Shown one piece after another: positions 1 to 39,067 of a stretch of DNA of 39,067 nucleotides; position 1 is the stretch's first letter, and each line of letters opens with the position of its first letter. The DNA is from Bacteroidota bacterium (GTDB lineage Bacteria; Bacteroidota; Bacteroidia; Palsa-965). The stretch is taken from the NCBI GenBank assembly GCA_013298545.1, contig JAAFIA010000046.1, positions 1 to 39,067 on the forward strand, written 5' to 3'. The position numbers and the translations under genes were made by a program. The notes beneath the pieces were generated by a model that had not been told where the DNA came from, searched no databases, and saw only the letters and a list, made by a program, of their open reading frames with translations.

Positions 1-900
1 CGTTTAGTTGGTTCCGATGGTAGTGCTCTTGAAGTTCCTTCTGGCCCACAAGGACAGTATGCATTCAAACTTCTCCCTGAAGTATCTTATGTCGTAACAG
101 TTCTTTCTGATAAAGCGAAAAGTTCTAAAGCTGATGGCTACCTGAACTTGCCAGATAAAGACAAAGGCAAACTCACCACTGTTGGTCTCGATGCGTCTAA
201 AAACTTTGTCCTCAATTTCTGCTTAGTTCCTGCTGAAACAGAGATTCGTTTCCCTGCGGTATTGTATGATTTGAACAAAGCAAACTTGCGTCCAGAGTCT
301 AAAGACTCGTTGAACTTCCTCTACCAAACATTGATCGACAATCCAACGATTATTGTAGAGATTGGTTCACACACCGACTCACGTGCTAGCAATGCTTATA
401 ACATCAAGCTTTCACAAGCTCGTGCGCAAGCTTGTGTAGATTACTTGACAAAAGAAAAAGGTATTCCTGCTGCTCGTATGGTTGCTAAAGGTTATGGTGA
501 AGAGCGTCCGTTGCGTATGGCAGATGGAACTGTATTGACCGAAAAGTACATCATGAGCAAAAAGACGAAACCAGAACAGGAAGCCCTCTTCCAGTTGAAT
601 CGTCGTACCGTATTCCGTGTATTGAGCTGGGATTATTCTGATCCAAACGCACCAAAAATTGACCGTAAAATCGTTCGTCCAAAAGTTCTTTCTGGCGCAT
701 TTGATGATACCGGTGATACAACAGGTGCCGACGTTCAAGATGGTCCTGTAGGTGGCGAACCTGCTGCTGCTCCAGCTGCTGCACCTGCAGCCGCTCCAGC
801 TGCACCTGCCGGTGGTCAACCTGCCGGTGGCCAACCAAAACCTGCTGGAACACAACCGAAACCTGCGGCAAAACCTGCAGCAAAACCAAAGGAACTTTAA
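1..900 (+). CDS. OmpA-family outer-membrane protein, C-terminal part (5' end outside window)
   Basis: The frame is open from the first base, so the gene starts before the window; no start codon is claimed. The visible 299 residues begin with a beta-rich stretch that looks like a carboxypeptidase-regulatory or other Ig-like fold. An OmpA/MotB peptidoglycan-binding domain follows at about residues 75-205. It shows the family signatures: a YDLNKANLRPES stretch, a GSHTDSRAS stretch, an LSQARAQACVDYL helix and the LNRRTVFRVL end. OmpA domains bind diaminopimelate in peptidoglycan and anchor the outer membrane from the periplasm. The last roughly 50 residues are a low-complexity Ala/Pro/Gly/Lys tail ending in KPKEL. 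The tail is probably disordered and its role is unknown. A hairpin terminator follows directly. Confidence 0.9.
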   Translation, partial: RLVGSDGSALEVPSGPQGQYAFKLLPEVSYVVTVLSDKAKSSKADGYLNLPDKDKGKLTTVGLDASKNFVLNFCLVPAETEIRFPAVLYDLNKANLRPESKDSLNFLYQTLIDNPTIIVEIGSHTDSRASNAYNIKLSQARAQACVDYLTKEKGIPAARMVAKGYGEERPLRMADGTVLTEKYIMSKKTKPEQEALFQLNRRTVFRVLSWDYSDPNAPKIDRKIVRPKVLSGAFDDTGDTTGADVQDGPVGGEPAAAPAAAPAAAPAAPAGGQPAGGQPKPAGTQPKPAAKPAAKPKEL

Positions 901-927
901 TCGGGAAACCGAAAAGCCCTAACTTTG

Positions 928-965
928 AAGCCTTCCTGCCCGATGCAGGAAGGCTTCTTGATTTT
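928..965 (+). terminator. Intrinsic terminator after the OmpA-family gene
   Basis: A 12-bp perfect stem (928-939 with 945-956) around a 5-nt loop is followed by a short T-rich stretch. It lies between the OmpA-family stop codon and the purM start, separating the two units. Confidence 0.75.
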
Positions 966-974
966 ACAACGACT

Positions 975-2150
975 ATGAGTGATTTGAAATACAACCAACG
1001 TGGCGTTTCGGCCTCGAAAGAAGATGTTCATGCGGCGATCGCTAACATTGATAAAGGACTTTTCCCAAAAGCTTTTTGCAAAATTGTTCCTGATTTGTTG
1101 AGTGGTAGCGAAGAGCATTGCTTGGTCATGCATGCAGACGGCGCTGGAACAAAATCGGCTTTGGCGTGGATGTATTGGAAAGAAACAGGCGATCAAAGTG
1201 TCTGGCGTGGTATTGCGCAGGATGCCATAGTGATGAATACGGACGATTTGCTGTGTGTGGGTGCGTTGGACAACATCATGCTTTCATCAACCATTGGACG
1301 CAATAAAAATTTGGTTCCGGGCGAAATTATATCCGCGATTATTAATGGTACGGAAGATGTGTTGCGCGAGTTGCGCGAAATGGGTATGGGCATTTATTCT
1401 ACGGGTGGCGAAACGGCTGACGTTGGTGATTTGGTGCGTACACTCATTGTCGATTCAACGGTGATCTGCCGTATGAAACGTAGCGATGTGATTAGCAATG
1501 ACAATATTGGTGCAGGAGATGTAATTGTTGGACTTGCGTCGTTTGGGAAAGCACATTATGAAAATACCTACAATGGCGGAATGGGGAGCAACGGCTTGAC
1601 TTCAGCTCGCCATGATGTATTTGCAAACGATCTTGTCAAAAAATATCCGCAGAGTTTTGATCCTGAATTGAATCCAGAAGTGGTTTATTGCGGCTCGAAA
1701 AAACTGACCGACGAAATTGATCTTGGGAATGGCGAAAAAATGACGGCTGGAAAATTGGTGCTTTCTCCAACACGAACCTACACGCCCATTATTCGTGAGG
1801 TTTTAGCGCGTTATCGTTCGCAGGTTCATGGTATTGTGCATTGTAGTGGTGGTGGGCAAACAAAGGTTTTGCATTTTGTTGACAATGTGCACATCATTAA
1901 GGATAATTTGTTTCCGGTACCGCCTTTGTTTGAATTGATTCAGCAGGAGAGTAAAACACCTTGGCAAGAAATGTATAAAGTGTTTAACATGGGACATCGC
2001 ATTGAATTGTATGTGCCGTCTGCGCTTGCCGCTGATCTGATTGCGATTTCAGAATCGTATGGTGTGGCTGCACGTGTGGTGGGGCGTGTAGAGGAACATG
2101 CTGGAAAAAAATTAACGATTCGGACCGATAAAGGTGAGTTTGATTATTGA
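975..2150 (+). CDS. purM: Phosphoribosylformylglycinamidine cyclo-ligase (AIR synthase)
   Basis: PurM converts formylglycinamidine ribonucleotide plus ATP to aminoimidazole ribonucleotide in de novo purine synthesis, in the cytosol. The 391-residue product has the PurM/AIR synthase architecture. The N-terminal half carries a HADGAGTKSALA stretch, a DAIVMNTDDLLCVGA segment and a YSTGGETADVGD segment that form the ATP/substrate site. The C-terminal half carries a GIVHCSGGGQTKVLHF segment. The length is typical of the longer Bacteroidota form; the E. coli enzyme is about 345 residues. ATG at 975 is the first start in the frame and follows the preceding terminator. The next gene begins 23 bp after the stop and may be co-transcribed. 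Confidence 0.93.
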   Translation: MSDLKYNQRGVSASKEDVHAAIANIDKGLFPKAFCKIVPDLLSGSEEHCLVMHADGAGTKSALAWMYWKETGDQSVWRGIAQDAIVMNTDDLLCVGALDNIMLSSTIGRNKNLVPGEIISAIINGTEDVLRELREMGMGIYSTGGETADVGDLVRTLIVDSTVICRMKRSDVISNDNIGAGDVIVGLASFGKAHYENTYNGGMGSNGLTSARHDVFANDLVKKYPQSFDPELNPEVVYCGSKKLTDEIDLGNGEKMTAGKLVLSPTRTYTPIIREVLARYRSQVHGIVHCSGGGQTKVLHFVDNVHIIKDNLFPVPPLFELIQQESKTPWQEMYKVFNMGHRIELYVPSALAADLIAISESYGVAARVVGRVEEHAGKKLTIRTDKGEFDY

Positions 2151-2173
2151 TTGCGTCGTACCTTCAAGTTTTT

Positions 2174-3781
2174 ATGAAGGATAACACAAGTACATTTATT
2201 CCTGATCCCGATAACCATGCGTTTACATTGGCTTGGCGGTTGTTGGAATATACCTCGTTATCTTTTTTTGTTACGGGAAAAGCGGGTACAGGAAAGTCAA
2301 CTTTTCTGCGGCATTTGGCGCGTACGAGCACTAAAAAAATAGTGATTCTTGCGCCTACGGGAGTTGCGGCGATGAATGTGGGTGGACAAACCATTCATAG
2401 TTTTTTTCAGTTTCCGCAAAAGCCGCTTGTGGAGTCTGATGATATTCATATTTTCAGAAAGGCCACAGCGGAGCAGGACGAAGAGGAACGACGTACATTG
2501 ATTCGCGAACTGGATACGCTGATTATTGATGAGGTCTCGATGGTGCGTGCTGATTTGATGCAGGCGATTGATTTGTCGTTGCGCAAAAATGGCGGCGATG
2601 AATTGAAGCCGTTTGGTGGGAAGCAAGTTGTTTTTATTGGCGATCTGATGCAGTTGCCGCCTGTTACTCCGCGCGATCAAGAAGAGATTTTGCGGCAGTA
2701 TATGTATGCGGGATTTTATTTTTTCCATGCGCCAGTCTTCGAAACGTATCCATTTCTGAAGATTCAATTCGCGAAGGTGTATCGGCAAAACGAATTGGAG
2801 TTTATCGCCTTGCTCGATGCGTTTCGTGAGAATACGGTAACACAAAACGAAATCGATTTGCTCAATTCGCGTTTGCTGCCAGAAGGCAAAATGGATATGC
2901 AACGTACATTTATTACCATAGCAACGGTAAACGAAGTAGCAGAGCAAATCAACACGCAGCGATTGGAGAATTTAAAAGGAGAGCGTTTTCGTTTGAAAGG
3001 AAAAGTAGAAGGTGAATTTCCTGAAAAAGAATGGCCAACGGAATTGAACTTGGTTCTGAAAGTTGGGGCGCAGGTGATGTTGCTGCGAAACGATTCGTTT
3101 AAGCGTTGGTACAATGGCAGTATTGGAACGGTGAAAAGTATTAATGAAGAATTTGTGGAAGTTGAATTGGCAGACGAGAAAACATATTTTATTGAAAAGC
3201 ATACGTGGGAGCGTACTGTTTTTGAGTTTGATCGCCGGGAACGGCGCGTGAAGGCTTCGTTGAAAGGTTCGTTTGTGCAATTTCCGTTGCGTTTGGCGTG
3301 GGCGATCACGGTGCATAAAAGTCAGGGTTTGACATTTGACCAAGCGGCGATTGATTTGCAACGTGGTGTTTTTCTGCATGGGCAATTGTATGTGGCTTTG
3401 AGTCGTTGCCGGACATTGGAGGGCATTTTTTTAAATTCACCGGTATATCGAAATACGAATCGGGTGGATGTAGAGGTGTTGAAATTTCAATCGGAATTTG
3501 AGCCGTTGGATGTGCTGATGGAAAAGTTGTGCGCGGGCATGCGCGAGCGGCAACAAGAACTGATACAGCAACGCAATGACTTGACGAAACGCCTGAAAAC
3601 GTTGGAGGAGTTATTGGATGTAGCTGAAAAAAGTGAATTTCAGTTTGCATCAATTCCGATTTTTCCCGAAGGGGAAATAAATCCAGCCGATTGGATTCCT
3701 GTGTTGGAAAATCAACGTGCAGAATTGGATGAGTTACGCAAATGGGTTGTTCGGTTGGAAGAGGCGTTGCATAAAAACTAA
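2174..3781 (+). CDS. PIF1/RecD-like ATP-dependent DNA helicase
   Basis: This is a superfamily 1B helicase of about 535 residues. Walker A is GKAGTGKST (about residues 35-43), followed by LAPTGVAAMNVGGQTIHSFF (motif Ia region). Walker B is LIIDEVSMV (about 116-124), then a GDLMQLPPV stretch. The C-terminal part has TVHKSQGLTFD and LYVALSRCRTLEGIF, typical of PIF1 and RecD. A charged, probably coiled-coil tail follows (about 450-535). Such enzymes unwind DNA 5'-3' during replication and repair or at G-quadruplexes; the exact role here is unknown. I chose ATG 2174 over an in-frame TTG at 2147 because the TTG overlaps the purM stop and the ATG gives the more usual start. It lies directly before the dinD island. 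Confidence 0.85.
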   Translation: MKDNTSTFIPDPDNHAFTLAWRLLEYTSLSFFVTGKAGTGKSTFLRHLARTSTKKIVILAPTGVAAMNVGGQTIHSFFQFPQKPLVESDDIHIFRKATAEQDEEERRTLIRELDTLIIDEVSMVRADLMQAIDLSLRKNGGDELKPFGGKQVVFIGDLMQLPPVTPRDQEEILRQYMYAGFYFFHAPVFETYPFLKIQFAKVYRQNELEFIALLDAFRENTVTQNEIDLLNSRLLPEGKMDMQRTFITIATVNEVAEQINTQRLENLKGERFRLKGKVEGEFPEKEWPTELNLVLKVGAQVMLLRNDSFKRWYNGSIGTVKSINEEFVEVELADEKTYFIEKHTWERTVFEFDRRERRVKASLKGSFVQFPLRLAWAITVHKSQGLTFDQAAIDLQRGVFLHGQLYVALSRCRTLEGIFLNSPVYRNTNRVDVEVLKFQSEFEPLDVLMEKLCAGMRERQQELIQQRNDLTKRLKTLEELLDVAEKSEFQFASIPIFPEGEINPADWIPVLENQRAELDELRKWVVRLEEALHKN

Positions 3782-4044
3782 TGCATAAGAAGAGTCGTTC
3801 TGTTTTCTCTTACGCTCTTTTGATAGGCAATAAGCTAAAGGAAAACGATAGATGCTAGTGAATATGCGCCTTTGATGATATAAAAGGGACAAGGAGTTTG
3901 ATGTTTGTGATCGTTTTCCTGACGTCAGGAAAACGATCATGAGGGGGAAGTGAGCGTATTCGAAAATATAATTAACTAATTAATAGGAAATAAATAAAAA
4001 AATTAATTTAGTAGTTGGATCTAATAATGTAAAATGTATATCGT
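3782..4044. other. AT-rich intergenic region before dinD with a palindrome and a half-site
   Basis: This 263-bp gap holds one perfect 32-bp palindrome (3908-3939, listed separately). It also holds an isolated match to 11 bases of its right arm, aggaaaacgat, at 3839-3849. The last 80 bases are strongly AT-rich and probably contain the dinD promoter, but I see no clear -33/-7 pair. I see no convincing gene here: the only open frame, on the minus strand, is short and starts inside the palindrome. Confidence 0.6.
3908..3939. repeat. Palindrome copy 1 (32 bp, perfect, no spacer)
   Basis: Two 16-base arms, TGATCGTTTTCCTGAC and its exact reverse complement, meet with no spacer. The central 20 bases are TTTTCCTGACGTCAGGAAAA, shared with the copies at 4232-4259 and 4938-4985. 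All 32 bases recur inside the third copy. It lies 105 bp upstream of the dinD start codon. Its role is unknown; an operator or a mobile palindromic unit are both possible. Confidence 0.95.
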
Positions 4045-4881
4045 ATGAAATCAGAAGAAATTAAAAAACTATTTAAACTGTTTGAAAATGCCGCATCGGA
4101 ACTTGAAGGTGTTGAATGTTGGAGTGCTCGTGAACTGCAGGAGTTATTGGGTTATACGAAGTGGGAGAATTTTGAAAACGTAATTATTAAAGCAAAAGAA
4201 GCCTGTAATAATGCAGGTGAGTTGGAGGAAAACCATTTTCCTGACGTCAGGAAAATGGTCGGTATTGGATCAAGTTCAGAGCGCACAATTCCTGATATTG
4301 CACTAACTCGTTATGCGTGTTATCTCATAGCGCAAAACGGCGATAGCCGAAAAGAGGAAATTGCTTTTGCGCAAAATTATTTTGCCGTGCAAACACGCAG
4401 AGCAGAATTGGTAGAAACAAGATTATTAGAATTTGAACGGGTGAAGGCACGTGAAAAGCTTAGTCAAACGGAAAAGCAACTTTCGAATATTCTATATGAG
4501 CGTGGTGTTGACGGACAGGGTTTTGCACTTATTCGAAGTAAAGGTGATGAAGCACTTTTTAAATTAAATACGCAGAAATTAAAAAAGAAATTAGGTGTGC
4601 CCGACTCGCGCCCTGTTGCGGATTTCTTGCCTACAATTAGTATCAAAGCAAAAGATTTAGCTGCTGAAATGACTGGTTTGAATGTGCAAAGCAAAGATTT
4701 GAAGGGACAGCATAAAATCGAGAAAGAACACATTGACAATAATTCTGCTGTTCGCAATATGCTTACAAAACGCGGAATTGTTCCTGAAAATTTGCCTCCC
4801 GCTGAGGATGTGAAAAAGGTTCAAAATAAATTGAAGAATGACGAGAAGAAGATGTTGAAGGGAACCAAAAAGAAGAAATAA
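4045..4881 (+). CDS. dinD: DinD-like DNA-damage-inducible protein
   Basis: This 278-residue protein matches the DinD family: WSARELQELLGYTKWENF, KAKEACNNAGE, a GIGSSSERTIPDIALTRYACYL segment, an AQNYFAVQTRR segment and a C-terminal EELP-like VPENLPPAEDVKKVQ stretch. The N-terminal half resembles the Bro-N fold of phage and virus proteins. In E. coli, dinD is LexA-controlled and its product affects RecA filaments; whether that applies here is unknown. The gene is visibly richer in A/T than its neighbours, which suggests horizontal transfer. A perfect 28-bp palindrome lies inside the reading frame (4232-4259) and encodes residues HFPDVRKMV without disturbing the family alignment as I recall it. 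Related palindromes flank the gene on both sides. The C-terminus is very lysine-rich. Confidence 0.85.
   Translation: MKSEEIKKLFKLFENAASELEGVECWSARELQELLGYTKWENFENVIIKAKEACNNAGELEENHFPDVRKMVGIGSSSERTIPDIALTRYACYLIAQNGDSRKEEIAFAQNYFAVQTRRAELVETRLLEFERVKAREKLSQTEKQLSNILYERGVDGQGFALIRSKGDEALFKLNTQKLKKKLGVPDSRPVADFLPTISIKAKDLAAEMTGLNVQSKDLKGQHKIEKEHIDNNSAVRNMLTKRGIVPENLPPAEDVKKVQNKLKNDEKKMLKGTKKKK
4232..4259. repeat. Palindrome copy 2 (28 bp, perfect), inside the dinD reading frame
   Basis: Arms ACCATTTTCCTGAC and its reverse complement meet with no spacer. The 20-bp core is identical to copies 1 and 3; only the outer four bases of each arm differ (ACCA instead of TTGATCG-type flanks). The core is read as codons for Phe-Pro-Asp-Val-Arg-Lys plus partial neighbours. 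Confidence 0.95.
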
Positions 4882-4937
4882 GGATGTTTTCAATCGGTTT
4901 TCAACAAATTTGTTTTTAGAACTAAGTCCAAAGCATA

Positions 4938-4985
4938 TTTACTTCTGATCGTTTTCCTGACGTCAGGAAAACGATCAGAAGTAAA
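4938..4985. repeat. Palindrome copy 3 (48 bp, perfect) between dinD and the GNAT gene
   Basis: Two 24-base arms meet with no spacer (centre between 4961 and 4962). The inner 32 bases are identical to copy 1, and the arms extend eight further bases each side. It lies 56 bp after the dinD stop and 27 bp before the next start. A run of A, not T, follows it on the plus strand, so it does not look like an ordinary terminator for dinD. Confidence 0.95.
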
Positions 4986-5012
4986 AAAAACGTAAACCTA
5001 TTTCACCTAATT

Positions 5013-5570
5013 ATGTCATACCTCTTTACTTCTGAACGTCTTGGTTTTCGGGATTGGCATGCCAATGATCTTCCCGAATTTGCTGCGCTAAATGCGGATG
5101 TGGAAGTGATGGCGCATTTTCCGAAAGTGCTTACGGAAAAAGAATCGAGTGAGTTTATGGTACGGCTACAAGAGAGTTATGATAAGCGCGGTTATACGTA
5201 TTTCGCTGTTGAGATTCGCGCAACAGCTGAATTCATTGGATTTATTGGTTTAGCCTACCAAGAGTATGAAACCGATTTTACACCAGCGGTTGATATTGGT
5301 TGGCGCTTGAAAAAGTCGGCGTGGGGAAACGGATTTGCGACAGAAGGGGCCAAATGTTGTTTGGTATTTGCATTTGATACATTGCACTTAAATCGGATTA
5401 TTTCAACGTGTACTGCGAAGAACTTGCCTTCAGAAAAGGTGATGCAAAAACTTGGCATGAAACGCATGGGCGAGTTTAAACACCCGCGTCTTGTGGCTTT
5501 TCCTGAAATTGAAAGCTGTGTTTGGTATGCATTGGAGAGCACTGATCGGGTTGTTCCTGAATTGGTTTAG
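5013..5570 (+). CDS. GNAT-family N-acetyltransferase (RimJ/RimL-like)
   Basis: The 185-residue protein has the Acetyltransf_3 pattern: an N-terminal SERLGFRDWHANDLPEF stretch, a central beta strand region FIGFIGL, and an acetyl-CoA-binding segment GWRLKKSAWGNGFATEGAK. The ending NLPSEKVMQKLGMKRMGEF is also typical. Proteins of this type transfer acetyl from acetyl-CoA to amino groups of proteins or small molecules; the substrate cannot be told from sequence. The start ATG at 5013 follows palindrome copy 3 closely. prfA follows after about 70 bp but has its own -7 box, so the two may be transcribed separately. Confidence 0.88.
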   Translation: MSYLFTSERLGFRDWHANDLPEFAALNADVEVMAHFPKVLTEKESSEFMVRLQESYDKRGYTYFAVEIRATAEFIGFIGLAYQEYETDFTPAVDIGWRLKKSAWGNGFATEGAKCCLVFAFDTLHLNRIISTCTAKNLPSEKVMQKLGMKRMGEFKHPRLVAFPEIESCVWYALESTDRVVPELV

Positions 5571-5627
5571 AATAAGTGCGAAAAATATATCCGCCACCGG
5601 TTTGAAACAAAGACCGTTGAAAAGGTG

Positions 5628-5635
5628 TAAATTTG
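5628..5635 (+). promoter_or_regulatory. Candidate -7 box TAAATTTG directly before prfA
   Basis: This matches the Bacteroidota -7 consensus TAnnTTTG and ends six bases before the prfA ATG. A TTTG at 5601-5604 is the best -33 candidate, but its 23-bp spacing is longer than the usual 19-21. If the box is used, the transcript would be nearly or fully leaderless. Confidence 0.45.
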
Positions 5636-5641
5636 CGCCCG

Positions 5642-6712
5642 ATGTTAGATAAACTTGCTGCTATTGAACAACGCTTTCTCGATGTAGAAGGCAAACTTGC
5701 TGAACCAGGCGTATTGAACGATATGAAGGTTTTTGCACAACTGAACCGTGAATACAAGGAATTGAAAGTCATTGTGGGCGTGTATCACGAGTATCGCCAA
5801 CTGATGGGAAATATCGAATCGGCGCGTCATGTGTTGGCTACGGAGAAAGACCAAGATTTTATCGAGATGGCGAAAGCCGAATTGCTGGAATTAGAGCCGC
5901 GCCAAATTGAAATGGAAGAGCATGTACGCAATTTGCTCATTCCAAAAGATCCGGAAGATGCGCGTAATGCTGTGCTTGAAATTCGTGCCGGAACGGGTGG
6001 CGATGAGGCCGCACTTTTTGCTGGCGATTTGTTTCGCATGTATCAACGATTCTGCGAAGTCAATGGTTTTCGGTTGGAAGTGGTTGATTTTAGCGAAGGA
6101 ACAATGGGTGGTTACAAAGAAATTATTGCCGATATCATTGGCGACAATGCCTACGGCACATTGAAATATGAATCAGGTGTTCACCGCGTTCAGCGTGTGC
6201 CCGATACAGAGACACAAGGCCGTGTGCACACTTCAGCGGCTACCGTGATTTTGCTTCCCGAAGCAGATGATGTGGATGTGCAAATCAATCCGGCAGATTT
6301 GGAAATTACGACTGCGCGCTCAGGCGGTGCGGGTGGGCAAAACGTGAATAAAGTAGAATCAAAAGTTATTTTGTTTCACAAGCCTTCAGGTATTCAAATT
6401 GCTTGTCAGGTTGAGCGTACCCAGTTGGGCAACCGCGAACGAGCCATGAACATGTTGCGCACGAAATTGTACGAAATCGAGTTTCAGAAAAAATTGGATG
6501 AAGTAACGCGCCGTCGGAAAACCTTGGTGAGTTCAGGCGATCGTTCTGCTAAAATCCGTACCTATAATTTTCCGCAAAGTCGTATTACCGATCATCGTAT
6601 TGGGGTAACGCAACACAACTTGACGGCGTTTCTGGATGGCGACATCAAAAGCATGTTAGAAGCCTTGCAGCTTGCCGAAAATGCGGAACGACTGAAAGAG
6701 GGTGGTCAATAA
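5642..6712 (+). CDS. prfA: Peptide chain release factor 1
   Basis: RF1 recognises UAA and UAG in the ribosomal A site and triggers peptide release. The product is about 356 residues, the normal length. The catalytic GGQ lies at residues 231-233 in the segment [16 protein letters not shown]. The stop-codon reading region [19 protein letters not shown] carries PDT in place of the E. coli PAT/PVT tripeptide. The C-terminal segment [23 protein letters not shown] is a strong family signature. ATG at 5642 is preferred over an in-frame TTG at 5633 that lies inside the candidate -7 box. pyrF follows after 19 bp and is probably in the same operon. Confidence 0.95.
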
Positions 6713-6731
6713 TTTGTAAGCATTTCTTTTT

Positions 6732-7550
6732 ATGACGCGACAGGAACTATTCGATCAAATCAAACAGAAGAAATCGTTTCTCTGTATTGGTTTAGATACA
6801 GACAAAACGAAATTGCCGAAGCATTTGTTGAAGTTGGAAGATCCTGTGGCGGCTTTTAATCGTCAGATTATTGAAGCAACACATGATTTGTGTGTGGCCT
6901 ACAAGCCGAATTTGGCTTTTTATGAAGCAGATGGTGTTGCGGGCATGCAATCGCTTGAGAAAACGATGCAATTTTTGCCCGATAACTGTTTCTCGATAGC
7001 CGATGCAAAGCGCGGCGATATTGGAAATACGTCGTCTATGTATGCGCGTTCATTTTTTGATCATTACGGATTCGATTCGGTTACGGTTGCGCCTTATATG
7101 GGAAGCGATTCGGTAAAACCGTTTTTGGGACGTGCCGGGAAATGGGTGATTTTGTTAGCGCTGACATCAAACGAAGGGGCTTTCGATTTTCAGACACAGA
7201 AATTAAAAAACGGGAAAACGCTTTACGAAGAAGTGTTGCGGCAATCGGCGGGGTGGGGAAGTGCAGAGGAATTGATGTATGTTGTTGGTGCTACGAAAGC
7301 AGAATTTTTGAAAGAAATTCGTCAGCTTATTCCACATCATTTTTTGTTGGTCCCCGGTGTTGGAGCGCAGGGCGGAAGTTTGGCCGATGTTGCGAAATAT
7401 GGTATGAATGCTTCATGTGGCTTGCTCGTCAATGCTTCGCGGAGTATTTTGTATGCTTCTTCGGGCGAAAATTTTGCAGAACGAGCGCGCCAAGAAGCGA
7501 TGCATATACAGGAAGAAATGAGTCAATTGCTCGATCAATACTTGGGATAA
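6732..7550 (+). CDS. pyrF: Orotidine 5'-phosphate decarboxylase (type 2)
   Basis: PyrF decarboxylates OMP to UMP, the last step of de novo pyrimidine synthesis. The 272-residue product belongs to the longer type 2 subfamily. It shows FLCIGLDTD near the N-terminus, [12 protein letters not shown], the catalytic [10 protein letters not shown] (about residues 91-100, with Lys93) and [10 protein letters not shown] near the phosphate site. The start ATG lies 19 bp after prfA, consistent with co-transcription. A strong bidirectional terminator follows. Confidence 0.95.
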
Positions 7551-7579
7551 TGGAATAACAATCCAACATCCAAACACAA

Positions 7580-7619
7580 AAAAAACGCTCCGTTAGCATG
7601 AACTAACGGAGCGTTTTTT
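7580..7619. terminator. Strong bidirectional terminator between pyrF and the TPR gene
   Basis: A 17-bp perfect stem (7580-7596 with 7603-7619) has a 6-nt loop. It includes an A-run on the left and a T-run on the right, so it works on both strands. It sits exactly between two convergent genes. Confidence 0.9.
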
Positions 7620-7635
7620 GTAATGATCGTGGCAA

Positions 7636-8838
7636 TTATTTCACCAAGTAGGTATCAAAATACTTTTTGATTTTTCCTGCATTGTTTTCAGAGAAATGTT
7701 GTGCTTGTTCGTCGATGGTGATGTGGTACATGCTCACAAATACATAGCAATCGAGGTAACCTTCGTCCATCATTTTGTGTGCAAAGCCCATTTCGCCGTC
7801 ATTATCGTCCGATTTTTTGAGCATGTATTCCCAGCAATAGGTTTCCATGTATTTCTGTTCGGTCAAGGTTTGGCTTTTGGTGATTACACCGTCTTCATCG
7901 CAATAACGCTCAATTTTTTCTTTGGCTTCGCGGTAGTACTTCCAAGGCTCGCTAGAGATAGCACTTTGGTCGTTTTCGGCCATATTCGGGAAGGAGGTGC
8001 GAATCATCCAATGGCGGTTAAAGGTTTTGCCAAGTTTCTCGCAGATTTCCTCCATGCGTACAAACATGCCAATATCAGGATGCACAGTAATGGCCTCGAT
8101 ACAGGCTTTGTAGGCTTCATCCCAACGTTTCAATTTCATGTATGAATCGGTGAGGTATTTGCGTGGCTCAAGAAGTTTTGGCTGACGTTCAATAGCTTCT
8201 TTAAACCAAGGAAGTGCTTTTTCGTATTCTTCGTTGTTGTAATAGCTATCGCCAATGTAAAGACGTGCTTTGTAATACTTCTTGTCAAGTTCAACTGCTT
8301 TTTGGTAATGTTTGATGGCTGATGTATATTTTTCAGCGCGGAACTCTTCTTCTCCCTTATCGTATTCTTCTTTTGCATCATCAGAGATTGCGGTGTCTGG
8401 ATTAACATCGATGAGTTTGGTACGGAGCAGGAGTGATGCGTATTCTTGTTTGCTGCAAAACAACGTTGCGAGGTAACAAGCGGAAAGCATTTCGGTGCGG
8501 TACTCAGAAGATTTGAGTTTGTCAACATTAATTGTTGTGCTGCCGCCTTTGCCTGCTTTTTTAATGATGGCCATCACATCTTTGTTCAACTGATCGTTGT
8601 AACGGTCGGCTTCATAAATGACACGGAGTTTCCAAAGATCGTCTTCAAATGGATGCGCGTCGATGACTGGTTTAATCGCCGAAATGGCTTTGCTGTATTT
8701 GCCTTTGTTGTAAAGTGCTTTCGACTTTTCAACTTTTTTGATTTCGCTGTTGGTGTATTGTGCAAAAGCTGGCAATGCCAGCAAAAACAAGGCAATTAGA
8801 GCAAGAGCAAATCGTTTTGTTTGGGTTGGTTTAATCAT
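7636..8838 (-). CDS. Secreted/periplasmic tetratricopeptide-repeat protein
   Basis: The 400-residue product begins with a signal peptide (Lys/Arg-rich start, ALALIALFLLALPAFAQ, cleavage near residue 26). At least two TPR-rich areas follow: about residues 30-75 (KSKALYNKGKYSKAISAIKPVIDAHP) and about 155-260 (EEFRAEKYTSAIKHYQKAVELD, YNNEEYEKALPWFKEAIERQP, KLKRWDEAYKACIEAI). TPRs are protein-binding scaffolds. The C-terminal 130 residues match nothing I recognise. It lies 42 bp downstream of a small lipoprotein gene on the same strand and probably shares its transcript. The function is unknown; an envelope complex is a reasonable guess. Confidence 0.85.
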   Translation of the reverse strand: MIKPTQTKRFALALIALFLLALPAFAQYTNSEIKKVEKSKALYNKGKYSKAISAIKPVIDAHPFEDDLWKLRVIYEADRYNDQLNKDVMAIIKKAGKGGSTTINVDKLKSSEYRTEMLSACYLATLFCSKQEYASLLLRTKLIDVNPDTAISDDAKEEYDKGEEEFRAEKYTSAIKHYQKAVELDKKYYKARLYIGDSYYNNEEYEKALPWFKEAIERQPKLLEPRKYLTDSYMKLKRWDEAYKACIEAITVHPDIGMFVRMEEICEKLGKTFNRHWMIRTSFPNMAENDQSAISSEPWKYYREAKEKIERYCDEDGVITKSQTLTEQKYMETYCWEYMLKKSDDNDGEMGFAHKMMDEGYLDCYVFVSMYHITIDEQAQHFSENNAGKIKKYFDTYLVK

Positions 8839-8880
8839 AGCGTTTGTGAGGTGAGATAGGAGATGGTTGTCAGAATAAGC

Positions 8881-9297
8881 CTATTGGCGGGTTAAAGTCA
8901 CAACACAAGTATCAATATTGCTGCCTGTGTTCATATAATAAGTCATTTGAATGGTATTGGCGCCAGTTTTGGTGCCGCTTCCATTCAACTGATTGCCGTT
9001 GTATGTTTGCTGTGGTATGGTAATGCTATTGCCGCTGATTGTTGCTGTGGCCTTGTACTGAAAGCCAATATTGTAAAAGTTCTCAATCAGCACTTGGCTA
9101 GCGTTTGATGTAGATTTGTTGAAGTGCACCACATAATTATTTTGCCCAACCTGAGAACTTTGTTCAGATGCGTCCCAAGATGCAACGTATGTGTCGCGGG
9201 CATCGCTTGGGTTTGGTTCTTCTTCATCAGGCGTACAGGTTGGTAGCAACACTGCTGTAAAACCAAGAAGAATGAATAGGCTGATTTTATGTTTCAT
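8881..9297 (-). CDS. Small predicted lipoprotein, function unknown
   Basis: The product is about 138 residues. ATG at 9297 (MKHKISLF) is preferred over a start four codons upstream because it gives a standard lipoprotein signal peptide: short basic start, hydrophobic FILLGFTAVLLPTC, then a lipobox Cys followed by acidic residues. The mature part is a beta-rich domain with Ser/Thr/Asn/Gly-rich strands (YKATATISGNSITIPQQ), resembling small beta-sandwich lipoproteins common in Bacteroidota. I recognise no family. It is upstream of the TPR gene in a likely two-gene unit. Confidence 0.75.
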   Translation of the reverse strand: MKHKISLFILLGFTAVLLPTCTPDEEEPNPSDARDTYVASWDASEQSSQVGQNNYVVHFNKSTSNASQVLIENFYNIGFQYKATATISGNSITIPQQTYNGNQLNGSGTKTGANTIQMTYYMNTGSNIDTCVVTLTRQ

Positions 9298-9311
9298 ATA
9301 TGTAAGCATAA

Positions 9312-9342
9312 CAAAGATGGTGTTTTTCTATCAAACGGCAAA
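9312..9342 (-). promoter_or_regulatory. Candidate promoter of the lipoprotein-TPR unit
   Basis: On the minus strand, TTTG (9342-9339) is separated by 19 bp from CATCTTTG (9319-9312). The latter is a one-mismatch copy of the Bacteroidota -7 box TAnnTTTG. Spacing and position (15 bp before the chosen ATG) fit. Confidence 0.5.
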
Positions 9343-9432
9343 TCTTGTGCCGTATTATTTCTGTTTAAAACAGTCTAAAAAGGATGAATTTTCGGCGAAA
9401 TAATCGAAGGTGAGTAGTGTGCAAAAGCTCAA

Positions 9433-9507
9433 AGGTTATTTTTTTAAAAAAATATCCGAAAAAATATAACCGTAATAATAATCGCGATTATAATCACAAT
9501 TATTATT
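9433..9507. repeat. Two adjacent AT-rich inverted repeats
   Basis: The first repeat pairs GGTTATTTTTTT (from 9434) with AAAAAATATAACC (to 9471), with one bulge. The second, 9474-9507, is a 34-bp near-perfect palindrome whose two differences would be G-U wobbles in RNA. Both lie downstream of gmhA on the minus strand and may end its transcript. The rest of the gap 9298-9527 shows only the promoter listed separately. Confidence 0.7.
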
Positions 9508-9527
9508 TTTTACTTGATCCTTTATTA

Positions 9528-10118
9528 TTAGGGTTTTCGAGGAAATAATTCGTTCTCAATTAGTTCGCATATCGTGTGGCCGATAAGCATATGGCATTCC
9601 TGAATACGGGGGGTGTCTTTCGATGGAATTGGGAGAAGAATATCACTTAAAATAGCCATTTTGCCACCAGTCTCACCTGTGAATCCAATTGTAATAACCC
9701 CAATTTGACGTGCTTTTTCGAAGGCGCGCACCACATTTGGCGAATTGCCACTAGTAGAAAGACCAATGAGTACATCACCTTGTTGAGCCATAGCCTGAAG
9801 CATTCGTTCAAAGACCACCTCGTACCCATAGTCGTTGGCCACTGCTGTGGTGTATGATATATTTACATGCAAGGCCTCCGAGAAAAGTGGCGGACGGTCA
9901 AAATAGAAACGTCCAGAAAGTTCTGCAGCTAAGTGTTGAGCATCTGCCGCACTACCACCATTGCCACACCAGAGCACCTTTTTGTTGTTGCGGAATGCAT
10001 CAATACAGCAAGTCGCAGCTTCAGACATAGTCCTAAGTAAGGCTTCGTTTTCGACTAGGTGTGATTTGAGTGCGATTGAAGATTGGATACGATTTCGAAA
10101 ATCAGACGAATAAGTCAT
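9528..10118 (-). CDS. gmhA: Sedoheptulose 7-phosphate isomerase (GmhA-like SIS protein)
   Basis: GmhA makes D-glycero-D-manno-heptose 7-phosphate, a precursor of LPS core or other surface heptose. The 196-residue length and single SIS domain fit. Diagnostic stretches are CGNGGSAADAQHLAAELSGRF (sugar-phosphate loop), LIGLSTSGNSPNVVRAFEKA and the C-terminal RIQECHMLIGHTICELIE, which carries active-site residues in this family. The gene starts 15 bp after the upstream glycosyltransferase stop, so the two form an operon, consistent with a surface-glycan role. Other SIS proteins, such as DiaA, look similar; the RPPLFSEALHVN and QECHMLIGH segments favour GmhA. Confidence 0.85.
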   Translation of the reverse strand: MTYSSDFRNRIQSSIALKSHLVENEALLRTMSEAATCCIDAFRNNKKVLWCGNGGSAADAQHLAAELSGRFYFDRPPLFSEALHVNISYTTAVANDYGYEVVFERMLQAMAQQGDVLIGLSTSGNSPNVVRAFEKARQIGVITIGFTGETGGKMAILSDILLPIPSKDTPRIQECHMLIGHTICELIENELFPRKP

Positions 10119-10133
10119 GTGTCAAAAATAAAC

Positions 10134-11288
10134 CTATTTATGTTTGCTCAGGTCTTCATAAAGACTATAAATCGTATCAGTCATATACGACCAAGCATAT
10201 TTGTATTTATGTTCGAGCAAATGTTTGGTAAAACTAGCTTCTCGCCCGTTGTCATAATAATCGTTGAGCGCATTGGCAATTGACTCTGGTGAACACGATG
10301 TTACATAGCCGTTTTGATTAGCATCAACATCTTCTGGAAGTCCTCCAACATCCGTTACAAGTGAGGGCTTATCAAAATGAATCGCTATTTTGGCAATTCC
10401 GCTATTGGTAGCATTGCGATATGTCTGTGCTACAATATCCGCCGCACAGAAATAATAGCGGACATCTTCGTTGGCAATATAATTGGTGCGAAGTATAACT
10501 CGGTTGCGGATATTGAGCCGATCAATAAGGTCTTGGTAATTTTTTTCGTCCTCGTAAAACTCACCTGCGATAAGAATATGCACATTTTTAGCAGCCAATC
10601 GCTCATCGGCAACAGCTTCTATTAAAAGATCGAGTCCTTTATATTTTCGGATAAATCCAAAAAACAGCACAACTGGAACGTTGTTAGGAATGTTTAGCAG
10701 TTTTCGTGCTGTTTCCTTGTCTGTTTTATCGCCGTACTGGTCGTAAACTGGATGTGGTGTGTGTTTGATTGGAACATCGGAACGGAATGTGGCTATATCA
10801 CGTACAACTTTTTGAGAAAGAGCGATGAACGCCTGACAAGAGGAAAAGAACCATTTGGAAAAAACGCGATCTCCGGGTCTTTTCTCATGTGGAATCGCAT
10901 TATCAACCAATGCAATGACCTTTGTTTTTGAATTTCGCTTGATTAAGCGAGCAAGCGATCCAAGGCAAGGTCCCATAAAAGGCAACCAAAAACGAATGAT
11001 AACCAGATCGGGCTTCTCTTTTTTGATTTTTCGCGCAGATGTAATCCAATTGAGTGGATTGATGGAATTGATGCAGGTAGTTATGACTAGATCTTTGGGG
11101 CGAGCACTAACATGATCGAATTGGGTTGTGCCGGGGAATAAAAATGATGGATATTGAAGAGAAAAAGAATAAATGACTACCTGATGGCCAGCATCCGACA
11201 ATTCGCGCGCAAGCGATTCGTTAAGTGCCGCAATGCCTCCCCGCAAGGGCCACGCAGGTCCGATGATGCCTATTTTCAATGGTTTCAT
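10134..11288 (-). CDS. GT4-like family glycosyltransferase
   Basis: The 384-residue product has the two-domain GT-B plan. An N-terminal Rossmann domain begins IGIIGPAWPLRGGIAALNESLAREL, with the glycine-rich loop. A C-terminal nucleotide-sugar domain contains VVLFFGFIRKYKGLDLLIEAV (the conserved Arg/Lys pair), VHILIAGEFYED and a late KPSLVTDVGGLPEDV stretch. The usual Glu of the EX7E motif is replaced by a Thr-Asn-Ser-Gly context (YRNATNSGIAKIAIHFDKP), so classification within GT4 is tentative. With gmhA downstream, a role in LPS or capsule sugar transfer is likely. Donor and acceptor are unknown. Confidence 0.82.
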   Translation of the reverse strand: MKPLKIGIIGPAWPLRGGIAALNESLARELSDAGHQVVIYSFSLQYPSFLFPGTTQFDHVSARPKDLVITTCINSINPLNWITSARKIKKEKPDLVIIRFWLPFMGPCLGSLARLIKRNSKTKVIALVDNAIPHEKRPGDRVFSKWFFSSCQAFIALSQKVVRDIATFRSDVPIKHTPHPVYDQYGDKTDKETARKLLNIPNNVPVVLFFGFIRKYKGLDLLIEAVADERLAAKNVHILIAGEFYEDEKNYQDLIDRLNIRNRVILRTNYIANEDVRYYFCAADIVAQTYRNATNSGIAKIAIHFDKPSLVTDVGGLPEDVDANQNGYVTSCSPESIANALNDYYDNGREASFTKHLLEHKYKYAWSYMTDTIYSLYEDLSKHK

Positions 11289-11302
11289 AAAAAAGATGTG
11301 CT

Positions 11303-11310
11303 CAAAAGTA
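11303..11310 (-). promoter_or_regulatory. Candidate -7 box for the glycosyltransferase-gmhA operon
   Basis: On the minus strand this reads TACTTTTG, a full match to TAnnTTTG, 14 bp before the start codon. No good -33 element is visible at the normal spacing. It forms a divergent pair with the rpsU promoter. Confidence 0.4.
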
Positions 11311-11327
11311 AGGTTTTGTGTTTAGCT

Positions 11328-11359
11328 CTTGCATGATTCAAATACCTTTTCTACATTTG
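11328..11359 (+). promoter_or_regulatory. rpsU promoter (-33 CTTG, -7 TACATTTG)
   Basis: TACATTTG at 11352-11359 is a full match to the Bacteroidota -7 box. CTTG at 11328-11331, 20 bp upstream, matches the TTG core of the -33 element. A start point near 11365 would give a leader of about 30 nt before the rpsU ATG. Confidence 0.7.
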
Positions 11360-11394
11360 CACCCCTGTAAAAACAGAAAACACACAATTTACAC

Positions 11395-11589
11395 ATGATC
11401 ATTGTTCAAGTAAAAGAAGGCGAATCACTCGAAAAGTCGCTCAAAAAATTCAAGAAGAAGTTTGAAAAAACTGGTGTTGTACGCGAACTCCGTGGCCGTC
11501 AGAAATTCACGAAACCTTCTATTCGCAAACGCGAAACCAAGTTAAAAGCAATCTACCGTCAGCAATTGCAACTCGGAATCGAAGCGTAA
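11395..11589 (+). CDS. rpsU: 30S ribosomal protein S21
   Basis: This is a 64-residue basic protein, the normal length. MIIVQVKEGESLEKSLKKFKKKFEK and a VRELRGRQKFTKPSIRKRETKLKAIYR segment are characteristic of bS21. S21 sits on the platform of the small subunit near the anti-Shine-Dalgarno region and assists initiation. It has its own promoter. It is followed by a large hairpin with a T-run before the recombinase gene, so much of its transcript may end there. Confidence 0.95.
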   Translation: MIIVQVKEGESLEKSLKKFKKKFEKTGVVRELRGRQKFTKPSIRKRETKLKAIYRQQLQLGIEA

Positions 11590-11629
11590 TTTATACGCCT
11601 TCGTTTCAGTAGATTAGTATATATCCAAA

Positions 11630-11698
11630 GAAATACGCACTTTTGGAGAGAACCTTCTTGTAGGGTTACTCGTTCAATAGTGTGTATTTCTTTTTTTT
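11630..11698 (+). terminator. Two-tier hairpin with T8 tract between rpsU and the xer gene
   Basis: The outer stem of 12 bp (11630-11641 with 11679-11690, one G-U pair) is followed at once by eight T. Inside, a second stem (GAG-AACC with GGTT-A-CTC, one bulged A) caps the structure. It has the layout of an intrinsic terminator or attenuator, but with a longer apical part than a plain terminator. It overlaps the most upstream possible start of the next gene. Confidence 0.6.
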
Positions 11699-11705
11699 AT
11701 TTACG

Positions 11706-12617
11706 GTGGTCAATTCAAGCATAGATCGATTTTGTGATTTTATAAGCGTAGAGAAACGTTTTTCGCGCCATACACGCGTTGCGTATGAAAACGACTTGAT
11801 ACAATTCCGCGATTTTCTCGCTACTCAATACGACAATACATTGCCCGAGGATGCCAATTTTCAGCTTGTGCGTTCTTGGATTGCTTCGTTGCTCGATCAG
11901 GGAATTACGCCACGTTCTGTAAACAGGAAAATTACGACACTGCGGAGCTATTACCGTTTTTTATTAAAAGACGGCGAAATTCGAATTAATCCCATGCTTA
12001 AAATTCAGGGACCGAAAACAGCCAAACGCCTTCCCGTATTTGTTGAAGAAAAAGCGATGGACAATCTGCTCGACCGTGTTATCCCACAGAAAAAGACAGA
12101 TAATCCTTACCGCGATCTATTGGCACAACTTATTTTGGAGCTATTTTACGGAACAGGTATGCGCCTGTCTGAATTGATCAACCTGCGCGAATCCAATTTT
12201 GATGAAGGCCGTCATACGTTAAAAGTACTGGGCAAACGCAATAAAGAACGCATCATTCCAATCCCAGAGTCGTTGGTTGTTTCGATTCGCGAGTACCAGA
12301 AAGCGAAAAAAGAGTATGGTGTTTTGCCCAATCAAGAACTCGATTTGTTGTTGCAACGCGAGAATGGAAAAAAAATGGGCGAAAAATTTGTTTACTTGCT
12401 CGTTCAAGAATACCTTAGCCTTGTTACTACAATCGACAAAAAGAGTCCGCATGTGCTGCGTCATACATTTGCTACACATATGCTTAATCAAGGAGCCGAT
12501 TTAAATGCAATCAAAGAACTGCTTGGTCACGCAAATCTCTCCGCCACGCAGATATACACACACAATACAGTCGAAAAATTAAAAGCCATTCACCACCAAG
12601 CACATCCACGTGCTTAA
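11706..12617 (+). CDS. Tyrosine recombinase of the XerC/XerD family
   Basis: Xer recombinases resolve chromosome dimers at dif. The product is about 303 residues from GTG 11706. An N-terminal SAM-like DNA-binding domain (about 1-90, HTRVAYENDLIQFRDFL) precedes the catalytic domain. Catalytic residues are visible: Arg153 (GTGMRLSEL), a Lys in the following beta hairpin (VLGKRNKER), His249-x-x-Arg252 (HVLRHTFATHML), a His in LGHANLS and the nucleophile Tyr284 (IYTH). An in-frame GTG at 11682 lies within the upstream hairpin and codes a Phe-rich start, so I prefer 11706. No ATG is available near the N-terminus. Its place between rpsU and hpf is the usual Bacteroidota arrangement, so it is a housekeeping gene and not a phage integrase. 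XerC versus XerD is not decided. Confidence 0.85.
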   Translation: MVNSSIDRFCDFISVEKRFSRHTRVAYENDLIQFRDFLATQYDNTLPEDANFQLVRSWIASLLDQGITPRSVNRKITTLRSYYRFLLKDGEIRINPMLKIQGPKTAKRLPVFVEEKAMDNLLDRVIPQKKTDNPYRDLLAQLILELFYGTGMRLSELINLRESNFDEGRHTLKVLGKRNKERIIPIPESLVVSIREYQKAKKEYGVLPNQELDLLLQRENGKKMGEKFVYLLVQEYLSLVTTIDKKSPHVLRHTFATHMLNQGADLNAIKELLGHANLSATQIYTHNTVEKLKAIHHQAHPRA

Positions 12618-12648
12618 AAATTCTCTAAAATTTCATTAGTTAAAATCA

Positions 12649-12656
12649 AAAGGAGG
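12649..12656 (+). promoter_or_regulatory. Strong Shine-Dalgarno sequence before hpf
   Basis: AAAGGAGG ends five bases before the hpf ATG, which is near-ideal pairing and spacing. Most other starts in this window have no such element, as is usual in Bacteroidota. Confidence 0.75.
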
Positions 12657-12661
12657 ACCAA

Positions 12662-12961
12662 ATGGATATCCAGATTCAATCGATTCATTTTGACGCAGAT
12701 CGTAAATTGATCAGCTTTATTGAAGAAAAAGTAGGAAAACTGACTCATTTTTATGATGGAATCATCAGCAGCGAAATTTTTCTTCGTCTGGAAAACGCCG
12801 GAGCCATTACCACTAAAATTGCTGAAATTAAACTCAATGTGCCGGGCAGCGATTTGTATGTAAAAAAAGAATGTAAAAGCTTTGAAGAGGCTATTGATAC
12901 AGGGGTTGATGCCTTGGAGCGACAAGTAAAAAAATACAAAGAAAAGACAAAAGGATTGTAA
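12662..12961 (+). CDS. hpf: Ribosome hibernation-promoting factor (short HPF/RaiA type)
   Basis: The 99-residue product matches the short HPF/YfiA family: MDIQIQSIHFDADRKLISFIEEKVGKLTHFYDG at the N-terminus, a central beta strand region (IAEIKLNVPGSDLYVKKE) and an ending SFEEAIDTGVDALERQVKKYKEK. These proteins bind the 30S subunit in the mRNA/tRNA channel and silence ribosomes in stationary phase. No long C-terminal dimerisation domain is present. It is closely downstream of the recombinase gene. A terminator follows, before the tRNA promoter. Confidence 0.92.
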   Translation: MDIQIQSIHFDADRKLISFIEEKVGKLTHFYDGIISSEIFLRLENAGAITTKIAEIKLNVPGSDLYVKKECKSFEEAIDTGVDALERQVKKYKEKTKGL

Positions 12962-12994
12962 ATTTAGGCGTATCAGAAACGCGATAAAATGTCC

Positions 12995-13032
12995 ATAGTC
13001 CCGAACTTTTTTAGGTCGGGACTATTTTTTTT
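12995..13032 (+). terminator. Intrinsic terminator after hpf
   Basis: A 10-bp perfect stem (12995-13004 with 13016-13025) with an 11-nt loop is followed by a run of T. It closes the rpsU-xer-hpf unit. Confidence 0.85.
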
Positions 13033-13053
13033 GCAAAAAAAATATGTTTGATG

Positions 13054-13084
13054 TTTGTTGATCGAATGAAGTTTTATACATTTG
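13054..13084 (+). promoter_or_regulatory. Promoter of the tRNA-tuf operon (-33 TTTG, -7 TACATTTG)
   Basis: TTTG at 13054-13057 and TACATTTG at 13077-13084 are separated by exactly 19 bp, a full match to the Bacteroidota housekeeping promoter. It lies about 110 bp before the first tRNA. Confidence 0.85.
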
Positions 13085-13194
13085 CAGTCCTTTTTAAGAA
13101 GGGATTGGACTACAAATATCAGTCCGAAGTTCTTTGAAACCTAGATGTAGCGCGTTAATTCCGTTACTGTTTGATACGAAAAAAGAGTGAAAAG

Positions 13195-13267
13195 GCCGGT
13201 GTAGCTCAGCTGGTAGAGCAGCTGATTTGTAATCAGCAGGTCGGGGGTTCGAATCCCTTCGCCGGCT
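13195..13267 (+). tRNA. tRNA-Thr (anticodon TGT)
   Basis: This is a complete cloverleaf with acceptor GCCGGTG/CGCCGGC (one G-T pair). The D arm is GCTCAGCTGGTAGAGC, the anticodon stem GCTGA/TCAGC with loop TTTGTAA, and the T arm GGGGGTTCGAATCCCTT. CCA is not encoded. Confidence 0.95.
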
Positions 13268-13320
13268 CATAATTTTTTCGGATCTGGTCCTGGCATCGGA
13301 GCAGTACAGTACAAAATCAC

Positions 13321-13403
13321 GGGGAGATAGCCAAGTGGCCAACGGCAACAGACTGTAAATCTGTCCTCTTACGAGTTCGAAGGTTCGAATCCTTCTCTCC
13401 CCA
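13321..13403 (+). tRNA. tRNA-Tyr (anticodon GTA)
   Basis: The acceptor is GGGGAGA/TCTCCCC. The anticodon stem ACAGA/TCTGT has loop CTGTAAA. A long variable arm, as expected for bacterial tRNA-Tyr, is present. The discriminator is A and CCA is not encoded. Confidence 0.95.
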
Positions 13404-13438
13404 CATTTATAAAGGGATAGCATTTTTTGCGATCACAA

Positions 13439-13511
13439 GCGGAAGTAGCTCATTTGGTAGAGCATCAGCCTTCCAAGCTGAGGGTGGCCGGTTCGAGCCC
13501 GGTCTTCCGCT
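13439..13511 (+). tRNA. tRNA-Gly (anticodon TCC)
   Basis: The acceptor is GCGGAAG/CTTCCGC. The anticodon stem TCAGC/GCTGA has loop CTTCCAA. The discriminator T is followed by CCA at 13512-13514, so the 3' CCA may be genome-encoded here, unlike in the neighbouring tRNAs. Confidence 0.95.
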
Positions 13512-13581
13512 CCAAAATAAAATATAGTAAAAACGCATTGAGTTCGATTTTTTGTACGGCGCGCGCTGCACATTTAAGTTA

Positions 13582-13653
<72 letters not shown>

Positions 13654-13785
13654 CGGCAATACTTAATCCGAAGAGTCTGTCTTACCAACAGAAATTCTCC
13701 TGAATACATCTAATACCGCCTGCGGTTTCAGATAAAAGTGAAAAACCAAAACAAACAAGTAAACACTAACACAATTTAAATAATC

Positions 13786-14973
13786 ATGGCAAAGGAAAAA
13801 TTTGACCGCTCCAAGCCCCACGTCAACATCGGCACAATCGGTCACGTTGACCACGGCAAGACTACCCTCACCGCTGCAATTACCTCTGTTCTTGCAAGCA
13901 AAGGTTTGGCAGAAGTACGTGATTTCTCTTCAATCGACAATGCTCCTGAAGAAAAAGAACGTGGTATCACCATCAACACATCACACGTAGAATACCAGAC
14001 AGCTAACCGTCACTACGCACACGTAGATTGCCCAGGTCACGCTGACTATGTTAAAAACATGGTAACAGGTGCTGCGCAGATGGACGGTGCTATTCTTGTT
14101 GTTGCTGCAACTGATGGTCCTATGCCACAGACACGTGAGCACATCCTGCTCGCTCGTCAGGTTGGTGTACCAACACTTGTTGTATTCATGAATAAGGTTG
14201 ACATGGTTGACGACTTAGAACTCCTCGATCTCGTTGAAATGGAAATCCGCGAACTTCTTTCTTTCTATAAGTTCGATGGCGACAATACACCTATCATCCG
14301 TGGCTCTGCACTCGGTGGATTGAATAACGATCCAGCTTGGGTTGAAAAGATCATGCAGTTGATGGATGCAGTTGACACTTTCATCCCAACTCCTGCTCGT
14401 GATAAAGATAAGCCTTTCTTGATGCCAGTAGAAGACGTGTTCACGATTACTGGTCGTGGTACTGTTGCTACAGGTCGTATCGAAACTGGCGTTGTAAACG
14501 TTGGTGAAGAACTTGAAGTTATCGGAATGGGTGAAGCGAAACTCAAAACTGTTTGCACAGGTGTTGAAATGTTCCGCAAACTCCTCGATCGTGGTGAAGC
14601 TGGTGACAACGTAGGTATCCTCCTCCGTGGTATCGATAAGAAAGATATTCACCGTGGTATGGTTATCGCGAAACCTGGTTCAATCACTCCGCACACCGAA
14701 TTCAAAGCTGAGGTGTACGTATTGAAGAAAGAAGAAGGTGGCCGTCATACACCATTCCACAACAAATACCGTCCACAGTTCTATCTCCGTACTACTGACG
14801 TTACAGGTGAAATCACCTTGCCAGAAGGACGCGAAATGGTAATGCCTGGCGACAACGTAACAGTTAGCGTTAAGCTGATCGTTCCAGTTGCTATGGACAA
14901 AGGTCTTCGTTTCGCTATCCGCGAAGGTGGCCGTACTGTTGGTGCTGGTCAGGTTACTGAGATCATCAACTAA
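13786..14973 (+). CDS. tuf: Elongation factor Tu
   Basis: EF-Tu delivers aminoacyl-tRNA to the ribosome. The product is 395 residues. The G1 loop GHVDHGKT is at about residues 18-25, [12 protein letters not shown] (G3) near 81-92 and NKVDMVDD (G4) near 136-143. The effector region [13 protein letters not shown] has Asn-Thr instead of the E. coli Ala. Domains 2 and 3 are complete, ending [10 protein letters not shown]. It is co-transcribed with four upstream tRNAs. A GAAA-loop hairpin and tRNA-Trp follow. Confidence 0.98.
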
Positions 14974-14999
14974 TCTAGTACAATACAACAAATTGCAGA

Positions 15000-15031
15000 A
15001 AAGGTGTTCTCCCGAAAGGGAGGACACCTTT
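15000..15031 (+). other. Hairpin with GAAA tetraloop between tuf and tRNA-Trp
   Basis: A 14-bp stem (15000-15013 with 15018-15031, one G-U pair) is closed by a GAAA tetraloop. There is no T-run beyond the stem's own end. It could be a weak terminator, an attenuator or an RNA-processing site that frees tuf mRNA from the downstream tRNA-Trp. Confidence 0.7.
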
Positions 15032-15067
15032 ACCTGCCAAATAACAACACGGTCAACGTAACTACAC

Positions 15068-15138
15068 ACGGGCATAGTTCAATGGCAGAATAGCGGTCTC
15101 CAAAACCGTTGATCTTGGTTCGAGTCCAGGTGCCCGTG
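15068..15138 (+). tRNA. tRNA-Trp (anticodon CCA)
   Basis: The acceptor is ACGGGCA/TGCCCGT. The anticodon stem GCGGT/ACCGT has loop CTCCAAA, and the T arm contains GGTTCGAGTCC. The discriminator is G and CCA is not encoded. It lies 15 bp before secE. Confidence 0.95.
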
Positions 15139-15153
15139 CAACAGCTAAACGCT

Positions 15154-15351
15154 ATGAACAAATTCAAGACATACATCGCCGAAGTTACCGACGAATTGAA
15201 AAACAAAGTAACCTGGCCAACTTGGAGCGAATTGCAGGAAAGCGCAATCATCGTGATGGTTGCCACTGTAATTTTTGCTTTGATCGTGGCCGGTATGGAC
15301 TTCGGTTTCAATAAGGGCATGGATGCTCTGTACAAAATGATCGCCAAGTAA
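15154..15351 (+). CDS. secE: Preprotein translocase subunit SecE
   Basis: This is the short 65-residue single-membrane-span SecE. An amphipathic helix TYIAEVTDELKNKVTWPTWSEL precedes one membrane segment (about residues 28-47, IIVMVATVIFALIVAGMDF) and a short tail. SecE clamps SecY in the inner membrane. ATG at 15154 is chosen; the frame stays open upstream, but that part overlaps tRNA-Trp. The position before nusG is the standard bacterial order. Confidence 0.93.
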   Translation: MNKFKTYIAEVTDELKNKVTWPTWSELQESAIIVMVATVIFALIVAGMDFGFNKGMDALYKMIAK

Positions 15352-15388
15352 TTCGCGATCTTAACGCTATTCAAATTACCAACAAGAC

Positions 15389-15952
15389 ATGAGCGACCAA
15401 ACACATACCAACGAGCAGGTGAAGAAATGGTACGTATTGCGTGTGGTGAACGGACAAGAGAAGAAGATTAAGCAATACATCGAAACCGAGATTACCCGTC
15501 TTGGCATGCAGGATTATGTTTCGCAAGTGCTGATTCCGATGGAGAAGGTGATCCAGATCCGTAACGGTAAAAAAATCAGCAAAGAGCGTAATATTTTCCC
15601 AGGCTATATCATGCTCGAAGGAATACTCGTGGGCGAAACACCTCACGTGCTCAAAAATATTACAGGCGTTATCGGATTTCTTGGTTCGAAATCTGGTGAG
15701 GCCGTTCCTTTGCGTCCAGCCGAAATCAACCGAATCCTCGGAAAAGTGGATGAGATGGCCGGAGCAGAAGAAACCATGCTCAACACATACGTTGTGGGCG
15801 AAACGGTTAAAGTCATTGACGGACCGTTCAATACCTTCTCAGGTGTGATCGAAGAGATCAACGAAGAGAAGAAGAAACTCAAAGTGATGGTCAAGATTTT
15901 TGGCCGCAAAACACCGCTTGAGTTGAATTACATGCAGGTTGAAAAAGAGTAA
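15389..15952 (+). CDS. nusG: Transcription termination/antitermination factor NusG
   Basis: The 187-residue product has an N-terminal NGN domain starting KKWYVLRVVNGQEKKIKQYIE, with FPGYIMLEG in the middle. A C-terminal KOW domain begins GETVKVIDGPFNTFSGVIEEIN and continues KVMVKIFGRKTPLELNYMQVEK. NusG binds RNA polymerase and links it to Rho or to the ribosome. It lies between secE and rplK. Confidence 0.96.
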   Translation: MSDQTHTNEQVKKWYVLRVVNGQEKKIKQYIETEITRLGMQDYVSQVLIPMEKVIQIRNGKKISKERNIFPGYIMLEGILVGETPHVLKNITGVIGFLGSKSGEAVPLRPAEINRILGKVDEMAGAEETMLNTYVVGETVKVIDGPFNTFSGVIEEINEEKKKLKVMVKIFGRKTPLELNYMQVEKE

Positions 15953-16023
15953 ACCTGCCCCGAAATCGCTGTTACGCGCTTCCAAACATAACAGAACAAT
16001 TCATTCGTTTAAATTAAACCACA

Positions 16024-16467
16024 ATGGCAAAAGAAGTAAGTGCACTGATTAAGCTCCAGATTAAAGGTGGCGCTGCCAACCCGTCTCCTCCAATTGGCCC
16101 AGCATTGGGTGCAAAAGGTGTGAACATCATGGAGTTTTGCAAGCAGTTCAATGCTCGCACTCAAGATCGTGCAGGCAAAGTGTTGCCAGTAATCATTACG
16201 GTGTATAATGATAAATCATTTGAATTTATCATCAAACACCCACCGGTTGCTATTCAACTCAAAGATGCCTCTAAAGTACAAACCGGTTCGGCTGAATCTA
16301 ACCGTAAGAAAGTTGGTTCAGTAACTTGGGAACAAGTACGCCAAATTGCAGAAGCCAAAATGCCCGATCTGAATTGCTTCACGATCGAGTCGGCTATGAG
16401 TATGGTTGCCGGTACAGCCCGTAGTATGGGTATCAACGTTACAGGAACAAGTCCTTTAACGAAGTAA
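16024..16467 (+). CDS. rplK: 50S ribosomal protein L11
   Basis: The 147-residue product starts [29 protein letters not shown], the hallmark of uL11, which binds the GTPase-associated centre of 23S rRNA. The C-terminal RNA-binding half ends [16 protein letters not shown]. rplA follows after 58 bp. Confidence 0.97.
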
Positions 16468-16482
16468 GTTTAACCTGACGGA

Positions 16483-16500
16483 GTTTCTTCAACGAGAAAC
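16483..16500 (+). other. Small hairpin between rplK and rplA
   Basis: GTTTCT and AGAAAC pair across a 6-nt loop, 25 bp before the rplA ATG. It may contribute to L1-mediated translational control known from other bacteria, but the stem is short and this is only suggestive. Confidence 0.35.
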
Positions 16501-16525
16501 GTTTGTACGTCATAACTTCAAATCA

Positions 16526-17218
16526 ATGCCAAAAATCGCAAAAAAGCGTAAGCAAGCACTTGCAGCGGTTGATCGCACCAAGGCGTATCCTTTATCGGAT
16601 GCCACAAAATTGGTTAAGCAGATCAGCACAACCAAGTTTGATGCTTCCGTTGACCTGAGCATTCGTCTCGGAGTCGATCCACGCAAAGCAAACCAAATGG
16701 TTCGTGGCACGGTTACCCTTCCACACGGAACAGGTAAAACCATGCGCGTATTGGTTATCTGTACACCAGACAAAGAAGCTGAGGCAAAAGAAGCCGGAGC
16801 CGATTTCGTTGGTTCAGATGAATTCATCAACAAAATCAAAGAAGGCTGGACTGATGTCGATGTAATCATCACTACACCAAGCATGATGGGTAAAGTTGGT
16901 GCATTGGGTAAAGTACTCGGACCTCGCGGTTTGATGCCAAACCCTAAGACTGGTACCGTAACCATGGACGTTGGCAAAGCAGTAAAAGATGCCAAAGGCG
17001 GTAAAATCGACTTTAAAGTTGATAAAGCCGGTATCATTCATGCTTCTGTAGGAAAAGTTTCTTTTGATGCAGACAAACTTGCTGAAAACGCAAACGAACT
17101 CTTACAGACCATCCTTAAGCTGAAGCCATCTTCTGCAAAAGGAGCTTATATGCGGAGTGTTTACATCTCTAGCACCATGAGCGCAAGTCTGCAGATCGAA
17201 ACCAAAACGCTTGCTTAA
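16526..17218 (+). CDS. rplA: 50S ribosomal protein L1
   Basis: The 230-residue product has family stretches [34 protein letters not shown], a [14 protein letters not shown] segment and an ending [16 protein letters not shown]1 forms the mobile stalk at the ribosomal E site. In other bacteria L1 also represses its own operon by binding mRNA. Confidence 0.97.
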
Positions 17219-17222
17219 TCTG

Positions 17223-17235
17223 ACGGGAATCCCGT
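17223..17235 (+). other. Small hairpin directly before rplJ
   Basis: ACGGG and CCCGT pair across a 3-nt loop, seven bases before the rplJ ATG, in a gap of only 24 bp. It could affect translation of L10. It is too small to match the full L10-L12 leader known from E. coli. Confidence 0.4.
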
Positions 17236-17242
17236 ATCGCAA

Positions 17243-17767
17243 ATGAAAAAAGAAGAAAAAACACAAATCATCGAGGATCTCGCCGGAATGCTCGCTTCTA
17301 GCAAGCACTTTTATTTGGCCGATACCTCTGAGTTGCCGTCTGCAAAGACAAGCGCACTCCGAAGAATGTGTTTTGATCGCCAGATCAAACTGATTGTTGT
17401 GAAGAACACCCTTCTTCAAAAAGCTATGGAACGTACAAACAACGAAGAGTTTAGTCCGTTGTATGTAGCTTTGAAGGGATCAACCTCAATCATGTTGAGC
17501 GAATCCAATTCGGCTCCTGCAAAACTCATTAAAGAGTTTCGCAAAACCAGCCCAAAACCGATTCTCAAAGCGGCCTTCGTTGAGTCTAGTGCCTATATCG
17601 GCGACGATCAGCTTGATGCACTCGCATCAATCAAATCGCGTGATGAACTCATCGGAGATATCATCGGCATGCTCCAAACACCTGCTCGCAATGTTATTTC
17701 TGCATTGCAATCAAGTGGCGGAAAAATTGCTGGTGTTGTCAAAACACTTTCAGAACGTCCAGAGTAA
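17243..17767 (+). CDS. rplJ: 50S ribosomal protein L10
   Basis: The 174-residue product begins KKEEKTQIIEDLAGMLASSKHFYLADTSEL and contains IKLIVVKNTLLQKAME, both typical of uL10. A helical C-terminal part binds the L7/L12 dimers of the stalk. The order rplK-rplA-rplJ-rplL is standard. Confidence 0.96.
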   Translation: MKKEEKTQIIEDLAGMLASSKHFYLADTSELPSAKTSALRRMCFDRQIKLIVVKNTLLQKAMERTNNEEFSPLYVALKGSTSIMLSESNSAPAKLIKEFRKTSPKPILKAAFVESSAYIGDDQLDALASIKSRDELIGDIIGMLQTPARNVISALQSSGGKIAGVVKTLSERPE

Positions 17768-17782
17768 TAGCTGGAGAACCAC

Positions 17783-17796
17783 TTCGCTTCGGCGAA
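17783..17796 (+). other. UUCG-tetraloop hairpin between rplJ and rplL
   Basis: A 5-bp stem TTCGC/GCGAA is closed by a TTCG tetraloop, one of the most stable RNA loops. It lies in the 85-bp rplJ-rplL gap. There is no T-run, so it is not a terminator. Confidence 0.5.
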
Positions 17797-17852
17797 ACCA
17801 ACCAACAAATCAACTAATTTAACCAAGTACAATTCCAAAAACCAATATCAAA

Positions 17853-18221
17853 ATGGCAGACGTTAAAGCCCTCGCTGAATCACTCGTAAACCTTACTGTT
17901 AAAGAAGTTAACGAGCTTGCAAAAATCTTGAAAGATGAGTATGGTATCGAGCCTGCAGCTGCTGCTGTAGCTGTTGCCGCTGCTCCTGCTGCTGCAGCTG
18001 CTGCTGAGAAAACATCTTTCGACGTTATCCTTAAGAGCGGTGGAGCCAACAAACTCCAAGCTGTTAAAGTTGTGAAAGAAGCTACTGGCCTCGGACTTAA
18101 AGAAGCAAAAGACCTCGTTGACGGTGCTCCAAAGCCTGTTAAAGAAGGTATCAGCAAAGAAGAAGCAGAAGCTCTCAAGAAGACTCTTGTTGAAGCTGGC
18201 GCTGAAGTTGAGATTAAGTAA
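17853..18221 (+). CDS. rplL: 50S ribosomal protein L7/L12
   Basis: The 122-residue product has an N-terminal dimerisation domain (about 1-32) and an Ala/Pro/Val-rich hinge (about 33-52). A C-terminal factor-binding domain (about 53-122) carries [34 protein letters not shown]. It recruits translational GTPases. A long hairpin separates it from rpoB. Confidence 0.97.
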
Positions 18222-18246
18222 TTTCACTTTAGACCGAATTAGGTCC

Positions 18247-18298
18247 AGACCTGACCCCGTTCTGTTTCATTAACATTCGAAACAGAACGGGCAGGTCT
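18247..18298 (+). other. Long hairpin between rplL and rpoB
   Basis: Outer arms AGACCTG/CAGGTCT (7 bp) and inner arms CCCGTTCTGTTTC with GAAACAGAACGGG (13 bp) form a 20-bp stem. A 2-nt bulge (AC at 18254-18255) sits on the left, and the apex is a 10-nt loop. No T-run follows. E. coli has an attenuator and an RNase III site in the same intergenic position, so an analogous function is plausible. Confidence 0.75.
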
Positions 18299-18354
18299 TA
18301 ACCAGTTTGTTGTTGAATAGAGTTCTTGTATCACTTCACTTCCAATCCATTACC

Positions 18355-21300
18355 TTGGAAACGACCAAAAAGCAACAACGCATCCACTTTGCTAAAAGCA
18401 AAGCCCAGCTCGATTATCCAGATTTTCTGGACATCCAGCTCAAATCATTTCAGGATTTCTTCCAGCTGGAAACCACCAGCGAAAACCGCCAAGACGAAGG
18501 TCTGTTTAAGGTGTTCTCGGAAAACTTTCCAATCTCCGACGCCCGAAACAACTTCGTTCTCGAGTTTCTCGATTACTTTGTCGATCCTCCGCGTTACTCG
18601 ATCGACGAGTGTATTGAGCGCGGTTTGACTTACAGCGTTCCGCTGAAGGCTAAACTCAAACTCTACTGTACAGATCCCGAACACGAAGATTTTGAAACCA
18701 TCGTGCAGGATGTCTATTTGGGAACAATCCCTTACATGACTCCGCGCGCTACGTTCGTTATCAATGGCGCCGAACGCGTCATCGTGTCGCAATTGCACCG
18801 TTCGCCCGGCGTGTTCTTCGGACAAAGCCGTCACGCGAATGGTACGAAGCTGTATAGTGCTCGTGTGATTCCGTTTAAAGGCTCATGGATTGAGTTTGCA
18901 ACGGACATCAACAATGTGATGTATGCGTACATCGACCGTAAGAAAAAGCTTCCGGTAACTACGCTGCTTCGTGCTATCGGTTACGAAACCGACAAACACA
19001 TTCTCGAACTTTTCGGCCTCGCCGATGAAGTGAAAGTTAGCAAAGCAGCACTGAAAGCCGTTCTTGGCCGTCGTCTCGCTGCCCGCGTTCTCAAAACTTG
19101 GGTAGAAGACTTCGTTGACGAAGATACCGGCGAAGTTGTTTCGATCGAACGTAACGAGGTTCTCATCGACCGCGAAACAATCCTCGAAGCACGCCACATT
19201 GACGAAATTGTTGAAGCCAATGTCAAGTCTGTTATTCTTCACAAGGAAGAAGCAAACAACCTTGACTACGCTATCATTTACAATACACTCCAGAAAGATA
19301 CTTCCAACTCGGAGAAAGAAGCGGTAGAACATATCTATCGCCAATTGCGTAATGCCGAACCACCGGATGAAGAAACCGCGCGTGGCATTATCGACAAACT
19401 CTTCTTCTCTGACAAACGTTACGATCTTGGGGAAGTTGGCCGTTACCGCCTCAACCGCAAACTCGGTCAATCTACCTCTGAAGACGTTCGCGTTTTAACC
19501 AAGGAAGATATCATTCAGATCATCAAGTATCTGATCGAACTCATCAACTCAAAAGCCGATATCGACGATATCGACCACTTGAGTAACCGTCGTGTTCGTA
19601 CTGTTGGCGAACAGTTGTATTCACAATTCGGTGTTGGTCTTGCCCGTATGGCACGTACCATCCGCGAACGCATGAACGTTCGCGACAACGAGGTGTTTAC
19701 ACCGACTGATTTGATCAATGCGAAAACATTGTCGTCAGTTATCAATTCGTTCTTCGGAACAAACCAGCTTTCACAGTTTATGGACCAAACCAATCCGTTG
19801 GCAGAGATCACGCACAAGCGTCGTCTTTCCGCTCTCGGGCCAGGAGGTCTCTCTCGTGAACGCGCAGGTTTTGAGGTTCGTGACGTTCACTACACACACT
19901 ATGGTCGTCTTTGCACCATCGAAACACCTGAAGGACCAAACATTGGTTTGATTTCTTCGCTTTGTGTGTATGCGAAAATCAATAAGCTTGGATTTATCGA
20001 AACACCTTATGTTACTGTTCATGACGGTAAAGCCGATGTCGATAAACCCGTTATTTATTTGACCGCTGAAGAAGAGGATCAGAAAATCATTGCACAGGCC
20101 AATGCTGGTCTCGACGAAAAAGGACGTTTCAGCGATTTGCGTGTTAAAGCGCGCTTCGAAGGCGACTTCCCAGTTGTTGAGCCATCGCAGCTTGCCTTGA
20201 TGGACGTAGCTCCAAATCAGATCGCATCGATTGCGGCTTCGTTGATTCCGTTTTTGGAACACGATGACGCTAACCGTGCGCTTATGGGTTCAAACATGCA
20301 ACGTCAGGCTGTTCCACTTCTCCGTCCACAAGCTCCAATTGTTGGAACTGGTCTCGAAGGATTGATCGCTCGCGACTCACGCGTTTTGGTTCAAGCCGAA
20401 GGCGAGGGTGTGATCGAAACAGTTGACGCAAACGAAATCGTTGTTCGTTACAACCGTACCGAAAACGAACGTTTGGTAAGTTTTGATACCGATATTAAAT
20501 CATACCGCCTCACCAAGTTCCGCAAAACCAACCAAAGCACCAGCATCACGCTTCGCCCAATCGTTAAGAAAGGCGATAAAGTGAAAAAAGGACAAATCCT
20601 TTGCGAAGGTTATGCAACACGCGATGGTGAATTGGCACTTGGACGCAACTTGAAAGTAGCGTTCATGCCTTGGAAAGGGTATAACTTCGAGGATGCTATC
20701 GTGATCAGCGAGCGCGTTGTTCGTGATGATATTTTCACCTCGATTCATATTGATGAATATGTGATGGAAGTTCGCGATACCAAACGCGGTCTCGAAGAAC
20801 TCACAGCAGATATTCCAAACGTTTCGGAAGAAGCAACCAAAGACCTCGACGAAAACGGATTGATCCGTATTGGTGCTGAGGTTAAGGAAGGCGATATCCT
20901 CATTGGTAAAATCACACCAAAAGGCGAAACCGATCCTTCTCCTGAAGAAAAACTCTTGCGTGCTATCTTCGGCGATAAAGCTGGTGATGTTAAGGACGCT
21001 TCATTGAAAGTTCCGCCTTCTATCCGCGGTGTTGTTGTTGAGAAAAAATTGTTCTCACGCGCCATCAAAGACAAAAAAGCGAAACTCGAAGAGAAAGCTG
21101 TTATCGAGAAAATCGATAAAGAGCAACTCACCGATGAGGTTGCACTCAAAGCCCATGCAGTTGAAAAATTGTGGACTATCCTCAACGGAAAAACTTCAAC
21201 AGGTGTTCTCAACAACATCAAAGAAGAAGTCGTTTCTAAAGGAACCAAGTTCTCTCAAAAAGGCATCGAAAAACTAGATCTCGTTAACATCGACTCTGGT

Positions 21301-22164
21301 AAATGGACTGCCGATAAAGAGACAAACGATTTGGTGAAAATGGTTCTCCACAATTACCAAATTAAGTTCAATGAATTGAATGGCGAATACAAGCGCCGCA
21401 AATTTGCAATCCAAGTTGGTGATGAATTACCAGCAGGTATTGTTCAACTTGCGAAAGTCTATATTGCTAAGAAGCGTAAGCTTAAAGTTGGTGATAAGAT
21501 GGCTGGTCGCCACGGTAACAAAGGTATCGTTGCTCGTATTGTTCGCGATGAAGACATGCCGTTCCTCGAAGATGGAACACCGGTTGATATTGTACTCAAC
21601 CCACTTGGTGTACCTTCACGTATGAACCTTGGTCAGATTTACGAAACCGTATTGGCATGGGCCGGCGAAAAATTGGGATTGAAATTCTCTACTCCAATTT
21701 TCGATGGTGCTACCATTGACGAAATCAATTCATACACCGATCAAGCTGGTCTTCCGCGCTATGGCCGTACGTTCCTCCACGATGGTGGAACAGGTGAGCG
21801 CTTCGACCAACCAGCAACAGTAGGTATTATCTACATGTTGAAACTTGGTCACATGGTTGATGATAAAATGCACGCGCGTTCTATCGGACCATACTCACTC
21901 ATTACACAACAACCATTGGGCGGTAAAGCACAATTTGGTGGTCAGCGTTTTGGTGAGATGGAAGTATGGGCACTCGAAGCATTTGGTGCTGCGAATATCC
22001 TTCAGGAAATTCTCACCATTAAGTCAGACGACGTTACCGGACGTGCGAAAGCATACGAAGCGATCGTCAAGGGCGACAATATGCCGCCTGCCGGAATCCC
22101 AGAATCGTTCAACGTATTGTTGCACGAACTCCGTGGACTCGGCCTCAATGTATCGCTCGACTGA
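18355..22164 (+). CDS. rpoB: RNA polymerase subunit beta
   Basis: The product is about 1269 residues from TTG 18355; the frame also has TTG codons from 18307 and no ATG near the N-terminus. The family N-terminus begins shortly before QRIHFAKSK, so 18355 fits best. Landmarks: [16 protein letters not shown], the rifampicin-binding region [18 protein letters not shown] (about residues 470-490, residues as in sensitive enzymes), then [29 protein letters not shown] and [12 protein letters not shown]. The C-terminal segment is [20 protein letters not shown]. It is co-transcribed with rpoC, which starts 47 bp later. Confidence 0.95.
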
Positions 22165-22211
22165 GTGGAAAAGAATTAACGTTCAAACGAATTTCAAACC
22201 GATACGCTACT

Positions 22212-25200
22212 ATGTCGTTCAGGAAAGAAACCAAGGTTAAAAGTAACTTCTCTGCTATCACAATCAGTTTGGCCTCACCCGAGTCCATCCTTGAGCGTTC
22301 AAGCGGCGAAGTACTCAAGCCTGAGACTATCAATTACCGCACTTACAAACCCGAGCGCGATGGCTTATTCTGCGAACGCATTTTCGGTCCTGTTAAGGAC
22401 TGGGAATGCCATTGCGGAAAGTACAAACGCATTCGCTACAAAGGCATTGTTTGCGACCGTTGCGGAGTTGAAGTAACCGAGAAAAAAGTACGTCGCGAAC
22501 GTATGGGCCACATCAGCCTTACCGTTCCTGTCGCGCACATCTGGTACTTCCGCTCATTGCCGAATAAAATCGGTTATTTGCTCGGTTTGCCAACCAAAAA
22601 GCTCGATATGATTATCTATTACGAGCGTTATGTGGTTGTCAATGCTGGTATCAAAGCAAAAGACGGAATCCAGCACATGGAATTCCTCACGGAAGAACAA
22701 TACCTGGAAATCCTCGAAACATTACCAAAAGAAAATCAACACCTCGAAGACAACGATCCAAACAAGTTCGTTGCTATGATGGGTGCTGATGCTCTTCAGG
22801 CATTGCTTGCACAGATCAATCTCGACGAATTGTCGTATGATCTGCGCCACAAAGCCAGCACCGAAACGTCGCAGCAACGTAAGAACGATGCCCTCAAGCG
22901 TCTTCAAGTTGTAGAAGCATTTCGTCAGGCCCGCAAAGTTGTAGAAAATCGCCCGGAATGGATGATTGTTCGCGTTGTTCCGGTTATTCCACCCGAACTT
23001 CGTCCACTCGTTCCACTGGATGGCGGACGTTTCGCAACTTCCGATCTCAACGACTTATACCGTCGTGTGATTATCCGCAACAACCGCCTCAAGCGTTTGA
23101 TCGAAATCAAAGCACCAGATGTCATTCTCCGCAACGAGAAACGTATGTTGCAAGAAGCTGTCGATTCATTGTTCGACAATTCCCGCAAATCAAATGCTGT
23201 TAAGACCGAATCAAATCGTGCCCTCAAATCACTCTCTGATTCACTCAAAGGCAAACAAGGCCGTTTCCGTCAGAACTTGCTCGGAAAACGTGTTGACTAT
23301 TCAGCGCGTTCGGTTATTGTCGTTGGACCAGAATTGAAATTGCACGAATGCGGTTTGCCAAAAGAAATGGCAGCCGAATTGTTCAAGCCGTTTATCATCC
23401 GTAAGCTCATCGAGCGCGGAATCGTGAAAACGGTAAAATCAGCAAAGAAAATTGTTGACCGCAAAGACGCTGTTGTTTGGGATATTCTCGAAAATGTATT
23501 GAAAGGACATCCTGTTCTCCTCAACCGCGCTCCAACACTTCACCGTTTAGGGATTCAATCATTCCAACCTAAACTCATCGAAGGAAAAGCGATTCAACTG
23601 CACCCGCTCGTTTGTACAGCGTTCAACGCTGACTTCGACGGTGACCAAATGGCGGTTCACGTTCCACTCGGACATGCCGCTATCTTGGAAGCACAATTGC
23701 TGATGCTTGCTTCGCACAATATTCTTAACCCTGCAAACGGTGCTCCTATTGCCGTTCCTTCTCAGGACATGGTACTTGGTCTGTATTACATGACCAAGGG
23801 CAGAAAAACGGATGCCGAGTTAACCATCAAAGGCGAAGGACTTCGTTTTTACTCAGCGCAAGAAGCAATTATTGCTTACAACGAAGGTCGTGTCGATCTT
23901 CATGCTTGGGTAAAAGTTCGTGTTCCAAATGCGCGCGAAAATGGTGAACTCGTTTCTAAAATTATTGATACAACACTTGGTCGTATTATCTTCAACCAAG
24001 TTGTACCAAAAGATGCGGGCTATATCAACGAATTGTTGACGAAGAAATCGTTGCGCGATATTATCGGTAACGTACTCAAAGAAACTGGAATGGCCGCTAC
24101 CTCTAAGTTCCTTGATGATATCAAAGAACTCGGATTTAAAATGGCGTTCCGTGGAGGTTTGTCGTTCAACTTGGGAGACATTATTGTTCCTGAGGAAAAA
24201 CCAAAACTCATTGCCGAAGCCAACGACCTCGTTGAAGAAGTGAAAGCCAACTACAACATGGGTTTCATTACCAACAACGAACGTTACAACCAGATCATCG
24301 ACATCTGGACACATACCAACTCACGCATTACCAAACGTGTATTGGATCAATTGACGAACGACCGTCAAGGATTCAACCCAGTTTACATGATGCTTGATTC
24401 TGGTGCTCGTGGTTCGAAAGAACAGATTAAACAGCTCGGCGGTATGCGTGGTTTGATGGCTAAACCATCAAAAGCAGGCAGCTCTGGCGGAGAAATTATC
24501 GAGAATCCGGTACTCTCCAACTTCAAAGAAGGTCTTTCAATTCTTGAATACTTTATTTCAACCCACGGTGCGCGTAAAGGTCTTGCCGATACCGCGCTCA
24601 AAACTGCCGACGCTGGTTATTTGACTCGTCGTCTCGTGGACGTTGCTCAAGACGTTATCATCACCGAACCAGATTGCGGAACACTCCGTGGTTTGATTGC
24701 GACAGCGCTCAAGAAAAACGAAGAAGTTGTTGAAAGCCTTTACGACCGCATCCTTGGACGTACAACCGTACATGATGTGTATGATCCACAATCTGGCGAT
24801 TTGATCATCAGTGCAGGTCAAGAAGTAACAGAAGAATTTGCTGGTCGCATCGAAAATTCAGCGATTGAATCGGTTGAAATTCGTTCAGTACTCACTTGCG
24901 AATCGAAACTTGGTGTTTGTGCCCGTTGCTACGGACGTAACCTTGCTACTGGCCGTATGGTTCAGAAAGGCGAAGCTGTTGGTGTTATTGCAGCACAATC
25001 TATTGGTGAGCCAGGAACACAGCTTACACTCCGTACCTTCCACGTTGGTGGCACTGCGTCAAGTATTGCTGCTGCTTCTAAACTCGAAGCGAAATACGAC
25101 GGTATTGTTGAAATTGAAGAATTGCGTACAGTAAAACGCAAAACCGAAAATGGATCATTCGATGTTGTTATCGGTCGTTCGGCTGAACTCCGCATCGTTG

Positions 25201-26501
25201 ATGCCAATACACAGATTGTTGTCATGACAGGTAACGTTCCTTACGGTTCACAGCTTTATGTGAAAAACGGAGAAAGCGTGAAGAAAGGTCAACTCATCTG
25301 CGATTGGGATCCATACAACGCCGTTATCGTTTCTGAATTCGGTGGTAAACTTTCGTTTGAACACATCGAAGAAGGTGTAACCTTCCGCGAAGAATCTGAC
25401 GAACAAACCGGCTTCAAAGAAAAAGTTATTACAGAAACAAAAGATAAGTCGAAGAACCCGTCTATTCGCATTGTGAATGGCGACGAAATTCTGAAGACCT
25501 ACAACATTCCGGTATCTGCGCACATCGTAGTTGATGATGACCAGAAAATTGAACCCGGTCGTATTCTCGTTAAAATTCCACGCGCTGTTGGTAAACAAGG
25601 TGATATCACCGGTGGTCTTCCACGCGTAACCGAATTGTTCGAGGCACGTAACCCGTCAAATCCGGCTGTTGTTTCTGAAATCGATGGTACGGTGTCGTTT
25701 GGTAAAATCAAACGTGGTAACCGTGAGGTGATTGTAGAATCACGCACAGGCGAACGTAAAACTTACCTCGTTGCGTTATCAAAACACATCCTTGTTCAAG
25801 AAAACGATTTCATCCGTGCTGGTGAATCACTTTCTGACGGTTCGATCAGCCCTGGAGATATTCTCTCCATCAAAGGTCCAACTGCTGTTCAGGAATACTT
25901 GGTCAACGAAGTGCAAGAAGTATATCGTTTGCAAGGTGTAAAAATCAACGACAAGCATTTCGAAACGATCGTTCGTCAGATGATGCGTAAAGTTGAAATC
26001 TCCGACCCAGGCGATACCATGTTCCTCGAAACACAATTGGTCAATAAAGCCGATTTCATGGAAGAAAACGACCGTCTTTTCGCGAAGAAAGTTGTGATCG
26101 ATCCAGGCGATTCGCCAAACATGAAAGCAGGTCAAATCATCTCTGCACGTAAACTTCGCGACGAAAACTCTTCGCTGAAACGTAAAGATTTGAAATTGGT
26201 TGAAGCCCGCGATGCCGTTACCGCTACTTCGCAACAAGTATTGCAAGGTATCACACGAGCATCGTTGCAAACAAACAGTTGGGTATCTGCTGCATCTTTC
26301 CAAGAAACAACCAAAGTCCTCAACGAGGCGGCTGTCAATGGAAAGCAAGATACCTTGCTCGGCCTCAAAGAAAACGTTATCGTTGGTCACCTCATTCCTG
26401 CTGGAACAGGTCTCCGCGATTACGAAAAATTGGTGGTTGGTTCGAAAGAAGAATTCGAACGTTTGCAAGCTGCGAAACGCGAAGCAATGGAAGAAGCGTA
26501 A
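22212..26501 (+). CDS. rpoC: RNA polymerase subunit beta'
   Basis: The 1429-residue product is of normal Bacteroidota length. The N-terminal zinc site [20 protein letters not shown] lies at about residues 66-85. The catalytic [12 protein letters not shown], whose three Asp bind magnesium, is near residues 471-482. A second zinc cluster, [14 protein letters not shown], is near residue 895. [15 protein letters not shown] marks the trigger-loop region. The rest is complete, with a C-terminus rich in Glu/Ala. A strong terminator follows the stop. Confidence 0.98.
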
Positions 26502-26522
26502 GCCATTCCCATTCTTTAATAC

Positions 26523-26562
26523 AAACAGAAACGCCTTCCCGAAACGGAAGGCGTTTCTGTTT
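26523..26562 (+). terminator. Intrinsic terminator after rpoC
   Basis: A 17-bp perfect stem (26523-26539 with 26546-26562) with a 6-nt loop ends in a T-rich 3' arm. It closes the ribosomal-protein/RNA-polymerase operon. Confidence 0.88.
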
Positions 26563-26638
26563 ATACACCGATTTATTCCATTTACCGACACATTTTTCTT
26601 CCCAGCCTCATTCAGGAAACGTTTACTATCAGCTTCCG

Positions 26639-26646
26639 TATATTTG
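26639..26646 (+). promoter_or_regulatory. Candidate -7 box before the histidine kinase gene
   Basis: TATATTTG is a full match to TAnnTTTG and lies 11 bp before the ATG. No good -33 element is seen at 19-21 bp. If used, the leader is very short. Confidence 0.4.
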
Positions 26647-26657
26647 ATCAATCAACG

Positions 26658-27758
26658 ATGAAAACACGCATTCCTACCGCACTTATTCATGTTATTGGAA
26701 GCATCGCTTTTTTAGCCATTCCATTTCTGATTTCTCCCGATTCCGTTATGACTGGCGCGTTTTTTCGTCACGCTCCGCCAGTTGCAGACTTAATCAACTA
26801 CATCTTGTTGCTTGGCTTTTTTTATCTGAATTATTATTACATCATTCCTCAGATTTATTTTAAGCGTCGCTACTGGCTTTTTACAGCAGCACTTGCGGGT
26901 AGTTTTTTGGTGGTGAGTGTTGTACCGATCCTCATTGCGCGGCCTTTGACTGCCAATCAGAAAAAAAATGTAGCGCAGTTTAAACCAATGCCCCCGCCAC
27001 ACATCAAACCATCAGATCGGCAACCAATGCCGCCCGAGTTTTTGCCTATTGAACATGAAGCGAAAAAAACATTTCGGCCACCTGCTCGTTTGATGCAGTA
27101 CGCCAACAGTACATTTCGTTTTTTGTTAATTGTCGTTCTTTCACTTTTACTCCGTATTTCCGCTCGTTTAAGACAAGAGAAGCAGGAAAAATCGCAAGCC
27201 GAAGTGGCCTACCTCAAAGCGCAAATCAATCCGCACTTTTTGTTCAATACGCTCAATGGCATTTATTCCCTCGCCATTCAAAAGTCTGATGCTACCGCGC
27301 CTGCCATTGTCAAACTCTCTGAAATGATGCGTTATGTAACGACTGAGTCGCAACAGGAATTTGTGCCTCTTGAAAAAGAAATGAATTACCTGCGCAATTA
27401 CATTGACCTGCAGAAAATGCGCGTAGGCGAAACAATCGCACTTGTATTTCGTATCGATGGCGAGGCTCTGGGCAAGTCGATTGCGCCACTTTTACTCATT
27501 CCGTTTATCGAAAATGCGTTTAAGTACGGTATCAATCCAGAAGAGAAAAGTGAAATCAATATACACATTCAGCTTTTGACCGATGTTGTTTTGCTTGATG
27601 TGAAAAATCAAAAAGTAAATATTCAATCATCTGATGGAGCGGGCACAGGATTAGAGAACGCTCGAAAACGTCTTGCCTTATCTTATCCCGGAAGACATAC
27701 ACTACAAATTGACGAAACCGAATTTCGTTTCGCCGTCCATTTAAAAGTCCTGTTATGA
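26658..27758 (+). CDS. LytS/YehU-type sensor histidine kinase
   Basis: The 366-residue product has about four membrane segments (roughly residues 8-25, 45-62, 72-92 and 150-170). A proline-rich linker lies between the third and fourth. The kinase part belongs to the His_kinase family (PF06580): KAQINPHFLFNTLNGI, with phospho-acceptor His193, then EMMRYVTTES and LEKEMNYLRNYIDLQKMR. The ATP-binding N box is LIPFIENAFKYGI and a short GTGLENARKRL G box follows. No periplasmic sensor domain is evident, so the signal is unknown. Its stop overlaps the next start by four bases (ATGA), so kinase and regulator are translationally coupled. Confidence 0.92.
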   Translation: MKTRIPTALIHVIGSIAFLAIPFLISPDSVMTGAFFRHAPPVADLINYILLLGFFYLNYYYIIPQIYFKRRYWLFTAALAGSFLVVSVVPILIARPLTANQKKNVAQFKPMPPPHIKPSDRQPMPPEFLPIEHEAKKTFRPPARLMQYANSTFRFLLIVVLSLLLRISARLRQEKQEKSQAEVAYLKAQINPHFLFNTLNGIYSLAIQKSDATAPAIVKLSEMMRYVTTESQQEFVPLEKEMNYLRNYIDLQKMRVGETIALVFRIDGEALGKSIAPLLLIPFIENAFKYGINPEEKSEINIHIQLLTDVVLLDVKNQKVNIQSSDGAGTGLENARKRLALSYPGRHTLQIDETEFRFAVHLKVLL

Positions 27759-28456
27759 TAAAAGCAATAGCACTCGATGACGAACATTTGGCTTTAGAAG
27801 TCATTCGCGCCTATTGCAAACAACAAGGCGAAATCCAACTCGACAAAACATTTGTTCGGCCAAGCGAAGCATTGGAATACTTGGGTAAATTTCCAGTCGA
27901 TTTGATTTTTCTCGACATTCAAATGCCTTCCGTTCTCGGTGTCGATTTTGCGCAACAAATTCCTAAACACATCGCTGTTATTTTTACCACAGCACATAGC
28001 CAATATGCTGTTGAAGGATTTAACCTTAGTGCTGTTGATTATTTACTCAAGCCATTTTCATTTGAACGCTTTGAGCAAGCCATCAAAAAAAATCAAATAC
28101 AACGAAAGCCAACGCAAGAAGCAACAACCACACAAACCATTTCCATACGCGCCGATTATAGCCTGATTCCGGTTGCGCTCAATACCATCAAACTCATCGA
28201 AGGGCTTGATGATTACATTAAAATTCATGTCGATAACCGCAGTCCCATTGTGGCGCGGATGACGATGAAAGGCATACTGCAAAAATTACCCGAATCGCAA
28301 TTTATTCGCATTCACCGCTCTTACATTGTTCCCATTCATCTCATTGAAAGTATGCGAAACAAAGTGCTACTCGTTGCCGGAAGAGAACTTCCTGTTGGAT
28401 CGAGTTATGAGCAATTGGTAAAAGCGCAAATCGCCGCACAATCATTTTCCGCATAA
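27755..28456 (+). CDS. LytTR-family response regulator
   Basis: The 233-residue product has a receiver domain (about 1-115) with acidic pair Asp8-Asp9, phospho-acceptor Asp54 (LIFLDIQMP) and Lys99 (DYLLKPF). A LytTR DNA-binding domain follows (about 130-230): SLIPVALNTIKLIEGLDDYIKIHV, then RMTMKGILQKLPESQFIRIHRSYIVP. LytTR proteins bind pairs of short direct repeats about two helical turns apart. The region just downstream, before the next gene, contains such a tandem repeat at 28502-28534. It is the partner of the upstream histidine kinase. The targets are inferred, not shown. Confidence 0.93.
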   Translation: MIKAIALDDEHLALEVIRAYCKQQGEIQLDKTFVRPSEALEYLGKFPVDLIFLDIQMPSVLGVDFAQQIPKHIAVIFTTAHSQYAVEGFNLSAVDYLLKPFSFERFEQAIKKNQIQRKPTQEATTTQTISIRADYSLIPVALNTIKLIEGLDDYIKIHVDNRSPIVARMTMKGILQKLPESQFIRIHRSYIVPIHLIESMRNKVLLVAGRELPVGSSYEQLVKAQIAAQSFSA

Positions 28457-28501
28457 AAGCAAGCATTCACCGCAAAAAAAGCATGCATTCGCACCGAAAA
28501 C

Positions 28502-28534
28502 TTTACATTAGTAACAAATAGTTTACATTAGTAA
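28502..28534 (+). promoter_or_regulatory. Tandem 13-bp repeat, candidate LytTR binding site
   Basis: TTTACATTAGTAA occurs at 28502-28514 and again at 28522-28534, a 20-bp period or about two helical turns. Each unit is itself an inverted repeat (TTTAC - 4 nt - GTAA). It lies directly before the arylsulfotransferase-like gene and just after the LytTR regulator gene. A looser GCATTC repeat pair (28463, 28485; 22-bp period) lies upstream. Confidence 0.6.
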
Positions 28535-28547
28535 ACCGATCAACCTC

Positions 28548-30218
28548 ATGAAAAAAAATCTGCTCTCTCTCGTTGGTATCCTCCTTGCAGGAACAAGTCT
28601 TCTCGCTCAACAATGGGGCGATTATACACTCGTCGCTCCCCAAAATAGCACAACCGTACGTTTACTTGATACCGCAAGTAATATTTACCACTCTTGGACT
28701 GGCTTGTCAGGGCAAACCGGATATTCGAATTATGTGCTTCCAGGCGGCGTACTCTTACGCACGGTCAAAACCAGCAACAATGTCTTTACGGGCGGTGGCA
28801 TGTGCGGGCGCGTTCAGAAAGTAGATTACAACGGAAATTTACTTTGGGACTACACCTACTCAACATCAACCTACTGTTCCCATCACGATATTTGCGCCCT
28901 TCCAAACGGTAATGTCTTGTTGATTGCTTATGAATTAAAATCTGCCGCTGATGCGACACAAGCCGGATGCCAATCGTCTATAACCATGTGGCCCGATAAA
29001 ATTGTCGAAGTACAACCAACAGGCGCTACAACTGGTACGATTGTTTGGGAATGGCATCTCTGGGATCACCTCTGCCAAAGTATCAATCCCAATGTCGATA
29101 ATTATGTGAGCAATGTTGGCGATCATCCCGAACTCTTCAACATCAATGCTAGTCCCACAAAAGAAATTTTTCACGCAAACGGATTGGATTACAATCCCAT
29201 GCTCGATCAAATCGTTTTGAGCGCGCACAATACCGATGAGTTTTATATCATCGATCACAGCACAACCATGGCCGAAGCGGCTTCGCACAGTGGTGGGCGT
29301 GGAGGTAAAGGTGGCGATTTTTTATACCGTTGGGGAAATCCATCCAACTACAACCAATCCGGCAACACCATTTTCAATGTCTTACACGATTCACATTGGG
29401 TTCCCGAAAATTGCCCCAACGCCGGAAATTTAGTGGCACTCAACAACAAGGGTATTTCCAATACACAATCGTGCGTTGATCAAGCTACACCACCGGTTTC
29501 TGGATTTAATTATTCGTACACACCGAATACGGCTTACGCACCATCGACATACACCCAGCGTCAGAATTGCACGGGTGGCACAACAAACATGGGCAACTCG
29601 CAGCAATTGCCCAACGGCAATATGTTAATCTGCCTCGCACTTTCAGGAACGATTTATGAAATTAATGCTGCCGGCACTACACTTTGGTCTTATACCGCAA
29701 GCGGATCTACCGCGCAAGCATTTCGGTATAGTGCCTGTCAAGTAGCCAATGCTGCACCCGCTATTCCAACCATTACGACCAATGGCAATGTCTTGACGTC
29801 AAGTGCGGCAACAACGTATCAATGGTATTTCAACGGACAGCCACTTGCGGGTGAAACCAATCAAGCATATACGGCAACACAAGATGGTGTGTATGCGGTG
29901 CGTGTTACCGATGCGAACGGATGTTGGTATAGTTATTCTTCGCTATTTGATTTTGTGGTGATTACCGATGTCAATACGCTTGCAGTAAACAACAATATTG
30001 TGTTGTTCCCAAATCCAACAACGGGAAATATTTTCATCACGGGTTATGCCAATACAGACACACACGTTCATGTGATGGATGCGTTAGGACGCGAAGTGTA
30101 TAGTATGGCGATGAAATCTGAAATGGATTTGTCGATGCTTGAAAATGGTATTTACCACGTCATCATCGAAAACGAAAATGGTGAGCGCGTAAGCAAGAAA
30201 ATTATCATTCAGCACTAA
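28548..30218 (+). CDS. Secreted arylsulfotransferase-like protein with T9SS sorting domain
   Basis: The 556-residue product has a signal peptide (MKKNLLSLVGILLAGTSLLAQ). A beta-propeller-like body (about 25-400) resembles arylsulfotransferase-type (ASST) proteins. It has repeated strands such as KVDYNGNLLWDYTY, HHDICALPNGNVLLIAYE, IVWEWHLWDHL and NSQQLPNGNMLICLALSGTIYEIN. The conserved His pair in CSHHDICALPNGN is suggestive, but I cannot confirm catalysis. A short Ig-like segment (YQWYFNGQPLAGETNQAYT) follows near 420-460. The C-terminal domain NIVLFPNPTTGNIFITGYA to the end is a T9SS type A sorting signal. The protein should reach the cell surface or medium. Confidence 0.82.
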   Translation: MKKNLLSLVGILLAGTSLLAQQWGDYTLVAPQNSTTVRLLDTASNIYHSWTGLSGQTGYSNYVLPGGVLLRTVKTSNNVFTGGGMCGRVQKVDYNGNLLWDYTYSTSTYCSHHDICALPNGNVLLIAYELKSAADATQAGCQSSITMWPDKIVEVQPTGATTGTIVWEWHLWDHLCQSINPNVDNYVSNVGDHPELFNINASPTKEIFHANGLDYNPMLDQIVLSAHNTDEFYIIDHSTTMAEAASHSGGRGGKGGDFLYRWGNPSNYNQSGNTIFNVLHDSHWVPENCPNAGNLVALNNKGISNTQSCVDQATPPVSGFNYSYTPNTAYAPSTYTQRQNCTGGTTNMGNSQQLPNGNMLICLALSGTIYEINAAGTTLWSYTASGSTAQAFRYSACQVANAAPAIPTITTNGNVLTSSAATTYQWYFNGQPLAGETNQAYTATQDGVYAVRVTDANGCWYSYSSLFDFVVITDVNTLAVNNNIVLFPNPTTGNIFITGYANTDTHVHVMDALGREVYSMAMKSEMDLSMLENGIYHVIIENENGERVSKKIIIQH

Positions 30219-30236
30219 TGTTCAAAGAAGGATAAA

Positions 30237-31244
30237 ATGAAACAACTATTTTTTTGTCTCGCATTGGTACTGTTCGGATTTTCGGCAGAAGCCAAGAAAG
30301 TGAAATTTGCTGTAGATATGTACGGTCAAGTTTTGGATACTGGCGGCATGCACATTGCTGGCGATTTCCAAACCCTTGCGGGTTATCCGGGCGGCGATTG
30401 GCAAGCCAATACAACACCGCTGACCAATGAGCCGAACTCTACCATTTACAGTGTGGTAGTCGATATTCCTGCATTCGCCAAATATGAATTTGTCTATATC
30501 AATGGCGACCAAGGCTACTTGCAGGAATTTGTTCCAGTTGAATCGCGGGTAAATTATAATTTCAATGCTAACCGTTGGATTTATGTTGACTCACTTTCAA
30601 ATGATACGCAACTGATTGCGCCTGTTTTGTATGGTGGTAACGCACCACTCGGCATGTACTTGCTCCGTTTCTATGTCGATATGCAATATGTTGCTTCGAT
30701 TGATCCGCAAGGTGTGCATGTCAACGGCGATTTCCAAAATTGGGTCAATCCCAAATACATGGTTAGTTTCGATAATATTGTTTACGAATACATCGCCTAC
30801 ATTGACACACTCGATGCTGCGCTTGTTTCGGAATACATTTTCATGAATGGCGACCAATCCATCAACGAAGAAACGGTTCCGGCACCCTGCGCTACTTCGA
30901 ATTTCAATCGGGGAACTACGGTTCCGCATGATACCATGTTAGGAATTGTTTGTTATGCGGCATGCGTAGATTGCGCTAGTGTTGGTGTTGATGAGGAGCT
31001 TGCAGCGCAAACAGAAATTAATGTTTCTCCAAACCCAGCATCCGACGGTTTCTGGGTTTCATCGTCAACAGCAATTGCACAAATTCAGCTTACCGATATG
31101 ACAGGTCGTTTGGTGAAAACAGAAAAAACACCGCTCGCCACCACACAACGTATTTCTCGCGATGAATTGCCGCAAGGGATTTACCTGTTACAACTAACTG
31201 ATGTAAATGGTAATCACTTTAGTAGCAAAATTATTTTTCAATAA
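30237..31244 (+). CDS. Secreted two-repeat beta-domain protein with T9SS sorting domain
   Basis: The 335-residue product has a signal peptide (MKQLFFCLALVLFGFSAEA). Two copies of one domain follow, at about 22-120 and 140-240. Each has VDM near its start, then HIAGDFQ or HVNGDFQNW, then YINGDQ or FMNGDQ, then an EFVP/ETVP stretch and an Asn-Arg ending (FNANRW, FNRGTT). This resembles CBM20/E-set modules of starch- or glycan-binding proteins. The C-terminal 75 residues are a T9SS type A signal (INVSPNPASDGFWV to the end). Such proteins are often beside CotH genes in Bacteroidota, as here. Function is unknown; glycan binding is a guess. Confidence 0.75.
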   Translation: MKQLFFCLALVLFGFSAEAKKVKFAVDMYGQVLDTGGMHIAGDFQTLAGYPGGDWQANTTPLTNEPNSTIYSVVVDIPAFAKYEFVYINGDQGYLQEFVPVESRVNYNFNANRWIYVDSLSNDTQLIAPVLYGGNAPLGMYLLRFYVDMQYVASIDPQGVHVNGDFQNWVNPKYMVSFDNIVYEYIAYIDTLDAALVSEYIFMNGDQSINEETVPAPCATSNFNRGTTVPHDTMLGIVCYAACVDCASVGVDEELAAQTEINVSPNPASDGFWVSSSTAIAQIQLTDMTGRLVKTEKTPLATTQRISRDELPQGIYLLQLTDVNGNHFSSKIIFQ

Positions 31245-31251
31245 AAAAACA

Positions 31252-33519
31252 ATGCGCAAACATTTCCTGTTTTTGTATGTAAGCCTTGCGCTTTTGCTGT
31301 TCGGAAAAACGGCAAAAGCGCAATCCGCTTTTTACGCACCAGATACGATTCAAACCATCGAAATAAATTTCACAGAGCCGAACTGGGATTATATTTTAGA
31401 TACGGCAAAAGCTGGCTCGGATAGTTATTTGATAGGTCAAGTAATTGTAAACGGAATTGTTTTCGATAGTTGCGGCATTCAATACAAAGGAAATTCGTCG
31501 TACAACGTTAACCGCACTAAAAATCCGTTTCACATCAAACTGGATTACATTCACGGTAATGCAGATTACCAAAGCTACAACGATATAAAACTCGGCAATG
31601 GCTATGGCGACCCATCGATGCAACGCGAAGTGCTAGCGTATGAAATTTTACGCAACTACATGGCCGCACCACAAAGCAATTTTGCGCGCGTCTATGTCAA
31701 TGGAACATACTATGGTGTTTATACCAACACACAAAGTATAGATGACGATTTTCTCAACGCCCATTTTTATTCTTCAGCAAACACATTTTTCAAATGCAAT
31801 CCGGTTAGTGTGATTGGTGGCAATATCCCCAACCTCGTTTACCTCGGACAAGACAGTACGCAATACTATGCCCGCTATGAATTAAAATCAACAATGGGTT
31901 GGCAAGAACTGATTGATCTTTGCGATACGATCGTCAATCAGCCTGCTGCACTTGATTCCATGCTCGATATTGATCGTGCGCTTTGGATGCTTGCTTACAA
32001 CAATGTGCTTGTTAATTTAGATAGTTATACAGGAGCCTTTGCACAAAATTATTACCTCTACCGCGATGATAATGAACGTTTCTGTTCCATCATTTGGGAT
32101 GTGAATATGGCGTTTGGTGGTTTTTCCAATACGGGCGTTGGCAATCTCAATGTGTCGGGAATGCAGCAGATGCCTCCCATGTTGCATTACAACTACGCCG
32201 CCCGCCCGCTAATCGTAACCTTGCTTACTGATGCGCGATACAGCAAAATGTACATTGCACACATGCGTACCATCACCAACGAATTTTTTGGATCAGGTAA
32301 TTACCTCACGCGCGCGCAACAGTTTGAAACATTGATCGACAGCTCTGTTCAGGCCGAGCAATTTTCGTTATATACCTATCCACAATTCCAAAATGCGTTA
32401 ACAACAGCCGTTTCCAATACACCCGGCATTTCGCAACTCATGAGTGCGCGTACAACATACCTCAATGCAACGACCGAATTTCAGCAAGTTGCACCAATGA
32501 TTTCAAATATTCTCTCCAGCCCGAACGCACCTGCATTGAATGATAGCATTTGGATCACGGCAACAGTAACCAACAGCAGCCAAGTTTTTATTGGCTGGCG
32601 TACGCAAACGTATAACCGTTTTTACCGTTATGCGATGTACGATGATGGTTTGCACCAAGACGGCGCAGCCAACGATAATGTTTTTGGCGCATGGATTCCT
32701 GCCATCGCCGCAAACATGCAATATTATATTTATGCCGAAAATGCAAATGCAGGCATGTTTTCGCCCGAGCGCGCGGAGTACGAATTTTACAATATTGCAG
32801 TTGCTGTACAAACTGCTGCAGCTGGAGAAATTGTCATCAACGAATTGCTTGCCAGTAACCTCGCTGATACAACAGATGAAGCAGCACAACACGAAGATTG
32901 GATCGAATTGTACAACCGTGCAGCCTATCCGTTGAGTTTGCAAGGTTTGTATTTGACAGACGATTATACTGTTCCGCAAAAATTCCCACTTCCCGATTTG
33001 GTGATGCCGGCCAACAGTTACTTGCTCGTTTGGGCCGATCAAGATCAAGCCAGTTCGTCAAATGTGCATGCGAATTTTAAATTATCTACATTGGGAGAAC
33101 AAGTCATGCTTAGTAATTTTGCTGGTGTTGTGATTGATAGCGTAAGTTTTGGCGCACAAACAACCGATATTTCGTATGGGCGTTGCCCGAGCGCAACTGG
33201 TCCGTTTGCGGTCTTTTTAAATTCGACACCATTAGCCTTAAATACGTGTCCAGCGTCCACGGAGGAATACGATCAGCACCAAAGTATGCGGGTGTTTCCC
33301 AATCCCGCAGAAACACACGTACAACTTGTTTTTTCGGAATCGGTTGATGGAACGGTTGAGTTGATGGATGTACAAGGACGTTTGGTGAAAACAGAAACGT
33401 TATCTGCAAACACACTCCAGCTCGATGTTGCCAATTTAGAATCTGGCATGTACTTAATTTTGCTCCGTAACCGCGAAGGCGAAATGATGTTGCAGCAACG
33501 GGTTGTCATTTCGCATTGA
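31252..33519 (+). CDS. Secreted CotH-like protein with lamin-tail and T9SS sorting domains
   Basis: The product is about 755 residues from ATG 31252; an in-frame start at 31207 overlaps the previous gene and would hide the signal peptide. The signal peptide is KHFLFLYVSLALLLFGKTAKA. A CotH domain (about 30-400) has the GIQYKGNSSYN start, NDIKLGNGYGDPSMQREVLAYEIL and CSIIWDVNMAFGG, with the conserved Asp of this protein-kinase-like family. A lamin-tail domain (LTD, about 535-660) begins GEIVINELLASN and includes DWIELYN. The last 75 residues are a T9SS signal (MRVFPNPAETHVQLVF). CotH of Bacillus phosphorylates spore coat proteins; here it must act outside the cell, on an unknown target. Confidence 0.85.
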   Translation: MRKHFLFLYVSLALLLFGKTAKAQSAFYAPDTIQTIEINFTEPNWDYILDTAKAGSDSYLIGQVIVNGIVFDSCGIQYKGNSSYNVNRTKNPFHIKLDYIHGNADYQSYNDIKLGNGYGDPSMQREVLAYEILRNYMAAPQSNFARVYVNGTYYGVYTNTQSIDDDFLNAHFYSSANTFFKCNPVSVIGGNIPNLVYLGQDSTQYYARYELKSTMGWQELIDLCDTIVNQPAALDSMLDIDRALWMLAYNNVLVNLDSYTGAFAQNYYLYRDDNERFCSIIWDVNMAFGGFSNTGVGNLNVSGMQQMPPMLHYNYAARPLIVTLLTDARYSKMYIAHMRTITNEFFGSGNYLTRAQQFETLIDSSVQAEQFSLYTYPQFQNALTTAVSNTPGISQLMSARTTYLNATTEFQQVAPMISNILSSPNAPALNDSIWITATVTNSSQVFIGWRTQTYNRFYRYAMYDDGLHQDGAANDNVFGAWIPAIAANMQYYIYAENANAGMFSPERAEYEFYNIAVAVQTAAAGEIVINELLASNLADTTDEAAQHEDWIELYNRAAYPLSLQGLYLTDDYTVPQKFPLPDLVMPANSYLLVWADQDQASSSNVHANFKLSTLGEQVMLSNFAGVVIDSVSFGAQTTDISYGRCPSATGPFAVFLNSTPLALNTCPASTEEYDQHQSMRVFPNPAETHVQLVFSESVDGTVELMDVQGRLVKTETLSANTLQLDVANLESGMYLILLRNREGEMMLQQRVVISH

Positions 33520-33576
33520 TTGGGGGAATTGTTAGATACTTTCTGAGTTTCCATCCCCCCAAAAACGCCCCCCGTC

Positions 33577-33593
33577 GCTTCTAATTTAGAAGC
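33577..33593. repeat. 17-bp inverted repeat before the cyoE operon
   Basis: GCTTCTAA and TTAGAAGC flank a single central T, a perfect odd palindrome. It lies 93 bp upstream of the cyoE start, so it could be an operator of the oxidase operon. No function is known. Confidence 0.5.
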
Positions 33594-33639
33594 TATCTAA
33601 ATTTCACATTAAACAGCACGTCATTCCTTTCCGAATGCC

Positions 33640-33647
33640 TAAATTTG
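33640..33647 (+). promoter_or_regulatory. Candidate -7 box of the cytochrome oxidase operon
   Basis: TAAATTTG matches TAnnTTTG and lies 22 bp before the cyoE ATG. No TTTG is present at the ideal -33 distance; a weak TTCC-type sequence is there instead. Confidence 0.45.
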
Positions 33648-33669
33648 CACCGTTTTACAGGCGAAATCG

Positions 33670-34584
33670 ATGTCCGTTTCAGGAACTACCAGCATCGCCA
33701 AACCCGCGGGGGTGATGAGCAAACTTGCTGACTATGCACAATTTACAAAGTTCCGCTTGGCGGCACTGGTGGTCTTTTCGGCCATTATCAGCTATGTCAT
33801 TGCCTGTCGCGATCTTCAAATCTCCATCAACTGGTTTGAGCTTGGTATGCTCACACTCGGTGGCTTCTTAGTTACCGGATCTTCCAACGGCTTTAATCAG
33901 CTTATTGAGCGCGAATACGATAAACTCATGCCGCGCACTGCCAATCGCCCGCTTCCGCAAGGACGTATGAGCGTCAACGAAGGCATTATCCTCGCCGCGC
34001 TTATGGGCATAGCTGGCGTTTTGATACTCGGATTCTTTACAAACTGGCTCAGCGGAACTCTTGGTGCTATTGCGCTCATTCTTTATGTTGCTGCCTATAC
34101 GCCCCTCAAACGGGTAACACCTTTTGCTGTGCTTGTTGGTGCTTTTCCTGGCGCTGTTCCTGCGATGTTGGGTTGGGTCGCCGCTACCGAAGGATTTGGA
34201 ACCATTGGTACTTCGGCAATCGTTTTATTTGCGGTGCAGTTTATGTGGCAATTTCCACATTTCTGGGCCATTGCTTGGGTAGCTGATGAAGACTACCGCA
34301 AAGCCGGATTTTTCATGTTGCCTTCACCAGGTGGCCGCGATCAAAGCAGCGCTTTTCAAATACTCGTTTACACACTCGTATTAATTCCAGTGAGCCTTAC
34401 ACCGCTCATGTTTCAAGTATCTGGAACCTATTCCGCCATTGTCATTTTGGCTGCTGGAGGATTTTTCCTCTATCAGGCTTGGACATTGTACAAAAAACGC
34501 GATGTTCCTTCGGCTCGAAAACTCATGTTTGGCTCATTTTTATATTTACCCGTGGTACAATTAGCCATGATGACTGGTTACTAA
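33670..34584 (+). CDS. cyoE: Protoheme IX farnesyltransferase (heme O synthase)
   Basis: This enzyme adds a farnesyl group to heme B, giving heme O for terminal oxidases. The 304-residue product has about eight to nine membrane helices. The prenyl-diphosphate site is NGFNQLIEREYDKLMPRTANRPLP, and YTPLKRVTPFAVLVGAFPGAVPAMLGW and MWQFPHFWAIAWVADEDYRKAGF are strong UbiA/CyoE signatures. It begins the oxidase operon; the next gene starts one base after its stop. The same protein is also named CtaB in aa3/caa3 systems. Confidence 0.94.
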   Translation: MSVSGTTSIAKPAGVMSKLADYAQFTKFRLAALVVFSAIISYVIACRDLQISINWFELGMLTLGGFLVTGSSNGFNQLIEREYDKLMPRTANRPLPQGRMSVNEGIILAALMGIAGVLILGFFTNWLSGTLGAIALILYVAAYTPLKRVTPFAVLVGAFPGAVPAMLGWVAATEGFGTIGTSAIVLFAVQFMWQFPHFWAIAWVADEDYRKAGFFMLPSPGGRDQSSAFQILVYTLVLIPVSLTPLMFQVSGTYSAIVILAAGGFFLYQAWTLYKKRDVPSARKLMFGSFLYLPVVQLAMMTGY

Positions 34585-34585
34585 A

Positions 34586-35176
34586 ATGGAAACAAGCTTA
34601 ATCAACGAACAACGCCTGCGGCAAGAGAAAGCCATCCGAAACATGATGGTTCTCGGCTTGTTCACGATCACCATGCTCTTTGCTGGCCTTACGAGTGCCT
34701 ACGTGGTACGCCGCAATGGTGGCGATTGGTTCATGATCAATTTGCCTCCGATGTTTTTGGTGAGCACCATCGTGATTTTGACGAGCAGTATTGCCCTCTT
34801 TTTTTCGCAATGGGCCTTCAAAAACGACAAACTCTCGATGGGTTCTGGCTTGCTTGCCCTCACCACGCTGCTCGGAATTGGTTTTGCCGGTACCCAGTTT
34901 ATGGGTTATCAGGAATTGATGGCTGGAGGCGTTTTCCTCGTTCCGGCTCCCGGTCAAACCGGAATGACTTCAGGATCCTTCATTTATTTGCTCACACTCG
35001 TGCATTTGGCCCACCTTGCATTTGGTGTTTTGTCGCTGATTTATACTTTTGTAATGTCTTTACGAAAACGATACAACGCTTCAAACACACACGGGATAAG
35101 GGTATGCTCCATTTACTGGCACTTTCTTGGCGGTTTATGGATATATTTATTCTTATTCTTGACGATTTTTAAGTAA
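34586..35176 (+). CDS. Cytochrome c oxidase subunit III-like protein (short form)
   Basis: The 196-residue product has five predicted membrane helices. COX3-like stretches are MMVLGLFTITMLFAGLTSAYVVRR, a LTLVHLAHLAFGVLSLIY segment and the C-terminal YWHFLGGLWIYLFLFLTIF. It starts one base after cyoE. Subunit III stabilises the heme-copper core. Two adjacent subunit III genes, as here, are usual in Bacteroidota oxidase operons. No subunit I or II gene is in the window. Confidence 0.88.
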   Translation: METSLINEQRLRQEKAIRNMMVLGLFTITMLFAGLTSAYVVRRNGGDWFMINLPPMFLVSTIVILTSSIALFFSQWAFKNDKLSMGSGLLALTTLLGIGFAGTQFMGYQELMAGGVFLVPAPGQTGMTSGSFIYLLTLVHLAHLAFGVLSLIYTFVMSLRKRYNASNTHGIRVCSIYWHFLGGLWIYLFLFLTIFK

Positions 35177-35220
35177 ACTTGCGACCGCAAATCAATCTCA
35201 AACCTGAATAAACTAAAGCT

Positions 35221-36039
35221 ATGGCTGGAGCTGCAGCAGAATTAGAAAAATACGAAAGCTGGGATGGCGGCATGTCGCCTCTCCGCACGAGCTATGGAAA
35301 ACTCTTCATGTGGTTTTTCCTCGTCTCCGACGCACTCACTTTCTCCGGATTTTTGAGCGCTTACGGTTTCTACCGTCATAAATATTATGGCGAATGGCCA
35401 AACCCATCTGATGTGTTCCATCACTTTCCGTTTCTTCACGGAAAACACCTCCCACTCATGTATGTGGGTCTGATGACCTTCATCCTCATCATGAGTTCTG
35501 TAACCATGGTACTTGCCGTAGAAGCCGGACACCGCAACAAACAACGCCCTGTTGTGGGTTGGATGTTTGCAACCGTCATTGGTGGTTTCATGTTCGTTGG
35601 CTCACAGGCTTGGGAATGGTACAATTTTATCAAAGGCTCCGATCAAGGCTCCGTTTTGTATAAAAATGAAATGTATCAGTATCGGGTCGATCATCTCACC
35701 CATGAACCCGTCATGACTGAACTCGTGTACAAAGGAAAAGATTTAACCGCTGCCGAATCAGCACCAATCATTGCTGCCGGAGAATCTTTCCACGGTGCAA
35801 ACCTTGTACACAATGAGTACGGACATACCCTCTTTGCCGATTTCTTCTTCTTCATCACTGGATTCCACGGATTCCACGTATTCTCAGGAGTAGTCATCAA
35901 TATTGTCATCTTCATCATGGCCCTCAATGGTGTTTTGCACCGCCGTGGCCACTATGAAATGGTAGAGAAGGTTGGTTTGTACTGGCACTTTGTAGATTTG
36001 GTTTGGGTATTCGTATTCACCTTCTTCTACCTCCTCTAA
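35221..36039 (+). CDS. Cytochrome c oxidase subunit III (long form)
   Basis: The 272-residue product is a heme-copper oxidase subunit III with MWFFLVSDALTFSGFLSAYGFYR at the start of the membrane region. FVGSQAWEWYNFI follows, then FFFITGFHGFHVFSGVVIN and GLYWHFVDLVWVFVFTFFYLL. A hydrophilic insert of about 60 residues (about 140-200) sits between helices and is longer than in the short copy. It lies between the short subunit III and subunit IV genes in the same operon. Confidence 0.93.
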   Translation: MAGAAAELEKYESWDGGMSPLRTSYGKLFMWFFLVSDALTFSGFLSAYGFYRHKYYGEWPNPSDVFHHFPFLHGKHLPLMYVGLMTFILIMSSVTMVLAVEAGHRNKQRPVVGWMFATVIGGFMFVGSQAWEWYNFIKGSDQGSVLYKNEMYQYRVDHLTHEPVMTELVYKGKDLTAAESAPIIAAGESFHGANLVHNEYGHTLFADFFFFITGFHGFHVFSGVVINIVIFIMALNGVLHRRGHYEMVEKVGLYWHFVDLVWVFVFTFFYLL

Positions 36040-36080
36040 TTCTTTTTAAATAAAAATATTCACACAAAATAATATAGGCT

Positions 36081-36554
36081 ATGTCTGAATTTCACGACGA
36101 CTATCCAAGCTACGAAACGCTCGCTCACCACAGCGAAGAAGATGGAAAGAAAATCCGCAAAACACTTTGGCTCGTGTTTTGGTTCTTGCTCGCAGTAACC
36201 ATCATCGAAGTTATTGTGGGTTTGAAAGCCGAATCTTGGGGACTTTCAAAAATGTTCCTGATGATTTTCTTTATCGGCTTCACCATTATCAAAGCGGCCG
36301 GTATTGTGTATGTGTTCATGCACTTGAAAGATGAAACACGTACCAAACGCATGATGTTGCTCTATCCATTCACCGGATTTATTATTTATCTGGTATTGAT
36401 GATGACCATGGGAGAAGGCAATTACAGTGCAAAACACCGCCTCGATATTCCAACACACCATGAACAAGCTGTTCAGAATGGCGATAAAATCGGGCCAATG
36501 CATTCAGGCGATCACGCACCTGCCAACAACGAACAAAAAGGCGAACACCACTAA
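36081..36554 (+). CDS. Cytochrome c oxidase subunit IV
   Basis: The 157-residue product has three membrane helices: TLWLVFWFLLAVTIIEVIVGL, LMIFFIGFTIIKAAGIVYVFMHL and LYPFTGFIIYLVLMMTM. The MHLKDETR motif after the second helix is typical of bacterial COX4 (PF03626). The C-terminal 40 residues are His-rich (THHEQAV, HSGDHAP, GEHH) and hydrophilic. The next gene begins three bases after the stop. Confidence 0.9.
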   Translation: MSEFHDDYPSYETLAHHSEEDGKKIRKTLWLVFWFLLAVTIIEVIVGLKAESWGLSKMFLMIFFIGFTIIKAAGIVYVFMHLKDETRTKRMMLLYPFTGFIIYLVLMMTMGEGNYSAKHRLDIPTHHEQAVQNGDKIGPMHSGDHAPANNEQKGEHH

Positions 36555-36557
36555 ACA

Positions 36558-37247
36558 ATGAAAAAAGCACTGGTTCTTCTTACGATCCTGTTGCTGCCGT
36601 CATTGATATATTTGTTCTTTGCATTCGGCACACCACGCGTCAAACGAGCACCCTTCTTTGGCCCGCGCGAAGCCGTTACAACAACCGATTCTCTCGGTAA
36701 TTCAAAAACAGATACTTCATATTATACAATTCCGGCCTTTCGTTTGCAAACAACGGAAGGCCGAAATTTTGACAGCCAGCGCCTCAACGGAAAACTCTAT
36801 GTCGCTTGTTTCGCAAACGTCGATACCATCCGTAGAAAGTTTATCGAATTTGCACGCGACTATAAAATCAATCACGGAAGCTACGCCTTGGCACGCTTTG
36901 TATTCTTCCACCCAACAGATTCTGTTGATGCCAATACAATTGATATTGGCAAAGAGTTAGGAATTGGTGCAGATACAGCTTATATGGTCTATGCTTCGCA
37001 ACAGGTCATTGATTCCTTGCGCGATAATTTCTATTTCGTAAAAACACCAAGTTTAAAAAACGATCCTTGGTTTTCTAAAGCCGATTTTGTGCTAGTCGAT
37101 CGCCAAAGCCGTATTCGCGGGTATTACGATCCACGACTCGTGATCCGTTTGAAAGAAATGAAAGAAGATATGGGCCACATTACATTCCGCGACGAAGGTG
37201 CAGAGATGGTGAAAGGGATGGAAGTAGAACAAAAAAGGAAAAAGTAA
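36558..37247 (+). CDS. Sco/thioredoxin-like protein lacking the copper ligands
   Basis: The 229-residue product has one N-terminal membrane anchor (about residues 4-24) and a periplasmic thioredoxin-like domain. Compared with the Sco protein encoded next door, the CxxxC position is replaced by ACFANVDTIRR with a single Cys. The conserved His region FIHSD is replaced by FSKAD. The following IRGYYD segment is kept in both. Without two Cys and the His it should not bind copper as Sco does. It may be a structural or regulatory paralogue in oxidase assembly. It sits three bases after subunit IV and two bases before the true Sco gene, so they are co-expressed. Confidence 0.7.
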   Translation: MKKALVLLTILLLPSLIYLFFAFGTPRVKRAPFFGPREAVTTTDSLGNSKTDTSYYTIPAFRLQTTEGRNFDSQRLNGKLYVACFANVDTIRRKFIEFARDYKINHGSYALARFVFFHPTDSVDANTIDIGKELGIGADTAYMVYASQQVIDSLRDNFYFVKTPSLKNDPWFSKADFVLVDRQSRIRGYYDPRLVIRLKEMKEDMGHITFRDEGAEMVKGMEVEQKRKK

Positions 37248-37249
37248 GC

Positions 37250-37927
37250 ATGAATACTAAATTGTTTCTTTTCTTGTGTGCACTTGTTGCATGTATTGCT
37301 TCTTGTTCAAACAATGCAGCAGAGCAAGGTGGTATTATCATAGACTCAGTTGTACACAACGGACAAGCAAGCGCATACGGAAAACTCATGCGCTACTTCC
37401 CACTCGATTCGGTTGGGCCGAATGGTGAAAAATTGTACAAAACCATTCCGCACGTTATGCTTATCAATCAAAACGGCGATTCGTTTGCAACCGATGTGCG
37501 TGGAAAAATTATACTCGTCGATTTTTTCTTTGCAACCTGCACCGGAACGTGTCCGCGCATGAATAAACAGATGACGCGTATTCAAGATGCATTTAAAAAC
37601 GATACCAACATCATACTTGTTTCTTATACCGTCGATCCAGAGGAAGATTCTGTCCCTGTCTTAAAAGCATACGCCAATCAATACAAAGCCATTCCCAATA
37701 AATGGTTTTTTCTTACGGGAAATAAAAAAAGCATTTACGATCTTGCTCGTTACAATTACTACCTCGATGTAGAACCTGGCAATGGCGATAGCGAGGATTT
37801 TATCCACAGCGATCAAATTACCATTTGCGACAAACAAGGAATCATTCGCGGATATTACCTCGGAACCGATTCGCTTGTGGTGGATAGCCTGATAAATGAT
37901 GTGAAAATTCTGCGACAAGAAAAATAA
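37250..37927 (+). CDS. SCO1/SenC/PrrC-family copper chaperone lipoprotein
   Basis: The 225-residue product has a lipoprotein signal (LFLFLCALVACIASC). A Sco fold contains the copper-binding FATCTGTCPRMNKQM (CxxxC) and the conserved His in DFIHSDQITICD. IILVSYTVDPEEDSVPVLKAYAN and the ending IRGYYLGTDS are family features. Sco proteins deliver copper to the CuA site of subunit II. It lies between its ligand-less paralogue and the DUF420 gene. Confidence 0.93.
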   Translation: MNTKLFLFLCALVACIASCSNNAAEQGGIIIDSVVHNGQASAYGKLMRYFPLDSVGPNGEKLYKTIPHVMLINQNGDSFATDVRGKIILVDFFFATCTGTCPRMNKQMTRIQDAFKNDTNIILVSYTVDPEEDSVPVLKAYANQYKAIPNKWFFLTGNKKSIYDLARYNYYLDVEPGNGDSEDFIHSDQITICDKQGIIRGYYLGTDSLVVDSLINDVKILRQEK

Positions 37928-37938
37928 TAAGCACGATT

Positions 37939-38481
37939 ATGAATGATAAAAATATCTTCCGTTGGATTCTCGCCCTTTCGGGTGTTGTATTTGTTTTGAT
38001 TGCGGTTTTAGAAAGTAAATTAATTGCACCTGTTGCCGAGGCCAATATCCCCGCTTTTGCTTATAAATTACCCGCACTCAATGCCGTGCTGAATGGATCT
38101 TGTTTTGTCTTGCTGTGGGTATCACTTTATTTTATCAAGCAGAAAAACATTGCCATACACAAACGCATTAATCTTATTGTGTTTGGTTTGTCGGCGCTGT
38201 TCATTGTATCGTATGTGTTGTTTCATTATTTCGTTCCAGAAACGTTGTATCCCAAGGGAGCGCCAGCACGTGGTTTCTACCTCATTTTGTTGTTGAGTCA
38301 TATTTTACTTTCGGCCATTGTTTTGCCCATGGTGTTGCTTTCTTTTTACCACGGTTTGAAAAATAATGTCGAAAAGCACCGTAAATTAGTTCGCTTCACG
38401 TTCCCCATCTGGTTGTATGTAACACTTACAGGCGTTGTAGTTTATTTTATGATTTCGCCGTATTATAATTTTCCTGCGTAA
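37939..38481 (+). CDS. DUF420 membrane protein (CtaM/YozB-like)
   Basis: The 180-residue product has about five membrane helices. DUF420 features include LPALNAVLNGSCFVLLWVSLYFIKQKNIAIHKRINL, a YLILLLSHILLSAIVLPMVLLSFY segment and RKLVRFTFPIWLYVTLTGVVVYFM. His residues in IHKR and LLSHIL are typical. CtaM, the Firmicutes member of this family, is needed for maturation of heme-copper oxidases, which fits the operon position. The gene ends the oxidase unit. Confidence 0.85.
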   Translation: MNDKNIFRWILALSGVVFVLIAVLESKLIAPVAEANIPAFAYKLPALNAVLNGSCFVLLWVSLYFIKQKNIAIHKRINLIVFGLSALFIVSYVLFHYFVPETLYPKGAPARGFYLILLLSHILLSAIVLPMVLLSFYHGLKNNVEKHRKLVRFTFPIWLYVTLTGVVVYFMISPYYNFPA

Positions 38482-38542
38482 GTTTTTTCTTACCACTTTC
38501 TAAACTAGTAACGCGAAGACGGGATAATTTCATGGGTTTTCA

Positions 38543-38573
38543 TTTGCTTGTTCTTATGAAAAGATTATATTTG
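38543..38573 (+). promoter_or_regulatory. Promoter of the glycine-rich protein gene (-33 TTTG, -7 TATATTTG)
   Basis: TTTG at 38543-38546 and TATATTTG at 38566-38573 are separated by exactly 19 bp, a full match to the Bacteroidota consensus. The start codon is 39 bp downstream of the box. Confidence 0.8.
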
Positions 38574-38612
38574 AAAGGCAGTCATTAATTTGTCTTCAAA
38601 TAAACACAACCC

Positions 38613-39067
38613 ATGAAAAAACATTTACCCTCACTAGTTTCGCTTTTTACAACGAGCCTTCTTGTAGCGCAAACAACCACAACATTTAATCCGAACGGAA
38701 CGGGCAAAACGGGAACCGTTCAACAATATGTCGTTCCGGCCTGTGTCTCTCAAGTAACAATTAACGCTTATGGCGCACAAGGTGGCAATACCAATGGTGG
38801 CTTAGGCGCGCAAATCATTGGAACATTTCCAGTAACATTTGGCGATACGCTTTATATTGCTGTTGGCCAACAAGGAACGGTAAATAACTGTGGTGGCACA
38901 AACGCCTCGTCTGGTGGCGGTGGCGGTTCGTTTGTTTGGAAAAGTAATGGTCCATCGCGTACCCTGCTTGTTGCTGCTGGCGGCGGTGGTGGAGGCAACA
39001 CCAATTGGAGTGGTGGTTGTATTGTTGGTATCAATGCTGTAACAGTAACCAGTGGAACACAAGGAAA
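38613..39067 (+). CDS. Secreted glycine-rich protein, N-terminal part (3' end outside window)
   Basis: The frame opens at ATG 38613 and runs to the end of the window (151 codons visible), so it is incomplete. A signal peptide (KKHLPSLVSLFTTSLLVAQ) is followed by a Thr-rich stretch. A glycine-rich beta domain contains QYVVPACVSQVTINAYGAQGG, SSGGGGGSFVW and LLVAAGGGGGGNTN. This pattern is known from large surface adhesin-like or receptor-like proteins of Bacteroidota. A C-terminal sorting signal would be expected but lies outside the window. It is preceded by a strong promoter of its own. Confidence 0.75.
   Translation, partial: MKKHLPSLVSLFTTSLLVAQTTTTFNPNGTGKTGTVQQYVVPACVSQVTINAYGAQGGNTNGGLGAQIIGTFPVTFGDTLYIAVGQQGTVNNCGGTNASSGGGGGSFVWKSNGPSRTLLVAAGGGGGGNTNWSGGCIVGINAVTVTSGTQG

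Follow-up and report, generated by a model that had tools for sequence, protein, structure and literature searches.

A predicted LytTR operator with a putatively doubled -7 region upstream of a secreted-protein operon in a Bacteroidota bacterium

To our knowledge, only a small number of regulators of T9SS cargo have been described, and a literature search at the level of titles and the starts of abstracts returned no paper on a DNA motif recognised by LytTR regulators in Bacteroidota. In the locus described here, from contig JAAFIA010000046.1 of a Bacteroidota bacterium (the whole stretch of 39,067 nucleotides that was analysed is referred to below as the window), a short gap containing two exact copies of a 13-bp sequence separates a gene for a LytTR response regulator from a row of genes for secreted proteins. 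A first-pass annotation had proposed these copies as a candidate site through which a kinase/regulator pair controls the secreted proteins or itself.

The genes follow rpoB and rpoC in the order histidine kinase (26658-27758, + strand, with the PF06580 His_kinase domain as the only Pfam match of its product), LytTR response regulator (27755-28456, + strand, PF00072 and PF04397, stop codon at 28454-28456), the first putative target gene, which encodes an ASST-like protein with a T9SS sorting tail (28548-30218, + strand, PF05935/PF14269 and PF18962, Por_Secre_tail), a second gene for a protein with a T9SS sorting tail (30237-31244, + strand, PF18962, Por_Secre_tail) and a third with domain matches to CotH, LTD and a T9SS sorting tail (31207-33519, + strand, Por_Secre_tail). 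This kinase-regulator-cargo cluster lies directly 3' of rpoB and rpoC, from which it is parted by what by eye is a terminator-like inverted repeat near 26529-26562 (18307-26562 for the stretch that ends with this repeat).

A two-block motif in regulator-to-cargo gaps

Searches across genomes, in which the regulator and the ASST-like protein each served as query, yielded 30 records in which a regulator gene is followed by an ASST gene; after nine place-repeating records were dropped, 21 distinct places, including the window, were left. Repeats of the type TTTACCTCA, TTTACCGAT or CACCGCA can be read by eye in these gaps. A de novo EM search for two blocks described by one shared matrix, run at each spacing from 9 to 33 on 18 of the 21 regulator-to-cargo gaps (the window and the near-duplicates L112 and L130 were left out), returned the consensus TTTACC[TG]CAA twice, exactly 21 bp apart. 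The score at spacing 21 was 145.0, the next best being 65.9 at spacing 22, and ten shuffles fitted at spacing 21 gave 17.4-24.6. The form is thus one of 10-nt half-sites with an 11-nt spacer and a spacing sweep that peaks at 21 only, and the sequence between and around the half-sites has diverged among relatives. When each of the 18 relatives was scored by a model trained without it, pair scores ranged from 9.1 to 26.9 bits and reached at least 14 bits in 15 of them; the same-genus genome G003 fits poorly (9.1 in the leave-one-out test and 3.2 at its kinase promoter).

In the window, the first half-site, TTTTCCGCAT (28445-28454, + strand, 7.1 bits), overlaps the regulator stop codon, as it does in several relatives too (TAACCTCA), and the second, TTCACCGCAA (28466-28475, + strand), is with 14.0 bits the best half-site of the region. 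Together they score 21.1 bits at exactly 21 bp under the model trained without the window. A possible weak third half-site, TTCGCACCGA (28488-28497, + strand), follows 22 bp after 28466 and gives 12.0 bits as a pair with it. It is the second copy of a looser pair with a 22-bp period that had been noted upstream of the 13-bp repeats and is indeed present (GCATTCACCGC at 28463 and GCATTCGCACCG at 28485); the half-site at 28466-28475 overlaps the first copy, and TRF reports 28455-28500 as a tandem repeat of period 22. A main pair formed by 28466 and 28490, 24 bp apart (20.3 bits), was considered and rejected since the relatives use 21 bp only.

In 400 kb of the bacterium's own genome (798,800 positions), no site reached 21 bits at 21 bp, the maximum being 19.2. 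A pattern scan of the whole genome allowing up to 3 mismatches gave 49 matches versus 24 for the reversed control; 28445-28475 was the sole match with one mismatch, none had zero mismatches, and the other own-genome matches are mostly chance. The score of 21.1 bits is not unique genome-wide, because two matches beyond this operon exceed it (L145 with 23.3 and L162 with 22.1 bits).

The -7 box and the exact 13-bp repeat

In 16 of the 18 relatives, a box of the form.A..TTT[GA] is found at +37, counted from the first letter of half-site 2, and no other offset occurs in more than 3/18; this rule was first noticed by eye and counted afterwards, with the stronger of two pair matches used for L032. 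According to PMC9723704, Bacteroidota sigma-A promoters carry a TAnnTTTG box at -12 to -5, and on that numbering the half-sites would start at about -70 and -49, positions that suit an activator. Judged from its placement, TAnnTTTG is a start signal in the bacterium's own genome as well, since 59 matches lie between -45 and -8 upstream of 184 genes and 8 lie between -100 and -66; in the same test the variant TAnnTTAG gave 3 against 0 and is thus weakly enriched and rare.

The two copies of TTTACATTAGTAA are exact and are located at 28502-28514 and 28522-28534 (+ strand), between the LytTR regulator gene and the ASST-like gene; just as the first-pass annotation had it, they have a 20-bp period and lie between the regulator gene and the first cargo gene. 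Each holds a -7-like box, TACATTAG (28504-28511 and 28524-28531), which is the TAnnTTAG variant, one consensus letter off TAnnTTTG. The box of copy 1 lies at +38 from 28466 and 44 bp ahead of the ASST-like start codon, versus 22-37 bp for the +37 position in 16/18 relatives; the box of copy 2 lies at +58, begins 24 bp ahead of the start codon and is at +36 from the weak half-site at 28488. An alternative assignment of the -7 box to TAGTTTAC at 28519 was rejected as a poorer fit to TAnnTTTG, and no TTG is present in the window cargo promoter at the position of the relatives' weak -33 element.

With up to 3 mismatches, the spaced pair of 13-mers has one match in the window and none in 100 dinucleotide shuffles. 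The genome search that had been suggested for it found the exact spaced pair to be unique and no third copy of the 13-mer in the whole 4.53-Mb genome. Exact direct repeats of at least 13 nt with a period of 18-24 occur 10 times in a 400-kb sample of the own genome, most of them in two arrays of short repeated units, and an isolated repeat of such kind is uncommon, yet not unheard of, there. As to conservation, which the first-pass annotation had also asked about, the 13-bp repeat was not found in G001 or G003, both of the same genus and with the same gene arrangement. In the window, half-site 2 and the start codon are 82 bp apart, compared with 59-74 bp in 16/18 relatives (L085 and L086 have long gaps), so that this distance is longer by about 20 bp. 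A duplicated -7 region is the simplest account: most likely, tandem duplication by one 20-bp unit doubled this region and gave rise to the exact 13-bp repeat.

It is possible, though rather improbable, that this recent duplication is neutral and that the LytTR box still works with one copy. The lack of the repeat in the two same-genus genomes and a gap longer by approximately one unit are what such an event would leave behind, but the -7-like letters have been kept exactly in both copies, and at least one copy must act as the -7 box if the geometry of the relatives holds.

The first-pass annotation took the 13-bp copies themselves for the LytTR half-sites. They could also be extra low-affinity sites below the main pair, and their exactness and 20-bp distance, a match of TTTACATTA to TTTACCTCA at 7/9 letters (by eye), and two TTTACATT copies 19 bp apart below the main pair of G051 (L032) speak for such a role. 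We nevertheless regard it as unlikely, since the copies score -0.4 bits each, a value that 2.5% of sampled genome positions attain, and -0.8 as a pair at 20 bp; as a half-site the 13-mer would be without another genomic copy or a counterpart in G001 and G003, and in G051, TACATTTA within the second copy takes the place of the relatives' -7 box. What stands of the original proposal is a direct repeat two helical turns apart, with a period of 21 bp and built of other letters; its half-site at 28466-28475 lies inside the interval first noted, and that at 28445-28454 lies outside.

Each 13-mer also contains the dyad TTAC-N4-GTAA (28503-28514 and 28523-28534). The two copies might accordingly be read as inverted repeats that form the double operator of a different dimeric regulator blocking the promoter, and the scarcity of the dyad (nowhere else in the window, in 0/184 sampled upstream regions, 10 times in 400 kb of the own genome) would agree with this. 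However, none of the gaps at the remaining 20 distinct regulator-cargo places contains the dyad, no candidate regulator was found and the 13-mer is without a second genomic site, which makes this reading quite improbable.

Kinase promoters, linkage to cargo and a candidate third target

The kinase-regulator operon of the window is preceded by a predicted module of the same build. Its first half-site, TTTACCGACA (26581-26590, + strand), scores 10.2 bits with the PWM derived from the relatives' regulator-cargo gaps only, and the second, CCAGCCTCAT (26602-26611, + strand), is weak with 3.4 bits; the pair scores 13.6 bits at 21 bp. The putative -7 box TATATTTG (26639-26646, + strand) is an exact match to TAnnTTTG and lies at exactly +37, again counted from the first letter of half-site 2. 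Kinase promoters played no part in motif training. The kinase start was readable in 14/20 relatives (L032, L081, L084, L120, L131 and L133 were left out), and 12 of these 14 reach 13 bits, the exceptions being L121 with 10.0 and L026 with 3.2; among 57 other rows (duplicates kept), 5 reach 14 bits. Within the 12 relatives with at least 13 bits, the strict box is found at +37 in L024, L109, L112 and L118, at +36 in L023 and at +38 in L090 and L092; no strict match at +36 to +38 is present in the kinase promoters of L085, L086, L107, L129 and L130, the last two of which have TATTTTAG at +37. Therefore, +36 to +38 seems to be the natural range, which takes in the +38 of the window. The presence of the same predicted module at the kinase promoter would imply self-regulation, and the idea that the LytTR pair controls both the secreted proteins and itself is thus well supported and constitutes the best reading of the locus.

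The occurrence of the box was further compared with the presence of neighboring genes. ASST homologues without a regulator directly upstream score under 6 bits in 19/20 cases, and the exception, L057 of G007 (15.6 bits), has a regulator within the same gene row. In G007:C36, of the same family, genes for ASST, T9SS-tail and CotH proteins, the kinase and the regulator stand in a row behind a single box (L206:2935-9894). Of 70 regulator loci without an ASST neighbor, 4 reach 14 bits (L113, L114, L110 and L028), and in L113 the box precedes a gene for a Dioxygenase_C protein with a T9SS sorting tail (L207:1786-2793, same place). In L114 and L115, the gene 3' of the regulator has a beginning similar to that of L113. 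In L087, L088, L089 and L091, the regulator gene is followed by one for an LTD-like secreted protein (by eye). None of these four regulator gaps has a box that reaches 14 bits, so the motif is not used by every relative, and either motif or target may have changed there. A quick tree was built from 73 regulators, of which 21 have ASST and 25 a box; on its supported branches, the box tracks the ASST neighbor in 6.8 of 7 independent pairs (p 0.016), a result that is supporting rather than independent because the motif was trained on the same loci. The notion that the 21-bp motif is a mere by-product of the shared ancestry of the regulator-cargo gap, with no binding site, has very little to recommend it: the loci are homologous and some come from close relatives, but the surrounding sequence has diverged, the motif recurs with the same period in front of the kinase genes, where the DNA is not that of the gap, and it also precedes the unrelated, dioxygenase-like cargo of L113.

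A further site in the window's own genome is the 23.3-bit box at L145:1501-1531 (G000:C84:4748-4778), which has TATTTTTG at +37 and lies upstream of genes for MbnP (PF20243) and CCP_MauG. Among 30 of the 49 pattern matches that were compared as loci, only this one and the window site combine a pair of at least 15 bits with a box at +36 to +38. The regions upstream of MbnP homologues score higher in the 8 nearest relatives than in 21 farther ones (p 1.7e-4, the split having been made after the scores were seen), and the MbnP/di-haem cytochrome c peroxidase operon is a candidate third target of the regulator.

Proposed mechanism and comparison with known LytTR systems

We propose that 28445-28534 is probably the operator-promoter of the secreted-protein operon and that it is activated by the LytTR regulator through the box at 28445-28475. 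The protein steps of this scheme are modelled on the LytTR family, and it is the DNA anatomy that was computed here. The kinase would phosphorylate the LytTR regulator encoded just upstream of the cargo operon, and the phosphorylated regulator would bind the direct half-sites 28445-28454 and 28466-28475 on one face of the DNA. Once bound, it would recruit RNA polymerase, and so activate rather than repress, at a weak TAnnTTTG-type -7 box about 37 bp on. Duplication of the -7 region would have produced two TACATTAG boxes, one at +38 and the other two helical turns further on at +58, and the module at 26581-26646 would let the regulator drive its own kinase-regulator operon.

More tentatively, and with somewhat less than even confidence, one may think of a Bacteroidota LytTR regulon in which a family of regulators reads TTTACC[TG]CAA-N11-TTTACC[TG]CAA, whose distance to the -7 box is fixed, and co-ordinates its own operon, T9SS cargo (ASST-like, CotH/LTD and dioxygenase-like) and the MbnP/di-haem cytochrome c peroxidase operon. 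The window promoter would then have undergone doubling, each step spanning two helical turns, with the weak half-site at 28488 serving the second -7 box (+36), to give two overlapping regulator-promoter modules. A motif of fixed geometry makes regulator targets predictable from sequence, and it allows the sensing pathway behind the secreted proteins to be tested directly.

LytTR operators generally consist of repeats of 9-11 nt separated by spacers of 11-13 nt, according to PMC4847170. Like the operators of AgrA, VirR, YpdB, BtsR/YehT, FsrA and others, the window box has direct repeats, each about 10 nt long and parted by an 11-nt spacer, and is adjacent to a predicted promoter; it also lies beside a pair of PF06580 kinase and LytTR regulator genes. 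PF04397 is encoded in the adjacent gene and the box tracks the regulator-ASST linkage; its distance to the presumed -7 box is +38 at the cargo operon and +37 at the kinase operon of the window, as compared to +37 in 16/18 relatives. Among the matches listed from a sequence search of solved structures, there were matches in the receiver domain and no LytTR-DNA complex. With regard to the promoter itself, the Bacteroidota sigma-A promoters, as PMC9723704 describes them, are alike in the type and place of the putative box, and the cargo box TACATTAG differs in its letters and in being doubled.

The E. coli systems BtsR (YehT)/yjiY and YpdB/yhjX resemble the window in having a LytS/LytTR pair and a repeat-type operator, and the yjiY oligo given in PMC4847170 likewise holds ACC-type repeats (by eye). 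When scored at 21 bp with the motif derived from the relatives, the yjiY oligo gives 11.4 and the yhjX stretch -9.2 bits. Neither E. coli stretch is thus a good match at 21 bp, which does not support a sequence motif shared with the BtsR/YpdB subfamily; the window kinase, with His_kinase as its sole Pfam match, is a further point of difference. The consensus TTTACC[TG]CAA, the link to T9SS cargo and the TAnnTTTG-type -7 box at a fixed 37-bp distance set the window box apart from the known LytTR operators, and we consider the predicted box to be of the LytTR operator kind, with a motif of its own.
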